Part shown: positions 1-64,000 of the stretch, piece after piece
Layout of the letters: every line of letters starts with the position of its first letter
Numbering within the stretch: the first letter of the stretch is position 1
Origin: Peptococcaceae bacterium
Lineage (GTDB): Bacteria; Bacillota; Desulfitobacteriia; Desulfitobacteriales; Syntrophobotulaceae
Reading direction: 5' to 3'
DNA: 64,000 nucleotides
Assembly: GCA_012517475.1 (NCBI GenBank)
Contig: JAAYUV010000062.1
Location: 62,001-126,000, forward strand
Notes under the pieces: generated by a model
What the model saw: the letters and a program-made list of their open reading frames with translations, nothing else
Database searches by the model: none
Told to the model about the DNA's origin: nothing
Position numbers and translations under genes: made by a program

Positions 1-633
1 GGTTTTCCGGAAGAAATCATTGCTAAAATAATCCCGATTGCTGAGATGAAGGAGATGATTGCCGAAAGAACCAATACGCCGTCAGATTCCTTTGGAAAAA
101 TGTTTAAGCTGAATCCCCAGGTTGATGATATTCCGGAAAAGTACTGTACAGAGTATAACGGTGTAAAACTTTTAACCATGGGAACGGTCGAGACCGGCGG
201 CAGCGGTTGTGTTTGTCCGGAACATGTGCTGTTAAAAAAGCTCACCTCACATCTGGTACTGCAAAATAAGGATGTTGTCATCATGGACATGGAAGCTGGG
301 ATTGAGCATCTGGGAAGAGGAACCGCCCAAGGGGTTAATGCCTTTATTGTAGTCGTAGAACCAGGGGCCAGGAGCCTTCAGACTTACGACAAAGTGAAAA
401 AACTTGCTCAGGATTTAGGCGTTCCAAAGGTTTTCGCCGTGGGCAATAAGGTGAAAAATCAATCGGATAGGGAGTATATACTCAAATATTTAGACGCCAA
501 TACCTGTTTGGGATTTATTTCATACAGCGAAGAGGTGGTTAACTCCGACCGGCCGGATCAATCTCCTTTTACGAATGCCAAGACGGTTGAAGAAGTCAAA
601 GTGATAAAACAGCAGCTTAGTCTGGTGACATAA
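1..633 (+). CDS. CooC-type ATPase, C-terminal part (5' end outside window)
   Basis: This is the C-terminal part of a CooC/AcsF-like P-loop ATPase of the MinD/ParA class, which helps load nickel into CO dehydrogenase/acetyl-CoA synthase. The frame is open from base 1 (GFPEEIIAK...), so the Walker A end lies upstream and the ATG at 46 is internal. Visible family features are the paired cysteines in GSGCVCPEH, which in CooC proteins bind metal at the dimer interface, and the Walker B-like segment VVIMDMEAGIEHLGRG. It is followed after 66 bases by a second, complete CooC paralogue. The two differ in the cysteine motif, so they may serve different targets (inference). Confidence 0.85.
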   Translation, partial: GFPEEIIAKIIPIAEMKEMIAERTNTPSDSFGKMFKLNPQVDDIPEKYCTEYNGVKLLTMGTVETGGSGCVCPEHVLLKKLTSHLVLQNKDVVIMDMEAGIEHLGRGTAQGVNAFIVVVEPGARSLQTYDKVKKLAQDLGVPKVFAVGNKVKNQSDREYILKYLDANTCLGFISYSEEVVNSDRPDQSPFTNAKTVEEVKVIKQQLSLVT

Positions 634-699
634 AGAGAATCGGCATTATGGTATTCAAGGTGGAACAAACAAAAGGACACCGTCGAAGGGGGTAATAAG

Positions 700-1467
700 A
701 TGGGACACACAATTGCAGTTGCCGGAAAAGGAGGAACAGGAAAAACCACAATTACCGGACTTCTGATAGATACCTTGGTCAAACAGGGAAAAGGACCTAT
801 TCTTGCCGTCGATGCGGATGCCAATTCCAATTTGAATGAAGTCCTTGGTGAAAAAATTGAAAACACACTTGGAGAAATAAGAGAAGAAATCAACAAGCGA
901 GAATCAAACGGAGGTTCCTTCCCGGGTGGGATGACGAAGGCACAGTATCTTCAGTACCGGCTTAATACAGCAATTACCGAGGGGAAGGGGTACGACCTCC
1001 TGGTGATGGGAAGATCTGAAGGCACAGGTTGTTACTGTTACGTTAATGGTATCCTGCGGGAACAATTGGATAAATTATCGGACAAATATAAGTATCTTGT
1101 TATTGACAACGAAGCTGGAATGGAGCATTTAAGCAGGGGGACTTCGAAGCAAATTGATACCCTGCTGCTGGTAAGCGATTGTTCTCGTCGGGGAATTCAA
1201 GCCGTCGGAAGAATAAGCACCCTTGTAAAAGAATTGGAGCTAAAGGTATCCCAACAGTTCCTAATTATCAACAGAGCACCGGAAGGGAAACTTGAAGAAG
1301 GAATTTTCGACGAAGTTTCAAGCCTTGGATTAAACCTTTTTGGGGTTGTTCCTCTCGATGATTGGGTTTATGAATATGATGCAAAAGGAAAGGCTTTGGT
1401 TTCTTTGCCCGAAGAAAGTATTTCCAAAAAAACTGTGAAAGAGTTATGCGGGAAAATGGGATTTTAA
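700..1467 (+). CDS. cooC: CooC/AcsF-type nickel-insertion ATPase
   Basis: This complete 255-residue CooC-family ATPase is thought to drive ATP-dependent maturation of the Ni-Fe clusters of acetyl-CoA synthase or CO dehydrogenase. The deviant Walker A motif GKGGTGKTT lies at residues 9-17. A CxC pair occurs in GTGCYCYVN, and VIDNEAGMEHLSRGT is the Walker B/switch region. An AAGGGGG site precedes the ATG. Its stop is 14 bases before acsD, so it is the second gene of the acs operon. It is about as long as characterised CooC proteins. Which enzyme it matures cannot be read from sequence. Confidence 0.9.
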   Translation: MGHTIAVAGKGGTGKTTITGLLIDTLVKQGKGPILAVDADANSNLNEVLGEKIENTLGEIREEINKRESNGGSFPGGMTKAQYLQYRLNTAITEGKGYDLLVMGRSEGTGCYCYVNGILREQLDKLSDKYKYLVIDNEAGMEHLSRGTSKQIDTLLLVSDCSRRGIQAVGRISTLVKELELKVSQQFLIINRAPEGKLEEGIFDEVSSLGLNLFGVVPLDDWVYEYDAKGKALVSLPEESISKKTVKELCGKMGF

Positions 1468-1481
1468 AGGAGGAGATTTAA

Positions 1482-2432
1482 GTGGCTTTTAAAACTTCAG
1501 TTCAAAAGTACACTGGCAGCATTAATAAGTTGGAGTTCGGTTCAGGTGAAAATTCTAAAGCGCTTGGCGGCGAAAATGTCTTACCATTTTATACTTTTGA
1601 CGGAAATATCGGGGGTAAACCATTAATTGGGCTGGAAATCCTGGATGTCTATCCCGAAAAATGGCTGGATGAACTGCAGCAGATTTATGGAGATGCAGCG
1701 AATAATGCCGTTCAATGGGCCAGGTTTGTGGAAGAAAAGTTTTCACCCGACTTTATCTGTTTAAGATTAGAAGGGGCAGATCCCAACGGATTGAACAAAT
1801 CTCCGGAAGAAGCCGCGGCCTTGGCTAAAGAGGTTGCCCAAGCCATTAAGGTTCCGCTTGTGGTTGCAGGAACACAAAACCATGATAAAGATACAAAATT
1901 ATTCGAAAAAGTCGCTGAAGTATTAGAAGGATGCAATGTTATTTTGCTTTCAGCGGTCGAAGATAATTATAAAAAAATTGGAGCTGCCGGAGTTCTTGCT
2001 TACAGGCATAAAGTTGCCGCAGAGTCTTCCGTCGACATCAACCTGGCAAAACAACTTAATATACTCCTGAACCAGCTGGGTGTAAAAAATGAGGATATTG
2101 TCATGAATGTAGGCTGTGCGGCAGTTGGATACGGTTTCGAGTATGTTGCTTCCACCATGGATAGGATCAGACTTGCGGCTCTGGGACAAAATGACAAATC
2201 CTTACAGATGCCGATTATTACCCCGGTTTCTTTCGATACGTGGAGTGTTAAGGAGTCTGTAGCATCAGTAGAAGACGCCCCGGAGTGGGGAAGCCAGGTG
2301 GAAAGAGGGATTGCAATGGAAGTTTCAACTGCAGCCAGTGTTATCGCCGCGGGTGCAAACGCAGTGATTCTTCGTCATCCCGGTTCTGCAGAAACGGTCA
2401 GAAAATTAGCAGATGCTCTCATAAATAATTAG
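1482..2432 (+). CDS. acsD: Corrinoid iron-sulfur protein small subunit (CODH/ACS delta)
   Basis: Small (delta) subunit of the corrinoid iron-sulfur protein. Together with AcsC it carries the methyl group on cobalt from methyltetrahydrofolate to acetyl-CoA synthase. The 316 residues form one TIM-barrel-type domain with family-typical stretches such as ICLRLEGADPNG and VMNVGCAAVGYGFEY. Translation starts at a GTG preceded by AAAGGAGGA with good spacing; the next gene, acsC, begins 38 bases downstream behind its own AAGGAGG. Order and length match acetogen acs operons, and no anomaly is seen. Confidence 0.93.
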   Translation: MAFKTSVQKYTGSINKLEFGSGENSKALGGENVLPFYTFDGNIGGKPLIGLEILDVYPEKWLDELQQIYGDAANNAVQWARFVEEKFSPDFICLRLEGADPNGLNKSPEEAAALAKEVAQAIKVPLVVAGTQNHDKDTKLFEKVAEVLEGCNVILLSAVEDNYKKIGAAGVLAYRHKVAAESSVDINLAKQLNILLNQLGVKNEDIVMNVGCAAVGYGFEYVASTMDRIRLAALGQNDKSLQMPIITPVSFDTWSVKESVASVEDAPEWGSQVERGIAMEVSTAASVIAAGANAVILRHPGSAETVRKLADALINN

Positions 2433-2470
2433 AAATGTAAATTATTGATTTCGCAAGGAGGATATAAGAG

Positions 2471-3814
2471 ATGGCTATGACCGGATTGGACATCTATAAG
2501 CTGACACCTAAAACAAATTGTAAGGAGTGCGGCTTCCCAACCTGTATGGCATTTTCGATGAAGGTGGCTGCGGGAGGAGCTGAAATACAAAAGTGTTCAC
2601 ATATGAGCGAAGAGGCCCTCGCCAAGCTTTCTGAATCAACCGCACCGCTCATGAAAACAGTAGTCTTCGGTAAGGGGGAAACTGAGTATAAACTAGGCGG
2701 TGAAACAGTATTGTTCCGCCATGAAAAAACCTTTGTTAATAAAAATCGTTTTGCGGTTCTTTTTACCGATAAAATGTCTCCCGAAGAAGTCGATGCCAAG
2801 ATTGCCGGCATGAAAGAGGTTTGCTATGTTCGAATCGGCGAAGAGATGAAAGTTGAAATCGCAGCTCTTAAGTATTCCGGAGATAAAGACGCCTTTCTGG
2901 CCCTGATTAAAAAAGTAAAAGAATCTGGACTAAAAGTAGCTTTCATGCTGATCTGTGAAGATGTAGAAGTTCTGAAGGAAGCTTTGGAATTAGTAAAAGA
3001 AGAGGTCCCGATTGTTCATGGCGCAAATAAGAACAATTATTCCGAGATGGTTCAGCTGGTTCGTGATAAAAAACTGCCTCTGGGGCTGAGGGCGGATAAC
3101 CTTGAAGAGCTGTATGCACTGACGGAGAATGTTCAAAAAATGGACTATAAAGAATTGTTCTTAGACCCGGGATGCAAATCAATCAAAGAGGCTTACGTTA
3201 ATACGCTGCAGATTCGCAGGACAGCCTTGAAAGAACAAGACAGAACCTTTGGATATCCTTCAATCCTTTTTGTGAACGAAATGGCAAATGGGGATAAATA
3301 TATGGAAGTCGCCTTATCCTCGGTATTTACGATAAAGTATGGCTCGGTTATCGTCCTGAGTGACATGGATTATGCCCGTGCCCTGCCGCTTTTTGGATTG
3401 AGGCAGAATATCTTTACAGATCCGCAAAAGCCGATGCGGGTTGAACCTAAAATATATTCGATCAATAACGCGAATGAGAATTCCCCGGTTCTTGTTACGG
3501 TTGACTTTGCTCTATCCTATTTTGTGGTATCCGGAGAAATTGAAAGATCAAAAATCCCGGCGTGGTTGGTTATACCTGACGCAGGGGGTTATTCGGTTCT
3601 TACGGCCTGGGCTGCAGGGAAGTTTAGCGGCTCTGTGATTTCCAAGTTTATTAAGGAAAGTGGCATTGAGAATAAGACGAAGTGCAGAAAGCTGATTATT
3701 CCCGGTAAAGTAGCTGTTCTTAAGGGTGATATTGAAGATAGCCTTCCGGGTTGGGAAGTTGTCGTAGGTCCGGATGAAGCGATGCATATCCCCAAATTCC
3801 TGAGAGAAATGTAA
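2471..3814 (+). CDS. acsC: Corrinoid iron-sulfur protein large subunit (CODH/ACS gamma)
   Basis: Large (gamma) subunit of the corrinoid iron-sulfur protein, holding the cobamide and a [4Fe-4S] cluster used for reductive reactivation. The N-terminal cluster ligands are visible as C17, C20, C25 and C42 (NCKECGFPTC...QKC). A TIM-barrel domain and a C-terminal B12-binding domain follow. The length of 447 residues is normal. An AAGGAGG ribosome site lies 8 bases before the ATG. The 198-base gap to acsE is filled by a modular palindromic repeat starting two bases after the stop codon, which may influence acsDC message ends or stability (inference). Confidence 0.94.
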   Translation: MAMTGLDIYKLTPKTNCKECGFPTCMAFSMKVAAGGAEIQKCSHMSEEALAKLSESTAPLMKTVVFGKGETEYKLGGETVLFRHEKTFVNKNRFAVLFTDKMSPEEVDAKIAGMKEVCYVRIGEEMKVEIAALKYSGDKDAFLALIKKVKESGLKVAFMLICEDVEVLKEALELVKEEVPIVHGANKNNYSEMVQLVRDKKLPLGLRADNLEELYALTENVQKMDYKELFLDPGCKSIKEAYVNTLQIRRTALKEQDRTFGYPSILFVNEMANGDKYMEVALSSVFTIKYGSVIVLSDMDYARALPLFGLRQNIFTDPQKPMRVEPKIYSINNANENSPVLVTVDFALSYFVVSGEIERSKIPAWLVIPDAGGYSVLTAWAAGKFSGSVISKFIKESGIENKTKCRKLIIPGKVAVLKGDIEDSLPGWEVVVGPDEAMHIPKFLREM

Positions 3815-3815
3815 C

Positions 3816-3943
3816 GTCCACGGATGGACTAACCGCGACGATCATGGATGATCTAGTGCTGCGATGTCATGGATGACAATGAGCAGCCGGGGCCAAGGAT
3901 GGCCAGGAGCGGTAAACGCGTGAAGGCTTAAGACAGCCTTCAC
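3816..3943. repeat. Modular palindromic repeat, copy A
   Basis: Five small palindromes stand in a row between acsC and acsE: GTCCACGGATGGAC (3816), GATCATGGATGATC (3840), GTCATGGATGAC (3866), GGCCAAGGATGGCC (3891) and the longer GTGAAGGC...GCCTTCAC (3920-3943). The first four share a centre CA-nGGA-TG while their outer arms differ but remain complementary. Linkers of roughly 10-14 bases carry relics of CTAGTGCTGCGAT. Read on the - strand they match copies B, D and E elsewhere in the window. No transposase is associated. Function is unknown. Confidence 0.85.
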
Positions 3944-4012
3944 GGGATGACTAACGCCGCAATGCCAAAGATATAAAAATTTATAAATCAAACAATTTCG
4001 GAGGTGTTTACT

Positions 4013-4798
4013 ATGGAAAGATTTATGATTATTGGAGAGAGAATCCATTGTATTTCTCCTGTTATTCGCAAAGCGTTTGCCGAAAGAGATGCGGCTCCCA
4101 TTCTTCAAAGGGCAAAGGAACAGATTGATGCAGGAGCAGCGTACTTAGACCTTAACATTGGTCCCGCCGAAAGAGACGGCGAAGAAGTGATGATGTGGGC
4201 AGTACAGCTTCTGCAAAATGAATTTAATAATATTCCTCTTTGTCTGGATACCGCCAATAAAAAAGCAATTGAAGCGGGAATAAAAGTGTATAACAGGGAT
4301 AGAGGAAAACCGATCATCAACTCTGCCGATGCCGGCCCGAGAATCGACATGTTGGATTTGGCTGCGGCAAACGATGCCATGGTTATTGCTTTATGCGCCA
4401 AAGAAGGAATCCCCAGAGATACGGAAGAACGCCTGACCTATTGCACAGAAATGCTGGAAAGAGGAATGGCATTAGGGATTGATCCCAATGATATATTATT
4501 TGACCCATTGTTTTTAGTGGTAAAGGGCATGCAGGAGAAAGCTCCTGAAGTCATGGAAACCATCCGCTTAATCTCAGAAATGGGATTAAAGACAAACGCG
4601 GGCTTAAGCAATGTATCCAACGGAGCCCCGAAACACGTTCGGCCGATTATTGACTCCGTTTTCGCTGCAATGGCCATCCAATGCGGTCTTACCGCTGCAA
4701 TTGTCAATCCTTGTGATCAGAGATTGATGGAGACAATTAAGACATGCGACATGATCAAAGGCAATATTTTGTATGCCGATTCCTATTTAGAATTATAA
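4013..4798 (+). CDS. acsE: Methyltetrahydrofolate:corrinoid iron-sulfur protein methyltransferase
   Basis: AcsE transfers the methyl group of 5-methyltetrahydrofolate to the cob(I)amide of the AcsCD protein, linking the folate branch to acetyl-CoA synthesis. It is a 261-residue pterin-binding TIM barrel; visible motifs are LDLNIGPAERDGEE and LCLDTANKKAIEAG near the N-terminus and GLSNVSNGAP around residues 199-208, which is typical of this family. The start is the ATG with GGAGGTG six bases upstream; an in-frame ATG at 4004 lies inside that ribosome site. acsB follows after 39 bases. Confidence 0.93.
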   Translation: MERFMIIGERIHCISPVIRKAFAERDAAPILQRAKEQIDAGAAYLDLNIGPAERDGEEVMMWAVQLLQNEFNNIPLCLDTANKKAIEAGIKVYNRDRGKPIINSADAGPRIDMLDLAAANDAMVIALCAKEGIPRDTEERLTYCTEMLERGMALGIDPNDILFDPLFLVVKGMQEKAPEVMETIRLISEMGLKTNAGLSNVSNGAPKHVRPIIDSVFAAMAIQCGLTAAIVNPCDQRLMETIKTCDMIKGNILYADSYLEL

Positions 4799-4837
4799 AA
4801 AGGCAGCCTGTGTATTTATACTGAAAGGGGAATAGAA

Positions 4838-6967
4838 ATGAATTTATACCAGACTGTGTTTGCAGGCTCTAAACAGGCGTTGAAAACCGCGGTTCAATAT
4901 GTTGATAAGGCTATAGAACAAAAAGGCCCGGATCAAAAAATTGCGTTTCCTGATACTGCTTATTCTTTGCCTATGATCTATGCGATTACCGGAAATAAAG
5001 TTGGGACTTTGGAAGAATTGAAAGGAGCCTTGGATCTTGTCAAAAGTCTCATCGTTGAAAAAGAACAGCTTCGTCAGGCTGAGGATGCGGGAATTGGCAC
5101 GGCGGTAGCAGCCGAAATCATTGAAGCGCTAAAATATTTGATGCTGGAGAAACCTTACGAGGCTCCATGTCTTGGATTTATTACAGATGCGATGATTCGG
5201 GGCTGGGGAGTCGGTCTGGTTACCGATGATATCCCCGGAGTTGCCGTCATCATCGGTGAGTGTCCTGACAATGAATCCGCAGCTAAAATAATAAAAGACT
5301 ATCAGGCTAAAGGTCTTCTGACGTTTCTTGTAGGAAAAGTTATTGACCAGGCAGTGGATGGCGGTGTAAAAGTCGGTTTGGAGTTTAGGGTCATGCCGCT
5401 TGGGTATAACATGACTTCCGTAATTCATGTTGTCACAGTAGCCATCAGAGCCGCATTAATCTTTGGCGCGCTCAAACCCGGGGATTGGGCTGAGTTTAAA
5501 CGCTACACCTACAAAAGGGTTAAAGCTTTTGTCAATGCAGTAGGACCTTTAAGCAACTTTGTTACTGCCTGTGGAGCGGGTGCAATATCCCTTGGATTCC
5601 CGGTTGTAACTGATCTGGACAACGTTTCTCAGGTTCCCTGTAAACTTCTTGTTCAAAAAGACTATGATAAAATGGTCGCTACCTCCCTGGAAATGAGAAA
5701 TATTAAGATTAAAATTACGGAAATCCCTATCCCGGTTGCCTTTGCGGCTGCCTTTGAAGGGGAAAGAATCAGAAAAGACGATATGTACGTTGAATTTGGC
5801 GGTGGCAAAACAGAATCCTGGGAGCTTGTATCTCAAAGAGATCCTGGCGAAATTGAAGATCACAAAATTGAAATTATCGGCAACGATCTGGATACGATTA
5901 AAGAGGTCCCGGGAAGAATGCCTCTTGCCGTTATGGTTGATGTGGCCGGCAAGAACATGCACTCGGACTTTGAACCGGTACTCGAAAGACGGATTCACTA
6001 TTTTATGAACTACATTGAAGGCGTCATGCATGTCGGTCAAAGGGATACAACCTGGATACGAATCAGTAAGGACGCAGTACAAAAAGGATTTAAACTGAAG
6101 CATTTCGGAGAAGTACTATATGCCAAAATGCTGGACGAATTTGGCGCAGTTGTAGATAAGTGCCAAATCACAATCATCACTGATGACACCAAGGCGAAAG
6201 AATATAAAGCAAATTATGCTGTTCCTAGGTATAAAGCCAGGGATGAAAGAATTGCAAGTTTAACGGATGAAAGTGTGGATACTTTTTATTCCTGTATCCT
6301 TTGCCAGTCTTTCGCTCCATCTCATGTCTGCATCGTTACACCGGAAAGGCTGGGGCTTTGCGGCGCAGTAAGCTGGTTGGATTCCAAAGCCACCAAGGAA
6401 TTGGATCCCACCGGTCCATGCCAGCCTATTCCTAAAGAAGGCGTTGAAGACAGTGTCAAAGGTTCCTGGAAAACTGTGAATGAGGCTGTTTATGGATTTA
6501 CCCAGGGAAAACTCAGCAGAATTACTCTTTACAGCCTATTGGAAGATCCAATGACTTCTTGCGGATGTTTTGAATGTATTGCAGGGATTATGCCCGAAGC
6601 AAACGGTGTAGTCATCGTTAACAGGGAGTATTCAGGAATCTCCCCCGTAGGAATGACCTTTGGCGAACTTGCTTCAATGACAGGCGGAGGGGTCCAATCT
6701 CCTGGATTTATGGGGCATGGCAGACAATTTATATCGTCTAAAAAATTCATTTCTGCTGAAGGCGGCCCTGGCAGGATTGTCTGGATGCCCAAGGAATTGA
6801 AAGAATACGTTGCCGAAAGACTGAATGCAACTGCGAAAGAAATGTATGGAATTGATAATTTTACCGATATGGTCTGTGACGAAACCATTGCCGTTGAGTC
6901 CGAAGCTGTTTTGGAGTTCTTAGCGGAAAAAGGTCATCCGGCACTAACAATGGATCCGCTCATGTAG
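4838..6967 (+). CDS. acsB: Acetyl-CoA synthase (CODH/ACS alpha/AcsB)
   Basis: Acetyl-CoA synthase condenses CO, a corrinoid-bound methyl group and CoA at its Ni-Ni-[4Fe-4S] A-cluster. The cluster ligands are all visible: C486, C489, C498 and C508 (CxxC-x8-C-x9-C) and the C575-G576-C577 motif that holds the distal nickel. They sit at a constant offset of 20 from the Moorella thermoacetica numbering (506/509/518/528 and 595/597, from memory). At 709 residues it is close to, slightly shorter than, the Moorella enzyme. The CO-producing partner AcsA is not in the window and would be expected upstream. Confidence 0.96.
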   Translation: MNLYQTVFAGSKQALKTAVQYVDKAIEQKGPDQKIAFPDTAYSLPMIYAITGNKVGTLEELKGALDLVKSLIVEKEQLRQAEDAGIGTAVAAEIIEALKYLMLEKPYEAPCLGFITDAMIRGWGVGLVTDDIPGVAVIIGECPDNESAAKIIKDYQAKGLLTFLVGKVIDQAVDGGVKVGLEFRVMPLGYNMTSVIHVVTVAIRAALIFGALKPGDWAEFKRYTYKRVKAFVNAVGPLSNFVTACGAGAISLGFPVVTDLDNVSQVPCKLLVQKDYDKMVATSLEMRNIKIKITEIPIPVAFAAAFEGERIRKDDMYVEFGGGKTESWELVSQRDPGEIEDHKIEIIGNDLDTIKEVPGRMPLAVMVDVAGKNMHSDFEPVLERRIHYFMNYIEGVMHVGQRDTTWIRISKDAVQKGFKLKHFGEVLYAKMLDEFGAVVDKCQITIITDDTKAKEYKANYAVPRYKARDERIASLTDESVDTFYSCILCQSFAPSHVCIVTPERLGLCGAVSWLDSKATKELDPTGPCQPIPKEGVEDSVKGSWKTVNEAVYGFTQGKLSRITLYSLLEDPMTSCGCFECIAGIMPEANGVVIVNREYSGISPVGMTFGELASMTGGGVQSPGFMGHGRQFISSKKFISAEGGPGRIVWMPKELKEYVAERLNATAKEMYGIDNFTDMVCDETIAVESEAVLEFLAEKGHPALTMDPLM

Positions 6968-7005
6968 ATCAAACGGGGTGTCCTTACTAAGGGGTGAACG
7001 ATTAC

Positions 7006-8943
7006 ATGTTTCAAGTAAAATTTGTCCCCTCAAATATTTGCGTATCCGTTGAGGCAGGTAAAACACTAATGGAAGCTGCCCAAAGCGCTAATATTTTTCT
7101 TGATGTCCCCTGTAATGGGCATGGAACATGCGGCAAGTGCAAGCTGAGATTAATTCAGGGCAGTGTTGACATGCAAAAAAACTATCACCTGACTGATGCA
7201 GAAACTCGAAAAGGATTTATTTTAGCCTGTAGTTCCAAAATTAAAGAAAATATCACTGTTGAGGTACCCAGTTCCCGGGCTGAAAGCCTGAATCATATGA
7301 AAATTGAAGGGTTAACCGCAACAAAGGACGAAGCTGTTTTTGCCAAAACCATGGAGCTTATCAGGAAGAAAGGGTTGCTTTCAGGAAGCTGCGTCAGAAA
7401 AGATTATTTGGAATTAGATGTACCGACCCTGGATAATAGCCTTCCTGATTGGGAGAGGGTTCAGAGTCATTTGCAGAAAACCAAGGGTTATACCCGGGTA
7501 TTCTGCGGCTTGAGCATTCTCAGAAAGATCCCCCGGCTTTTAAGAGACAGCAGCTTTAGAATAACCATAACCCATCTGCCGGAAGGAACTGACAAAACGA
7601 CCGTAATTAATGTTGAGGGGGAAAATACCACCTCTAAGCTTTATGGAGTAGCTATTGATGTAGGAACTACATCAATAGCTGCTTTTCTGGTAGATCTCCC
7701 CAATGGAAATATAATTGCTAAAGCATCAGCCGGAAATGCCCAGATCAAACATGGAGCGGATATTATCAACAGGATTGTTTATGCAACGAAGGGGGACGGG
7801 CTGCGGGAATTGAACAGGGCAATCATTCAGGAGACGCTTAATCCCCTTCTTCGTAAATTATGCCTGGAAGCACAAATCGAAAAGGATGAGGTATGCGCCT
7901 TTGTTGCCGCCGGAAATACGACGATGATGCATCTATTATTAGGAGTCTATCCAGATTTTTTAAGAAGAGAACCATATATTCCGGCCTTCGTAACATCCCC
8001 TGAGATGAAAGCGCGGGAACTGGGAATGGAAATAAATTCGGAAACACCGGTATATATTCTTCCTTCTGTTTCCAGTTACGTTGGGGGGGATATTACCGGA
8101 GGTGTTTTGTCTTCAGGCTTATGGTCGTCAGATGAAAAGGTATTGTTATTGGATTTAGGAACGAACGGTGAAATTGTCCTGGGAAATAAGGATTTCATGT
8201 TGACTTGTGCTTGTTCTGCCGGTCCCGCTTTTGAGGGCGGAGAAATCAGTTGTGGAATGAGGGCTTCTGAAGGGGCCATTGAAAAGGTAAAAATCAACAG
8301 ATTTGATTTTGAGCCTGAACTAAAAACCATATTGAATAAAAAACCTCAAGGGATTTGCGGTTCGGGAATTATCGATACGGTTGCCGAATTGTTCAAAGCC
8401 GGTCTTATTGACAGCAAAGGAAGAATCAGCAGAAAAATCAACTCAAAAAGAATACGTTTTGACGAATATCAGATCGGTGAATATGTTCTGGCATTTGCTG
8501 AGGAATCAGGCATTGAAAAAGACATTACCATTACGGATATTGACCTGGACAACTTCATTAGGGCCAAGGGAGCAGTGTATTCGGCAGTATCAACTCTACT
8601 AAATAGTATCGGAATGGATTTCGTTGAGATAGACAGAATACTGGTCGCCGGAGGAATAGGAACCAATATTGATATTTTAAACTCCATTACCATAGGACTA
8701 TTCCCTGATATTCCGCTGGATAAATACGAGTATATCGGGAATAGCTCCCTGATGGGCAGTTACCTGACATTAATCAGTCAGGATGCAAGGAAAAAGGCTG
8801 AGGAAATTGCCTCAAATATGACGTATGTGGAACTCAGCACACATCCTTCTTACATGAATGAATTTGTCTCGGCTTGTTTTTTGCCCCATACCGACGTCAA
8901 CCGGTTTCCAAAAGTCATGGAGAAATTTTTAAAAGAAAGGTGA
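7006..8943 (+). CDS. acsV: Reductive activator of the corrinoid iron-sulfur protein (RACo)
   Basis: This protein reduces inactive Co(II) corrinoid protein back to Co(I) in an ATP-dependent way. An N-terminal plant-type [2Fe-2S] domain has ligands in VPCNGHGTCGKC and a fourth cysteine in ILACS; a linker and a C-terminal ASKHA ATPase domain beginning near AIDVGTTSIAAFLVDL follow. Starting at 7006 the product is MFQVKFVPSN, the usual beginning of this family, with AAGGGG about 11 bases upstream. An in-frame GTG at 6994 lies inside that site and is less likely. Its place directly after acsB fits service to AcsCD, unlike the second activator at 14678. Confidence 0.9.
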   Translation: MFQVKFVPSNICVSVEAGKTLMEAAQSANIFLDVPCNGHGTCGKCKLRLIQGSVDMQKNYHLTDAETRKGFILACSSKIKENITVEVPSSRAESLNHMKIEGLTATKDEAVFAKTMELIRKKGLLSGSCVRKDYLELDVPTLDNSLPDWERVQSHLQKTKGYTRVFCGLSILRKIPRLLRDSSFRITITHLPEGTDKTTVINVEGENTTSKLYGVAIDVGTTSIAAFLVDLPNGNIIAKASAGNAQIKHGADIINRIVYATKGDGLRELNRAIIQETLNPLLRKLCLEAQIEKDEVCAFVAAGNTTMMHLLLGVYPDFLRREPYIPAFVTSPEMKARELGMEINSETPVYILPSVSSYVGGDITGGVLSSGLWSSDEKVLLLDLGTNGEIVLGNKDFMLTCACSAGPAFEGGEISCGMRASEGAIEKVKINRFDFEPELKTILNKKPQGICGSGIIDTVAELFKAGLIDSKGRISRKINSKRIRFDEYQIGEYVLAFAEESGIEKDITITDIDLDNFIRAKGAVYSAVSTLLNSIGMDFVEIDRILVAGGIGTNIDILNSITIGLFPDIPLDKYEYIGNSSLMGSYLTLISQDARKKAEEIASNMTYVELSTHPSYMNEFVSACFLPHTDVNRFPKVMEKFLKER

Positions 8944-8948
8944 TTAAT

Positions 8949-9140
8949 ATGTGCGAATCCGCAGCTTTTGTAAAAACTCTAAACGGGGAAAAGCGGATCA
9001 TGGAAAACGTAATTAATTTAAAGGTAGAACCAGGAAAAGTGCATCTGGTTGGTCTTTTAGGAGATGAAAAAACAGTAAACGGAGAAGTTGAGGAAATAAT
9101 TCTGATAGACCATAAAATAATAATTAAAGAAAATGCATAA
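8949..9140 (+). CDS. CooT-like small nickel-binding protein
   Basis: A 63-residue protein of the CooT family (PF10133 type), known from CO dehydrogenase maturation as a small nickel-binding dimer. It begins MCESAAFVK, keeping the conserved Cys2 that binds nickel in characterised members, and has the family pattern of short beta strands (VKTLNGEKRIMENV, VHLVGLLGDEKTVNGEVEEI). The ATG at 8949 is chosen because Cys2 then falls in its conserved place and GAAAGG precedes it; an upstream in-frame start overlapping acsV would add about 25 residues that do not resemble the family. Its acs-operon setting with CooC ATPases supports a nickel role (inference). Confidence 0.8.
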   Translation: MCESAAFVKTLNGEKRIMENVINLKVEPGKVHLVGLLGDEKTVNGEVEEIILIDHKIIIKENA

Positions 9141-9161
9141 AATCCAGGGGAGAAAAAAGTT

Positions 9162-9785
9162 GTGACGAATACATCCGTTCCATATGAATACATCCGATCA
9201 AAGTTGAAGGATTGTAATCCCGTAAACATATCCAATAAATCAGGTGCCTGCTATGACGGAGAAAAACAGGAACTTTATGTAAAGTTAATGGGAAAAAGGT
9301 ATATTGTCCAGTACCCTTCCGGATACGTATATCATGAGGATTACTCGGAAGTGGATCAGTTCGTCATGAAAACATTGATACTCAGGTACTTGATTAATGC
9401 GAAGGGGATGCCCGCTACCGGAAAAGAGATTAATTATAAAGATGTTCCGGGTGGACAGGTTTATTACAGGAACTTTCATGGCAGGTGTATTATGAGGCTG
9501 GCCAGGACGTTCGGGGGAAACATTCCTGCTTTTGAAGAGGCCATGGAAAAATTAAATGGAACCAAAAACGGTTATGGAGATATTAGTTACCGGTTTCAAT
9601 TCCTGAATAACATTTATATTACTTTCATTCTCTGGAAGGGAGACGATGAATTTCCCCCCAGCGCAAATATCTTGTTTGACGAGAATGTACCATATTATTT
9701 TGATGCTGAAGATTTGGCTGTAGTTGGTGACATTTCAATCGGCTGCCTTCGCAAACTTATTTCACCCATTGTTGACAAATTGTAA
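9162..9785 (+). CDS. DUF3786 domain protein
   Basis: A 207-residue protein of the DUF3786 family, whose biochemical function I do not know. The fold region is recognisable from VYHEDYSEVDQFVMKTLILRY..., IPAFEEAM and NIYITFILWKGDDEFPPSANILFD. It has no signal peptide or membrane helix, so it is probably cytoplasmic. It starts at a GTG 21 bases after the CooT-like gene and closes the acs operon, which suggests a role in corrinoid or Ni/CO metabolism (inference). Its last 29 bases overlap, tail to tail, the end of the corrinoid protein gene on the - strand. Confidence 0.75.
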   Translation: MTNTSVPYEYIRSKLKDCNPVNISNKSGACYDGEKQELYVKLMGKRYIVQYPSGYVYHEDYSEVDQFVMKTLILRYLINAKGMPATGKEINYKDVPGGQVYYRNFHGRCIMRLARTFGGNIPAFEEAMEKLNGTKNGYGDISYRFQFLNNIYITFILWKGDDEFPPSANILFDENVPYYFDAEDLAVVGDISIGCLRKLISPIVDKL

Positions 9786-10395
9786 TACCATCAGAAGCAT
9801 TGGTTGTAAAGGCATCGGCTCCAATATATGCGCAGGCTTCGGCAGAGACTGGATTTCCCCCTATGATTATTTTAAGATTTTCGCGTAATCCTGCATTACG
9901 AAGTGAGTCAACCGTTTTTTTCATAGATTCCAAGGCAATGGATAAAAGACCGCTCATTCCCACAATTTCAGGTCTTATTTCCCTCACTTTTGCAACAAAG
10001 GCATTTGGATTTTGATCGATACCCAAGTCATAGACTGCGAATCCGGCCGCCTCAGCCATGCTTCGGAAAATATTCTTGCCAATGTCATGTAAATCCCCTT
10101 CAACAGTCCCCAGTACTATTTTGGCAACTTTGTTCGGGTTACCCCCACCAATAATCGGCTTGAGAATCTCGATAGATTCAGTCAGTAATTCTCCGGCAAA
10201 TATCAAATCACCAACAAAGTATTCACCGCTTTGAAATAAGTTCCCTACAATAGTCATTCCTTCCTGACAGGCGTTAACGACTGCTTGCGCCTCTTCGTTC
10301 GTAGGCTTTTTTGCCACAAATTGGTTCAGTAATTCCAGTAACTTGTCTTCATCTAATTCTCCTATCGCGTCCGTCAATTTTTTCAAGTCAATCAC
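9757..10395 (-). CDS. Methyltransferase-associated corrinoid protein
   Basis: A 212-residue cobalamin-binding protein of the MtbC/MtmC/MttC-like family that shuttles methyl groups between a substrate-specific methyltransferase and a folate methyltransferase. It has an N-terminal helical B12-binding cap (about residues 1-80) and a Rossmann domain with the cobalt-ligand motif GDLHDIGKN (DxHxxG), then GMSGLLSIAL and IIGGNPVS. A GTG at 10395 is preceded by AAGGAGTG at ideal spacing, whereas the upstream ATG at 10413 is inside that site, so the GTG start is preferred. A plausible promoter (TTGTTA, 17 bases, TATTTT) lies on this strand near 10470-10500. No partner methyltransferase is nearby, so its substrate is unknown. 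Confidence 0.88.
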   Translation of the reverse strand: MIDLKKLTDAIGELDEDKLLELLNQFVAKKPTNEEAQAVVNACQEGMTIVGNLFQSGEYFVGDLIFAGELLTESIEILKPIIGGGNPNKVAKIVLGTVEGDLHDIGKNIFRSMAEAAGFAVYDLGIDQNPNAFVAKVREIRPEIVGMSGLLSIALESMKKTVDSLRNAGLRENLKIIIGGNPVSAEACAYIGADAFTTNASDGITICQQWVK

Positions 10396-10645
10396 TTTGA
10401 AACACTCCTTCATTGCAAAAAAATCAGTCCTTAACCGTGCGTATATGCGTATTGACCAAAAGAATAAAAAAATATAAATCTACAGCTTTATTAACAACTG
10501 TCCGGAAAAACTGTATTATATAACTATATTTAATTTTACAATTGCTCAAAGAGTTTTTACAATACAGAAAGTATTTCTCTTTTAAAATTAACTGAAAATT
10601 TGGAATCTCTAAAATGGCCGAAATTCTACTATGGGGGGTAGTGGT

Positions 10646-12364
10646 ATGACTGGTATAAATATAGAGTTCAAATTTGATATTTTTGATTCAATGTATAATG
10701 GAATTGTGGCAATTGATTCTCAAGGTATCATTATACTCTTTAACAAAGCGGCGGCCGAGATGATGGGCGTTAATCAAGAAGAAACCATCGGTCGGAAGGT
10801 TGAAGAAGTAATTCCTACCACCGGACTTCTGGAGGTCATGAGAACGGGAAAAAAGGAGAACAACCAAAAAATGCTTTTTGGGAACCGTGTGGTTATTTCT
10901 AACCGCAGTCCTATCTTCAAAGACGGTGGGATCGTAGGGGCTGTGGGAATTTTTCAGGACATATCCGATTTTGAAGCTTTATCTCACGAACTGGGTACCG
11001 TTAAAGAAATTAACCACAACCTGGATGCGGTCATTGAATCCGTTGCCGATGGTATTGTAGTGGCAAATTCAAGCGGAATTATCTTAAGGGCCAACGGCGC
11101 TTACCAACGGATGACGGGCATTGTCGAAAGGGAATTTGTGGGAAAACACGTCAGGGAACTTTTAAAACAGGGATATATGAACAAGTCAGTTACAGAAATG
11201 GTTGTTGAACGGAGATCGCGGGTGAATGTCGTAGATATCCGAAACGGAAAAGAACTCCTTATGACGGGAACCCCGTTATTTAATGAAGCAGGAGAAGTTG
11301 TCAGAGTCGTTACTGTGATTCGGGATGTAACGGAGCTTACAGAGCTTAAGAAGAAGCTCAAACAGGCTGAGGTTGCCAAAGACCGCTATTTAAATGAGCT
11401 GGAACATTTTCGTTCCCAAAATTCCTTTAAAAAAATTATCACCAAAAACCTGGATATGCAGAAAAAAATTGAAATGGCTTTTCATGTAGCCCGTGTCGAT
11501 TCCAATGTCCTTATTTTAGGGGAGTCAGGGGTAGGTAAGGAGCTGATTGCACAGCTTATCCACAGGGCAAGCCATCGCTCCGATAAGCCCTTTATTAAAA
11601 TAAACTGCGGAGCAATTCCGGCTAACCTTCTGGAGTCTGAGATGTTTGGTTATGAACCGGGGTCATTTACAGGTGCTCTTCGGGAAGGAAAAAAAGGGTT
11701 ATTCGAACTCGCAGACGGGGGAACTTTGCTTCTTGATGAGGTGGGAGAACTGCCGCTTGAACATCAGGTTAAAGTGTTACGCGCAATCCAGGATAAAGAA
11801 ATCCTTCGGGTTGGGGGGAAAAAGGCGATTAGCCTGGACGTTCGGATTATCGCAGCAACAAACAGGGATTTAGAAGAAATGGTTCATAATAAAACTTTCA
11901 GAGAGGATCTCTATTACCGGCTGAATGTAGTTCCGATTGTTATTCCTCCATTACGAAAACGTAAGGAGGATATCATTCCGATGACAATAGAATTTCTGGC
12001 TAAGTTTAACACTTCATATGGATACCAAAAATGGATTCATCCTGAAGTAATGGAATCTTTCCTGAAGTATGATTGGCCTGGAAACGTAAGGGAACTTGAA
12101 AATACGATAGAAAGAATGGTCGTTACCAGTAAGGATGATTGTATAACGTCGGATGCAATTACGGAGATTGCCGCATTGCCGTGTAACTCGAATAAAAGTG
12201 AACTGGCATCACTCAAGTCGTATTTGGAAAACGAAGAAAGCCGTTTGCTGGAAGAAGCGTACAGGACCATGGGAAGCACAAGGAAGGCGGCTGCAATGTT
12301 AAAAATGAGCCAATCGAGCCTCGTGAAAAAAATGAAGAAATATGGTATTGAAATAAACGGTTAA
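10646..12364 (+). CDS. Sigma-54-dependent transcriptional activator (PAS-PAS-AAA-HTH)
   Basis: An enhancer-binding activator of sigma-54 RNA polymerase, 572 residues from the preferred ATG (GGGGGG eight bases upstream; an ATG at 10631 lies before that site). Order: two PAS sensor domains (about 10-110 and 125-230), a coiled linker (ELKKKLKQAEVAKDRYLNEL), the AAA+ domain with Walker A GESGVGKE and Walker B GGTLLLDEVGEL, and a C-terminal Fis-type HTH (RKAAAMLKMSQSSLVKKMKKYG). The sigma-54 contact loop reads GSFTGA instead of the commoner GAFTGA. It probably controls the two sigma-54 promoters downstream, which share GATTC-N6-GAATC sites. The PAS ligand is unknown. Confidence 0.9.
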   Translation: MTGINIEFKFDIFDSMYNGIVAIDSQGIIILFNKAAAEMMGVNQEETIGRKVEEVIPTTGLLEVMRTGKKENNQKMLFGNRVVISNRSPIFKDGGIVGAVGIFQDISDFEALSHELGTVKEINHNLDAVIESVADGIVVANSSGIILRANGAYQRMTGIVEREFVGKHVRELLKQGYMNKSVTEMVVERRSRVNVVDIRNGKELLMTGTPLFNEAGEVVRVVTVIRDVTELTELKKKLKQAEVAKDRYLNELEHFRSQNSFKKIITKNLDMQKKIEMAFHVARVDSNVLILGESGVGKELIAQLIHRASHRSDKPFIKINCGAIPANLLESEMFGYEPGSFTGALREGKKGLFELADGGTLLLDEVGELPLEHQVKVLRAIQDKEILRVGGKKAISLDVRIIAATNRDLEEMVHNKTFREDLYYRLNVVPIVIPPLRKRKEDIIPMTIEFLAKFNTSYGYQKWIHPEVMESFLKYDWPGNVRELENTIERMVVTSKDDCITSDAITEIAALPCNSNKSELASLKSYLENEESRLLEEAYRTMGSTRKAAAMLKMSQSSLVKKMKKYGIEING

Positions 12365-12388
12365 ATAAAATCAAACCTATTTTAAGAA

Positions 12389-12416
12389 ATACCCCCAAGT
12401 CTTTGCCTGGGGGTAT
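12389..12416 (+). terminator. Hairpin after the activator gene
   Basis: A 9-bp perfect stem (ATACCCCCA/TGGGGGTAT) with a 10-base loop starts 25 bases after the activator stop codon. The following T tract is poor (GTTCATTG), so it is a weak intrinsic terminator or an mRNA 3'-end stabiliser. Confidence 0.5.
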
Positions 12417-12428
12417 GTTCATTGTACA

Positions 12429-12601
12429 GATTAAGAATTGAATCTGGTGAACACGATTTGAATCAAATAAAAAAATAAGGTAGAATCTATTTTTTTTCGA
12501 AAGTGGCGAGATTCAAGAGATCATAAAAGATTCAAAGAAGAATCAATGTTTTACTGAAAAGCACAAATATTCAGACTTTAATAGTTGGCATGGAAATTGC
12601 T
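12429..12601 (+). promoter_or_regulatory. Sigma-54 promoter with upstream activator sites for the transporter gene
   Basis: TTGGCATGGAAATTGCT at 12585-12601 has the invariant GG (12587-12588) and GC (12599-12600) separated by exactly 10 bases, the hallmark of a -24/-12 sigma-54 promoter. Upstream lie a perfect palindrome GATTC-N6-GAATC at 12529-12544, ending 43 bases before the -24 GG, and a one-mismatch copy (GATTA-N6-GAATC) at 12429-12444, exactly 100 bases earlier. The same arrangement precedes the activator gene at 14678. The palindrome is the likely binding site of the sigma-54 activator encoded at 10646 (inference). Confidence 0.8.
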
Positions 12602-12933
12602 GTAATGTATAGATGTATATATATATATATATATATTGGAGATAAGTTTTGGGGTACGACAAATTTATTGAAAAGGGGGAGAAAAAGACTACTTTTTTGT
12701 AGGGTGCATAAAGCTTGTTTAATCAATACAATCAACCCCGGTATTAAATCAAGCGTTGCCATTTGATTTTATTTTCCTATTGGAGCCACCTCCTCCACAG
12801 AGCCCATGCTGATTACTATGGCAAAATGTATTCCATGCAAAAAGTTAGATCATTGGAATTTCATCGAACAGTATTTTTAGAAGCAAAGAAAGAGAATTTA
12901 CTCAAGATTCTTATTTAGAAAGGGGAACTTGAA
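12602..12933 (+). other. Long 5' untranslated region of the transporter gene
   Basis: About 320 bases separate the predicted sigma-54 start point (near 12612) from the GTG of the MFS gene. The stretch begins with an uninterrupted TA-dinucleotide run (12616-12636) and holds a CCACCTCCTCC tract near 12786-12796 that resembles the 16S rRNA anti-Shine-Dalgarno end. I found no convincing coding frame or known riboswitch. Confidence 0.45.
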
Positions 12934-14286
12934 GTGTCTGCAACTTATAACATTCCAGCCAGGTTGGAAAGACTGCCTTTGACATCTTTCCAACGAAAAA
13001 TATTTTTCATCATTGCTACTGCATGGTTTTTTGATTCGATGGATCTTGGAATGCTCACATTTGTACTTGGTTCAATTAAAACGGATTTCCATCTCACCAA
13101 TGTGCAAGCCGGATTATTGTCCAGTGCCAGTTTCTTGGGAATGTTTTTTGGCGCCGGGACAGCAGGGATGTTGGCAGATCGATTTGGCCGGAAGATTGTC
13201 TTCCAGACAAGTATGATTCTTTGGGGAGCAGCTAGTATCCTTTGCTCTTTTGCCACCTCGGTCGAAATGTTGGCGATCTTCCGTATTATCTTAGGTTTTG
13301 GCATGGGCATGGAATTCCCAATCGGTCAGTCTCTGGTATCGGAATTTATTCCTGCTCAGCATCGCGGACGCTATATTGCGCTTCTGGAGGGATTTTTCCC
13401 GTTAGGATTTATCGGAGCAGGCCTCTTGTCTTATCTTATTCTTCCTATCGGCGGTTGGCGCATGGTCTTCATTTGCGAAGGCATCCCTGCAATTTTCGTT
13501 TTAATTATCCGTAGAATTGTTCCCGAGTCCCCACGCTGGTTGGATGACGTTGGCAAACATGAAGAAGCAAACCGTGTTATGACAATGTTTGAAGAAAATG
13601 TACAAAAAGCTTATGGCAAGGAATTGCCGCCCGTAAAAGACAATATTATTGCTCCCAGCCATGAAAAACGGACATTTGTATCGGCTTTTCTTGATCTCTG
13701 GGCTCCCGGGTATAAAAAACGTACAACAATGGTTTGGATCTGGTGGTTTTTTGCTCTGCTCGGCTATTATGGACTGACAACATGGCTCGGAGCATTCCTG
13801 CAGCAAGCCGGTTATTCCGTAACCAAATCTGTATTCTATACTTTGCTTATCTCGCTGGCTGGTGTGCCGGGATTCTTTACGGCCGCTTATCTGGTTGAAA
13901 AAATAGGGCGTAAACCTTCAGTAATAATTGTATTGATCGGATGCGCGATTTCCACTTATTTCTATGGCACCGCCTGGAGTTTGACTTCCCTCATTGGATT
14001 CGGCTTATGTATGCAGTACTTCCTCTTCGGTATGTGGTCAACAATGTATGCCTATACCCCTGAACTTTATCCGACAAGGTCCAGGGCAACCGGTTCCGGA
14101 TTTGCCTCTTCCCTGGGACGTTTTGGATCATTGTTAGGGCCGTATATCGTAGCTCTGGTTTTGCCTACGGCAGGAAACTCAGGCGTATTTGCTCTGGGAG
14201 CAGGCTGCTTTATCGTTGCGGCAATCACCGTAGGAATTCTTGGTGTTGAAACCAAAGGAAAAGTACTGGAAGATATTTCTGTCTAA
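12934..14286 (+). CDS. Major facilitator superfamily transporter
   Basis: A 450-residue 12-helix MFS permease of the acid/sugar-porter-like type, probably an inner-membrane proton-coupled importer. The helix 2-3 signature MLADRFGRK is present, with its echo LVEKIGRKPS in the second half and PESPRWL after helix 6. The GTG start is preceded by AAAGGGGA. It is flanked by corrinoid methyl-transfer genes and is driven by a sigma-54 promoter shared in design with the activator gene. It may therefore import a methylated growth substrate such as a methoxylated aromatic acid or a methylamine; this is inference from context only. Confidence 0.85.
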   Translation: MSATYNIPARLERLPLTSFQRKIFFIIATAWFFDSMDLGMLTFVLGSIKTDFHLTNVQAGLLSSASFLGMFFGAGTAGMLADRFGRKIVFQTSMILWGAASILCSFATSVEMLAIFRIILGFGMGMEFPIGQSLVSEFIPAQHRGRYIALLEGFFPLGFIGAGLLSYLILPIGGWRMVFICEGIPAIFVLIIRRIVPESPRWLDDVGKHEEANRVMTMFEENVQKAYGKELPPVKDNIIAPSHEKRTFVSAFLDLWAPGYKKRTTMVWIWWFFALLGYYGLTTWLGAFLQQAGYSVTKSVFYTLLISLAGVPGFFTAAYLVEKIGRKPSVIIVLIGCAISTYFYGTAWSLTSLIGFGLCMQYFLFGMWSTMYAYTPELYPTRSRATGSGFASSLGRFGSLLGPYIVALVLPTAGNSGVFALGAGCFIVAAITVGILGVETKGKVLEDISV

Positions 14287-14335
14287 GTGGAAAAAAATAC
14301 TTAATCTTAACCTCCCCTCAATTATTTTATATATA

Positions 14336-14367
14336 GATACCCCTGGAATCCCAGGGGTATCTTGTTT
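14336..14367 (+). terminator. Intrinsic terminator of the MFS gene
   Basis: A perfect 11-bp stem (GATACCCCTGG/CCAGGGGTATC) with a four-base loop is followed by TTGTTT, 50 bases after the MFS stop codon. It separates the transporter from the next sigma-54 transcription unit. Confidence 0.8.
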
Positions 14368-14424
14368 GAATGAAGTTAAGCGGGCTAATTTACTCTTTTG
14401 TTTGATTCAAGTTGGGATATATTT

Positions 14425-14588
14425 GATTCTAATTCAAATCATGTGATTGTATATAGAATCAATCAATAGGAATAGATTTATTAACGAGATAAAAGTTTCA
14501 AAGAAAATATAAAGATTCGAAAAAGAATCAGGTGGTGTATGAACATACCCAAAAGCAACAATTTTTTTGTTGGCATCAAATTTGCTTT
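14425..14588 (+). promoter_or_regulatory. Sigma-54 promoter with three upstream activator sites for the second corrinoid activator
   Basis: TTGGCATCAAATTTGCTTT (14570-14588) has GG at 14572-14573 and GC at 14584-14585 with 10 bases between. Upstream are GATTC-N6-AAATC (14425-14440), GATTG-N6-GAATC (14445-14460), 20 bases apart, and the perfect GATTC-N6-GAATC (14514-14529), whose end lies 43 bases before the -24 GG, the same distance as at the transporter promoter. Two promoters with the same layout argue for one regulon. Confidence 0.8.
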
Positions 14589-14677
14589 ATATAATCAAAA
14601 GAGGAATAAACCTGCTATACTTTTGTATTGATTTGTGCCGATTCCACCGAAAGGGCAAAAGGGTGATTGAAAGATTT

Positions 14678-16465
14678 ATGGTAAGTAAGTATAAGGTAAC
14701 TTTTCTTCCTGAAGGGATAGAAGCAAATATACCGGAAGGTACCAGTCTGATGCAGGCGGCAGCTGACGCAGGCATTCAAATGGAAGGTCCTTGCGGTGGC
14801 AAAGGAACATGCGGCAAATGCCGCGTATTGATCAAGGAGGAAAAAACCGAAAAACCTGTTCTTGCCTGCAAAACCCTTGTTCAAGAAGATATGACTGTAA
14901 TTATTCCGCTCAGTGAAGTTACCCTTCTTCGCAAAGGTGAGAATGATACCCATGATTTGGGCATTCGTATCATGCCTGGAATTTGGAAAAAATCCTTAAC
15001 AGTCGCCGAACCGGAACTTCGCACTCAAAAATCGGATCTGACCCGTTTATATGAGGCATTCGGTCAAGTTCTTCCTCTCACCTATACTGCACTGAAAAGC
15101 TTACCGCAGGTACTTCGTCCAGGTAGGAATCCTGTTACGGCAGTTTATACAGACGACCAGATTCTTTCCCTGGAAGAAGGAAATACCGAGAACCAATTAT
15201 TCGGATTAGCCGTAGATATTGGAACAACTACAGTTGTTGCAGCTTTAATGGATCTGATAACCGGAAATGTTCTGGGGGTAGCTTCAACCACAAACTCTCA
15301 AAATATTTTTGGATCGGATGTAGTTTCCCGTATCGAACATGTAATCAATAACCCGCAGGGTCTTGAGCAGTTGCAGTGGCGTTCTGTTCAAGTTGTAAAC
15401 ACTTTGATTGATGAGCTATGCAGTAAAGCTGATATTTTACCCGTTAACATTTATAGGGTGACCATAGCAGGAAATACAACCATGGAACATCTTTTTCTGG
15501 GGATTGATCCCCGGAACCTTGCCCCGGCGCCTTTCATTCCGGTAATGACACATCCGATTGAACTCGAAGCGCGTGAAATAGGGCTGCAAATCAATTCTCA
15601 CGGCAGGATCCACTTAATTCCTAATATTGCCGGATACGTTGGAGGGGATACTACCTCAGTTATACTGGCAACGCAAGTTTATGATAAACCGGGAATTTAT
15701 CTGGTAATCGACATTGGAACCAATGGTGAGGTGGTCCTGTCGGTGGACGGGAAAATGCATGCTTGTTCTACTGCTGCAGGACCGGCTTTTGAAGGTGCTC
15801 ACATTAAGCATGGCATGAGAGCCGCGCCGGGAGCCATCGAGGGTGTAGTATTTAATGGGGATATCTTTTTAAAGGTTATCGGAAACATTTCCCCTTCCGG
15901 GATTTGTGGTTCAGGGCTTCTCCAGGCTGTTCAGGTTATGCTGTTAATCGGAGTCGTGACACCAAGCGGAAAACTCATAACCAGGAAAGAAGGGGAGAAC
16001 ATGTGTCTTTCTCCATCTGTTCTTGAACGTCTTGGGTCGGATAAAAACGGGAACTATTTTATTCTCTCGTATCCTGAAAACAACCGGGAGGCTGTAGTAA
16101 TTACTCAAAATGATGTTCGGGAACTGCAACTTGCCAAGGGCGCAATTCGTACCGGAATTGAAGTTTTATTTAAGGAAGCGGGAATAACTGCAAGTGACGT
16201 TAATCAGGTACTGCTGGCAGGTGCTTTTGGGAATTACCTTGATAAGGAAAGTGCTGTCTTTCTCGGTTTGATACCTGACATCCCATCCGAGCGTATCAAG
16301 TCAATAGGAAATGCTGCCGGAACCGGAGCCCGAATGGCTTTGATTTCTGATCCGCTTTTAAGAAGTGCTTCCGTCATTTCGAAGAACGTAAAGCATATCG
16401 AGTTATCAGGACGCCAGGATTTTTATGAAATGTTTATCAGGTACATGGGTTTCGATCAAACATGA
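14678..16465 (+). CDS. Corrinoid-activating [2Fe-2S]/ASKHA ATPase (methyltransferase activation protein)
   Basis: A second RACo/RamA-like reductive activator of corrinoid proteins, 595 residues. The [2Fe-2S] ligands are C39, C45, C48 and C64 (GPCGGKGTCGKC...LAC), and the ASKHA ATPase domain begins near LAVDIGTTTVVAALMD. Because the sigma-54 promoter lies at 14570-14588, longer versions starting near 14567 cannot be made from it. The ATG at 14678 gives the family-typical MVSKYKVTFLPEG, with a GTG at 14663 as the alternative. Its sigma-54 control and separation from the acs operon suggest that it serves the corrinoid protein at 9757-10395 rather than AcsCD (inference). Confidence 0.87.
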   Translation: MVSKYKVTFLPEGIEANIPEGTSLMQAAADAGIQMEGPCGGKGTCGKCRVLIKEEKTEKPVLACKTLVQEDMTVIIPLSEVTLLRKGENDTHDLGIRIMPGIWKKSLTVAEPELRTQKSDLTRLYEAFGQVLPLTYTALKSLPQVLRPGRNPVTAVYTDDQILSLEEGNTENQLFGLAVDIGTTTVVAALMDLITGNVLGVASTTNSQNIFGSDVVSRIEHVINNPQGLEQLQWRSVQVVNTLIDELCSKADILPVNIYRVTIAGNTTMEHLFLGIDPRNLAPAPFIPVMTHPIELEAREIGLQINSHGRIHLIPNIAGYVGGDTTSVILATQVYDKPGIYLVIDIGTNGEVVLSVDGKMHACSTAAGPAFEGAHIKHGMRAAPGAIEGVVFNGDIFLKVIGNISPSGICGSGLLQAVQVMLLIGVVTPSGKLITRKEGENMCLSPSVLERLGSDKNGNYFILSYPENNREAVVITQNDVRELQLAKGAIRTGIEVLFKEAGITASDVNQVLLAGAFGNYLDKESAVFLGLIPDIPSERIKSIGNAAGTGARMALISDPLLRSASVISKNVKHIELSGRQDFYEMFIRYMGFDQT

Positions 16466-16609
16466 ACTTTAGAAATTGTAACTTTGCCGAAAAAGATTTT
16501 TTGAAAATGTAGCATGAGCTAACGAAAATCTACTTATATATTGGTATGCTTTGTTATAAAAGGGGGGGCGTAAGAAAAATTGCTGTTGGGTATGATAATA
16601 GTCAACTGT

Positions 16610-16652
16610 TTAGTGACTAATTAGTGACTAAGAATGGTCTTTGTGTTATAAT
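16610..16652 (+). promoter_or_regulatory. Promoter with tandem palindromic operator upstream of riboswitch 1
   Basis: Two adjacent exact copies of the 11-bp palindrome TTAGTGACTAA occupy 16610-16631. Sixteen bases downstream is an extended -10 element, TGTTATAAT (TATAAT at 16647-16652), so the palindromes overlap the -35 position. This looks like a repressor operator for the cobalamin leader transcript; the regulator is not identifiable. Confidence 0.55.
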
Positions 16653-16659
16653 GTAAATA

Positions 16660-16805
16660 CTTAGGTTGCTTTGCATTAATAGGGAAACAGGTGAGAATCC
16701 TGTACGGTCCCGCCGCTGTAAGGTGGAGCAGAATTCAAACATGCCACTGTTCGCAATGGGAAGGCTGAATTCGCGATGAAACCAAGTCGGAAGACCTGCC
16801 TAAGT
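16660..16805 (+). ncRNA. Cobalamin riboswitch 1
   Basis: A cobalamin (B12) aptamer. Conserved blocks are visible in order: AGGGAAACAGGTGAGAATCC (16681), GGTCCCGCCGCTGTAA (16706), GCCACTG (16743), AATGGGAAGG (16755) and the B12 box AAGTCGGAAGACCTGCC (16784-16800). A strong terminator 93 bases downstream gives a transcriptional off-switch. No gene of more than a few codons lies between it and the second aptamer, so its output is read-through into riboswitch 2 and cbiM. Confidence 0.9.
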
Positions 16806-16897
16806 CCAATCCACACTGTTTTCACGGAGTATGAAAGGTGTTACATACATGAATTTTGAAGAGTGGCCTTAACTGGTTATTCTTGGATTTTGATGTG

Positions 16898-16935
16898 TAA
16901 CCTCTTCTAACCGCCGGTTAAAAGAGGTTATTTTT
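16898..16935 (+). terminator. Riboswitch 1 expression-platform terminator
   Basis: A stem of TAACCTCTT/AAGAGGTTA (9 bp), one mismatch, then TAACC/GGTTA around a GCC loop, is followed by five T's. It is the likely B12-controlled terminator of riboswitch 1. Confidence 0.85.
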
Positions 16936-17084
16936 ATCAAACAGTATGGAATTATCTTTCGTGGATGGTTTGTTTTTGTACCCTTCCACTATTTTTTTTG
17001 AGGTGAACAAATCGGTCAGTTTGAATTTTAAAAAATTAAGGGATATACACTAAATTTAAGCAATAAAATAGGTGACGATAAGGA

Positions 17085-17240
17085 TAGATTATTTCCTTAT
17101 CGTAAAAAGGGAAGTTGGGTAAAAAGCCCGCGCGGTCCCGCCGCTGTAAATGTGGAGTCCTCCTGAAAATACCACTGGTAGCCCGGGAAGGTTGGGAGGG
17201 TGATGATGCATGAGCCAGAAAACCTGCCTGTTTTATCACC
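17085..17240 (+). ncRNA. Cobalamin riboswitch 2, leader of cbiM
   Basis: A second cobalamin aptamer about 400 bases after the first. The core blocks are GGGAAGTTGGGTAAAAAGCCC (17109), GGTCCCGCCGCTGTAA (17134), ACCACTGG (17171), CGGGAAGG (17184) and AGCCAGAAAACCTGCC (17213-17228). No clear T-tract terminator follows, so it may act on translation of cbiM or of the tiny frame at 17275 (inference). Two B12 aptamers in series in front of one operon suggest two-input or sharpened control. Confidence 0.9.
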
Positions 17241-17379
17241 ATAAAAGCTTTACGAAGGATAAAGAGGTGATTTTATGTGTGTAACGTACTTTTGCGGCTT
17301 TGTGTGACCCAAACCTGCCAGGCTGGAAAAAAACTCGAGCTAGTCATTTGACTGAGGAAAAAACAAATGAGGTGAGATT

Positions 17380-18120
17380 ATGTCCAAAAGATATCAACTT
17401 TTGCTGGGCCTGACATTGATGTTTGTTCTAATTCCACAGGCTGCATTTGGAATGCACATTATGGAAGGGTTTCTTCCCCCCGTTTGGTGCATTTCCTGGG
17501 GCGCAATTGTAATTCCGTTTTTAGTTATGGGACTCTTCTCCATACAAAAAACCGTTAAGGAAAATCCAAGGCTTAAGATGCTTTTGGCTATGGTGGGGGC
17601 TTTCACATTCTTGCTTTCTGCCCTGAAAATTCCTTCCGTTACCGGAAGCTGCTCTCATCCTACAGGAGTAGGTCTCGGAGCAATTATTTTCGGACCAACC
17701 GCCATGACCGTACTGGGAGTGATTGTCCTGTTGTTCCAGGCCATTCTGCTGGCTCATGGAGGGCTGACAACTCTGGGAGCCAATACCTTCTCCATGGCGG
17801 TAATCGGCCCCCTTGTTGCTTTCGCAACCTTCAGAATTATTGAGAAGGCCAAAGGACCTAGATGGCTGGCGGTTTTCCTGGCATCCGCCCTTGGGGATCT
17901 TCTTACCTACGTTACAACATCCATTCAGCTGGCTCTGGCTTTTCCGGCGGAAACAGGCGGCTTTATGGCCTCGCTGGTTAAGTTTTCAGGTATATTTGCC
18001 GTTACGCAGATTCCGCTTGCCATCAGTGAGGGGATTCTAACGGTACTGGTATTTAATGCTATTACTACATACAGCCGGAAAGAATTAAAAAGCCTTAAAA
18101 TTTTTGCCAAGGAGGCTTAA
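17380..18120 (+). CDS. cbiM: Cobalt ECF transporter substrate-binding component CbiM
   Basis: Substrate-specific membrane protein of the CbiMNQO energy-coupling-factor cobalt importer, 246 residues. It starts with a cleavable-looking hydrophobic leader ending in AAFG, after which the mature N-terminus [10 protein letters not shown] supplies the Met-His-Ile-Met cobalt site. [13 protein letters not shown] is another family signature, and several hydrophobic helices follow. The ATG is preceded by GAGGTGAG. It is the first gene of the cobalamin operon and lies directly under riboswitch 2. The downstream genes cbiN, cbiQ and cbiO overlap or abut. Confidence 0.95.
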
Positions 18121-18121
18121 A

Positions 18122-18451
18122 ATGAGTACAGAAGCAATGAAAAGGGAAAATAAAAGTTTTACCCTTAAATACAATATTTTATTGATAGCCTTGGTTATTG
18201 CCCTGGCGGGTATCCCGGTATTTGTGGTAAAAGATGCTGAGTTTGCTGGAGCTGATGCCAAGGCGGAAGCGGCTATCACGGAAATCAATCCGGATTACCA
18301 GCCATGGTTCTCCTCAATCTGGGAACCACCCAGCGGAGAAATTGAAAGCCTTCTTTTTGCCTTGCAAGCTGCGCTGGGAGCGGGATTCATCGGTTATTAC
18401 CTGGGTTTTGTCCGGGGAAGAAGCAAGAGAGAAAGCGAAAAAAATGATTAA
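18122..18451 (+). CDS. cbiN: Cobalt ECF transporter accessory subunit CbiN
   Basis: The small two-helix CbiN subunit (109 residues) that associates with CbiM and is required for cobalt uptake. One membrane helix is near residues 15-35 and a second near 80-98, separated by an extracellular loop with NPDYQPWFSSIWEPPSGEIES, the family signature. It starts one base after the cbiM stop behind AAGGAGG located in the end of cbiM. Its stop overlaps the cbiQ start by eight bases, consistent with coupled translation. Confidence 0.93.
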   Translation: MSTEAMKRENKSFTLKYNILLIALVIALAGIPVFVVKDAEFAGADAKAEAAITEINPDYQPWFSSIWEPPSGEIESLLFALQAALGAGFIGYYLGFVRGRSKRESEKND

Positions 18452-19244
18452 TATTGATCATCTTGCTTATACATCAAAATTAAAAAATACAGATCCGAGA
18501 CAAAAAATGCTGTTTGCTTTACTCACTATGGGGGTTTGTCTCTGGGCAGACTCGGTGGTGGTATCGATTCTTGTATTACTCATTATGGGATGGGCTACCG
18601 TCTGTCAAGGCGGTACCCGTTTCTCACTCTTTTGCAAACTGCTGATGGTCCCGATGTCATTCCTGATTCTTGGCGTGGTTGCCGTTGCAGTGGATTTTTC
18701 CGGAAATGAACTTATATTTATTTATTCTGTAGCACTGGATAAAATGTATTTGGGGGTAACCCAGGCCGGTCTCCAAAATGCCTTGCATTTGTTTTTCAAA
18801 GCGCTAGGGGCTGTGGCCTGCTTATATTATTTATCTCTCAGCACCCCTATGATTGATGTGCTGGCAGTTTTTCGCCGTTTGAAAATGCCTAAACTCCTGG
18901 TTGAGATGATGGGGCTTATTTACAGGTTCATATTTGTTTTCCTGGAGACGGCGGATAACATGGTAACGGCACAGAACTCCCGTCTGGGCTATTCCGGATT
19001 GTCTGCAGGGTATCGTTCTTTGGCGGCACTTATGTCTACCCTTTTTATTCGGGCCTATAAACGGGCTGATGAATTGTATACGGCGTTGGAGGCCCGGGGG
19101 TACGACGGGGAACTCAATGTCGTTGAGGAAACTTCCCCTCCTTATAAATGGACAGGATTTTTGCAAACGGTTGGACTGAACGGTTTACTGGTTATCTTCG
19201 TTTTGTGGATGAAAGAATATGGAGGGGGCGTCGTATTTTGGTGA
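18444..19244 (+). CDS. cbiQ: Cobalt ECF transporter T component CbiQ
   Basis: Transmembrane coupling (T) protein of the cobalt importer, 266 residues with about five membrane helices. It has the conserved cytoplasmic motif around ALEARGYDGEL, which docks to the CbiO ATPase. The ATG at 18444 overlaps the cbiN end and gives the expected beginning MINIDHLAYTSKLKNTDPR; longer frames upstream overlap cbiN and are unlikely. Its stop overlaps the cbiO GTG (GTGA). Confidence 0.93.
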   Translation: MINIDHLAYTSKLKNTDPRQKMLFALLTMGVCLWADSVVVSILVLLIMGWATVCQGGTRFSLFCKLLMVPMSFLILGVVAVAVDFSGNELIFIYSVALDKMYLGVTQAGLQNALHLFFKALGAVACLYYLSLSTPMIDVLAVFRRLKMPKLLVEMMGLIYRFIFVFLETADNMVTAQNSRLGYSGLSAGYRSLAALMSTLFIRAYKRADELYTALEARGYDGELNVVEETSPPYKWTGFLQTVGLNGLLVIFVLWMKEYGGGVVFW

Positions 19245-20092
19245 AGGATGACATTCTGGAGACACAGGGCCTGAGTTATACTTATGCCGACGGTACCAAC
19301 GCTCTCCGGCAGGTAAACCTGAACATAAAAACCGGGGAAATCACGGCCGTTCTGGGAGGCAATGGCGCCGGAAAGTCGACGCTGTTCCTGAACTTTAACG
19401 GAATTCTCAAGCCTTCCTCAGGTCAGGTATTTTTTCATGGCAAGCCTTTGGAGTATTCACATAGAAGCTTGCAGGAACTGCGCAGAAAAGTTGGAATTGT
19501 ATTTCAGGATCCTGATACCCAGCTGTTTTCGGCCAGTGTTTACCAGGATATTTCTTTTGGGCCGGTCAATATGAAACTGCCTGAAAAGGAGGTCCGGATC
19601 AGAGTGGCCGAAGCCATGGAGAGAACTGGAATATCCGATCTTAAAAATAAAGCGACCCATAACTTAAGCTTTGGGCAAAAAAAAAGAGTGGCCATAGCCG
19701 GGGTTCTTGCTATGAAGCCGGAGGTGCTGGTGCTGGACGAACCCACGGCCGGACTTGATCCCATGGGAGTGAGTGAGATCATGAAGCTCCTCAAAGAAAC
19801 ACAGCAGGAGCTTGGTCTCTCAGTGGTTATTTCTACCCATGATATTGATCTTGTACCGTTGTATTGTGATTATGCTTATGTGATGGATAAAGGTGAAATT
19901 ATTCTGAAAGGTTCGCCAAAAGAGGTCTTTTCGGAAAAGAAAGCGATTCGCAGCGTTCACCTGAGACTTCCCCGCATTGCACATCTTATGGAGATTTTGA
20001 AAGATAAAGATGATTTTGAATTCAGAGAAACGGCTGTCACTATTTCAGAAGCACGAAAAGTACTAAAAGATTGGAAAAATTCAAGGATATGA
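19241..20092 (+). CDS. cbiO: Cobalt ECF transporter ATPase CbiO
   Basis: ABC-type ATPase energising cobalt uptake, 283 residues. Walker A is GGNGAGKST, the Q-loop is FQDPDTQLF, the signature is LSFGQKKRVAIAG and Walker B is VLVLDEPTAGLDP, followed by the H-loop STHD. The GTG start overlaps the cbiQ stop and has GGAGGGGG upstream. CbiO proteins often end in a His-rich tail. Here the product stops at KNSRI, while another frame downstream encodes a His-rich stretch, so the tail may have been lost (see findings). Confidence 0.94.
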   Translation: MKDDILETQGLSYTYADGTNALRQVNLNIKTGEITAVLGGNGAGKSTLFLNFNGILKPSSGQVFFHGKPLEYSHRSLQELRRKVGIVFQDPDTQLFSASVYQDISFGPVNMKLPEKEVRIRVAEAMERTGISDLKNKATHNLSFGQKKRVAIAGVLAMKPEVLVLDEPTAGLDPMGVSEIMKLLKETQQELGLSVVISTHDIDLVPLYCDYAYVMDKGEIILKGSPKEVFSEKKAIRSVHLRLPRIAHLMEILKDKDDFEFRETAVTISEARKVLKDWKNSRI

Positions 20093-20303
20093 TTTGGAAT
20101 GCTGGCACATGTTTGGTGTAACAAACAACATGTATATCCCAGGGGAGAGGCAGGATTAGGGAAAGCATCTGCATAGGGAAGGCGAACAACCGGAACATGC
20201 TCATTTGCATCTTCACATGGCAATAGAGTAAGGCATGAACATGCTCCGGATATTCACCATCGACACCAGCATTAATTGGAAAAGACCACGGTGGGGTGAG
20301 AAA
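20093..20303 (+). other. cbiO-cbiD spacer with His-rich non-ORF frame
   Basis: No complete gene is seen. A frame shifted by one from cbiO reads DLECWHMFGVTNN..., meets a TAG at 20157, then continues GKHLHREGEQPEHAHLHLHM to a TAA at 20226. It has no start codon. It may be a decayed C-terminal extension of cbiO. Confidence 0.35.
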
Positions 20304-21428
20304 ATGCAAAAGCATTTAAAATATAAGAATAACCTCAGGTCAGGATATACAACCGGGTCCTGCGCAGCGGCGGCAGCGAAGGCAAGTACATGGATGCTGC
20401 TAGGCGGGCAGGAACGAAGCGCTGTCACCATTTCTACACCCGGTGGGTCACAGCTAACCTTATCTATATTAGATATTCGGATAGTGGAAGGGCAGGTATC
20501 CTGCGCTGTAAAAAAAGACGGCGGCGATGATCCGGACATTACCAATGGGCTGTTTATATATGCCTCAGTAAGTAAAATACCGCAAAAATCCATTACTATT
20601 AGCGGAGGAGAAGGAATAGGAAGGGTGACCAAACCCGGGCTTGCATGCAAGGTAGGAGAAGCGGCAATTAACCCTGTACCCAGGGAAATGATTATCAATG
20701 AGGTCAAAAAAGTTTGCAGCCAATTTCATTACACAGGCGGTTTGTCCATTGTGATTTCAGTTCCCGGGGGAGAGGCAGTTGCCGGAAAGACCTTTAACCC
20801 GCGCCTGGGTATTATCGGAGGAATATCCATCCTGGGTACGACAGGAATTGTGGAGCCAATGAGCGAGAAAGCCTGGATTGATTCAATTTATTTGGAGATG
20901 AAGCAGCAGACCGTACTTGGAAACAAAAATCTGTTGGTATGTCCGGGCAATTACGGTGAAACTTTTATCAAAAACTCCTTGAAGATTCATGCAGATCGTA
21001 TTGTAAAATGCAGCAATTTCATTGGCGAGGTCGTTGATTTTGCACAGGAGTTAGAACTTGACAGTCTTTTATTGATCGGCCACGCCGGAAAGCTTGTAAA
21101 GCTTGGTTTTGGGATCATGAATACCCATTCCAGAATTGCCGATTCCCGTATGGAGGTTTTAGCATTTCATGCTGCGTTGTGCGGGGCTTCTGTTGAACAA
21201 CTACGCGGGATTATGGATTGTAATACGACGGAAGAAGCTGCCTCTTTCTTAAGAGCAGCGGGGATTTGTCAGGAAGTGTTTGACAGCGTTATGAACAAAA
21301 TTGATTTTTATATACAAAAGCGAGTTCATAAGAAGGTAAAAACCGCAGTCGTGTTGTTCTCTAATGAATTGGGTGTTTTGGGCAAAACCGGATATGCGGA
21401 TGAACTGATCAAACTGCATCAGGGATAA
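20304..21428 (+). CDS. cbiD: Cobalt-precorrin-5B C1-methyltransferase CbiD
   Basis: CbiD methylates C-1 of cobalt-precorrin-5B in the anaerobic cobalamin route. The 374-residue product begins MQKHLKYKNNLRSGYTTGSC, where RSGYTTGSCAAAAAKA is the family signature. The ATG at 20304 follows GGGGTGAG; an upstream in-frame ATG at 20235 has no ribosome site. GGEGIGRVTKPGL and the SRIADSRMEVLA region are also typical. It is separated from cbiO by about 210 bases and followed 49 bases later by cbiL. Confidence 0.93.
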   Translation: MQKHLKYKNNLRSGYTTGSCAAAAAKASTWMLLGGQERSAVTISTPGGSQLTLSILDIRIVEGQVSCAVKKDGGDDPDITNGLFIYASVSKIPQKSITISGGEGIGRVTKPGLACKVGEAAINPVPREMIINEVKKVCSQFHYTGGLSIVISVPGGEAVAGKTFNPRLGIIGGISILGTTGIVEPMSEKAWIDSIYLEMKQQTVLGNKNLLVCPGNYGETFIKNSLKIHADRIVKCSNFIGEVVDFAQELELDSLLLIGHAGKLVKLGFGIMNTHSRIADSRMEVLAFHAALCGASVEQLRGIMDCNTTEEAASFLRAAGICQEVFDSVMNKIDFYIQKRVHKKVKTAVVLFSNELGVLGKTGYADELIKLHQG

Positions 21429-21477
21429 GGGCAACAAGTGAAACTGAAAGATAAATAAGCAGAAAGTAAGTGAAAAC

Positions 21478-22179
21478 ATGTTGGGGAAGTTATATGGGGT
21501 TGGGGTGGGACCTGGCGACCCGGAACTACTGACACTCAAGGCGGTTAAGATAATCAAAGAAGCGGAAGTGATCGCATTACCCAGGACCGATGAAAAAAAT
21601 ATCACTTCTCTTGAGATTGTAAAAGCTGTTGTGGATATATCCCAAAAAGAAATTATTGAGCTGTATATGCCGATGACGAGGGATGAAGATGTCCTGAGTA
21701 TCAGCCATCAGAAAGCAGCGTATCAGCTGGCGGAAATATTAATTGACGGGAAAAACATCGCCTTTTTAACCCTCGGTGACCCGGCCATCTATTCCACCTA
21801 TATTTATCTGCATCAATGGATGCTGCAAGCCGGTTTCCAAGCCCAAATCATACCCGGTGTGCCTTCTTTCTGCGCAGTTGCAGCCAAACTGAATGATTCA
21901 CTCTGTAAAGGAGACGAACCGCTGCATATTATTCCGGCATCCTATGAGGATAATGAAGACTATCTTGATTGGAAGGGCACGAAGGTACTGATGAAATCCG
22001 GAAAAGCTTTGGGAAAAGTTATAAAAGCCTTACGGGAAAAAGGGCTTCTTGAATATTCATCCCTGGTGGAGCGGTGCGGTATGGATGGTGAAAAAGTATA
22101 TGTAAAGCTATCGGAGGTCCAAGGTAGTACAAGCTACTTTTCAACCATAGTGGTTAAGGATAAGGAGTGCAAGTCATGA
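21478..22179 (+). CDS. cbiL: Cobalt-precorrin-2 C20-methyltransferase CbiL
   Basis: A SAM-dependent tetrapyrrole methylase that methylates C-20 of cobalt-sirohydrochlorin. The 233 residues carry the P-loop-like GVGVGPGDPELLTLKA at the N-terminus, LTLGDPAIYSTYIYL and IIPGVPSFCAVAAKL, in the order of the CobI/CbiL family. The stop codon overlaps the cbiF start (ATGA). Confidence 0.93.
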   Translation: MLGKLYGVGVGPGDPELLTLKAVKIIKEAEVIALPRTDEKNITSLEIVKAVVDISQKEIIELYMPMTRDEDVLSISHQKAAYQLAEILIDGKNIAFLTLGDPAIYSTYIYLHQWMLQAGFQAQIIPGVPSFCAVAAKLNDSLCKGDEPLHIIPASYEDNEDYLDWKGTKVLMKSGKALGKVIKALREKGLLEYSSLVERCGMDGEKVYVKLSEVQGSTSYFSTIVVKDKECKS

Positions 22180-23036
22180 TACATTTTGTGGGAGCCGGAC
22201 CGGGAGCGGTTGATTTAATTACGGTCAGGGGAAAAAGTCTCCTTGAAAAAGCGGATCTGATTATTTATGCCGGTTCATTGGTAAATCCCGAATTATTAAA
22301 AGCTGCAAAACCAGACTGTCAAATTTTAAACAGCGCGGTTTTAACCCTTGAGCAGGTCATAGCAGCCATGGTAGAAGCAGCGAAGCAAGGCCAGACAATA
22401 GTCAGGCTGCATACGGGGGACCCCAGCCTTTATGGCGCAATCAGGGAACAGATGGATCTGCTGGATGCCTACGGGTTGGAATATGAGGTTGTTCCGGGGG
22501 TAAGTTCTTTTTGTGCAGCCGCAGCGGCTTTAAAAGCAGAATATACTTTGCCCGATGTCAGTCAAAGTGTAATCATCACCCGCATGGAGGGCAGAACTCC
22601 GGTACCTCCTCAGGAGGAAATCTCGCTTTTGGCCTCCCATAAGGCCACCATGGTTGTTTTCCTGAGTGCAGGTATGCTGGATAAGCTGACAGAGCGTCTT
22701 TTGGCTGGGGGGTATTCGGAAAATACTCCCGCCGCCATTGTGTATAAGGCTTCCTGGGATGATCAACAAGTTTTTCGCTGTTCGGTAGCCACTCTTGCAA
22801 AAACAGCAAAGGACCATGATATTCAAAAAACTGCCCTTATCCTGATAGGAGGTTTTCTTGGCTCCGGCTATCAGCGGTCCAAACTTTATGACCCGGCCTT
22901 TACCCATGAATTCCGTGACGGCCACGGAGGGCCTAATGCCGCGATGCCACGGATGGCAAGGAGCGGTGACGGCCACGGAGGGCCTAACACCGCGATGCCA
23001 CGGATGGCAAGGAGCGGTGACGGTAACCGCCAATGA
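22176..23036 (+). CDS. cbiF: Cobalt-precorrin-4 C11-methyltransferase CbiF with repeat-derived C-terminus
   Basis: CbiF methylates C-11 of cobalt-precorrin-4. The core matches the family: VGAGPGAVDLITVRGKS, RLHTGDPSLYGAI, VVPGVSSFCAAAAAL and LILIGGFLG. The ATG at 22176 has AAGGAG eight bases upstream and overlaps the cbiL stop. The normal protein would end soon after SKLYDPAFTHEFR, near residue 247. Here about 39 extra residues follow, two copies of the 17-residue unit GDGHGGPN(A/T)AMPRMARS and GDGNRQ, encoded by a dispersed palindromic repeat read in frame. The tail is unlikely to be catalytic. cbiG starts within the stop codon (ATGA). Confidence 0.92.
   Translation: MIHFVGAGPGAVDLITVRGKSLLEKADLIIYAGSLVNPELLKAAKPDCQILNSAVLTLEQVIAAMVEAAKQGQTIVRLHTGDPSLYGAIREQMDLLDAYGLEYEVVPGVSSFCAAAAALKAEYTLPDVSQSVIITRMEGRTPVPPQEEISLLASHKATMVVFLSAGMLDKLTERLLAGGYSENTPAAIVYKASWDDQQVFRCSVATLAKTAKDHDIQKTALILIGGFLGSGYQRSKLYDPAFTHEFRDGHGGPNAAMPRMARSGDGHGGPNTAMPRMARSGDGNRQ
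22917..23023. repeat. Modular palindromic repeat, copy B, inside cbiF
   Basis: Two tandem 51-bp units (22917-22967 and 22968-23018) plus five bases of a third. Each unit holds two hairpins, GGCCACGGAGGGCC and GCCACGGATGGC, joined by a TAATGCCGCGAT-type linker. On the - strand the second hairpin is GCCATCCGTGGC, matching copies D and E. As 51 is a multiple of three, the reading frame of cbiF stays open through it. Confidence 0.9.
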
Positions 23037-24079
23037 AAGCCGGCATACTTTCTTTTACCCGTAACGGATCAAAACTCAGTTTGAAGTTAAAAAACATATT
23101 GCAGCGTCAGGGATACCAGGTTGAAAGTTACACTCTTAAAGAGTTCATAACAGAAAATAATGACTGGCGCTCCTATGAGCCAGATTTGAAAACAGTAACA
23201 GGAAATTTATTTGAGCAATGTTCATTGATCGTTTTCGTCGGCGCCAGCGGGATAGCTGTCAGGAGCATAGCGCCGTTCATCAGGGATAAAAGAACAGATC
23301 CCGCTGTGATCTGCCTGGATGACAAAGGAAACTTTGTAATTCCTTTGCTTTCCGGACATTTAGGGGGAGCCAACCGGATTGCAAGAGCTATTGCTGCTGA
23401 AATAGCAGCTCAACCTGTGATCACGACAGCAACAGATATTCGTGGACTGTTGGCAGTCGATGAATGGGCAGCACAAAATAATTTGCATATTTGTGATATT
23501 CTTGCTGCGAAAAAAATTTCTGCTTTATTGTTGGATGGCCAGTATGTAGGGCTGCACTCAGATTTCGAGATGATAGGAGAAATACCTGAAAACGTGTTGC
23601 CGGATGAAAGTTTAGAAGCCGGAATATGCATTTCACTAAATGACACAAAAAAACCATTCAAGACAACGCTCAATCTAATCCCGAAAGTTGTGTATTTGGG
23701 GTTAGGCTGCAAAAGAAATACAAGTACAGAAGCGATAGAAGAATTGTTTTTGGAAATATTAGAAACGAATGACATTTCCCTGAAGGCGGTTGCCGGAGCA
23801 GCGACAATAGATTTAAAACGAAATGAACGCGGCGTCTTGCAATTTGCCGATAAGTATTCATTACCCTTAACCTTTTTTTCTGGTGACGAGTTGGGTCGGG
23901 CAGAAGGCAATTATTCAGGTTCAGGTTTTGTTAAACAGGTTACGGGTACAGACAACGTATGTGAAAGAGCCGCCATTCTGCTGAGCAATGAGGGCAGATT
24001 AATATGCAGAAAGACGGTAAAAAACGGTGTTACAGCAGCGCTGGCTCTGAATGGGTGGAGGGTGAATTTTGAAGATTGA
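23033..24079 (+). CDS. cbiG: Cobalt-precorrin-5A hydrolase CbiG
   Basis: CbiG opens the delta-lactone of cobalt-precorrin-5A, releasing acetaldehyde. The 348-residue protein has the N-terminal signature LIVFVGASGIAVRSIAPFIRDK with PLLSGHLGGANRIA, a linker, and the C-terminal domain beginning LGLGCKRNTSTEAIE. Its ATG overlaps the cbiF stop and the ribosome site must come from the repeat-derived sequence (AAGGAGCGG at 23009). The hemA start overlaps its end. Confidence 0.92.
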   Translation: MKAGILSFTRNGSKLSLKLKNILQRQGYQVESYTLKEFITENNDWRSYEPDLKTVTGNLFEQCSLIVFVGASGIAVRSIAPFIRDKRTDPAVICLDDKGNFVIPLLSGHLGGANRIARAIAAEIAAQPVITTATDIRGLLAVDEWAAQNNLHICDILAAKKISALLLDGQYVGLHSDFEMIGEIPENVLPDESLEAGICISLNDTKKPFKTTLNLIPKVVYLGLGCKRNTSTEAIEELFLEILETNDISLKAVAGAATIDLKRNERGVLQFADKYSLPLTFFSGDELGRAEGNYSGSGFVKQVTGTDNVCERAAILLSNEGRLICRKTVKNGVTAALALNGWRVNFED

Positions 24080-25304
24080 AATGATTGGAATTGACCATAG
24101 CACGGCATCGCTTGCCCAACGTGAAGTATTTGCATTTACCTCAACCCAGGCGCATTTAGCTATGCAAAGCATGGTTCAAAACTTTGGAGTAAGTGGCAGT
24201 GTAATTGTATCGACTTGTAACAGAACAGAATTATGGGTTAGTAAAAAAGACGATAACGAGATAGACCTGACAGAAATTCTATGCCAATTAAAGCAAGTGT
24301 GTCCTGAGGAATATATCGCCCTGCTGAAAGTAAGAAAAGGGCTGGAAGCTGTTCGTCATCTTTTCGAGACGGCTTCCGGGCTTAAATCCCAAATCTGGGG
24401 TGAAGACCAGATTTTGGCCCAGATTAAGTCCTCCATAGAATGTGCCAGGACGGCAGGTACGACAGACCAAATATTGGAAAAGCTATTTCAGACTGCCATT
24501 ACCGCTGCTAAAAGAATTAAAACAGAAGTAAGACTTACGTCCGCAGACGTCTCCGTGGCGACCAGAGCAATTGAGGTGATGAAAGAGCATTTTCCTGATT
24601 TAAGTGGACTGGAGTGTCTGGTAATCGGAAACGGGGAAATGGGAAGAATGGTTTCGGCCATGCTGGCCAAAAGCTCGGCCAAGGTCACCGTTACAAGGAG
24701 AAAATATAAAAACGGTGCAAGTCCTGTTCCAAACGGCTGTGCTTCCATCGAGTACGAAAAGCGGATTGAAATGATAAAAAGGTCCGATATTATCGTAAGT
24801 GCCACATCCAGTCCCCATTACACCATAAAAATGGGCGATGCAGAAGAAATTTTAAAAGATGGTAAGAAGAGACTGTTTGTTGACCTGGCTGTTCCCAGAG
24901 ACCTCGATCCCGCTCTTGGGGGTTGGCCGAATGTGACCCTTCTGGACAGCGATCGTCTTGGGTGTTCCTTCCCGGAAGACGTACAGCGGGATTCGCTTGT
25001 CCGCACTCATCAGATTTTGGATGAATACATGGAGGAGTATATAAAATGGGTCAAAGCCAGGGAATTGATCCCGCTCATCAACGGCATTGCCCAGTCAGCC
25101 TCTGAAAAAATTAAAGGGTATTTAAGTAAAGATATTGTAGAGTTAAGCATGGACGATGAGCGCAGAATTTTGTTTGAACAGAAACTGGCAGGAGTTACGG
25201 CCAAAACCGTAAGGAGCATTTTGTATAAGATGAAAGACGTGATGGATGATAAGCAATGGGAAGAATGCTTCAGTAATCTGGCGGCGGATAGGAGAGAACA
25301 ATGA
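24069..25304 (+). CDS. hemA: Glutamyl-tRNA reductase
   Basis: HemA reduces glutamyl-tRNA to glutamate-1-semialdehyde, the first step of tetrapyrrole synthesis. The catalytic cysteine is C50 in VSTCNRTELW; GEDQILAQIKSS and the NADPH-binding LVIGNGEMGRMV follow, with a C-terminal dimerisation helix region. It starts at a TTG overlapping cbiG (GGAGGG just upstream) and gives MKIEMIGIDHSTA; the ATG at 24081 is too far from the ribosome site. The presence of hem genes inside a cob operon points to uroporphyrinogen made chiefly for corrinoids. Confidence 0.93.
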   Translation: MKIEMIGIDHSTASLAQREVFAFTSTQAHLAMQSMVQNFGVSGSVIVSTCNRTELWVSKKDDNEIDLTEILCQLKQVCPEEYIALLKVRKGLEAVRHLFETASGLKSQIWGEDQILAQIKSSIECARTAGTTDQILEKLFQTAITAAKRIKTEVRLTSADVSVATRAIEVMKEHFPDLSGLECLVIGNGEMGRMVSAMLAKSSAKVTVTRRKYKNGASPVPNGCASIEYEKRIEMIKRSDIIVSATSSPHYTIKMGDAEEILKDGKKRLFVDLAVPRDLDPALGGWPNVTLLDSDRLGCSFPEDVQRDSLVRTHQILDEYMEEYIKWVKARELIPLINGIAQSASEKIKGYLSKDIVELSMDDERRILFEQKLAGVTAKTVRSILYKMKDVMDDKQWEECFSNLAADRREQ

Positions 25305-26032
25305 AAGTCTATGTAGTTGGCCTGGGGCCGGGCGGGGCGGAACAAATAACGCCAAAAGCACTCCGTGTTCTTAAAGAGTGCGATGTAATTGCAGGATATA
25401 CCGTCTATATTGACCTGATTAAAGACATATTCCCTGAGAAAAAGTTTTTGTCCACCCCAATGAAAAAAGAGGCTGAACGCTGCCGGCTGGCTATTGATAG
25501 GGCCCTGGAAGGATTTACAGTGGCCATGGTTTCGAGCGGAGATGCAGGGGTTTATGGAATGGCAGGAATTATGCTTGAAATGGCTCAGGCTCACCCGGAA
25601 ATAGTAATTGAGGTGATTCCGGGGATCACCGCTGCATGCAGTGGGGGTGCGGTTCTGGGGGCTCCGCTTACCCATGATTTTGCTGTAATTTCTTTAAGTG
25701 ATCTTCTGACGCCCTGGGAAAAGATAGAGAGAAGATTGGCTGCAGCCGCTCAGGCTGATTTTGTCATCTGTTTATATAATCCGTCCAGTAAAAAAAGATC
25801 GGATTATCTGATGAAAGCTTGTGAAATCATCATGCGCTACCAAAAAGCAGACTTGCCGGCGGGCATCGTAAAAAATATTGGCAGGCATGGAGAGGAATAT
25901 CATGTAATGACTCTTGCTGAATTAAAAAAACAAAAAGTTGATATGTTCACTACCGTCTTTATTGGGAATTCCCAGACAAAAATCATCAACAACAAAATGG
26001 TTACTCCGAGAGGGTATACAAACTATGAATAA
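25301..26032 (+). CDS. cbiH: Cobalt-precorrin-3 C17-methyltransferase CbiH
   Basis: CbiH methylates C-17 with ring contraction, producing cobalt-precorrin-4. The 243 residues contain YVVGLGPGGAEQITPKA, SSGDAGVYGMAGIM and VIPGITAACSGGAVLGAPLTHDF, all typical of CobJ/CbiH. The gene is complete, with no internal deletion. The ATG overlaps the hemA stop (ATGA), and the end overlaps the start of the cbiJ fusion by eight bases. Confidence 0.93.
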   Translation: MKVYVVGLGPGGAEQITPKALRVLKECDVIAGYTVYIDLIKDIFPEKKFLSTPMKKEAERCRLAIDRALEGFTVAMVSSGDAGVYGMAGIMLEMAQAHPEIVIEVIPGITAACSGGAVLGAPLTHDFAVISLSDLLTPWEKIERRLAAAAQADFVICLYNPSSKKRSDYLMKACEIIMRYQKADLPAGIVKNIGRHGEEYHVMTLAELKKQKVDMFTTVFIGNSQTKIINNKMVTPRGYTNYE

Positions 26033-27266
26033 GAAACCTGTTTTTTGGATTATCGCCGGAACCGCGGAAGGGAGAAAGCTGGCAGAAAAAATAAGTGACA
26101 GTGATGCCTTTGTCTGCGTATCCCTGGCGACGGAGTACGGCAGGTGGTTTATTCAACAAAAGGAGAATCTATTTGTTACGGCCGAGAGGCTGGACAAAGA
26201 TGAGATGGCTTCGTTTATCAACGAAAAAAAGATCGATTGCGTGATTGATGCCACTCATCCCTATGCCCGGGAAGTGACAAAAAATATTGTTCAGGCTTGC
26301 GGCGAAACGGGCACGAAGTTACTCCGGCTGTTAAGACCGCAAAGTGAAAAGGGAGAATTCATTTACGCCAAAGACTCCCTTCAAGCCGCGGAAATTTTGC
26401 GTGGTACGTCCGGCAGGATCTTTTTAACTACTGGAAGTAAGGAAATTGAAGTGTTTACTTCGATCCCGGATTTCCAAAACAGGATCTATTTGCGGGTACT
26501 GCCCATCCCGGACGTGATAGAAAAGTGTGTTCACCTTGGTTTTAAAGCCCCAAATATCATTTGTATGCAGGGTCCTTTTTCCAAAGAGCTGAATGTCGCG
26601 ATGATGAGATCAATCGGCGCAGAGATCCTGGTTACAAAAGATTCCGGCGATACGGGTGGTTTTACAGAAAAAATCGAAGCTGCCGACATGCTTGGCATGA
26701 AGGTCATTGTGATTGGCCGCCCGGTCGAAGAGCAAGGGTTAACCTATCAGGATGTCCTGGAAAAGCTCATTCATGATTACGGTCTGGAATTTTACCAGGT
26801 TCCGGAGAATGAAAATCATCCGTACTTTCCGATGTTTGTATCACTGAAAGGGAAAAAAGTAAAGGTGTTCGGAGCAGGTGTAATTGCCGCAAGAAGAGTG
26901 AAATGTTTGCTCCAGTTCGGGGCGCTTGTTGAAGTAATCGCGCCCCGGATTAATCCGGAGCTATGGCAGTTACAGGAATTAACAATCAGTCAAAGGCCTT
27001 ATCAGGAAAATGATTGTGCTTCTGCCGATCTGGTTATAGCCGCTACCGATGACAGTTCCGTGAACAGGAACATTGCTCTGGAATGCAATCAATACCATAT
27101 CCCGGTAAGTGTTGCGGACAATAAAGAATTGTGTTCCTTCTATTTTCCTGCAGTGGTGAAAGAGAATGATTTTGTGATTGGGATCACTTCATCGGGGAGA
27201 GACCATTCCCAAGTGAAAAAAGCTGCCGCGAGAATAAGGCTGGGCTTAGACGAAATTTTGGGTTAG
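26025..27266 (+). CDS. cbiJ: Precorrin-6A reductase CbiJ fused to precorrin-2 dehydrogenase/ferrochelatase domain
   Basis: A 413-residue fusion. Residues about 5-255 are CbiJ (IIAGTAEGRKLAEKI, DCVIDATHPYAREVT, FLTTGSKEIEVF, TKDSGDTGGFTEK), which reduces cobalt-precorrin-6A. After a linker (YFPMFVSLKGKKV) residues about 270-413 are a Met8/SirC/CysG-N-like domain (VKVFGAGVIAARRVKCLLQFGA, ADLVIAATDD, VADNKELCSFYFPAVV, GITSSGRDHSQVKKAAARIR) that oxidises precorrin-2 to sirohydrochlorin. The second domain supplies the substrate of CbiX encoded downstream. The ATG at 26025 overlaps the cbiH end. Confidence 0.9.
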   Translation: MNKKPVFWIIAGTAEGRKLAEKISDSDAFVCVSLATEYGRWFIQQKENLFVTAERLDKDEMASFINEKKIDCVIDATHPYAREVTKNIVQACGETGTKLLRLLRPQSEKGEFIYAKDSLQAAEILRGTSGRIFLTTGSKEIEVFTSIPDFQNRIYLRVLPIPDVIEKCVHLGFKAPNIICMQGPFSKELNVAMMRSIGAEILVTKDSGDTGGFTEKIEAADMLGMKVIVIGRPVEEQGLTYQDVLEKLIHDYGLEFYQVPENENHPYFPMFVSLKGKKVKVFGAGVIAARRVKCLLQFGALVEVIAPRINPELWQLQELTISQRPYQENDCASADLVIAATDDSSVNRNIALECNQYHIPVSVADNKELCSFYFPAVVKENDFVIGITSSGRDHSQVKKAAARIRLGLDEILG

Positions 27267-27276
27267 GAGTGTCCGC

Positions 27277-28185
27277 ATGGTCAGACAAAAACTTAAAATC
27301 GGCAGTCGGGAGAGCAAATTAGCAGTAATTCAAGCTCGAATGATGATGGAACAAATCAAGAGCCATTATCCTGAAATTGACTTTGAGCTTGTCACCATGA
27401 AAACGACCGGCGACAAGATCCTTGACCAGACCTTGGATAAGATTGGCGGTAAAGGGCTATTTGTCAAAGAACTGGAGACAGGGCTGCAGCAAGGGGTGAT
27501 TGACCTTGCCGTGCACAGTCTGAAAGACATGGCGGCGGATATACCTCCGGAATTGCCATTGGTGGCCTTTTCTAAAAGGGAAGACCCCAGGGATGTTTTG
27601 GTTTTGCCGGAAGGGATAGATCATCTGGATCCAAACAAACCGGTCGGCTGTTCCAGTGCCAGAAGAAACATTCAGCTTACTGAATTAATAAAAAATATCC
27701 GGATAGAACCGGTTAGAGGGAATGTGCTGACAAGAATAAGCAAACTGGATGAAGGGCAGTTCAGCGGTCTGGTGCTGGCATTTGCCGGTTTGAAAAGACT
27801 GGGGCTTCAACACCGGATCAGTAATGTTTTTTCCGTTCAGGAGATCCTGCCCGCCGCAGGCCAGGGAATACTGGCTGTGCAGGGAAGACTGGATGATGAT
27901 CTGAGCTTTTTACACTGCATCGATGATCAAGATGCTGCAGATGCTGCCAAGGCAGAAAGGGAGTTTGTCAAAACCTTACAGGGAGGATGCAGTACGCCTA
28001 TTGCCGCGCTGGCATCAGTTTCCGGAAACGAGCTTCAGTTGACCGGTCTTTATGTGGATGAACAGACGGGAGTTAAAGTAAAAGGCAGTATAAACGGGAG
28101 CAGATCCCAGGCCCAAAGGTTAGGAGCCCAATTAGCCCAAAGGTTATTCAGTGAGGTGAAATGCTGTGACGATGAAGACAGGTAA
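27277..28185 (+). CDS. hemC: Hydroxymethylbilane synthase
   Basis: Porphobilinogen deaminase, 302 residues, makes hydroxymethylbilane from four porphobilinogens. The dipyrromethane cofactor is attached to C238 in LQGGCSTPIAA. KIGSRESKLAVIQA, TTGDKILDQTLDKIGGKGLFVKELE and the DLAVHSLKDM motif are typical. It starts 10 bases after the cbiJ fusion behind AGGAGTG, and its end overlaps the cobA-hemD start. Confidence 0.94.
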   Translation: MVRQKLKIGSRESKLAVIQARMMMEQIKSHYPEIDFELVTMKTTGDKILDQTLDKIGGKGLFVKELETGLQQGVIDLAVHSLKDMAADIPPELPLVAFSKREDPRDVLVLPEGIDHLDPNKPVGCSSARRNIQLTELIKNIRIEPVRGNVLTRISKLDEGQFSGLVLAFAGLKRLGLQHRISNVFSVQEILPAAGQGILAVQGRLDDDLSFLHCIDDQDAADAAKAEREFVKTLQGGCSTPIAALASVSGNELQLTGLYVDEQTGVKVKGSINGSRSQAQRLGAQLAQRLFSEVKCCDDEDR

Positions 28186-29671
28186 AGTCTGGCTTGTGGG
28201 AGCTGGTCCGTCCGATGCCGGGCTGATCACCGTCAAGGGACTGAATGTGTTGAAGAACGCGGATGTTGTGGTTTACGACAAGCTGGTGGGAGTGGAAATA
28301 CTGAACCTGATTCCGGAAACAAGCAAAAAAATAGATGTAGGAAAAAGTTCCAACAACCATTTGGTCCCTCAGGAGCAGATTAATCAGATACTTTTAAACG
28401 AGGCACTTTCAGGGAACCGGGTTGTTCGGCTGAAAGGCGGAGATCCGTTCTTATTCGGGCGCGGGGGAGAGGAGCTTGAACTGATTGTTCGTCATCAAAT
28501 TCCTTTTGAGATCGTACCGGGTATTACCTCCGCAATTTCAGTTCCGGCCTATGCAGGGATTCCTGTAACACACCGGGATTACTGCTCCTCGCTGCATATC
28601 ATTACAGGGCATACAAAAAGCGGCGAAGAACCTGATATTAACTTTGACGCACTGGTTAAACTAAACGGAACCATGGTATTTCTAATGGGTGTTGCAGCAC
28701 TTGACACGATCTGCAGGGGACTTTTGCATGCGGGGATGTCCCCGGACCAACCGGCGGCCATCATCGAAAGAGGCACAACAGCCAGACAACGCAAGGTAAT
28801 TTCCACCCTGAAAAACCTTGTTGAAGACGCGGCGCGAAACGAAATCAAAGCCCCGTCCGTGATTGTAGTAGGCGAAGTCTGTACTCTGGCGGAAGACTTT
28901 TCGTGGGCGGAGAGGAGACCTTTGCATGGAATACGGGTGGTTGTCACCAGACCGGAAAAATTGGGTTCCATACTCAGTGAAAAGATCAGAAACCTGGGAG
29001 GAGAATCGATCGAGTTCCCCTGTATCAAGACAGTTCCTGATTTCGAAGGGACTCTTTTGAGTAAAGCGGTAAAAAACATCAGGCAATATAATTGGGTTGT
29101 TTTTACCAGTGCTGCCGGGGTGGAGGCGGTGTTCGAAAAGCTTTACCGGGTTGGCAAAGATATCCGGGAACTATTTGGTCTGAAAATTGCCGTGATCGGG
29201 AGCGGGACAGAAGAATTATTAAAAAAACGAGGAATACAAGTAGATTATATTCCGGATACATATAACGCCCAAAGCCTGGGCGCCGGCCTGGCAGCATTGG
29301 TAAAAGAGGATGAGAAAGTACTGATCCTCAGGGCTAAAGAAGGTTCCCAAGACCTCAACCATGCATTGGAACAAGCCGGAGTAAAGTACCTGGATGTTCC
29401 GGTTTATGAAACAATTTATAATACGGAAGGGTGTGAATTCTCCGGAGCCGTCATCACCGGCGGACAATTTGATTTCGCCTTATTTACCAGTGCTTCCACA
29501 GTGAAAGGTTTTATTAATGCCATGCCGCATCTGGATTATACCCAAATCAATGCTTTATGTATCGGAGAACAAACAGCAAAAGAAGCAAGGGGCTGCGGAA
29601 TGCAAGTAACCATATCGCCCCAGGCGACCATCGACAGTATGGTAGAGACCTTGATCAAACTAAATCATTAA
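28166..29671 (+). CDS. cobA-hemD: Uroporphyrinogen-III C-methyltransferase fused to uroporphyrinogen-III synthase
   Basis: A two-domain enzyme of 501 residues. The N-terminal half is SUMT/CobA (VWLVGAGPSDAGLITVKGL, VVRLKGGDPFLFGRGGEE, VPGITSAISVPAYAGIPVTHR), which converts uroporphyrinogen III to precorrin-2. The C-terminal half, from about residue 255, is HemD (GIRVVVTRPEKLGS, WVVFTSAAGVEAVF, FTSASTVKGF), which closes the macrocycle. The fusion is common in Firmicutes. The likely GTG start overlaps hemC by 20 bases and has GAGGTG eight bases before it; an ATG six bases later is an alternative. Confidence 0.93.
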   Translation: MTMKTGKVWLVGAGPSDAGLITVKGLNVLKNADVVVYDKLVGVEILNLIPETSKKIDVGKSSNNHLVPQEQINQILLNEALSGNRVVRLKGGDPFLFGRGGEELELIVRHQIPFEIVPGITSAISVPAYAGIPVTHRDYCSSLHIITGHTKSGEEPDINFDALVKLNGTMVFLMGVAALDTICRGLLHAGMSPDQPAAIIERGTTARQRKVISTLKNLVEDAARNEIKAPSVIVVGEVCTLAEDFSWAERRPLHGIRVVVTRPEKLGSILSEKIRNLGGESIEFPCIKTVPDFEGTLLSKAVKNIRQYNWVVFTSAAGVEAVFEKLYRVGKDIRELFGLKIAVIGSGTEELLKKRGIQVDYIPDTYNAQSLGAGLAALVKEDEKVLILRAKEGSQDLNHALEQAGVKYLDVPVYETIYNTEGCEFSGAVITGGQFDFALFTSASTVKGFINAMPHLDYTQINALCIGEQTAKEARGCGMQVTISPQATIDSMVETLIKLNH

Positions 29672-29719
29672 GCGATATCTTATATGCGAAATCAAGAATA
29701 TTGTTTATGGGAGGGTACT

Positions 29720-30703
29720 ATGGATTTAATCGTACGGCCCAGAAGACTGAGGACAGACAGAGTAAGAAGAGAGCTTGTGAGGGAAACCCGGGTATCAAAA
29801 AGCTCACTGGTTTTACCGATCTTTATCAGGGAAGGCAAAAAAATAGTGGAAGAAATTGCTGCCCTGAGCGGGCACAGCCGTTATAGCCCGGATATGCTTC
29901 CTTATTTTTTGGAAACTGTGCAGAAAGCCGGAATCAAGAGTGTGCTGCTTTTTGGGATTCCTCTTTACAAGGATGAACAGGGGAGTGGAGCGTATGACGA
30001 AAACGGTGTTGTCCAGCAGGCTGTCCGGATAGCCAAAGAGCATTTCCCTGATATCCAAATCATTACCGATGTTTGTCTTTGTGAATATACCAGCCATGGT
30101 CATTGTGGGATGCTGAATGACAACAGGGTGGATAACGATAAGACATTGCCGCTTATAGCCCGGACAGCGTTATCTCACGTTCAGGCAGGAGCGGATATCG
30201 TTGCTCCTTCCGATATGATGGACGGAAGGGTAAAAGCGATAAGAGAGGCCTTGGATCTAAGCGGTTTCACAGAGAATGCGATCATGTCCTATGCGGTCAA
30301 ATACTCCTCTTCTTTTTATGGTCCATTCAGGGAAGCAGCCGGCTCTTCCCCATCGTTTGGAGATAGAAAGAGCTATCAGATGGATTATCACAACAGCAGA
30401 GAAGCTTTGAAAGAAGCGGAGCTTGATTTGCTGGAAGGCGCCGATATTCTGATGGTTAAACCCGCGCTGGCGTACCTGGATATCGTAACAAAAGTCAGAA
30501 GCCGGTTTAATGTTCCTATTGCCGCCTATAGTGTCAGCGGAGAATACGCTTTGGTCAAACAAGCTCATCAAGCGGGCCTTATTGATGAAACAGAGGCTTT
30601 CTGCGAAATTGCGGTCGGTATTTTCCGGGCAGGAGCTGATATTCTGATCACTTATAGTGCGTTAGAGCTTGCAAAATGGATTGATGAAGGAAGGATCGGT
30701 TAA
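29720..30703 (+). CDS. hemB: Delta-aminolevulinic acid dehydratase
   Basis: Porphobilinogen synthase, 327 residues, condenses two aminolevulinates. The zinc-type cysteine cluster DVCLCEYTSHGHCG is present. Active-site lysines lie in MSYAVKYSS and MVKPALAYLDI. The ATG at 29720 follows GGGAGG with six bases spacing; an in-frame ATG 36 bases earlier lacks such a site. hemL begins with the base after its stop. Confidence 0.94.
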   Translation: MDLIVRPRRLRTDRVRRELVRETRVSKSSLVLPIFIREGKKIVEEIAALSGHSRYSPDMLPYFLETVQKAGIKSVLLFGIPLYKDEQGSGAYDENGVVQQAVRIAKEHFPDIQIITDVCLCEYTSHGHCGMLNDNRVDNDKTLPLIARTALSHVQAGADIVAPSDMMDGRVKAIREALDLSGFTENAIMSYAVKYSSSFYGPFREAAGSSPSFGDRKSYQMDYHNSREALKEAELDLLEGADILMVKPALAYLDIVTKVRSRFNVPIAAYSVSGEYALVKQAHQAGLIDETEAFCEIAVGIFRAGADILITYSALELAKWIDEGRIG

Positions 30704-31987
30704 ATGACAAGATCACAGGTATTATTTCAGAAAGCGCAAGAAGTAATCCCCGGGGGAGTGAACAGCCCGGTTAGAGCTTTCAGGTCTGTAGGGGATGTCC
30801 CAAGATTTATTAAAAGTGCGAAAGGCTCAAGGATTCATGATGTTGACGGGAATGAGTATATCGACTTTGTGGGATCCTGGGGCCCGATGATCCTTGGTCA
30901 TGCGTACCCCGATATTGTGGAGGCGGTAACGGCCGCAGCCCAATTTGGATTAAGCTTTGGGGCAGCGACAGAAGCGGAAATCACCATGGCCGAACTGATT
31001 TGTGAAATGGTGCCGTCTGTAGAAATGGTCCGCCTGGTGAATTCCGGGACGGAAGCCGTAATGAGCGCACTTCGGGTGGCCAGGGGCTACACCGGAAGAC
31101 CTAAAATCATTAAGTTTGAGGGCTGTTATCATGGACATGGGGATTCTATGCTGGTCAAAGCAGGTTCCGGAGTGATGACGGCTGGGATTCCGGATAGCCT
31201 GGGCGTGCCGGCAGGTTGTGCCGGCGATACCCTGACAGCGGTATATAATGATCTGGATAGTGTGCAAAAGCTCTTTGAGGAAAACAAGAATGAAATAGCT
31301 GCCGTCATTTTGGAACTTGTTCCGGCCAATATGGGAGTGATCTTACCGCAAGAAGGATTCTTACATGATCTTAAAAAGATGTGCGAGGAAAATGGAGCGC
31401 TGCTCATAGCGGACGAAGTTATAACAGGCTTTCGATTAGGGCCGGGGGGAGCTCAGGCGTTCTTTAATATCAAGGCGGACCTGACCACCTTTGGCAAAAT
31501 AATCGGCGCCGGAATGCCCGTGGGAGCCTATGGAGGACGCAAAGAAATTATGCAAATGGTTGCTCCCTGCGGTGGGGTTTATCAGGCGGGGACTTTAAGC
31601 GGAAATCCTTTAGCCACTGCGGCGGGAATTGCGCAATTGTCTATCCTCAAAAGCAAGCCGGAGGTCTATTCCCAGATCAATCATCTTAGTTTGAAACTGA
31701 GCGAAGGGCTTAACAGCTTAATCAATATCTATGGCCTCAATGCCAGGGTTAATCAGATTGGTTCTCTTTCCTGCCTGTTTTTTACCGAAAAAGAAGTAAC
31801 AAATTACGATCAGGTTAAATCAAGTGATACGGGACTGTTTGCCAGGTATTTTCAAATCATGATCAACAAAGGGATCTACCTTGCCCCATCCCAGTTTGAG
31901 GCAATCTTTATGTCTTATGCCCATTCACAAGAGGATATCGATTATACCCTTCAATGTGCTGAAGATGCTTTTAAATCCATGAAATAA
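30704..31987 (+). CDS. hemL: Glutamate-1-semialdehyde 2,1-aminomutase
   Basis: A PLP enzyme converting glutamate-1-semialdehyde to 5-aminolevulinate, 427 residues. The Schiff-base lysine is K265 in TTFGKIIGAGMPVGAYGG. NSPVRAFRSV, NSGTEAVMSALR and IADEVITGFR are typical. It abuts hemB and with hemA and hemB completes the C5 route to porphobilinogen in this operon. Confidence 0.95.
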   Translation: MTRSQVLFQKAQEVIPGGVNSPVRAFRSVGDVPRFIKSAKGSRIHDVDGNEYIDFVGSWGPMILGHAYPDIVEAVTAAAQFGLSFGAATEAEITMAELICEMVPSVEMVRLVNSGTEAVMSALRVARGYTGRPKIIKFEGCYHGHGDSMLVKAGSGVMTAGIPDSLGVPAGCAGDTLTAVYNDLDSVQKLFEENKNEIAAVILELVPANMGVILPQEGFLHDLKKMCEENGALLIADEVITGFRLGPGGAQAFFNIKADLTTFGKIIGAGMPVGAYGGRKEIMQMVAPCGGVYQAGTLSGNPLATAAGIAQLSILKSKPEVYSQINHLSLKLSEGLNSLINIYGLNARVNQIGSLSCLFFTEKEVTNYDQVKSSDTGLFARYFQIMINKGIYLAPSQFEAIFMSYAHSQEDIDYTLQCAEDAFKSMK

Positions 31988-32000
31988 AGGGGAAAAAGAG

Positions 32001-32363
32001 ATGATAGGTGTTTTAATTTTGGCCCATGGAAGCAGAGAGAAAGAAACAGAAACAACACTGGATCAAATCATGTCTATGCTGGAGCAGCGGTTACAGTTAG
32101 AAAATATTGAAGAAGCTTTTTTGCAGTTCTCAGCAATCAATCTCCAGCAGGGATTGGTGAAGCTAATTAACCGGGGGGCCACGGACATTAAGATTATACC
32201 TTACTTTCTTTTTGAAGGAGTCCATATTAAAGAGGATATTCCTCATGAGATTAGGGAATTTAATAAGATTTATCCTGATATTAAAATCACCTTGGGAAAA
32301 ACACTCGGGGCAGATGATCGACTCGCAGATATCTTGGCTGATAGGGTCAAAGAACTTATATAA
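32001..32363 (+). CDS. cbiX: Sirohydrochlorin cobaltochelatase, small form CbiX
   Basis: CbiX inserts Co(II) into sirohydrochlorin at the start of the anaerobic corrin route. At 120 residues it is the short, homodimeric CbiX(S) type. The two metal-site histidines are visible as H9 (ILAHGSR) and H75 (EGVHIKEDIP). AAAGGGGA precedes the ATG. It accepts the product of the precorrin-2 dehydrogenase domain fused to CbiJ; no CbiK is seen. Confidence 0.92.
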   Translation: MIGVLILAHGSREKETETTLDQIMSMLEQRLQLENIEEAFLQFSAINLQQGLVKLINRGATDIKIIPYFLFEGVHIKEDIPHEIREFNKIYPDIKITLGKTLGADDRLADILADRVKELI

Positions 32364-32424
32364 CCGCAAAAACGGATATCTATGCCGGTGATAAGTTATG
32401 CTATTCCGCAGAATGGGGATAAAT

Positions 32425-33636
32425 ATGCCAAAAGTTAACGTGATCGGAATCGGACCGGGGAACGAAAGATTGATGACCAAAGAAGCTGAAAATGCTATAA
32501 AAAATAGCAGTTCTCTTCTCGGGGATAAAAGAGTCATGGCTCCTTTTGAGAAGTCGGGTAAAACTGTTTTTTATTCCAGCAGTATCAAGGAAATAACCGA
32601 TTATCTGAATACTTTTCCGGAGAATGAGGAGGTATCGATCCTGGTTTCCGGGGATGTGGGTTTTTACAGTTTGGCTAAAGCCCTAACCGAACAAAGTAAG
32701 GATAACAGCAAAATTAACTTGATCTGCGGCATCAGCTCTTTACAATATTTTTGTTCCAAACTCAGAGTATCTTGGGATGATGTAGTAACGGTAAGCCTTC
32801 ACGGAAGGAATAACGGCCTTATCGATAAGGTTATAAGCAATCATAAAGTTTTCGTACTCACCGGCGGTAAAAATACACCGGCGGAAATATGCAAATCTCT
32901 TTGTGATTATGGGTTGGGTTCGCTTGAGGTGAGTGTCGGTGAAGATTTATCCTACCAGGATGAACGGATTACTACCGCTCTTGCCTTCAGGATTGCGGAG
33001 ATGTCTTTCAGTTCTTTAAATGTGATGATGATTTTTAATCCTAATCCTACAGCCAAACATATCGTTACCCATGGTCTTCCGGATGATTTGTTTATTCGCG
33101 GGAATGTACCGATGACCAAACAGGAGATACGGGCAGTAACCATATCTAAATTGCAGCTTTGTGCAAAGGATATCGTCTATGATATCGGAGCCGGAACAGG
33201 TTCTGTCTCTGTGGAAATAGCCAGGCAACTGAAAGATGGATTTGTTTACGCTGTTGAAAAAGACCCGGAGGCCTTGGAGCTAATCGAAAAGAATCGACAA
33301 AAATTCTCGGTGGATAATCTCTCTGTCATTTCAGCCGACGCGCCGGACGGGTTACAAAACCTGCCTAAACCGGACAAGGTTTTCATTGGGGGAAGCGGCG
33401 GTAATTTGTCCGGGATTCTCGATATATTGTTTGATAAAAATCCTGACGTCCGGATTGTAGTTAACGCGATCACTTTAGAAACTCTCAATGAAGCGGTCGG
33501 TTACTGCAAACAAAAACCTGACCTGGAAGCGGAGATCATCAATATGACCGTATCCAAATCAAAAAAAATTGGGGGATATAATCTGATGACCGGGCAAAAT
33601 CCGGTATATGTTATTACAATACAAAAGCAGATGTAA
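32425..33636 (+). CDS. cbiET: Cobalt-precorrin-7 C5/C15-methyltransferase-decarboxylase fusion CbiET
   Basis: A fusion equivalent to CobL. The N-terminal CbiE domain (NVIGIGPGNERLMTKEA, VSGDVGFYSLAKAL) methylates C-5. The C-terminal CbiT domain (from about residue 215; VYDIGAGTGSVSVEIA, AVEKDPEALELIEKN) methylates C-15 and removes the C-12 acetate carboxyl. The ATG at 32425 has GGGGA six bases upstream; earlier in-frame ATGs precede it without ribosome sites. 403 residues. Confidence 0.92.
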   Translation: MPKVNVIGIGPGNERLMTKEAENAIKNSSSLLGDKRVMAPFEKSGKTVFYSSSIKEITDYLNTFPENEEVSILVSGDVGFYSLAKALTEQSKDNSKINLICGISSLQYFCSKLRVSWDDVVTVSLHGRNNGLIDKVISNHKVFVLTGGKNTPAEICKSLCDYGLGSLEVSVGEDLSYQDERITTALAFRIAEMSFSSLNVMMIFNPNPTAKHIVTHGLPDDLFIRGNVPMTKQEIRAVTISKLQLCAKDIVYDIGAGTGSVSVEIARQLKDGFVYAVEKDPEALELIEKNRQKFSVDNLSVISADAPDGLQNLPKPDKVFIGGSGGNLSGILDILFDKNPDVRIVVNAITLETLNEAVGYCKQKPDLEAEIINMTVSKSKKIGGYNLMTGQNPVYVITIQKQM

Positions 33637-33655
33637 AAAATTTATGGAGAAACTT

Positions 33656-35023
33656 ATGAAAGCAAAAATTCCCCGGTTCATGTTTGCCGCGTTTCATAGC
33701 GGAAGCGGCAAAACAACAATTACATGTGCGGTCTTAAAAGCTTTGTTGGAAGACGGGGTTACCCCGGCGGCCTTTAAATGTGGTCCGGATTATATTGATC
33801 CCATGTTTCATTCCGAAGTGATCGGGGTAAAATCCCGTAACCTTGATTTATTTATGCTTTCCGAGGATGTCTGCAAGTATCTTCTGGTGAACAATTCCAA
33901 AGGAAGCCAAATCGCCGTTTTGGAAGGGGTCATGGGATACTATGACGGGATCGGCGCTGTCAGTACGGCAGCAAGCTCTTACCATCTGGCCTCTGTAACG
34001 AAAACACCGGTCATTCTGATCGTTGACTGCAAGGGAAGCTCACTTTCCCTGGCCGCTTTGATCAAAGGTTTTGCCCGGTTTAAACCGGACAGCGGGATAA
34101 AAGGAATCATTCTTAATCATTTGTCTGCTTCAATGTATCCCACCTATAAAGAAATGATCGAAGCAGAAACAGGGATTGCCGTAATGGGTTATTTTCCCGA
34201 AACCAAAGGAGCATCTCTGGAAAGCAGGCATCTGGGACTGATCACTGCTTCAGAGGTTTCAGACCTTCAAAATAAAATGACCCTCCTTGCTGCTGAAGCC
34301 CGAAAGTCAATTGATTTAAATGCTTTGCTTAAGATTGCTGAAAGTGCGGGAGAGATTGATTATCAGGAATTTCCGATTGCCAAAAGCTTTGATGTTAGTG
34401 TAGCGGTCGCCAGGGATAAAGCCTTTTGCTTTTATTATCAGGACAGTCTTGACCTCCTGGAGAGCATGGGGGCAAAGATTCGCTATTTTAGTCCTCTTCA
34501 GGATGGTGCTCTCCCGGAATGCCATGGACTGATTTTAGGCGGCGGATATCCGGAAATCTACGCAAAAGAATTGTCGGCAAATACTCAAATGCTTAGCGGG
34601 ATTAAGAATGCGGTAGAAAATAATCTTCCTTGTATTGCGGAGTGCGGCGGATTCATGGTTCTTCTGCGAAGCATTACCGACAAAGAAGGCCATCAGTACG
34701 AGATGGCCGGCTGCATAGACGGCGAAGCCTTTATGACGGACAAGCTCAATCGTTTTGGTTATATCACCTTACATGCTCAAGAAGATAATCTGCTATGTCG
34801 GGCGGGTGAAAAAATAAATGCGCATGAGTTTCACTATTCGAATTCAACGGCTAACGGCAGTGCTTTCAAAGCAGTAAAACCCACGAGCGGAAGACAATGG
34901 GAATGTGTCAATGCCGGGGTAAACCTTTTTGCCGGCTATCCCCATCTTCATCTTTGGGGAAACGTAAACTTCGCTTATGCTTTTTTGGATAAATGTCAGC
35001 AATATAAGAAATCTCACGGGTGA
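33656..35023 (+). CDS. cbiA: Cobyrinate a,c-diamide synthase
   Basis: A glutamine- and ATP-dependent amidotransferase that amidates the a and c side chains. The 455 residues comprise an ATPase domain with P-loop FHSGSGKTT and FKCGPDYIDPMFH, and a class I glutaminase-like domain with IAECGGFMVLL (nucleophile Cys) and the catalytic His in GYPHLHLWG. The ATG at 33656 has GGAG six bases upstream. A palindromic repeat (copy C) fills the gap to cobU. Confidence 0.93.
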   Translation: MKAKIPRFMFAAFHSGSGKTTITCAVLKALLEDGVTPAAFKCGPDYIDPMFHSEVIGVKSRNLDLFMLSEDVCKYLLVNNSKGSQIAVLEGVMGYYDGIGAVSTAASSYHLASVTKTPVILIVDCKGSSLSLAALIKGFARFKPDSGIKGIILNHLSASMYPTYKEMIEAETGIAVMGYFPETKGASLESRHLGLITASEVSDLQNKMTLLAAEARKSIDLNALLKIAESAGEIDYQEFPIAKSFDVSVAVARDKAFCFYYQDSLDLLESMGAKIRYFSPLQDGALPECHGLILGGGYPEIYAKELSANTQMLSGIKNAVENNLPCIAECGGFMVLLRSITDKEGHQYEMAGCIDGEAFMTDKLNRFGYITLHAQEDNLLCRAGEKINAHEFHYSNSTANGSAFKAVKPTSGRQWECVNAGVNLFAGYPHLHLWGNVNFAYAFLDKCQQYKKSHG

Positions 35024-35089
35024 TTTCAAAACTACAGACTAGTACTTTGATCTTTAAATAACTTTGACAAATATAATTCATTTGGGGTC

Positions 35090-35194
35090 GGTCTGCGCGC
35101 CACAATCCGCTTTCGGCAGATAGCGCCCTCCATGGCGCTAACAGCCGCGCTCCGCATCCATGCTCCTCTTACGCTGGACTGTAGCACGCAGACC
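35090..35194. repeat. Modular palindromic repeat, copy C
   Basis: The outer arms GGTCTGCGCGCCACAATCC (35090-35108) and GGACTGTAGCACGCAGACC (35176-35194) are complementary at 16 of 19 positions, with differences of the G-T pairing type. Inside are CGCTTTCGGCAG, a GCGCC...GGCGC hairpin around CCTCCAT, and ACAGCCGCGCTCCGCATCC, all shared in order with copies D and E although the outer arms are unrelated in sequence. It lies between cbiA and cobU. Confidence 0.8.
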
Positions 35195-35278
35195 TAGCTA
35201 TGAAGTGATAAGTTTTAAATGTGTAGTTATTTAAAATTGCTTACATTTACAAATCGTTTATCTGAGGAGGTGAATTGA

Positions 35279-35833
35279 TTGATAGCCTTAATCTGCGGGG
35301 GAGTATCCAGCGGAAAATCGGAAATTGCGGAAAGCCTTGCTGTAGCCGTGAATAAAGGGAAACTGGCCTATCTTGCTACATTATCTCCACATGACGATGA
35401 ATGCGGAAAACGAATAGAAAGGCATCGTCAAATGCGCCGGGGTAAAGGCTTTGAGACTTTTGAATTCCCGCATAATATAGAGGCTTATCTTGATCAGTTG
35501 CTTCCTTATGAAACTGTTTTGCTGGAATGCATGTCCACGCTCATTGCCAATGAGATGTTTATCGGCGGCCGGAATCCTCACGAAACGATCAAAGCGGTAG
35601 CGGCAGATATCAGGAGGCTGAGTCAAACGGTAAAAAACGTAATTATCGTTTCCAGCACGGTTTTCACTGACTTTAAGGGATATGACCAATTTACCCAAAA
35701 TTACATTGAGGTCATTGGAAAAATAAACTGTGATATTGCAGCATTTGCTGATGTCGTTATTGAATCCGTTTGTTCTGTTCCTGTTATTCATAAAGGGAAA
35801 AGGGAGATTTCACAATATGAGGACCTTTTTTGA
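35279..35833 (+). CDS. cobU: Adenosylcobinamide kinase/guanylyltransferase CobU (divergent)
   Basis: CobU phosphorylates adenosylcobinamide and transfers GMP to it. The 184-residue protein has the P-loop GGVSSGKSE and the guanylyl-acceptor histidine region RIERHRQMRRGKGFETFEFP. The usual NE-G-GIVP motif of the C-terminal half is replaced by VSSTVFTDFKGYDQFTQN, so it is unusual. A TTG start is chosen, with GAGGAGGTG six bases upstream. The second CobU-like gene at 36587 keeps the motif missing here. cobS overlaps its end by 17 bases. Confidence 0.82.
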   Translation: MIALICGGVSSGKSEIAESLAVAVNKGKLAYLATLSPHDDECGKRIERHRQMRRGKGFETFEFPHNIEAYLDQLLPYETVLLECMSTLIANEMFIGGRNPHETIKAVAADIRRLSQTVKNVIIVSSTVFTDFKGYDQFTQNYIEVIGKINCDIAAFADVVIESVCSVPVIHKGKREISQYEDLF

Positions 35834-36587
35834 ATCAATCGTGGCAGCCTTTTCAATGTATTCTAAAATACCCATGCCCCAGATTAATTGGAGCGAAAAA
35901 AACATGCGGTTTTCCTTTGTGTTTTTTCCCCTTGTCGGGGCGGTCATTGCCGCGATTCTCTGGTTTTTGTACTTTGTGTTTCGCAATTACTTATTAAGCC
36001 CTGCCTTCTTTGCCGCAACTGCCGTTTTTACAACGGTGTTTTTAACAGGGGGAATTCATCTGGATGGTTATTGCGACACGACCGACGCCTTAAGCTCCCA
36101 TAAGGATCGGGAAGAAAAACTGCGCATCCTGAAAGATCCTCACGTAGGGGCTTTTGCAGTCATTTATACCACAGCAATTTTATTACTTCAGTGCGGGGCT
36201 TGGTATCAAATATTCATGAACGCTCACAATATTGCTTTTATCCTGGTCGTGTTTATCTTGTCCCGTTCTCTTGCCGGTTTCGCTGTTTTATCTTTTCCTC
36301 GTGCCCGAAATACGGGACTGGCTTCAACTTTTGCCGGGTATTCATCCCAAAGGGCTGTAAAAGCTGTTTTTATCATTTATATAGTTCTTTGTTTACTCAT
36401 TATGCTCTATGTGCAAATTTTGGCCGGGGGGATCATCATTGCTGTGGTTTTCCTGACCTATGCCTGGTTTCATTTTATGGTCAAAAAACAATTCGGCGGC
36501 ATTACCGGAGATTTAGCCGGTTTCTATATCGTCGTCTGTGAGACAGGAGTGTTATTCACAGCGGCTGTTATGGGGGGGATCATGTAA
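35817..36587 (+). CDS. cobS: Adenosylcobinamide-GDP ribazoletransferase (cobalamin synthase)
   Basis: An integral membrane enzyme that joins adenosylcobinamide-GDP and alpha-ribazole (phosphate). The 256 residues hold about seven helices and the motif GGIHLDGYCDTTDAL with acidic residues for Mg-GDP; KDPHVGAFAV follows. The ATG lies within the end of cobU behind AGGGAG. The last base of its stop is the first base of the next gene's ATG. Confidence 0.93.
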   Translation: MRTFFESIVAAFSMYSKIPMPQINWSEKNMRFSFVFFPLVGAVIAAILWFLYFVFRNYLLSPAFFAATAVFTTVFLTGGIHLDGYCDTTDALSSHKDREEKLRILKDPHVGAFAVIYTTAILLLQCGAWYQIFMNAHNIAFILVVFILSRSLAGFAVLSFPRARNTGLASTFAGYSSQRAVKAVFIIYIVLCLLIMLYVQILAGGIIIAVVFLTYAWFHFMVKKQFGGITGDLAGFYIVVCETGVLFTAAVMGGIM

Positions 36588-36985
36588 TGATTTTTATTAT
36601 AGGCGGAAACAGTCAGGGGAAACTGGAATTTGCCAAGGGTTTATTGGGTCTTCAGGATGGAAGCATTGCGGACGGCGAAGAATGCAGCTTTCATCATGCT
36701 TTTGATAAACCGGTTCTAAATAAGCTTCATATGCTTATCAAAAGAGTACTGGCCGAAGATATCGATCCTATGGAATTTGTCATGGCCGGTATTGAAAGAA
36801 ATCCGTCAATTACCGTGATTTGTGATGAATTAGGTTCCGGTGTAGTACCTGTCAACCAAGCGGACAGGGAGATCCAGGAACAGGTTGGGCGTATACAGTG
36901 CAGTATCGCCAAAAAGGCTGAGAAAGTTTACAGAGTTTACTGCTCACTGCCTGTTTTGATCAAGGGTATTGAAAATGGAGCATAA
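36587..36985 (+). CDS. Short CobU-like protein
   Basis: A 132-residue protein resembling a shortened CobU. It has a P-loop-like GGNSQGKLEFA at the N-terminus and, in its second half, VICDELGSGVVPVNQADREIQ, the equivalent of the CobU motif NE-G-G-VP...R, followed by QVGRIQCSIAKKAEKVYRV. The guanylyl-acceptor histidine segment is not recognisable, though FHHAF occurs. It may supply one of the CobU functions beside the divergent copy at 35279, or be regulatory (inference). Its end overlaps the start of cobC. Confidence 0.7.
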   Translation: MIFIIGGNSQGKLEFAKGLLGLQDGSIADGEECSFHHAFDKPVLNKLHMLIKRVLAEDIDPMEFVMAGIERNPSITVICDELGSGVVPVNQADREIQEQVGRIQCSIAKKAEKVYRVYCSLPVLIKGIENGA

Positions 36986-37577
36986 AGTATATTTATTAAG
37001 GCATGCTGAAACCGAAGGGAATTTATCCGGCAAATACATTGGAATCACTGACGAACCTTTATCCGATCATGGAATTCAGAAACTGAGAACATTGGTTCAG
37101 ACCGGAAGATATCCGGAAGTTCAACATGTTTTTGTGAGTCCTATGCTTCGTTGTTCTCAGACAATGGGGATGATTTATCCGGAGATACCCAATACCATCG
37201 TCCCTGAATTTGCAGAATGCAATTTCGGCTTTTTTGAGAACAAAACATATGAAGAACTAAAAGACACGGCTGAATATCAAAGCTGGGTTGACGGCGGGGG
37301 AAAAGGAGTAATACCTGATGGGGAAGATGTTCTGTCTTTTAAGGCTCGCTGCTGTTCAGGCTTTGAGCGGGTTATGAACAAAATATTGGAATGGAATATA
37401 GCAACCAGTGCATTGATTATTCATGGCGGTACAATCATGGCTGTTCTGGAAGAATACTCCCGGGAGAAATTGGATTTCTTTTATTGGAAGGTAAAGAATT
37501 GCGAAGGTTATGAGCTCATGATGGATCCATGTCTTTGGGCGGAAAGAAAAAAGATTAAAGAAATCATTAAATTATAA
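36975..37577 (+). CDS. cobC: Alpha-ribazole-5'-phosphate phosphatase-like histidine phosphatase CobC
   Basis: A histidine phosphatase superfamily member of 200 residues with the RHG-type motif YLLRHAETEGN and the second histidine in IIHGGTIMAV. In this context it most likely dephosphorylates alpha-ribazole phosphate or adenosylcobalamin phosphate. The ATG at 36975 has AAGGG eight bases upstream and overlaps the preceding gene by 11 bases. Confidence 0.88.
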   Translation: MEHKVYLLRHAETEGNLSGKYIGITDEPLSDHGIQKLRTLVQTGRYPEVQHVFVSPMLRCSQTMGMIYPEIPNTIVPEFAECNFGFFENKTYEELKDTAEYQSWVDGGGKGVIPDGEDVLSFKARCCSGFERVMNKILEWNIATSALIIHGGTIMAVLEEYSREKLDFFYWKVKNCEGYELMMDPCLWAERKKIKEIIKL

Positions 37578-37616
37578 CGGGCAAATAAATCATTCACACA
37601 AATTGGGGAAATAAAG

Positions 37617-38582
37617 ATGACGCTTTACTCGTTAATTACCGGTTTTATCCTGGATCTGCTAATCGGAGACCCGTTGTGGCTTCCTCACCCAATCCGTTTC
37701 ATTGGTCGATTGATTTCCGTTGGTGAAAGGGTTTTGCGTAAAATTAGCTGTAAAACCAACCCAAGTCAATTCCTTTGTGGAATGATCCTGACTTTTTGTG
37801 TTGCAGGCATCTCATTTGTTATTCCTTTTCTGCTCCTTGATTGGGCATACGGAATAAATACCATGTTAGGTTTTGTCTTTGAAGCTTTGATGTGTTATCA
37901 AATCCTCGCAACAAAATCACTGAAGACGGAAAGTATGAAAGTCTATATGGAATTGCAAAAGGGGAATTTGCCTGAAGCAAGGAAGCGTCTTTCCTGGATT
38001 GTAAGCAGGGATACTGCAAATCTTAGCACTGCACAGGTCACAAAAGGCGCGGTTGAGACGGTGGCGGAAAACATCTCCGATGGTGTAATAGCCCCAATGA
38101 CTTTTATATTGATTGGCGGCGCACCGTTAGGTTTCCTATACAAAGCGATTAATACGCTGGACTCAATGACAGGTTATAAAAATGACCAATACCTCTATTT
38201 TGGAAAATTTGCCGCAAGGCTTGATGATATTGTGAATTATATTCCGGCAAGAATATCGGCTTATTTAATGATTCTCGCGGTATTTTTCACAGGATATGAT
38301 CTGAAAGGTGCTTTAAGAATCTATCGGCGGGATCGTCATAACCATACCAGTCCCAATTCAGCACATGCTGAAGCTGTATGTGCCGGGGCCTTACATATTC
38401 AGCTTGCGGGAAACAATTATTATTTTGGCAAACTTGTTGAAAAGCCGACCATTGGTGATGATACACGACCAATAGAAGCAGAGGATATCAAAAGAGCCAA
38501 TAAGCTTCTTTATGCAACGTCTTTTTTAGGATTAGTTCTGGGGTCGGGAATCAGATTACTGATGTACAACTTGACACGGTGA
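37617..38582 (+). CDS. cbiB: Adenosylcobinamide-phosphate synthase CbiB
   Basis: A membrane enzyme attaching (R)-1-aminopropanol-2-phosphate to adenosylcobyric acid. The 321 residues have about four to five helices and the motifs LIGDPLWLPHPIRFIG, SWIVSRDTANLS, ETVAENISDGVIAP and the C-terminal NSAHAEAVCAGALHIQLAG. TTGGGGAA precedes the ATG. Its substrate side chain is made by the next gene, cobD. Confidence 0.94.
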   Translation: MTLYSLITGFILDLLIGDPLWLPHPIRFIGRLISVGERVLRKISCKTNPSQFLCGMILTFCVAGISFVIPFLLLDWAYGINTMLGFVFEALMCYQILATKSLKTESMKVYMELQKGNLPEARKRLSWIVSRDTANLSTAQVTKGAVETVAENISDGVIAPMTFILIGGAPLGFLYKAINTLDSMTGYKNDQYLYFGKFAARLDDIVNYIPARISAYLMILAVFFTGYDLKGALRIYRRDRHNHTSPNSAHAEAVCAGALHIQLAGNNYYFGKLVEKPTIGDDTRPIEAEDIKRANKLLYATSFLGLVLGSGIRLLMYNLTR

Positions 38583-38645
38583 TGGACAAAACTTATTAAA
38601 AGGTAAAAAGAAGTAATTAAGTAAGAGATAGACAGGGGAAGGCAA

Positions 38646-39710
38646 ATGTATCAATATGTTCACGGCGGCGACATTTATTCAGCCAAAAAGTTAATCAATT
38701 CAGGGGAGATTCTCGACTTCTCTGCAAATATCAACCCTTTAGGCTTACCCCCGGCAGTAAAAGACGCTGTCATTCATCAATTGGATGAATGCACCGGGTA
38801 TCCGGATCCTTTTTGCAGGGAACTGGTCACTGTACTGGCTGAATATGAGAATACACAAGAAGAACACATTCTTTGCGGGAATGGCGCCTCAGATATTATT
38901 TTCAGGCTGGTCCTGGCTTTAAGACCGAAAAAGGCTTTGCTTTTGGCTCCTACTTTTGCAGATTATGAAAAAGCTTTGAACACTGTCCATTGCGAAATAA
39001 ACTATTATAACTTAAAGGCCCAAAACGATTTCTCCGTTCAACATGATTTTTTGGACCAAATCACAGCCGAATTGGATATGGTGTTTATCTGCAATCCCAA
39101 TAATCCTACAGGGCAATTGTGTACAAACCCTTTTCTTAAAAAGGTATTTGACAAATGTCTGGAAACAGACACAATTGTCCTGGTTGATGAATGTTTTATG
39201 GATTTTGTTGATGATCCGGAGAATTACTCGGCTCAATCCTATCTGTGTAAATATTCAAACTTGCTTATCCTGAAGGCATTTACCAAAATTTTTGCTATGC
39301 CCGGTATCAGACTGGGCTATGTCCTCACTTCGAATCCGACCATCTTAGATCAAACCAGACTGGCCGGTCAGGACTGGAGTGTATCGTTGGTTGCCCAAGC
39401 GGCAGGAAAAGCTGCTTTGACACAAATCGAATATCTGGAAAAGACGAAATTACTCATTCGTGCTGAAAGAAAGTTTTTGATTAAAGAGTTATCACAGCTG
39501 GGATTTAAGGTATTTGGCTCCAAGGCCAACTACGTTTTCTTCGAATCTGCAAAGTACCTAGACCTTCATCAACGGTTATTGGGGAAAGGAATTTTAATAC
39601 GCTCCTGTTCAAATTACGTCAATTTAAAGAGCGGATATTTCCGGATTGCTGTGAAGAATCATGAGGATAATTGTAAGCTTATTGCTACGATCAAGGATGT
39701 GATCATTTGA
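38646..39710 (+). CDS. cobD: L-threonine-O-3-phosphate decarboxylase CobD
   Basis: A PLP-dependent decarboxylase producing (R)-1-aminopropan-2-ol phosphate for CbiB. The 354-residue fold type I aminotransferase-like protein has HGGDIYSA at the start, IFCNPNNPTG-type FICNPNNPTGQL, VDECFMDF and the Schiff-base lysine K214 in LKAFTKIFAMPGIRLGY. The gene order cbiB-cobD is conserved. Its stop overlaps a TTG start of the phosphomutase-like gene. Confidence 0.92.
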   Translation: MYQYVHGGDIYSAKKLINSGEILDFSANINPLGLPPAVKDAVIHQLDECTGYPDPFCRELVTVLAEYENTQEEHILCGNGASDIIFRLVLALRPKKALLLAPTFADYEKALNTVHCEINYYNLKAQNDFSVQHDFLDQITAELDMVFICNPNNPTGQLCTNPFLKKVFDKCLETDTIVLVDECFMDFVDDPENYSAQSYLCKYSNLLILKAFTKIFAMPGIRLGYVLTSNPTILDQTRLAGQDWSVSLVAQAAGKAALTQIEYLEKTKLLIRAERKFLIKELSQLGFKVFGSKANYVFFESAKYLDLHQRLLGKGILIRSCSNYVNLKSGYFRIAVKNHEDNCKLIATIKDVII

Positions 39711-40867
39711 AGGCAGTGATGGTCATCATTGACGGGATGGCCGACGAAAAAGTTGAAAGTCTGGGCTTCAAAACAACTTATGAATACGCAGTTCATCATA
39801 ACCTTGACAGTCTTGCTGCTCAAAGCATTTCCGGTTATATGAATACTTGTCCGGCAGGGTGGCTGCCGGAAAGCATGCCCTGTATCCTGAATCTCCTGGG
39901 GGTCCCAAAAGAGATATTCCCGAAAAGCAGAGCTTCCCTTGAGCTATTGGCACACGGCTGTTCTTTAAGGCAGGACGAAGTTGTTTTGAGATGTAACCTT
40001 GCAGCTGTCGATGAAAGCGGGAGAATGGTCTCGTTTAACGGAGGACAGCTAACAGACCGGGAAATGACAGAAGCTTTCAGGAAAGTTGAAAAAACAGATC
40101 CAAATATTCGTTTATTGCACTTATCCGGATACCGGAATCTCATTGTTCTGAAAAGACATCATCTGAACCATGTGGAGTGCAGGACATATCCGCCCCATGA
40201 ATTTATAGGAGAAAAGATGGAACAATTGCTGGCGGACCTTTTCAGTTCATCACAGGTGATCAGAAAATTTATCTTACAGAGTGCAGAGATGATGAAGGAT
40301 ATAGGCGATGGAAGGCTTAGATATATTTTTTATCCGTGGGGAATATCTGAAAAAATTAATTTGCCTTCGTTTAAGGACTTGTACAAGATCAGAGCGGCTG
40401 CTGTTTGCGGAGCGGAAATCGCCACGGGAATCGCCCTGTCCTTAGGGATGTTTGTTCCTGACATAGAAGGAGCAACAGCAGATATAGATACAAACCTGAT
40501 ACGAAAAGCTCAAACTGCATGTGATCTGCTGGATGATTATGATTTTGTATTGATACATATTAATGGGGCAGACGAAGCTTCCCACAGATGTGATTACCGG
40601 GAAAAAATAAAATTTATCGAGAGAATTGACCGGGAATTAATAGGTTATTTAATTACTCGTCTTCACAGTGACACCAGAATAATGATTTGTTCCGATCATG
40701 CCACAAGTCCTGTAATGGGTAAACATTCGGGGATCGCTGTGCCTTTTATCATGAGAGGCGGAAAGGTACCGCCTTTGAAAAATAATGTGAATGACTTTCC
40801 AAATAAAACGGGAGCTGCAAAAGAACTACATGCTCCGGAAGTGTTTCAATACTTCCTTGCGCAATAA
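39707..40867 (+). CDS. ApgM/COG3635-type alkaline phosphatase superfamily protein
   Basis: A 386-residue member of the archaeal-type cofactor-independent phosphoglycerate mutase family. The metal-binding motifs are [10 protein letters not shown] at the N-terminus and [17 protein letters not shown] near the C-terminus; [15 protein letters not shown] lies between. It starts with TTG inside the cobD stop, so it is translationally tied to cobD. A glycolytic role seems unlikely here. Handling of phosphothreonine, aminopropanol phosphate or alpha-ribazole phosphate would fit the neighbours (inference). Relatives have also been annotated as homoserine kinase-like. Confidence 0.8.
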
Positions 40868-40884
40868 GAAAGCAGGTGAATAGA

Positions 40885-42396
40885 ATGGCGAAGGTGATTA
40901 TGATTCAGGGCACCATGTCCAATGCGGGTAAAAGTCTTTTTACTGCCGGACTTTGCAGGATTTTCAAGCAGGATGGCTATAGGGTAGCGCCGTTTAAATC
41001 ACAGAATATGGCTTTAAATTCTTATATCACCAAAGAGGGATATGAGATGGGAAGGGCGCAGGCAGTTCAGGCAGAGGCTGCAGGAATCGAGCCAAGCGTC
41101 CTGATGAACCCAATCCTCTTAAAGCCTACAAGCGATAAGGGGGCACAAGTCATCGTTAACGGTGAAGTCCTGGGAAATATGGATGCCGGCGAGTATTTTC
41201 AATATAAATCAAAACTCATACCGGATATTATGAAAGCCTTTGACACTCTGTCCCGGGAAAATGATATTATCGTGATCGAAGGAGCCGGCAGTCCCGCAGA
41301 GATTAACCTCAAAAGCGAGGATATTGTCAATATGGGGATGGCCAAAATGGCCAAAGCACCGGTTCTCTTGGTTGCAGATATCGACAGGGGCGGGGTTTTT
41401 GCCTCTATTTACGGAACGGTTATGCTGCTGGAAGAAGACGAGAAGAGGCTGATCAAAGGAACGGTAATCAATAAGTTTCGCGGGGATGTGGATATTTTAA
41501 GACCGGGTCTTAACATGATTGAAGAGAAAACCAATATTCCTGTCATCGGGGTAGTGCCGTATTTGCATGTTGATATTGAAGACGAGGACAGTTTATCGGA
41601 GAGAATCGTTACAGGAAAGACGGCTGACCTCATCGATATTGCGGTCATCCGTTTGCCAAGGATGTCAAATTTCACAGATTTCAATGTATTCGAGCTGATC
41701 CCCGGGGTATCCTTAAGGTATGTTAAATCTACAGCAGAACTTCATCAGCCGGATATGATCATTCTTCCCGGAACCAAAAATACCATGGGGGATCTTTTGT
41801 GGCTTCGTCAATGCGGTCTCGAGAGCGAAATCAAGAAACATGCCGCTCAGGGTACGATTGTTTTCGGAGTATGCGGGGGATATCAGATGCTGGGGAAAGT
41901 ACTTCATGACCCGGATCAGGTTGAACATGGGGGAAGTCTTGACGGGATGGGGCTGCTGAATGTGGAAACAGTTTTCGCCAGGGAAAAGACAAGGACACAG
42001 GTCAAAGGAAAGTTTAATAAGATCAGCGGAGTCCTGGCTAAACTTACGGACGTATCATTTTGCGGTTATGAAATCCATATGGGTGTTACCGACACCGGAA
42101 CAGCCGAACCGTTAACCAGGATAGAGACTGTTGCCGGACAAGGATCTGCAAAAGCAGACGGATGCATAGAAGGGAATGTTTTAGGAAGTTATATTCATGG
42201 GATTTTTGATGAGGGGGCCGTAGCAAGTATTATTGCAGAATGTTTATTGCAGCGAAAAGGGCTTGATATTGTCGGCATCAAACCAATCAGCTTTAAAGAG
42301 CATAAAGAACAACAGTATGATTTGCTGGCCGATTCCATTAGGAGATCGGTAGATATGAATGCGGTCTACAGAATTATCGAAGAAGGTGTAAATTGA
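40885..42396 (+). CDS. cbiP: Adenosylcobyric acid synthase CbiP
   Basis: A glutamine-dependent amidotransferase forming the b, d, e and g amides. The 503 residues contain [12 protein letters not shown] (P-loop variant), [25 protein letters not shown] and the class I glutaminase domain with [10 protein letters not shown] (nucleophile Cys) and GSYIHGIFD (His). The ATG at 40885 follows AGCAGGTG. The cobO start codon lies on its stop codon. Confidence 0.94.
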
Positions 42397-42923
42397 TGTA
42401 TCAGGGTCTAATTCATATTTACTGCGGTGATGGCAAAGGTAAAACCACTGCTTCGCTTGGACTTGCTGTCCGGTGTGCGGGAAGGGGTTTTAAGGTATTG
42501 ATTATTCAGTTCCTAAAGAACCAGGATACCGGAGAGCTTCATTCCCTGGAAAGAATACCGGAAATAACCATTCTCAGGAGTAAAGGGAACTATGGTTTTT
42601 TGAACAAGATGACAGAAGAACAAAAAAAACAGTGCCGGATTGAACACGATAACAACTTGGCGCAGGGAATAGCCCTTGGCAACGCCGGTCAGATCGATCT
42701 GCTTATATTGGATGAGGTTATCGCCGCCTTTAATCACGATATGGTAGATCGGCATCTTTTGCTTGATTTTCTTAAGAATAAACCTTTAAAGCTTGAGATT
42801 GTCCTGAACGGAAGGGAACCGGACCATGAGCTGACGGAGCTTGCTGATTACGTGTCTGAGATAAAAAAAATAAAACATCCTTATGATAAAGGAATACAAT
42901 CCAGGATTGGCATTGAGAGGTAA
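42396..42923 (+). CDS. cobO: Cob(I)yrinic acid a,c-diamide adenosyltransferase
   Basis: A CobO/BtuR-type corrinoid adenosyltransferase of 175 residues, transferring 5'-deoxyadenosyl from ATP to cobalt. The P-loop is YCGDGKGKTTASLGLAVR near the N-terminus, with DLLILDEVIAAF as Walker B. The ATG sits across the cbiP stop (ATG/TGA overlap) with AAGGTG six bases upstream. cbiC follows after four bases. Confidence 0.93.
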   Translation: MYQGLIHIYCGDGKGKTTASLGLAVRCAGRGFKVLIIQFLKNQDTGELHSLERIPEITILRSKGNYGFLNKMTEEQKKQCRIEHDNNLAQGIALGNAGQIDLLILDEVIAAFNHDMVDRHLLLDFLKNKPLKLEIVLNGREPDHELTELADYVSEIKKIKHPYDKGIQSRIGIER

Positions 42924-42927
42924 CAAT

Positions 42928-43557
42928 ATGAGTGATCAATTTAATTATATTCTGCCGGAGGATATCGAAAAAAAAAGTTTTGAAATTATCACGAAAGAAC
43001 TCGGGGACACCCGGCTGGATGAAGAAAAGGCCGATATTATCAAAAGGGTAATTCATACCACGGCAGACTTTGACTATGTAACGAACCTCTGCTTTTCGGA
43101 GGGGGTTGTGGCGAAGGCCCGGCAGGCGATCAAAAATGGTGCTTCCATTGTCACAGATACCAAAATGGCAAGCGTCGGGATAAATGCCGGGAGATTGGAA
43201 CAGTTTGGCGGAAAAGTGTACTGCTTTATGGCCGATGAAGATATTGCACAAAAGGCGAAAAAGGAAGGTACAACCAGAGCCTCGGCCTGTATGGAAAAAG
43301 CCTTGACGATACAAGAACCGCTGATATTCGCTATAGGAAATGCCCCTACCGCTTTAATCAAACTGTATGAGTTGATTCTGGACAATAGGTTAAACCCCGA
43401 GCTTATCATCGGTGTTCCGGTAGGCTTTGTCAATGTTGTGGAGTCCAAGGAACTAATCATGAATGCCGGAGTGCCTTATATTGTGGCGAGAGGCAGAAAA
43501 GGCGGGAGTAATGTTGCTGCTGCTATTTGTAATGCCCTTATTTACTCTTTATATTGA
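42928..43557 (+). CDS. cbiC: Cobalt-precorrin-8 methylmutase CbiC
   Basis: CbiC moves the C-11 methyl to C-12, yielding cobyrinic acid. The 209-residue protein has RVIHTTADFDY with the catalytic His, IVTDTKMASVGIN, FAIGNAPTAL and VIGVPVGFVNVVESKE-type IGVPVGFVNVVESKE. The ATG at 42928 follows GAGAGG. It is the last gene of the cobalamin operon; a strong terminator lies 29 bases downstream. Confidence 0.94.
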   Translation: MSDQFNYILPEDIEKKSFEIITKELGDTRLDEEKADIIKRVIHTTADFDYVTNLCFSEGVVAKARQAIKNGASIVTDTKMASVGINAGRLEQFGGKVYCFMADEDIAQKAKKEGTTRASACMEKALTIQEPLIFAIGNAPTALIKLYELILDNRLNPELIIGVPVGFVNVVESKELIMNAGVPYIVARGRKGGSNVAAAICNALIYSLY

Positions 43558-43585
43558 ATGAATTTGGCCAACTTTAGTCCATGAA

Positions 43586-43633
43586 AAACCCCTTTGGAAG
43601 TTAAAAATAACTGACCAAAGGGGTTTCGTTTTT
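43586..43633 (+). terminator. Terminator of the cobalamin operon
   Basis: A perfect 12-bp stem AAACCCCTTTGG/CCAAAGGGGTTT with a 17-base loop is followed by CGTTTTTT. It closes the 26-kb operon and may also serve the convergent methyltransferase gene. Confidence 0.9.
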
Positions 43634-43635
43634 TA

Positions 43636-44208
43636 TTATGGCTTTTGGAAAATCCCTTCCGCTATATGGCCTGCAAAACGCAATTTTTCCGTGGTAAGAG
43701 AGATCTTTCTCAAATCGCAGCCTGTAAACAGGGCATGGAGCTCCTCTGTCTGTATCCCATGTTTTTCGTCTAAGGGTTCTCTGATGATGATTCTACCGCC
43801 TGACCGAAGCGCCTGCTTGAGATGATCCAGAATTTCCTTTCTTTCAGGTTTAGGAATATCATGGATGACAAAGTGGATGACAATGAGATCATACCCCGAG
43901 GGCTTTAAATTAAGATCTCCTATTTTCCCTTGATAAAAAGTTGCATTCCTATAACCGGACAAGCGTCTTCTTGCTGCTTCTAACCAGCGGCTGGAAATAT
44001 CGACACAAGACAGCTGTCCTCCGTGATGCAGCACGTTTGCTATGCATTTTGCACAAATCCCCGGGCCGGAACCGAAATCGATAACCTTTTCATTGCCTTT
44101 TAATCCCATCTTAGTTACGAAAGGTTTATAGTACATCCTTTCGAGAAGGGGCGCAAGGAGAGAACGAATAAAAACTTCTCCTTGGCTCGGCTCCAGATCT
44201 GACTTCAT
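43636..44208 (-). CDS. Class I SAM-dependent methyltransferase
   Basis: A 190-residue Rossmann-fold methyltransferase. Motif I is VIDFGSGPGICAKCIA, the acidic residue after strand 2 is in LSCVDISSRWLE, and motif IV-like YDLIVIHFVIHDIP follows. AAGGAGAA precedes the ATG. It is convergent with the cobalamin operon and alone in its unit. The substrate is unknown; it is not one of the precorrin methylases, which have a different fold. Confidence 0.8.
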   Translation of the reverse strand: MKSDLEPSQGEVFIRSLLAPLLERMYYKPFVTKMGLKGNEKVIDFGSGPGICAKCIANVLHHGGQLSCVDISSRWLEAARRRLSGYRNATFYQGKIGDLNLKPSGYDLIVIHFVIHDIPKPERKEILDHLKQALRSGGRIIIREPLDEKHGIQTEELHALFTGCDLRKISLTTEKLRFAGHIAEGIFQKP

Positions 44209-44325
44209 AGAAATTCTCCTTTTTCAAAGATAAAAAGTATAGGGTTTTGTTTTACTCTGCCTTCTATAATTAATATCGAATAAAAAAGCCGAATCTTTAT
44301 TGCCAAAATCTGGTTTTCTTATAAG

Positions 44326-44379
44326 AAAAGGGCTGTCGTACAAACGAACAAAAAAAGTTCGTAGTCAACAACCCTTTTT
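44326..44379 (-). terminator. Hairpin downstream of the LiaF/PspC-like genes
   Basis: AAAAGGGCTGT and ACAACCCTTTT pair (one mismatch), with an inner GAAC/GTTC pair around an A run. It lies 18 bases beyond the stop of the - strand membrane protein gene and probably terminates that unit. Confidence 0.55.
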
Positions 44380-44396
44380 CATCCCGAAAAATTCGC

Positions 44397-44654
44397 TTAG
44401 TAGAGATAATAAGAACCGAGTATTCCATATAGCATTATGGTCACGAAAATAACCAGCCAGACCAAAATGCGTAGAGCAGCCTTTTCTTTTAGCAAAATGT
44501 TAAAGCCGAATCCGATCAGGATTAAAGGCCAGAGTTTACCTAGAGAACGAAAAAATACGTCTATGATGGAGAAGGAAAAGACATTCAAATTGCTAAGCAG
44601 CCAAATGACTCCGATAAAAATGATGATAATACCTACACTTGCATTTTTCCTCAT
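44397..44654 (-). CDS. LiaF-TM-like (DUF5668-type) membrane protein
   Basis: An 85-residue membrane protein with three hydrophobic segments, beginning MRKNASVGIIIIFIGVIWLLSN, the pattern of the small transmembrane domain found in LiaF/PspC-associated proteins (FRSLGKLWPLILIGFGFNILL). The ATG at 44654 has GGGAG seven bases upstream and overlaps the pspC stop (ATGA). A longer frame upstream overlaps pspC. It is likely part of a cell-envelope stress module with the PspC protein. Confidence 0.75.
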   Translation of the reverse strand: MRKNASVGIIIIFIGVIWLLSNLNVFSFSIIDVFFRSLGKLWPLILIGFGFNILLKEKAALRILVWLVIFVTIMLYGILGSYYLY

Positions 44655-45052
44655 TCTTTTTCTCCCTTTGCATTCCATAATATATAAGCTCCAATAGCGA
44701 TGATTCCTAGGGGCATGATGACATCTATGTTAAACCAGCGGAAGAACTTATCGAACATAAAGAGGCAGCCGATAACGATCAGGGCTATTCCCAGGAAATG
44801 CTTGCTCTTTTCTTTATCAAAATGAGAGCTGTCTTTTGTCGTGGATTCATCCCCGGAACTGCTAAAAGTCTCATAGCTTTCCGGCATGATTAACCAACAG
44901 ACAATATAGGCAATGATTCCAACCCCGGCAAAGATGGAAAGAACCCAGATAATTCGTATAATGGTCGGGTCCATTTCAAAATATTCTGCAATCCCTGAAC
45001 AAACACCTGCCAGAACTTTATTCCGGTTGGAACGATATAACGGTTTATTCAT
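44651..45052 (-). CDS. PspC domain membrane protein
   Basis: A 133-residue protein with an N-terminal PspC domain (LYRSNRNKVLAGVCSGIAEYFEMDPTIIR, then a helix around IIWVLSIFAGVGIIAYIVCWLIMP) and, after a polar linker, a second hydrophobic region (FLGIALIVIGCLFMFDKFFRW...IMPLGIIAIGAYILW) like that of the neighbouring gene. It probably senses or buffers membrane stress. AAAGGAGGATG precedes the ATG. Confidence 0.88.
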   Translation of the reverse strand: MNKPLYRSNRNKVLAGVCSGIAEYFEMDPTIIRIIWVLSIFAGVGIIAYIVCWLIMPESYETFSSSGDESTTKDSSHFDKEKSKHFLGIALIVIGCLFMFDKFFRWFNIDVIMPLGIIAIGAYILWNAKGEKE

Positions 45053-45135
45053 GGTTCATCCTCCTTTACAAGAAGACCTCTATGATTATATTAATGCGGT
45101 TTTCGGATTCATTATACTGGATACAAATTAAATTT

Positions 45136-45169
45136 CAATTCCCCCTGAAAAATAAATCAGAGGGAATTG
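45136..45169 (-). terminator. Hairpin downstream of the lipoprotein gene
   Basis: CAATTCCCCCTGA pairs with TCAGAGGGAATTG (12 of 13) around an A/T-rich loop, 11 bases beyond the - strand stop codon. The T tract is weak on both strands. Confidence 0.55.
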
Positions 45170-45179
45170 ATTTGCGGAA

Positions 45180-46058
45180 TCAGGATTTTCCGTAGGGAAC
45201 TTCCTTGGCATTTTTTGCTTCTTCAGGGATCGTAAAGTCTTGGGCCTTATTTTGGTTGGATACGGTATATTCAACCGTCATCTCCATATTTTTAAAGATT
45301 TCTTTCATTTCTTTAGGGGTATTCTGGCTTTCCGCCAGGGCATTCCCAAGATTTCTCATGTTTTCACTCAGGTCCATCTGACATTTGACGGTTTCCAGCG
45401 TGGTTTTGTCAATCCAAATGATGTATTTCATATCTCCAATTTTGGAAAGGATATCCGAGCTGAGAAAATCAGTACCCAGTCCCAGAGAGTTCCCGGCTGT
45501 CCCTTTAAGAATTTGTTCGAAGATCTTTCCCGAAGCCACCAAGTCAATTTTCACAGTTTTTCTTTCGCCGATTACCTCTTCTCCTAAAAGCTCCGCTTTA
45601 GATAAGTTATCCATAAAAAGCTTGAGGTTATCTCTGGGGTCCATGGTCATCATCTTGGACATAGCCGGATCATTGATTACGAGTTTTTGCCATTGACCAT
45701 TGAGCAGCTGATAGAGAATCACTTTCTGATCCTGTTCCATCATATATTGCTCAATCTTCATTTTATCAGCCATACCAGGGATGGCAGCTTCCATGGCCAT
45801 CTTCATCTTCATAGGTTTCTGAAAAGCGGTAATTTTTCCTGACATGGACATATCCATAGCGTCTTGGCCCGTTGAAAATTTCATCCTGGTAGTCATGTCC
45901 ATGTCGTAATTGTTTAACTGATACCATTTATCGAAGGATTCCTCAACAATTTTCTGCGCGGTTTTACCTGCGGTTAAGTCCTTTGGACCAGTTGAACAGG
46001 AAGTAATGATCAGGATGCAAATCAGTACGAGTAAAAAACCTGCTTTCTTGTTTTTCAA
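45180..46058 (-). CDS. LolA-like lipoprotein (DUF6612 type)
   Basis: A 292-residue exported lipoprotein. The signal peptide (MKNKKAGFLLVLICILIITSC) ends in a lipobox with Cys21. The rest resembles LolA/LprG-type beta half-barrels used for lipid or envelope transport: repeated MKMKMAME, GQWQKLVIN and YIIWIDKTTLETVKCQMD. Translation starts at TTG with GGGG upstream. It stands alone between the PspC genes and the divergently read giant activase. Its ligand is unknown. Confidence 0.75.
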   Translation of the reverse strand: MKNKKAGFLLVLICILIITSCSTGPKDLTAGKTAQKIVEESFDKWYQLNNYDMDMTTRMKFSTGQDAMDMSMSGKITAFQKPMKMKMAMEAAIPGMADKMKIEQYMMEQDQKVILYQLLNGQWQKLVINDPAMSKMMTMDPRDNLKLFMDNLSKAELLGEEVIGERKTVKIDLVASGKIFEQILKGTAGNSLGLGTDFLSSDILSKIGDMKYIIWIDKTTLETVKCQMDLSENMRNLGNALAESQNTPKEMKEIFKNMEMTVEYTVSNQNKAQDFTIPEEAKNAKEVPYGKS

Positions 46059-46247
46059 GAAGCTTCATCCCCTTTTCCCTTTTTTAAGATATATATTCTC
46101 TATCGCAGTACCAATAGTAGCCTGATTCCATTATGGCACATATTTATTTAACTGGCTCTGGAAAAAAATGGAGACGAATAATATCCCTCTTAAATGGAAA
46201 AATAATTTTGTTAGCCAGGAAACCACTTCTGATGGCTGGCTTTAGAA

Positions 46248-49200
46248 ATGTGTAAGGGGGAGAGAATTCTGGCTAAATTCCATTTGGGGATTGATATTGG
46301 TTCCACGACTGTTAAAATCGCAGTTTTAGATGATGAGGATCATTTGCTTTTAAGTAAATATCAACGGCATTATTCAGATATTTGGAAAGCACTCCAGGAA
46401 CTGATTCGGGAGGTATATCAAAAATACCCGGAGGATTATCTGACAGCGGCGGTGACCGGGTCCGGGGGATTTTCTGTCTCTGAAGTCCTGGGGTTAAGTT
46501 TTGTTCAAGAGGTTATCGCCGGCAGTAAGGCGATAGAAACGTATATACCGGATACCGATGTGATTATCGAATTAGGGGGAGAAGACGCCAAGATCACCTT
46601 TTTCCAAAATGGCGTAGATCAAAGAATGAATGGAATCTGTGCGGGAGGGACAGGGGCTTTTATTGACCAGATGGCTGCTCTTCTTAAAACAGATGCAGCC
46701 GGTCTAAATTCGTTAGCTGAGAATTACAGGGTGATTTATCCTATCGCTGCACGCTGCGGGGTTTTCGCCAAAACGGACATTCAGCCCTTATTAAACGAGG
46801 GTGCAAGCAAAGAGGATATTGCGGCTTCTATATTTCAGGCAGTGGTTAATCAAACCATCAGCGGATTGGCGTGCGGAAGAAAGATCAGAGGTAAAGTAGG
46901 TTTTTTGGGAGGTCCTTTGCATTTCCTGCCGCAACTACGGCGGCGGTTTCAAGAGACATTGGGTCTGAAAGACGAGGAAATGGTTGTGCCTGACAATTCG
47001 CAGGTTTATGTTGCCATTGGAGCAGCGATCGCTTCCAAAAAACAAAAAGAGATAGGTCTGTCCGACTTATTACAAAGATTCCATGTGGATCGCAGGCTTT
47101 TCATGTATGAAACAGCCAAGCTTGATCCTTTGTTTGCAGACCCAAAAACATATCAGGATTTTCTGCAAAGGCATACCAGACAAAAAGTAAAAAGAAAAGA
47201 GCTGCAGGAACACCTTGGGCAATGTTTCCTGGGGATGGATGTCGGATCCACAACCACGAAGGCTGCTTTGATTACGCAAGAGGGGGAACTCTTATTCTCG
47301 GCATATGCGAATAACGAAGGAAATCCTCTGGCGTCCGCAGTCATGATGCTGAAGGATATTTATCACCATCTTCCGGCCGGAGTCAGCATTACCTATTCGG
47401 CAGTAACAGGATACGGAGAAAACCTCGTTAAAACGGCGCTCGGGTTTGATTTGGGAGAGGTTGAGACCGTGGCGCATTATACAGCAGCTGAACATTTTCT
47501 TCCCGGAGTAAATTTCATTCTGGATATTGGCGGACAGGATATGAAATGTCTGAAAGTCCGGGACGGAATTATTGAAAATATTATGTTGAATGAGGCTTGT
47601 TCATCAGGCTGCGGGTCATTTATTGAAACCTTTGCCCAATCTCTGGAGATGAACGTCCGGGATTTTGCCTGGGAAGCAATCAACGCGGCAGCCCCTGCTG
47701 ACCTGGGATCAAGATGTACGGTATTTATGAATTCCAAAGTGAAACAGGCTCAAAAAGAAGGGGTATCTGTCGGGGATATTTCTGCCGGACTTTCTTATTC
47801 GGTTATTAAAAATGCCTTATATAAAGTAATCAAACTAAAAGGTGCTGAAGAGTTGGGAGAGAAGATCATTGTCCAGGGAGGTACGTTTTTGAATGATGCC
47901 ATTGTCAGAAGCCTGGAACTGATCACGGGAAGAGAAGTAGTCCGTCCGGATATTGCAGGTCTGATGGGTGCATTCGGTGCCGCGCTCCTTGCCAAAAAAG
48001 CCTGGCGGGAAGGGATGACCACTTCACTTACAGACTCAGCACACATTGCCGGTTTTTTTGTGAAACCGGTAATCACCCGGTGCGGCAAATGCCCGAATGC
48101 CTGTTTGTTAACGGTCAACCACTTTGGTGACGGGCGAAAGCTTATAACGGGTAACCGGTGTGAAAGGGGGGCGGGGCTGGAAAAATCAGAGGAGATTCCT
48201 AACCTGTATGAATATAAGTTTCAAAGACTTTTTGGGTATACACCTTTGGCAAAGGAAAACGCTTATCGGGGGATAATAGGCATTCCCAGAGTCTTAAATA
48301 TGTACGAAAATTATCCCTTCTGGTTTACTTTTTTTACATATCTCGGTTTTCGGGTAGAACTGTCTCCTGTTTCTACGAAGAAAATATACGAGTCGGGGAT
48401 GGATACCATTTCTTCCGATACGGCCTGCTACCCGGCCAAGATTGCTCACGGGCATATTGTATCTCTCGTAAACCAAGGGGTAAGACATATCTTCTATCCT
48501 TGTATTCCGTGGGAAAGGAGAGAATTTAAAGAGGCTGATAATACCTATAACTGCCCGATTGTGATTTCCTACGCCGAAGTGTTAAAAGCCAACATGGATA
48601 TCTTAAAAGAAAATGAGGTCCGGTTTCATAATCCCTTTTTGCCTTACCATAATAAAAAAGGATTAATCAAAAGACTATATGAGGAATTTAAGGAATTCTC
48701 CATTCCGTTATCTCAAATCAAAGAAGCAGTGGAAGCAGCCTGGAAGGAAGACCTCAAGGTCAAAGAGGATATCCGCAAAAAGGGAGAGGAAGTCATTGAA
48801 TGGCTGAAAAAAAACGGGGGTAAAGGAATTGTTCTATCCGGGCGTCCTTATCACTTGGATCAGGAAGTTAATCATGGGATACCCAATATTATTACTTCTC
48901 TTGGCATGGCCGTTTTAACAGAAGATTCCGTGGCTCATCTGGGGAAAGTCAAAAGACCGCTAAGGGTCCTTGATCAATGGATGTATCATTCCAGATTATA
49001 TGAAGCTGCAGACTTTGTTTCAGGTCAAGACGACCTGGAATTGGTTCAGCTTAATTCTTTTGGTTGTGGCCCCGATTCGATCGCAGCAGAACAGGCTCAG
49101 GAAATACTGCAGAAAACGGGAAAGATTTATACCCTGATTAAAATCGATGAAGTAAGCAATCTGGGGGCAGTCCGGATCAGGCTAAGATCACTGAAGGCGG

Positions 49201-50525
49201 CAATGGAAGCCAGAAAGGCTCGGAATATCATTCCGGAATCGGGTAAACACGATACCGCAGCCAGACCTCTCTTTACCAAAGAGATGCGTGCTACGCATAC
49301 CATTTTGGCTCCCCAGATGGCTCCTTTACATTTTGAATTTGCCCAGGAAGTAGCACGCTCGGAAGGGTATTACTTTGAAATTTTACCCAAGGTAGAGAGA
49401 GAGGATATCGAAGAGGGACTGAAATATGTTAATAATGATTCTTGTTACCCTTCCATTATTATTATCGGGCAGCTGCTGAGAGCTTTGAAATCCGGCAAAT
49501 ATGATTTGGACAATACCTCGATTATTATGAGCCAAACCGGAGGCCCCTGCAGAGCCAGCAATTACCTGGGACTTCTCAAAAAGGCCTTGCGGGTAAACGG
49601 CTATGAGAAAATCCCGATTATTTCCCTCAATGTCTCCGGCTTAGAAAAGAACCCCGGTTTCAAGATAACCCCCTCCCTGTTTACCAAGGCAGTCATGGCT
49701 ATGGTTTACGGTGATCTTCTTATGAAAGTATTTTACCGGGTCAGGCCATATGAGGTGATTTCCGGGACTGCCGATCAACTCTTGAACAAGTGGATCGAGA
49801 TCGGCAAGAAAAATGTCCGGACGGGCAACCGCAAAATATTCCGGGATAACCTCAAACACATTGTTGAAGAGTTTGAAAACATCGAGATCCGGGAAGAAAG
49901 AAAACCACGGGTTGGTTTGGTCGGAGAAATCCTTGTTAAATATCATCCCGCAGCAAATAACAATATGGCGGAATTTATAGAAAAATCCGGGGCTGAAATG
50001 GTGATACCCGGGCTGACGGAATTCTTTCTATACTGTGCTTATGACCGGGAGCTGGAACATCAATATCTTGCAGGGGGAAATACTTCAAGACTGCTCGGGA
50101 ACCTTTTTATCAAATATGTGGAGCATTACCGGGATGACATGCGTACCGCGTTAAAAAACAGCAAGCGGTTTAAATCTCCGCCAACCATAAAAGAAATGGC
50201 TGACAGTGTCGAATCGATTTTGTCTCTGTGCAACCATACCGGAGAAGGCTGGCTTCTTACCGCTGAGATGGTTGAGCTTATTGAGGAAGGGGCAAACAAT
50301 ATTATTTGTATGCAGCCATTTGCCTGTCTTCCCAATCACATAACCGGCAAAGGAATGATTAAGCCCCTGAAGGAAATCTACCCGGAGACCAATGTGGTAA
50401 CCATAGATTATGACCCCGGAGCCAGTGAAGTAAATCAGATCAACAGGGTAAAGCTCATGCTGGAAAGAGCTTTTCATAATCAGGATGATAAGGTTCATAT
50501 GGAATTCAAGGACGGCAAAAGTTGA
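46248..50525 (+). CDS. Giant 2-hydroxyacyl-CoA dehydratase activase family protein
   Basis: A 1425-residue protein. Two BadF/HgdC-type ASKHA ATPase domains occur in tandem (from [18 protein letters not shown] near residue 13 and from [17 protein letters not shown] near residue 326), each with the glycine motif ([19 protein letters not shown]) and cluster cysteine regions ([24 protein letters not shown]). A DUF2229-type region ([29 protein letters not shown]) and a C-terminal dehydratase-like part ([18 protein letters not shown]) follow. Related proteins transfer electrons by ATP hydrolysis to dehydratase-type enzymes. No such partner is nearby. The ATG at 46248 lacks a clear ribosome site, and a non-ATG start near 46266-46269 behind AAGGGGGAG is possible. 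Confidence 0.85.
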
Positions 50526-50534
50526 GTCTGAGAA

Positions 50535-50769
50535 GGGGTTGTTGCAAAACTCCTAAGAAGGTTTCCGTAATGTATAGCCGCTCTCGGCAGATCGTGAAGG
50601 CTACCAGCCTTCACGCATCCGTGGAGAGCCGCTCATTGCCATCCATGGCATCGCGGCACTAGGCCATCCTTGGCCTTCGAAACAGCCGCGCTACGCATCG
50701 CGTTACGCATGCGTAACGCGCTTGACGCTGTCTATACATTACGGAAACTAGTCGTTTTGCAACAGCCCC
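50535..50769. repeat. Modular palindromic repeat, copy D, nested in a terminator-like stem
   Basis: The outer pair is GGGGTTGTTGCAAAAC (50535-50550) with GTTTTGCAACAGCCCC (50754-50769), followed by TTTTG, so the whole element can form a terminator for the activase gene. Inside, TTTCCGTAATGTATAG (50562-50577) pairs perfectly with its complement at 50732-50747. Next inward are CGCTCTCGGCAG, GTGAAGGC...GCCTTCAC, GCCATCCATGGC, ATCGCGGCACTAG, GGCCATCCTTGGCC and GTTACGCATGCGTAAC. The inner part is nearly identical to copy E. Confidence 0.88.
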
Positions 50770-50786
50770 TTTTGTTATTTGCATTG

Positions 50787-50815
50787 TTGACAGAATATAA
50801 ACGATGAACTATAAT
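50787..50815 (+). promoter_or_regulatory. Consensus vegetative promoter
   Basis: TTGACA (50787-50792), 17 bases, TATAAT (50810-50815): a perfect match to the housekeeping sigma consensus. It drives the DUF2087 gene, whose ATG is 37 bases downstream. Confidence 0.85.
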
Positions 50816-50852
50816 GTCTACATAAATTCTAGACAGATAGGTGATATATAGC

Positions 50853-51638
50853 ATGAAGGATCTGACTGAACTATTTTGGAATTCTTCCTTGGACGAACTG
50901 AAGAACGGATATGTATTTGATCAAACGGAAGAACAATTTATTTGCCTGATTTGCGGAAAAAAATATCATGACGGTCAGGTCTATCACATGAAGGATTCAT
51001 TGTATGAGGCCAGAAAAGCCATAGCAGTTCATATAAAGGAAGAACATGATTCCGTCTTTACTTTCCTGCTGTCCATGGATAAGCAATACACCTCACTCAC
51101 GGATCATCAGAGGGAACTTCTTAAATTGTTTTATCAAGGATTAAGCGATAAGGAAATTGCTTTGCAAAGCGGAAGCAGTGCTTCAACCGTCCGGAATCAC
51201 AGGTTTAATTTCCGGGAAAAAGAGAAGCAGGCCAGGATTTTTCTGGCTATCGCCGAACTTTTAAAAGAAGGCGTAAAAACAAAAAAAAATGGAACAGGTT
51301 CAAGTCTTGATCAGTTTGTCGATTTTCCCCGCTCTGCGAAAATGGTAGATGAAAGGTTTGCTTTTACCCGTGAGGAATATGAGAATACCTTAAAAAAGTA
51401 TTTCACTGAGGGACCGGATGGAAATTTAAGCGAATATCCCCTAAAGGAAAAAAGACGGGTGATCATTCTTACTAAAATCATAGAACGATTTGAACGGGGT
51501 AAAACATATACGGAAAAAGAAGTCAATGAGATTCTTAAAACCGTATATCCCGATTATGCAATACTAAGACGTCATTTGGTGGAATACGGATTCTTGGATA
51601 GGATTCCTGACGGGAGTACATATTGGGTCCTGACATAA
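50853..51638 (+). CDS. DUF2087 domain protein with LuxR-type HTH
   Basis: A 261-residue probable transcription regulator. An N-terminal region has a zinc-finger-like CLICGKKY...H...H arrangement (residues about 30-65), then a helix-turn-helix resembling LuxR/sigma region 4 (LTDHQRELLKLFYQGLSDKEIALQSGSSASTVRNHRFN), and a C-terminal DUF2087 domain (YPLKEKRRVIILTKIIERFERGKTYTEKEVNEIL...DYAILRRHLVEYGFLDR). The ATG at 50853 follows AGGTGA. It sits under a consensus promoter and is followed by a GIY-YIG gene, a pairing I recall from other Firmicutes. Confidence 0.8.
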   Translation: MKDLTELFWNSSLDELKNGYVFDQTEEQFICLICGKKYHDGQVYHMKDSLYEARKAIAVHIKEEHDSVFTFLLSMDKQYTSLTDHQRELLKLFYQGLSDKEIALQSGSSASTVRNHRFNFREKEKQARIFLAIAELLKEGVKTKKNGTGSSLDQFVDFPRSAKMVDERFAFTREEYENTLKKYFTEGPDGNLSEYPLKEKRRVIILTKIIERFERGKTYTEKEVNEILKTVYPDYAILRRHLVEYGFLDRIPDGSTYWVLT

Positions 51639-51695
51639 TTTGATTTTGTACTATTATAGGACGCAATAGGAAATGCTCAGGAGGACACAAGTCAA

Positions 51696-52070
51696 ATGGA
51701 TAAGGAAAAAAGATCAAAAATCAAAAGCGAATACAAACAAACAATCAGGCCTATGGGGGTATATTGTTTAAAGAATAAAAAGAATAACAAGGTCTTTATA
51801 GGATCCAGCTTAAGTCTCCATCAGGCTTACAGCCGCCTGTATTTTATATTGGAGCAAGGGGCTTACATGAACCGGGAACTCCAAAAAGATTGGAAAGAAT
51901 ATGGGGCCGACAGTTTTGTCTTTGAAATTCTGGACGAGTTGAAACCTGTCGATGCGGATCCCCAAAAAGATTATGCTGACGATGTGAAGGCATTGATGGA
52001 ACTGTGGCTGGATAAAATCCAGCCTTATGGGGAAAAAGGATATAACAAAAAAATAATCTCCAAATTATAA
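51696..52070 (+). CDS. GIY-YIG nuclease family protein
   Basis: A 124-residue single-domain protein of the GIY-YIG fold. The signature reads GVYCLKNKKNNKVFIGSS, that is GVY...FIG in place of GIY...YIG, followed by a possible catalytic Arg (QAYSRLYF) and a Glu in LMELWLDKIQPYGEKGYNKK. It probably retains the fold; nuclease activity is uncertain. AGGAGGACA precedes the ATG. It is likely co-transcribed with the DUF2087 gene 57 bases upstream and ends at a strong terminator. Confidence 0.8.
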   Translation: MDKEKRSKIKSEYKQTIRPMGVYCLKNKKNNKVFIGSSLSLHQAYSRLYFILEQGAYMNRELQKDWKEYGADSFVFEILDELKPVDADPQKDYADDVKALMELWLDKIQPYGEKGYNKKIISKL

Positions 52071-52085
52071 TCAGATATTTTTTCC

Positions 52086-52112
52086 CAGTGCGGTTGACGC
52101 ACTGTTTTTTTT
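52086..52112 (+). terminator. Intrinsic terminator after the GIY-YIG gene
   Basis: CAGTGCG/CGCACTG stem (7 bp), five-base loop, followed by eight T's. Confidence 0.9.
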
Positions 52113-52183
52113 GACTTAAATTCGATAAAATGAATATATTGTCAGTCAATTCTATATATTTTGAAAACGTAAGGGGGAGAGTA

Positions 52184-52636
52184 ATGAAAAAAATTATTAT
52201 GTATATGGGCTATATTATTTTGGCCATTCTGTTTATACATTATGGAAGTAAAGTCGGGGTTTATCTTCAAATTGATATGGGACAGACTTCTCAACCCTAT
52301 AAGAGGGTTTTATTTGAAGCCCTGTTTCCGATTCTTGCCGGAATATTTTTTTCTTTACCAGGTCTTTTGGCAAATTGGAATAAACCAGGAATATGGACTT
52401 TTAACCTTCCTAAATTTATAATCATTGGTATTCCCTCTTTAATTGGCAATATGGGTCTGCTCTTTTTTTACTTCAGCAACGGTGGTCAGCTTGTAAAACT
52501 ATTTTCCTGGGTCCCTGTTTGGGGAGTACAGGGGACAACTATCTGCGGAATTCTTTTTGGTTTTACGCTTTTATCCGTTTTGGAAAAACAAGAAGATAAG
52601 AATATTTTCATTGGTAAGAGGGGCAGCTTTTTTTAA
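52184..52636 (+). CDS. Small membrane protein of unknown function
   Basis: A 150-residue protein with four predicted hydrophobic helices (about residues 5-22, 45-62, 76-97 and 110-135), beginning MKKIIMYMGYIILAILFIHYGSK. I do not recognise the family. The ATG at 52184 has AGGGGGAGAG directly upstream, which decides the start over an in-frame ATG at 52130. It lies between a terminator and the dGTPase gene 37 bases downstream, with which it may be co-transcribed. Confidence 0.65.
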   Translation: MKKIIMYMGYIILAILFIHYGSKVGVYLQIDMGQTSQPYKRVLFEALFPILAGIFFSLPGLLANWNKPGIWTFNLPKFIIIGIPSLIGNMGLLFFYFSNGGQLVKLFSWVPVWGVQGTTICGILFGFTLLSVLEKQEDKNIFIGKRGSFF

Positions 52637-52673
52637 TAGAATACGTTAGAAAAACCAGGAGTAGAAGAGGAAG

Positions 52674-53900
52674 ATGAAAAGGGACCAATTCTCAAGCCAT
52701 AAAATGGATGAAAATCATTTCCATTGGAAAGAATGCATAACCCGCCAGGAAGAAATTTACGAAAGACAGGACGAAGTCCGAAGTCCTTTCGCCAGGGATT
52801 ATACCCGGCTTTTACATTGTACGGCTTACCGGAGACTTAAACATAAGACTCAGGTATTTTTTGCACCTCTCAATGATCATATTTGTACACGGATAGAACA
52901 CGTCAATCATGTAGCCTCTGTAAGTCATACTATTTCGGCATCTTTAGGACTGAACACGGAATTGGCGGCAGCAATTGCGATTGGACATGATATCGGCCAT
53001 GCTCCGTTTGGACATACGGGGGAGGCAATTCTTAGCGGGATTGCCTCGGGAGAAACAGGATGCAGGTTTTGGCACGAACAAAACAGTCTCCGATTTGCTG
53101 ATTTTTTTGAAACTTTACCTGATCCGAATGGGAATGAAACAAATCTCAACCTGACGTATGCGGTTAGAGACGGTATTATTCTCCATTGCGGGGAATACGA
53201 CGAAAACCAATTAATCCCCAGAAACCATAAGATTAACCTTTATGACATCGTCAAGCCGGGCCAGTATGCTCCGTATACCTGGGAGGGTTGTGTGGTAAAA
53301 TTTTCAGACAAAATTGCTTATATTGGCAGAGATATTGAGGATGCCTTGACACTGAACATTTTGACGTTTGGCCAACTGCGGGAACTAACAGCGATCATTA
53401 AGAATCATAGCGGTGTTACGTTACCGAGGATTAATAACACAGTACTGATCAATTGCTTTATTTCAGACCTTTGTCAGAACAGCAGTCCCGAAAAAGGAAT
53501 AGGGTTTTCAGATGATTATCTCGCTTTGATGAGTGCTTTCAGAGAGTTTATGCGAACGAATGTATACGTACATAAGCGTTTGGAAGTGTATCAGGAATAT
53601 GCGAAGCTCATCATTGAATCGATTTATGCAACCCTGAAGGACTTTTACAGGGCAGAGGATACCGTAGAATGGTTGCGGAGGAAACATAGAAATAAATATC
53701 CTCTTCTAACAGAGTATTTTGCAGAGTGGATTCTTAAATTTTCTGATTTACAAGGCTCAGCGAAATCAAAAAGATGCACGAATGCATCTATTTATAAAAT
53801 AGGGAATCCTAAGGATTACAACCAGGCGGTTATCGACTTTATTACAGGTATGACAGATAGTTTTGCCTTGCGGGTTTTTGGTGAGCTAACAAGTTTTTAA
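52674..53900 (+). CDS. dGTP triphosphohydrolase-like HD protein
   Basis: A 408-residue HD-superfamily protein of the deoxyguanosinetriphosphate triphosphohydrolase family, which cleaves dNTPs to nucleosides and triphosphate. The HD metal site is visible: H in RIEHVNHVASVSHTI, HD in AIAIGHDIGHAPFGHTGE and the distal Asp in VKFSDKIAYIGRDIEDA. The N-terminal SPFARDYTRLLHCTAYRRLKHKTQVF is also typical. GAGGAAG precedes the ATG. A role in nucleotide pool control or phage defence cannot be told apart from sequence. Confidence 0.9.
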   Translation: MKRDQFSSHKMDENHFHWKECITRQEEIYERQDEVRSPFARDYTRLLHCTAYRRLKHKTQVFFAPLNDHICTRIEHVNHVASVSHTISASLGLNTELAAAIAIGHDIGHAPFGHTGEAILSGIASGETGCRFWHEQNSLRFADFFETLPDPNGNETNLNLTYAVRDGIILHCGEYDENQLIPRNHKINLYDIVKPGQYAPYTWEGCVVKFSDKIAYIGRDIEDALTLNILTFGQLRELTAIIKNHSGVTLPRINNTVLINCFISDLCQNSSPEKGIGFSDDYLALMSAFREFMRTNVYVHKRLEVYQEYAKLIIESIYATLKDFYRAEDTVEWLRRKHRNKYPLLTEYFAEWILKFSDLQGSAKSKRCTNASIYKIGNPKDYNQAVIDFITGMTDSFALRVFGELTSF

Positions 53901-53944
53901 ATTCGTTGCTTTTTTTATATGCAGAAAGAAAAGAATAAAACCAT

Positions 53945-53974
53945 ATTGAATAATTATGCATACAATAGTATAAT
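53945..53974 (+). promoter_or_regulatory. argF promoter with overlapping ArgR box
   Basis: TTGAAT (53946-53951), 17 bases, TATAAT (53969-53974). The -35 element overlaps TGAATAATTATGCA (53947-53960), which matches the ArgR/AhrC operator half-site palindrome (TGAAT-N4-ATTCA) with one mismatch. Arginine-dependent repression of the arg genes is inferred. Confidence 0.75.
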
Positions 53975-54041
53975 AATACAGTCGTTTCTATCATTCGTAC
54001 CGGATTGCAGGATATTCTGTATAGTTAAAGGGGATACATAA

Positions 54042-54986
54042 ATGGTAACATTGAATAAACAAGCTTTTCAGGGCAGGGACTTTATCTCGCTGAATCATTT
54101 TACAGCAGCGGAAATATCCCATATGATTGATGTCGGAATTGAATTAAAGGCTGAAAAAAAAGCAGGAATTCCCCATCCCGTTCTTCAAGGAAAAACACTG
54201 GGTATGATCTTTACAAAATCATCGACCAGAACAAGGGTTGCCTTTGAAGTGGGTATTTATCAGTTAGGAGGGACCGGTCTTTTCTTGAGCAGCAGGGATA
54301 TACAGATTGGAAGGGGTGAACCGGTTCAGGATACCGCCAGGGTTTTGTCGAGGATGGTGGATGGGATTATGATCCGGACATACAGCCATCAGGAAGTTCT
54401 GGATCTTGCCGAGTATGCAACAGTCCCGGTAATCAACGGATTGAGCGATTTCCTTCACCCTACCCAGGTGCTCGCCGACTTGATGACGATTAAAGAGTAT
54501 AAGGGCAGGATTGAAGGGCTGAAATTGACCTATATCGGAGACAGCAATAATATGGCGAATTCTCTGCTTCTCGGAGGCACGAAGATGGGGATGCACATCG
54601 TCATTGCTTCACCCGAAGGTTATCAGCCGGTGCCTGAGATCATGGAGCTGGCCAAGCAGAACGCCAGGATTAGCGGCGGCTCCGCCCAGGTACTTCTTGA
54701 TCCTGCGGAGGCAGCCGTTCAGGCCGATGTCCTTTATACGGATGTCTGGGCCAGTATGGGCCAGGAGGAAGAAAGCGAAATAAGAAAGAAAGTCTTTGCT
54801 TCTTATCAAATCAATCAAAAAATTCTTGAATCCGCGCATCCTGACGCTATTGTTATGCATTGCCTGCCTGCACACAGAGGGGAAGAGATTACGGAAGAAG
54901 TTCTGGAAGGTCCCCAGTCAGTGGTATTTGACGAAGCGGAAAACAGGCTCCATGCCCATAAAGCCATTATGGCACTTGTAATGTAG
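54042..54986 (+). CDS. argF: Ornithine carbamoyltransferase
   Basis: ArgF forms citrulline from ornithine and carbamoyl phosphate. The 314 residues contain the carbamoyl-phosphate motif SSTRTRVAFE, the HPTQ motif (FLHPTQVLADL), DVWASMGQE and the catalytic HCLPAHRG. AAAGGGGATAC precedes the ATG. It is the first gene of argF-argG-argH, downstream of an ArgR-type promoter, with argG 49 bases on. Confidence 0.95.
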   Translation: MVTLNKQAFQGRDFISLNHFTAAEISHMIDVGIELKAEKKAGIPHPVLQGKTLGMIFTKSSTRTRVAFEVGIYQLGGTGLFLSSRDIQIGRGEPVQDTARVLSRMVDGIMIRTYSHQEVLDLAEYATVPVINGLSDFLHPTQVLADLMTIKEYKGRIEGLKLTYIGDSNNMANSLLLGGTKMGMHIVIASPEGYQPVPEIMELAKQNARISGGSAQVLLDPAEAAVQADVLYTDVWASMGQEEESEIRKKVFASYQINQKILESAHPDAIVMHCLPAHRGEEITEEVLEGPQSVVFDEAENRLHAHKAIMALVM

Positions 54987-55035
54987 AAAATATTGTATAA
55001 AATATATTCAGGACTAAACAAAAGGAGAAAGGTTT

Positions 55036-56241
55036 ATGGCTAAAGTAGTACTTGCGTATTCCGGTGGTCTGGATACATCTATTATTATTCCCTGGCTCAA
55101 AGAAAATTACGGTTATGAGGTCATCGCAATGGCCGCAGATTTGGGACAAGGGGAAGAATTGGAGCCGCTCAGGGAAAAATCCATCAAGAGCGGTGCATCC
55201 AAAATATATATTGAAGACCTGAAAGAAGAATTTATTACGGATTTTATTTATCCCACACTGCAGGCCGGTGCTGTGTATGAAGGAAAATACCTTTTAGGCA
55301 CTTCTTTTGCCCGCCCGCTTATTGCCAAAAAATTAGTTGAGGTCGCACAAAAAGAAGGGGCAGTGGCAGTAGCCCATGGCGCAACCGGAAAAGGGAACGA
55401 CCAGGTGCGCTTTGAATTAACGGTTAAAGCGCTGAATCCTGATTTAAAGATTATTGCCCCCTGGAGAGAGTGGAATATCAAATCCAGAGAGGATGCTATT
55501 GATTATGCCACGGAACGCGGCATACCTGTTCCTGTAACCAAGGACAGGCCGTACAGCATGGACCGCAACCTTTGGCATCTCAGCCATGAGGGCGGTGATC
55601 TGGAGGATCCCTGGAACGAACCCCTGGAAGATCTTTACCTTTTGGGAGTGTCCCCTCAAAAAGCCCCTGACAAGCCAACCTATGTACAGATTGATTTTGA
55701 ACAGGGAATTCCGGTCGCTGTCAATGGCGAGAAACTTCCCCCAATCAAACTTCTGGAAAAACTGAATGAACTTGGCGGTATGAACGGCGTAGGAATCGTT
55801 GACATGGTCGAAAACAGATTGGTGGGGATGAAGTCCCGGGGCGTATATGAAACCCCTGGAGGAACCATCCTCTACACTGCCCATGAATATCTGGAATTAT
55901 TGACGCTTGACCGTATTACCTTACATTATAAGGAGCAAATCGCTCTTCGCTATGCTGAGTTAGTGTATGACGGAGTATGGTATTCTCCTCTCAGGGAAGC
56001 TTTGGATGCGTTTGTTAAAGTAACGCAGCGGAATGTTACCGGTACTGTCAGGATCAAGCTTTATAAAGGGAACTGTACCCCGGCAGGGATAAAATCTCCT
56101 TACTCCTTGTACAACCAGGAATTTGCCACTTTTGGAGAAGATGCAGTCTATAACCAGAAAGATGCCGAAGGCTTCATCAATCTTTTTGGGCTGCCTCTTA
56201 AAGTACGTGCGTTAATGGAAAGAAAATCCGGATTAAGATAG
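55036..56241 (+). CDS. argG: Argininosuccinate synthase
   Basis: ArgG condenses citrulline and aspartate using ATP. The 401-residue protein begins with the N-type PP-loop [18 protein letters not shown] and has [15 protein letters not shown] and [12 protein letters not shown]. Length is normal. AAAGGAGAAAGG precedes the ATG. An intrinsic terminator follows, so argH may be read partly from its own promoter. Confidence 0.96.
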
Positions 56242-56285
56242 ATAGATTTGTCTATTTATGCAAACTTGAATAAACGAATTTCTAA

Positions 56286-56328
56286 CAAGAATGTTGGGGT
56301 TGTCAGCCCCTCATTCTTGTATTCTTTT
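56286..56328 (+). terminator. Intrinsic terminator between argG and argH
   Basis: CAAGAATG/CATTCTTG outer stem with inner GGGG/CCCC, followed by TATTCTTTT, 44 bases after the argG stop. Confidence 0.8.
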
Positions 56329-56437
56329 CGTTTCAAAGTTCCGGATACAGGAATATTGCTGATGTAATTAATCCAGGAATTGGAGTATACTATATTTGCG
56401 TGAAATAAAACAGATAAGATTCGAAAGGAGTCTGATT

Positions 56438-57817
56438 ATGAAACTTTGGGGAGGACGTTTTGAGAAAGATACCGATTCTCTGGTTGAAGATTTTCATTCA
56501 TCTATTTCCTTTGACCAGCGTTTATATAAGCACGATATCCAGGGCAGTATCGCCCATGCCGGGATGTTAGGCAGGATCGGTGTTTTAACAGAATCAGAGG
56601 CCTCTAAAATTATTAGCGGTTTGACTGATATTTTAAAAGATATTGAAGCGGGAGATGTTCAGTTTGAAGTTGGTGCAGAAGATATCCATATGAACATTGA
56701 AAAGCTTCTGACAGAGAGAATCGGAGACATTGGCAAAAAACTGCATACCGGCCGCAGCAGGAATGATCAGGTAGCCCTGGACTTTCGTCTTTTCCTCAGG
56801 GCGGAAATTGATCAGACCAAGATTCTTTTGATAAAGACAATTGAAACTTTATTGGAATTATGTGACAAGCATTTATATACCTGGATGCCCGGTTATACCC
56901 ATCTGCAAAAAGCTCAGCCTATTACGCTAAGCCATCATTTAATGGCTTATGTACAGATGTTCTTACGGGACCTAGGACGTCTGAACGATGCCCGAAAGAG
57001 GTTAAATGTATCCCCACTCGGTTCGGGAGCCTTAGCGGGAACCACATTCCCTCTGCAAAGAGAGGAAGTGGCTCGGGAACTTGGGTTTGACGGGGTTACA
57101 TGGAATAGTCTGGATGGGGTCAGCGACAGAGATTTTGCTTTGGAGTTTTTGGCTGGAGCATCGATTTTGATGATGCACCTTAGCCGGATGTGCGAAGAGC
57201 TAATTATATGGTCCAGCGGGGAGTTTTCTTTTATTACCATAGATGATGCCTATGCTACCGGCTCCAGCATCATGCCCCAGAAGAAAAATCCGGATGTTGC
57301 CGAATTGGTTAGAGGGAAGACAGGCCGAGTGTACGGTGATTTGATGGCGCTGTTAACTGTCATGAAAGGATTACCTCTGGCGTATAACAAAGATATGCAG
57401 GAAGATAAAGAGTGTGTATTTGATGCGGTGGATACGGTTCAAAAATCCCTGTTGGTGATGGAACCCATGCTCGCCACCATGAAGGTGAACCATCGGGTTA
57501 TGGAAGAAGAGGCAAAAAAGGGCTTTACCAATGCAACGGATCTGGCAGATTATCTTGCTAAAAAGAATGTTCCATTTCGGGAAGCGCATGCTATCGTAGG
57601 CAGGTTGGTCCTGGAATGTACCCAAAGAGGGTGTGCCTTGGAGGATTTGAATCTTGTTGAACTGAAAAAAGTATCTCCTGTTTTTGAAGAGGATCTTTAT
57701 GAAGCAATTTCGCTTGAAACATGTGTTGATAAGCGGAATATTACGGGAGGTCCCGCTGCCCAGGCCGTACAAAAGGCTATTGCAGTCAGCCGGCAAACAC
57801 TAAATGGTTTAAAATAG
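56438..57817 (+). CDS. argH: Argininosuccinate lyase
   Basis: ArgH splits argininosuccinate to arginine and fumarate. The 459-residue fumarase-superfamily protein contains MKLWGGRFEKDTD at the start, HTGRSRNDQVALD, TPGYTHLQ-type MPGYTHLQKAQP and the signature GSSIMPQKKNPDVAELVRG. The ATG at 56438 follows GAAAGGAG; a longer in-frame GTG start upstream lacks such a site. Confidence 0.96.
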   Translation: MKLWGGRFEKDTDSLVEDFHSSISFDQRLYKHDIQGSIAHAGMLGRIGVLTESEASKIISGLTDILKDIEAGDVQFEVGAEDIHMNIEKLLTERIGDIGKKLHTGRSRNDQVALDFRLFLRAEIDQTKILLIKTIETLLELCDKHLYTWMPGYTHLQKAQPITLSHHLMAYVQMFLRDLGRLNDARKRLNVSPLGSGALAGTTFPLQREEVARELGFDGVTWNSLDGVSDRDFALEFLAGASILMMHLSRMCEELIIWSSGEFSFITIDDAYATGSSIMPQKKNPDVAELVRGKTGRVYGDLMALLTVMKGLPLAYNKDMQEDKECVFDAVDTVQKSLLVMEPMLATMKVNHRVMEEEAKKGFTNATDLADYLAKKNVPFREAHAIVGRLVLECTQRGCALEDLNLVELKKVSPVFEEDLYEAISLETCVDKRNITGGPAAQAVQKAIAVSRQTLNGLK

Positions 57818-57980
57818 CGTAATTTGTAAATTGAAAGGATATGATGACTTAATAAAGAAAATTTAATAATTTTGGACTGGATTTTAAAGATAAATGTTTA
57901 AAATACAACTTCTTGCAAAAAACAGAGAATGGAAAGAAAACAGTGAGTCCTGGCAGATTTAGACGGACATAAGGAAATTT

Positions 57981-58010
57981 TGTGGATAAAACTGTGGATA
58001 TTGTGGATTA
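57981..58010. promoter_or_regulatory. Cluster of three DnaA-box-like sites
   Basis: TGTGGATAA (57981-57989, the exact complement of the DnaA box TTATCCACA), TGTGGATAT (57993-58001) and TGTGGATTA (58002-58010) lie in the same orientation within 30 bases, next to an A/T-rich stretch, upstream of nadE. No replication gene is nearby, so this is more likely a DnaA titration or regulatory site than an origin. Confidence 0.6.
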
Positions 58011-58114
58011 AATTTAAAGAATTAAGTTATGATTTTGTAAAAAAGAATGATTGATATCTTCTAACTTAGCAAATAAACGAATGATAATTTACATCATCAA
58101 AGGAGCGAATGATT

Positions 58115-58888
58115 ATGTGGAATATGGAGGAAATTGCAAAAAGGCAAAATAAAGTTGTAGAATGGCTGCGGCAAAAGAATCAGGAGGCAAAAACAGACGG
58201 TTTGGTTTGCGGAATATCAGGGGGAGTTGATTCGGCGGTAGTTGCCGGTTTATGTAAAAAGGCTTTCCCCAAAAATTCTGTGGGTGTAATTATGCCCTGC
58301 AAGTCAAACCCGGCTGACAGGGAGGACGCCTTATTAGTAGCAAAGACACTCGGGATTGATGTGCTGGAAATTGATTTGGAAGAAGCGCATACTTCGATTT
58401 ACGGGAGAGTTGAAGCTGCAGTGGGCAAAGAGTCTTGTTCACCTAAAGCGGGACAGGTCGGTCAGGGGAACCTCAAGGCCCGTTTACGGATGGCCACGCT
58501 GTATACGATTGCCAATCTCAAAAATTATCTTGTGGTTGGAACGGATAACGCCCCCGAAAGTTATACAGGATATTTTACCAAATATGGTGACGGCGGTGTT
58601 GATCTCCTGCCCATTAGTTCGTTAACCAAATCGGAAGTACGAGCTTGGGCCAGGGCATTAGGTCTTCCTGAGCTTATTGCTTCCAGAACTCCTACCGCAG
58701 GACTGTGGATGGGTCAGACCGACGAAGAGGAAATGGGACTGACCTACGATATGATTGACAGGTATTTGCTGGGAGAAAAAATATCCGAGGAAGCCATCGA
58801 GAAGATTGAAAGATTGCATGCTGTCAGCGAGCATAAGCGCCTAATGCCGCCGACCATTGATTTACCCAAACCGGAAAGGCTGGATTAG
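58115..58888 (+). CDS. nadE: Ammonia-dependent NAD synthetase
   Basis: NadE amidates nicotinate adenine dinucleotide to NAD. The 257-residue protein has the PP-loop CGISGGVDSAVVAGL, GQGNLKARLRMATLY and VGTDNAPESYTGYFTKYGDGG, and lacks an N-terminal nitrilase domain, so it uses free ammonia. The ATG at 58115 is nine bases after AAAGGAG; the ATG at 58109 is too close. It directly abuts the following gene. Confidence 0.93.
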   Translation: MWNMEEIAKRQNKVVEWLRQKNQEAKTDGLVCGISGGVDSAVVAGLCKKAFPKNSVGVIMPCKSNPADREDALLVAKTLGIDVLEIDLEEAHTSIYGRVEAAVGKESCSPKAGQVGQGNLKARLRMATLYTIANLKNYLVVGTDNAPESYTGYFTKYGDGGVDLLPISSLTKSEVRAWARALGLPELIASRTPTAGLWMGQTDEEEMGLTYDMIDRYLLGEKISEEAIEKIERLHAVSEHKRLMPPTIDLPKPERLD

Positions 58889-59473
58889 ATGGGATTTAAA
58901 ATCGGATTAGACATTGATGGAGTTGTAGCGGACAGTTTCCCTGTTTTTATTGCTGAGCTCAATAAGCATTACGGTAAAAACGTCACTGAAATAGATGATT
59001 ATGATATAGCCAAGGTTTATGGTGTTCCCTGGGATGATATGGATTCTTTCTTCAATGAAAACATGGAGTATCTTTTTTCCACCCCGGAACCTATGGCGGG
59101 GGCATTAGAAACCATCCGCTATTTTCAGGATAAAGGGAATGAGATTTTTTTCGTTACTGCTCGCAGGTGCGGGGGAGAGGAAAGAGTGACACTGGATTGG
59201 TTTGAACGGCACGGAATTCCCCGGGATAAGGCAATTTTCGCCGGGGGGGCAAGTAAAACATTCGCCGTACGCGAACTCGGCATAAATGTTTTTGTAGAGG
59301 ACTTTATGTCCAATGCATTGGAAATTGCTTCGATCGGTGTTCCGGTACTGCTTCTTGATACTCCCTATAACCAAGGGAAAACCCCAAAAGGGGTAACACG
59401 GTGCTATAACTGGAGAGAAATTAAAGAATTGATAGAAGAGATCCAACAAAGGAAGGTATCGCAAAACTACTGA
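58889..59473 (+). CDS. 5'(3')-deoxyribonucleotidase-like HAD protein
   Basis: A 194-residue HAD-superfamily protein of the NT5C/YqfW type. The nucleophile motif is IGLDIDGVVADSF, motif II is FFVTARRCGG, and the acidic motif is FVEDFMSNALEIA. It probably dephosphorylates a nucleotide or related small phosphate. The start codon is the first base after the nadE stop, so translation is likely coupled. The terminator stem overlaps its stop codon. Confidence 0.8.
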   Translation: MGFKIGLDIDGVVADSFPVFIAELNKHYGKNVTEIDDYDIAKVYGVPWDDMDSFFNENMEYLFSTPEPMAGALETIRYFQDKGNEIFFVTARRCGGEERVTLDWFERHGIPRDKAIFAGGASKTFAVRELGINVFVEDFMSNALEIASIGVPVLLLDTPYNQGKTPKGVTRCYNWREIKELIEEIQQRKVSQNY

Positions 59474-59496
59474 AAAGTAGTGAGCGATACTTTTTT
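59455..59496 (+). terminator. Terminator overlapping the nucleotidase stop codon
   Basis: GGTATCGC/GCGATAC outer stem and ACTACT/AGTAGT inner stem followed by six T's. The stop codon (TGA at 59471) is in the loop. Confidence 0.9.
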
Positions 59497-59543
59497 CCTT
59501 AATGGCTGTTCTTTGCATGACTGAATAAACCAGCCCAGGGCAG

Positions 59544-59733
59544 GGCTACGTAATGTATAGACGCTTTCGGCAGCGTAAAGGCATGGCAGGCCTTTACGAC
59601 CCTCCATGGCGAGCCGCTCCTTGCCATCCATGGCATCGCGGCACTAGGCCATCCTTGGCCGTTGAAACAGCCGCACTCCGCATCCCGTTACGCATGCGTA
59701 ACGCGCTTGACGCTGTCTATACATTACATAGCC
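59544..59733. repeat. Modular palindromic repeat, copy E
   Basis: The outer arms GGCTACGTAATGTATAGAC (59544-59562) and its complement (59715-59733) pair at 18 of 19 positions. Inside come GCTTTCGGCAGC, GTAAAGGC...GCCTTTAC, CCATGG, GCCATCCATGGC, ATCGCGGCACTAG, GGCCATCCTTGGCC, CAGCCGCACTCCGCATC and GTTACGCATGCGTAAC, in the order of copy D. A coding-like frame covers it by chance. The element ends three bases before a truncated gene remnant. Confidence 0.88.
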
Positions 59734-59736
59734 TAG

Positions 59737-59889
59737 TCTCAAGCTTTATCCGATGATAAGTTAGTATATGGAGAGTATTGCCTATCTTATATACTAAAAG
59801 AATTTTTTAAAGGAAAATTATGGAGAAATGTAGAATATCCTGATGAGCAGCAAATATTAAGAAATTGTTTTACTGTTTTTAAGAGATAG
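59737..59889 (+). pseudogene. 3' remnant of a gene cut at the repeat
   Basis: Immediately beyond copy E a frame without a start codon reads SQALSDDKLVYGEYCLSYIL, continues KEFFKGKLWRNVEYPDEQQI, and ends LRNCFTVFKR before a TAG. The composition is that of an ordinary soluble protein C-terminus, not of repeat DNA. I do not recognise the family. It suggests that an upstream part was deleted when the repeat or flanking DNA rearranged (inference). Confidence 0.45.
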
Positions 59890-59891
59890 AA

Positions 59892-59990
59892 ATGAGGCTA
59901 ATGTCTATAATGGGAAGTAACAAACAAAATATGAGTATTCCATTTAATGAAGAAACAGTTTTCTCTACAGGAGTAACATTTTTCAACTAA
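59892..59990 (+). CDS. Possible 32-residue peptide
   Basis: A short frame starting two bases after the preceding stop reads MRLMSIMGSNKQNMSIPFNE and ends ETVFSTGVTFFN. It has only a weak ribosome site (AAGAGATAG). It could be a remnant of the same lost operon as the fragment before it. Low certainty. Confidence 0.2.
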   Translation: MRLMSIMGSNKQNMSIPFNEETVFSTGVTFFN

Positions 59991-60054
59991 AAAATATTTT
60001 GGCGAATTAGTGTGATAAAATTATAAAATTGTTGTATTTAAAGACATAAAAGTA

Positions 60055-60190
60055 TTGACATTGACACCAGTGCTTCTATATAATGATAAATGTAAAAATA
60101 TTTATATTTTTCATCCGAATTATTAAGAATAATAAAGTATTGAAGAGATATTTGGGCTAAAAAGCTATTATTGAGCTTTTTAGCCTTTTT
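60055..60190 (+). ncRNA. Possible small RNA: consensus promoter followed closely by a terminator
   Basis: TTGACA (60055-60060), 18 bases, TATAAT (60079-60084) predict a start near 60091. A 12-bp perfect stem GGCTAAAAAGCT/AGCTTTTTAGCC (60155-60185) with five T's lies about 65 bases further. The transcript would be about 100 bases, without a credible reading frame, and contains a small ATTATT/AATAAT hairpin. It is either a small RNA or an attenuated leader of the downstream CBASS operon. Confidence 0.5.
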
Positions 60191-60297
60191 ACTTTGGACA
60201 TAGAATATATTAAAATAGACTTAGCAAAAAATGGGTGCCTTTAAATGAATCCAGAGAGATTCATAAGGTTCTTTAAAATTGGATGTCTGGTTATAAT

Positions 60298-60336
60298 CCG
60301 GCTTGATTTGTAAGAATCTTGCCGGTATTTATTTTT
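60298..60336 (+). terminator. Terminator-like hairpin upstream of the CBASS operon
   Basis: CCGGC-TT-GATT pairs with AATC-TT-GCCGG, followed by TATTTATTTTT. It is the second + strand terminator-like element in the leader region. Confidence 0.6.
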
Positions 60337-60360
60337 AAAAGGGGTGATTAAATAAAAAAT

Positions 60361-60387
60361 TAATCCCACAGATAGTGTGTGGGATTA
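60361..60387 (-). terminator. Leftward terminator
   Basis: A perfect 10-bp stem TAATCCCACA/TGTGGGATTA with a 7-base loop. Only on the - strand is it followed by a T run (ATTTTTTATTT), so it would stop leftward transcription coming from 60390-60600. Confidence 0.65.
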
Positions 60388-60416
60388 ACTAAAAAGTGGT
60401 ATCGGTAGATATGTAA

Positions 60417-60524
60417 AAATGGCAGGACTACCGAACCATTGCCAGAGAAGGATTGCCGTCCTTACCCTGTAAAATAAGAAATCAAAAAGATAATTAGACA
60501 ATATCTTAAAAATTCCTGCCATTT
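60417..60524. ncRNA. Putative structured RNA element before the CD-NTase gene
   Basis: AAATGGCAGGA (60417-60427) pairs perfectly with TCCTGCCATTT (60514-60524), closing a region with two internal hairpins: AAGGA/TCCTT (about 60448-60464) and AAGATA/TATCTT (60487-60507). TGGCA at 60420 could alternatively pair with TGCCA at 60440, giving two exclusive folds. On the + strand it ends 36 bases before the CD-NTase start. On the - strand it precedes the leftward terminator at 60361. Orientation and function are unknown. Confidence 0.45.
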
Positions 60525-60560
60525 CAATGTTAATTTTATAGAAAAGAGAGGAATTTTTAC

Positions 60561-61712
60561 ATGATTGATATCCTATCAAATCAAGTTATTCAAATTGAGG
60601 ATTTGCTCAATCGAATTGGAGACAAGCTCCAGTTAAATAAAACTAGAAGAGAAACCATTGAGAAAAGTTACTCTACAATTGCAAGATTATTTGACAATGA
60701 CGATGGTTTATTCAAAGGAGTTGCCGTAGATATCTACCCCCAAGGTTCGTATAGAATAGGGACCACTGTAAGGCCAATACACCAAAATGAATATGACTTA
60801 GACTTTGTATTACAGCCTCAAATGCTTTGGAGAGAGGGACTTAACCCTTTAGAAGTCTTGAAACATGTTCAATCAAGAATTGTTTTATCAAAGGAGTATG
60901 AAAACAAAACCGAAATTTTAAAAAGATGCGTTAGAATAAACTATACAGATTATCATATGGATATTCTTCCAGCTTTCCCTGAAAGATATATTCAAAATTT
61001 AAGTGTGAAAGTCCCTGATAAAAAATTGAAAGATTGGAAAGATAGCTGTCCCAAGGGCTACGCAAAGTGGTTCGAACTTAGGTGTTTGCAAAGAAAACAC
61101 ATTGCCCTTGAAAAAATGGCAAAAATAGAACCGCTTCCACAGGAAATGCCATATGAATTTAAAGAACCACTGCAAAGAGCTGTTCAGATAATTAAGCGAA
61201 GTCGGGATATATTTTTTGAAGATAAACCAGATTTTAGCCCAATTAGTATTATTTTGACTACCTTAGCAGCAAAATACTATGATGGCGAGTCAACAGCTTT
61301 TGAAGCTGTATGTAACATAGTCGAGCAAATCAATTGTGAAATCCAGAAAACGGTTGGGGTGATGGAAGTCTATAATCCCATTAACGAAAACGAGAAATTT
61401 AGTGAAAAATGGGATAATAATAATTTTCTTTATAAGGCTTTTAAAGATTTTATGCAGTATCTTAAAGAACAATTCATTAATCTAAAAAATGCAAGGGGTA
61501 TTGCACAGGTAAATCAAATTTTGAAACAACTACTTGGAGAAACATTATCCGAGGAAGCAATTAATGAACAAGCATTTTATGTTAATAAAAGCAGAAATAA
61601 TCAAAGCTTAGGAATTGTTAAACCTGCAGCAGCTCTTACAATAATTTCGCCAGGTAGCTTTGATAAGGAGTCAGTACAACCTATACGAAAGCATAATTTC
61701 TATGGGGTTTAA
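60561..61712 (+). CDS. CBASS cGAS/DncV-like nucleotidyltransferase (CD-NTase)
   Basis: A 383-residue signalling nucleotidyltransferase that on phage infection makes a cyclic oligonucleotide. The catalytic core is visible: GS at residues 62-63 (QGSYRIGTTVRP), metal aspartates D79 and D81 (EYDLDFVLQP) and D134 (YHMDILPAFP). The C-terminal half is the helical substrate-binding part (KEPLQRAVQIIKRSRDIFF). GAGAGGAA precedes the ATG. The next gene encodes an E2-like protein three bases on, defining a short type II CBASS operon. The clade and the nucleotide product cannot be settled by eye. Confidence 0.9.
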   Translation: MIDILSNQVIQIEDLLNRIGDKLQLNKTRRETIEKSYSTIARLFDNDDGLFKGVAVDIYPQGSYRIGTTVRPIHQNEYDLDFVLQPQMLWREGLNPLEVLKHVQSRIVLSKEYENKTEILKRCVRINYTDYHMDILPAFPERYIQNLSVKVPDKKLKDWKDSCPKGYAKWFELRCLQRKHIALEKMAKIEPLPQEMPYEFKEPLQRAVQIIKRSRDIFFEDKPDFSPISIILTTLAAKYYDGESTAFEAVCNIVEQINCEIQKTVGVMEVYNPINENEKFSEKWDNNNFLYKAFKDFMQYLKEQFINLKNARGIAQVNQILKQLLGETLSEEAINEQAFYVNKSRNNQSLGIVKPAAALTIISPGSFDKESVQPIRKHNFYGV

Positions 61713-61715
61713 TTT

Positions 61716-62171
61716 ATGAAGAAAAAAGAATTCCCTAATTACAAAAAGAAGGTTGTAACCATTGCTGGCCAAAGGGAAGCTATGTTGAATGCATATCCGG
61801 AATTTAAGTGTACTTGGGATAAAAATAATATTTCATGGATTGGAGAAATAAGGCCCACACCAATTAGTGATTCGTATAAAATTTGTATTTTTTACTCTCT
61901 GGAGATACCCCCAAAGGTCAAAGTATTAAGTCCGAGTCTCAAAACATTTAATAATCAACCAATTCCCCACATGTATCATCAGAAGGAACTTTGTCTCTTC
62001 TATCCCCCTAAAAAAGAATGGACAAGACAAGATTTAATTGCCGAAACTATAATCCCTTGGACTTCTGAATGGTTATATTTTTATGAAGTCTGGCAGGTAA
62101 CAGGTGAGTGGAATGGTGAAGGCATACATCTAGTGAAAGGAACGAGAAATATTCTCGTGGAAGAGCAGTAA
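61716..62171 (+). CDS. CBASS E2-like conjugating protein (short type II)
   Basis: A 151-residue stand-alone E2-fold protein. The likely catalytic cysteine is C93 in KELCLFYPPKKEW, preceded by histidines (PHMYHQ), with family-typical TIIPWTSEWLYFYEVWQVTGEWNGEGIHL behind it. In short type II CBASS such E2-only proteins modify the C-terminus of the CD-NTase without E1 or deconjugase. It starts three bases after the CD-NTase stop and ends one base before the HNH gene start. Confidence 0.85.
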   Translation: MKKKEFPNYKKKVVTIAGQREAMLNAYPEFKCTWDKNNISWIGEIRPTPISDSYKICIFYSLEIPPKVKVLSPSLKTFNNQPIPHMYHQKELCLFYPPKKEWTRQDLIAETIIPWTSEWLYFYEVWQVTGEWNGEGIHLVKGTRNILVEEQ

Positions 62172-62172
62172 A

Positions 62173-62544
62173 ATGATAAAAGAAGTTACTAGAAATATTA
62201 ATAGAAATGTTGAAATGGAATTATGGGCTAGAGCTGCTGGCCGATGTCAATTTGCTGGATGCAATCGTCTCCTTTATAAATCCCCAGTAACCCAAGAGAC
62301 GGTGAATATTTCAGAAAAGGCACATATATATTCGTTTTCCGAAGATGGTCCCCGTGGCTGGGGACCATTTAAACGAAACCCCAAGAATTTGAATAATATA
62401 GAAAACCTTATGCTTATGTGTCATGACTGCCATAAAACAATTGATCAAGATAAACAAGGAATAAAATATTCGGCAACTTTGTTACAACAATGGAAAAGTG
62501 ATCATGAGCGAAGAATTGTTACTGTTACTGGAATATCGAATTGA
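62173..62544 (+). CDS. CBASS effector, HNH nuclease part (Cap5-like, split)
   Basis: 123 residues forming the N-terminal HNH endonuclease of a Cap5-type HNH-SAVED effector. Zinc/HNH features are C25 and C30 (GRCQFAGC), H51 (EKAHIYSFSEDGPRGWGPF) and C83, C86, H87 (NLMLMCHDCHKTIDQD). In full-length homologues the chain continues past HERRI...VTGI into SAVED. Here it ends at VTGISN with a TGA, and the SAVED sequence continues in another frame that overlaps by 47 bases. It may still be an independent small nuclease, but without its sensor it should be unregulated or inactive (inference). Confidence 0.82.
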   Translation: MIKEVTRNINRNVEMELWARAAGRCQFAGCNRLLYKSPVTQETVNISEKAHIYSFSEDGPRGWGPFKRNPKNLNNIENLMLMCHDCHKTIDQDKQGIKYSATLLQQWKSDHERRIVTVTGISN

Positions 62545-63091
62545 AGAACAAAACCCCGCTCATTTTTCTGTATTTGCATTTGCTCCCATGCCGCTTTTAA
62601 TTCAATTAGGAACCCTGTTTACTGACAAAATTGATGTTGATGTTTATCAACCAATTAGGGAGCCAAAAACTTGGAAATGGCAGCAGTTCCCCGATGGCTT
62701 TGACTTTGTCGTAAAAAGGCCAAATACCATCAAAGGTGTTCCAGCACTAGTTATATCACTCAGTGATAAAATTTCTTATGATCGAATATTTAGTGTCCTA
62801 GGTGAAGATGTTTCAATTTGGGAACTAACAGTTGAAGATAAGTTTATCGGGAATGACAATATTAGGTCGCAGGCTCAATTGTCATTATTCAGAACTAATA
62901 TTCGGGAACTTATGGTCCTAATTAAAGAACAACATGGATTTGGTACACCGTTATCAATCTTCCCTACAATGGCCGTTTCATGCTCAATAGAAATGGGTAG
63001 AGTTAGAATGCCAAAAGCGGATATGCCTTGGGTAATTTATGATCAAAATAATGAAGTTGGAAAATTTATCGAGGCATTGACAATTACTTGA
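62498..63091 (+). CDS. CBASS effector, SAVED sensor part (Cap5-like, split, partly deleted)
   Basis: 197 residues matching the second half of a SAVED domain, which binds the CBASS cyclic nucleotide: HFSVFAFAPMPLLIQLGTLF, TWKWQQFPDGFDFVVK, LSDKISYDRIFSVLGEDVSIWELTVE and MAVSCSIEMGRVRMPKADMP. The first CARF-like half, expected between the HNH domain and this point (roughly 70-80 residues in homologues as I recall them), is not present in any frame. Possible starts (62498, 62504) lie inside the HNH gene with poor ribosome sites. The most likely reading is a decayed single gene made by an internal deletion at the TTACTG repeat near 62515. Confidence 0.8.
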   Translation: MIMSEELLLLLEYRIEEQNPAHFSVFAFAPMPLLIQLGTLFTDKIDVDVYQPIREPKTWKWQQFPDGFDFVVKRPNTIKGVPALVISLSDKISYDRIFSVLGEDVSIWELTVEDKFIGNDNIRSQAQLSLFRTNIRELMVLIKEQHGFGTPLSIFPTMAVSCSIEMGRVRMPKADMPWVIYDQNNEVGKFIEALTIT

Positions 63092-63261
63092 GTAGTATAA
63101 AATGAGAATACAAGGTATTAGTATAGCTAAACGGTTATTATCTTCGCAGGATTATCCATATACCAGTTAGGCTAATAATCGGTAGTTCGGTAGACTTGCT
63201 GTTATAGCAATAATGGAAAGTTAAGTATTAATTATCCATATCAATGATGGGAGGGAAAAGT

Positions 63262-63498
63262 ATGCCACGAAAAAGTGTACACGTTATTCCTAACAATAAC
63301 CAAGGCGGATGGAGCGTAAAAAAAGGTGGCGCACAGCGGGCGAGCGTACATACAGAGACAAAATCAGATGCTATAAAGATGGGGCGAGTTATCAGCCAGC
63401 GTTCGGGCAGTGAATTAATTATTCATGGAAAAGACGGGAAAATACAAAGGGCCGACAGCCATGGCAAGGATCCGTGCCCTCCGAAAGATCAGAAGTAG
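63262..63498 (+). CDS. DUF2188 domain protein
   Basis: A 78-residue DUF2188 protein with the family pattern VHVIPNNNQGGWSVKKGGAQRAS, then GRVISQRSGSELIIHGKDGKIQ. It is small, basic and soluble; the function is unknown. The ATG at 63262 has GGGAGG seven bases upstream, which excludes two in-frame ATGs inside that site. It is often seen in accessory DNA and here lies just beyond the CBASS operon. Confidence 0.8.
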   Translation: MPRKSVHVIPNNNQGGWSVKKGGAQRASVHTETKSDAIKMGRVISQRSGSELIIHGKDGKIQRADSHGKDPCPPKDQK

Positions 63499-63513
63499 CA
63501 GGTGGTGAAAGTT

Positions 63514-64000
63514 ATGCGAAAAAGGAGACCTGTAATAGCGCTAATGTATGATTTTGACAAAACACTCTGTACAAAAGACATGCAGGAATATACATTTATC
63601 CCCAATATTGGTATGAAAGCTAAAGATTTTTGGTCCGAATCTAATTTGCTCGCAAAAAATAAAAAGATGGATAAAATTCTTGCATATATGTATGTTATGC
63701 TCGACAAAGCTCATGCAGCTAAACAAAGCATACGTCGAGAGGAATTTGTAAAACTGGGCAAAAATCTCGAATTTTTTCCAGGAGTAGAAGAATGGTTTCA
63801 ACGAATAAATCTGATTGGCGATGATTTGGGAGAAAAGTAGAGCACTTTATCATTTCCTCCGGCCTTCATGAAATCATCGAAGGTTCCAGTATTTATAAGA
63901 ATTTTAATGAGGTCTTTGCCTGTGAATTCTTATACGATGAAAACGATGTGGCTTATAGTTTTGCGACACCTTCTTATCTTTATACTTTGAAGAACAAGTA
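63514..64000 (+). pseudogene. HAD-family phosphatase, frameshifted, 3' end outside window
   Basis: The N-terminus has the HAD nucleophile motif ALMYDFDKTLCTKDM and continues to LIGDDLGEK, where a TAG stops it at 63838. Adding one A to the GAAAAG run at 63833-63837 restores the frame into VEHFIISSGLHEIIEGSSIY and FACEFLYDENDVA, the expected continuation of this family, open to the window end. So a one-base deletion in an A run has broken the gene, unless it is a sequencing error. The ATG at 63514 is used, behind AGGTGG. Confidence 0.75.

Follow-up and report, generated by a model that had tools for sequence, protein, structure and literature searches.

A PyrR-type attenuator and a predicted ribosome site-masking hairpin in the region upstream of a CBASS locus from a Peptococcaceae bacterium

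CBASS kills its own cell, and its expression must therefore be held down. The CBASS regulators that we found in the literature are proteins: a WYL factor (PMC9122588) and CapK/CapS (PMC13373217) would each hold down a suicidal defence operon by acting on transcription. The CBASS operon described here contains no regulator gene. The operon lies near the right end of a 64,000-nucleotide stretch of a Peptococcaceae contig, referred to below as the window. An original prediction had placed a putative structured RNA of about 108 bases (60417-60524) directly before the operon, as either a leader controlling the CD-NTase gene or a leftward antisense RNA.

The operon begins on the plus strand with a CD-NTase (cyclase) of 383 aa (60561-61712; PADLOC cyclase PDLC00815, E 4.5e-112; Pfam SMODS), followed by an E2-like protein of 151 aa (61716-62171; PADLOC E2 PDLC00876, E 1.7e-48). 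The third gene, for an HNH-SAVED effector (62173-63091, plus strand), is apparently broken, with HNH at 62173-62544 and SAVED in another frame at 62498-63091. The two parts match profile positions 1-118 (HNH) and 192-376 (SAVED) of 378, leaving ∼75 residues missing. In relatives, HNH and SAVED share one frame and ∼250 bases lie between the parts; here there are 26. Judged from this comparison, the gene appears to have suffered an internal loss of ∼230 bases and a frameshift. Of the three components of a short type II CBASS, the cyclase and E2 are thus present and an intact effector is not; the locus is possibly not working, and we doubt that it functions, unless the effector pieces operate as separate proteins.

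The surroundings are those of an island. In relatives, downstream of a 5′-nucleotidase-like gene (58889-59473 here) come a carboxypeptidase-like gene in convergent orientation and a gene resembling Mur ligases (names read from the sequences). Here, ∼4.5 kb is inserted, comprising a dispersed repeat, the leaders, CBASS, a DUF2188 gene and a frameshifted HAD-like gene, and this island is absent at the same place in relatives. The dispersed repeat copy (59474-59916) has 56 matches in the genome and a 19-bp terminal inverted repeat (59544-59562/59715-59733). The DUF2188 gene (63244-63498; PADLOC candidate PDC-S16) adjoins CBASS; a Hymenobacter plasmid likewise carries such a gene (L070:2580-2801) adjacent to a CBASS cyclase. 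The HAD-like phosphatase gene (63502-64000), at the right edge of the island, ends early and is frameshifted near 63840; it is probably a pseudogene. Elsewhere in the window, 16646-17245 holds a tandem pair of cobalamin riboswitches, 235 bases apart.

We examined the proposed 108-base element as a sequence and as a fold. The perfect 11-bp closing stem that had been described is there: its arms, AAATGGCAGGA (60417-60427, plus strand; strand A) and TCCTGCCATTT (60514-60524), are complementary at 11 of 11 positions, with a duplex energy of −16.5 kcal/mol. The two inner hairpins also appear when the 108 nt are folded alone, and TGGCA (60420-60424) and TGCCA (60440-60444), put forward as an alternative pairing, are both present. 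In isolation, 60417-60524 folds at −25.0 kcal/mol (z −4.57), and none of 200 shuffles was as good. Perfect 11-bp inverted repeats with a span of 40-110 occur four times in the window against 1.3 expected from shuffles. Shuffling the 228 nt upstream of the CD-NTase gene produced such a repeat 0.8% of the time and, in 3000 shuffles, never one containing five G/C or more. With a z of −5.0, the segment 60333-60560 exceeds most of the window in predicted structure; 2.5% of 200 background segments fell below −4.

The stem does not survive as a predicted fold once its natural flanks are included. Its probability in context is 0.00, and two other segments, 60395-60441 and 60507-60559, form stronger structures. 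The value was 0.00 for RNAs starting at 60091, 60223, 60333, 60390 or 60400, and rose, to 0.39, only when the start was trimmed to 60411 and half of the first competing hairpin was lost. That hairpin, S1 (60395-60441, plus strand; −18.5 kcal/mol, z −4.98), formed in the predicted folds containing it and carries arm A in its loop. Forcing the nested stem gave structures 8.8-15 kcal/mol worse than the best fold. The stem had looked dominant because exactly 60417-60524 was excised. It is real and locally unusual, yet these models make it unlikely to be the working fold.

The second competing structure involves the start site of the cyclase. Strand B (60507-60524, plus strand) can pair either with A, giving the 11-bp stem, or with the Shine-Dalgarno region. 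Its first part pairs perfectly over 11 bp with the latter, AGGAATTTTTA (60549-60559; strand C), and the resulting B-C hairpin (60507-60559, plus strand; −13.5 kcal/mol) masks the CD-NTase Shine-Dalgarno site. The predicted cost of opening this site is 10.0 kcal/mol, whereas shuffles that kept the site averaged 3.7 and were as high in 3 of 300. In 14 other genes of the window the cost ranged from 0.7 to 4.6 kcal/mol, making CD-NTase the highest of 15, and the 20 CBASS relatives, at 0.6-7.2 kcal/mol, were all below this locus. From this cost, the cyclase is predicted to be poorly translated unless the leader is opened. Since the CBASS relatives are not masked to this degree, masking is not a family trait.

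A-B pairing and the masking hairpin are mutually exclusive. The 11-bp stem and S1 are compatible solely as an H-type pseudoknot, with 13 pairs in S1, no bases between the helices on one side and a long third loop. With A and B reserved and the −16.5 kcal/mol duplex added, this state comes to −47.5 kcal/mol before any pseudoknot penalty, against −46.2 kcal/mol for the masked fold; the two states are therefore close in energy. A third pairing, of 60411-60420 with 60553-60562, links A to the start codon, so that strands A, B and C are pairwise complementary. Such a pattern would be expected of a translational switch, but AT-rich sequence also favours it. On these energies, the stem could still arise in the form of an H-type pseudoknot, releasing the Shine-Dalgarno site, and would at most be one state of a start-site switch.

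Outside the coordinates of the original prediction, and missed by it, lies a PyrR-type attenuator (60234-60332, plus strand). It matches RF00515 over the full length with 43.0 bits (E 2.6e-4), a match found with Rfam at a relaxed threshold; the curators' cut-off is 54 bits. The binding hairpin CCTTTAAATGAATCCAGAGAGATTCATAAGG (60236-60268) shows the RF00515 pattern of a CCTTTAA...AAGG stem and a TCC-GAGAG type loop, here TCCAGAGAG between CCTTTAAA and AAGG. It is followed by an antiterminator (60265-60273/60312-60320), which overlaps the binding hairpin, and a terminator stem (60298-60325) with a U-rich tail. The terminator fold (−29.1 kcal/mol) and antiterminator fold (−31.0 kcal/mol) are predicted to be intact, nearly equal and mutually exclusive. 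Across the whole genome, the four best RF00515 matches were the uraA leader (49.6 bits), the pyrB leader (44.0), the CBASS leader (43.0) and the pyrR leader (42.8); the next reached 31.3, and the two matches at ∼31 bits lack the loop motif. None of the four leaders, the CBASS leader included, reaches 54 bits, and for that reason we call the element PyrR-type. Given the scores of the genome's own uraA, pyrB and pyrR leaders, we consider this cut-off too strict here. The genome also encodes PyrR protein, with NCBIfam PyrR equivalogs scoring up to 262.6 bits (cut-off 138).

What sets this attenuator apart is its context. PyrR attenuators of family RF00515 are known from pyr operons and uracil permease genes of Gram-positive bacteria, and the present one shares with them the binding hairpin with its conserved loop, the antiterminator, the terminator and a PyrR-encoding genome. 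It differs in what lies downstream, which is CBASS and not a gene of pyrimidine metabolism. The best 30 PyrR leaders in relatives all accompany uraA or pyrR/pyrB. Here the usual pyrimidine-gene context is absent; CD-NTase follows with no other gene in between, and a search for a pyr gene remnant in the island found none. Between attenuator and CD-NTase gene lie 228 nt that include a leftward terminator. The other three leaders of this genome have the loops TCCCGTGAGA or TCCTGTGAGA, whereas the TCCAGAGAG form of the CBASS leader recurs within the order, in a leader of pyrR-pyrB (L033). From these loop sequences, the CBASS leader is unlikely to have been copied recently from another leader of this genome.

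Taken together, the folded RNA region before the CBASS operon is real and looks regulatory, and its main parts are the PyrR-type switch and the hairpin over the ribosome-binding site; the 108-base stem is not among them. The idea of a leader controlling CD-NTase is thus supported as regards a structured leader and fails for the 108-base element, which is not the predicted fold and has no counterpart at related operons.

Transcription signals on the plus strand were also surveyed. A weak promoter-like site, TTTACT-17-TAAAAT (60188-60216), agrees with the consensus at 9 of 12 positions, a chance-level score when taken alone. An RNA from it would start near 60223, just before the PyrR-type site, a position as for a pyr leader. 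The scan between the attenuator and the CD-NTase gene gave no better promoter-like site. Further upstream, TTGACA-18-TATAAT (60055-60084, plus strand) matches at 12 of 12 positions and is followed 70 bases on by a terminator-like stem of 13 pairs (60154-60186, plus strand); this promoter and intrinsic terminator (60055-60186) might define a small RNA of ∼95 nt or the far end of a leader.

We then looked for the leader at related loci. A scan of species-representative genomes returned 27 cyclase relatives, the closest 40-46% identical. Upstream of these and of one plasmid relative (28 loci), no shared sequence, closing stem or PyrR-type leader was found. The covariance search upstream of related CBASS operons, which had been suggested as a check, gave no match for either the excised fold or the in-context fold, though homologues at ≤46% identity have diverged too far for covariation of the leader to be tested fairly. 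A sample of 299 genomes from the phylum yielded a single covariance match (L112, 29.2 bits), upstream of a gene resembling a sensor kinase that has an EutH-like gene as its neighbour; it was judged to be chance because a nonsense match within the window scores 24.8. No DNA relatives beyond chance were detected in plasmids, phages, viral contigs, the family or the class, and the leader is known from one genome only. An origin as repeat or mobile element ends was rejected, since 60300-60561, unlike 59474-59916, has no second copy in the genome; among Rfam riboswitches, none matched 60417-60524 convincingly. This evidence speaks against a conserved CBASS-associated RNA family, and a young, local element would remain compatible with it.

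In eight Bacillaceae relatives (L048, L072, L074, L075, L077, L080, L087 and L090), a GAAC-N4-ATTCG motif lies 30-62 bases upstream of the cyclase match; these positions account for eight of its nine occurrences in all 28 loci, with one other copy elsewhere, and the window has none near CBASS. We take the motif to resemble the LexA/DinR SOS box of Bacillus. Judging by this motif, CBASS relatives may be SOS-controlled, with an RNA leader at this operon instead.

The reading that we put forward, tentatively and with confidence short of even, is that two stacked RNA controls act on a short type II CBASS, namely UMP/PyrR attenuation and translational masking, with the 11-bp stem as a possible opening partner. 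From the computed motif and its genome rank, the competing pairings and their energies, we infer a start site, an action of PyrR on CBASS, a pseudoknot and any inducer. The RNA would begin near 60223 and pass through the attenuator. With UMP plentiful, PyrR-UMP would hold the binding hairpin and transcription would stop at the terminator; with UMP low, the antiterminator would form and RNA polymerase would read into CBASS. On the read-through mRNA, pairing of B with the Shine-Dalgarno region would leave the cyclase poorly translated, and capture of B by arm A in the S1 loop, as an H-type pseudoknot, would free the ribosome site. In favour of this reading are a PyrR-type score like those of the genome's pyr leaders and clearly above the rest, and a Shine-Dalgarno opening cost above those of the window genes and the 20 CBASS relatives. 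Further points for it are the conserved binding stem and loop with intact terminator and antiterminator folds, the PyrR encoded in the genome, the absence of another gene or of a better plus-strand promoter-like site between attenuator and CD-NTase gene, and an A-B pairing that is incompatible with the masking hairpin and, as a pseudoknot, close to it in energy. Against it stand the CBASS relatives, in which PyrR-type leaders, the stem and strong masking are all absent; an RF00515 score below 54; a start-site prediction at chance level; the 228 nt and leftward terminator before the gene; and the restriction to one genome. Because the effector looks broken, selection for regulation may also be gone. 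The specific proposal that CBASS is under UMP/PyrR attenuation, being transcribed as the UMP pool falls, and that a further switch, between pseudoknot and masking, operates at its ribosome site, we hold to be doubtful.

The apparently broken effector gene makes a relic leader a serious rival, which is itself plausible without reaching an even chance. The PyrR-type leader would have come with, or been left from, another gene, and CBASS would lie downstream of it by chance, within an island undergoing decay; the start-codon pairings would be a tolerated AT-rich coincidence, and CBASS would be transcribed from an unrecognised promoter or hardly read. The absence of the island from relatives at the same place, the broken effector and HAD genes, the lack of conservation anywhere and the restriction of the best 30 PyrR leaders in relatives to pyr genes all fit this account. 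It is harder to square with an island that holds no pyr gene trace, with a terminator, antiterminator and binding loop that are all intact, and with masking far outside the range of neighbouring genes. We regard two-layer control and a relic as about level.

The remaining explanations retain elements of the original prediction. The minus-strand terminator with a T tract that it had reported is present (60358-60390; 13 pairs, loop 7), the stem running from 60390 to 60358 and then into TTTTATTTAA in the scan's tail. An RNA starting at ∼60490-60580 and ending there, near 60358, could be antisense to the leader or encode a small hydrophobic peptide: a minus-strand hydrophobic ORF (60385-60520; 46 codons with the stop from ATG, 64 aa from TTG) has its stop at 60385, inside the terminator stem. 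However, the minus-strand promoter-like sites reach 9/12, which is chance level, the peptide has no Pfam or plasmid relatives, and the DNA has no relatives. Of the leftward antisense RNA, then, a good terminator stands and a convincing promoter is missing, and we consider such an RNA improbable. Least probable, and in our view very much so, is that the closed 108-base structure is itself functional, either as a riboswitch-like RNA or as one that binds protein, and that TGGCA/TGCCA pairing provides its alternative state. The stem is perfect, locally rare and folds well in isolation, and by excluding the masking hairpin it would be the ON state, but the cost of forcing it, its probability of 0.00 with flanks and the absence of a homologue or a fitting Rfam match all argue otherwise.

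Returning to the two-layer reading, masking of a defence gene finds its closest parallel in the abiD1 leader of Lactococcus (PMC2661086). That leader contains a terminator and then a stem-loop that sequesters the ribosome site, and the gene behind it acts in abortive infection. A stem-loop over the ribosome site is likewise predicted here. At abiD1, opening of translation by a phage protein was shown experimentally, whereas here the gene is a CD-NTase and the masking a prediction. AbiF/RCd22 of Clostridioides difficile (PMC12373285, RF03085) also pairs a defence-gene leader RNA with premature termination before the coding sequence, but has abiF motifs, of which this locus has none, and is described as an RNA antitoxin. 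A structured RNA is connected with a CD-NTase in the case of cabRNA and CdnE03 (PMC10686824), but that is a phage RNA which binds and activates the enzyme, as opposed to a putative cis leader. Our literature search found no relevant paper linking PyrR or a riboswitch to CBASS control. In Lactococcus, phage infection lowered pyr expression by up to 36-fold, for which the authors suggest PyrR and raised UMP (PMC10986495). Under PyrR control, CBASS expression should rise as UMP falls, so that the sign during infection could even be repression. If the reading is true, the PyrR-type leader would couple an abortive defence to the supply of nucleotides, and this supply is disturbed when phages infect.
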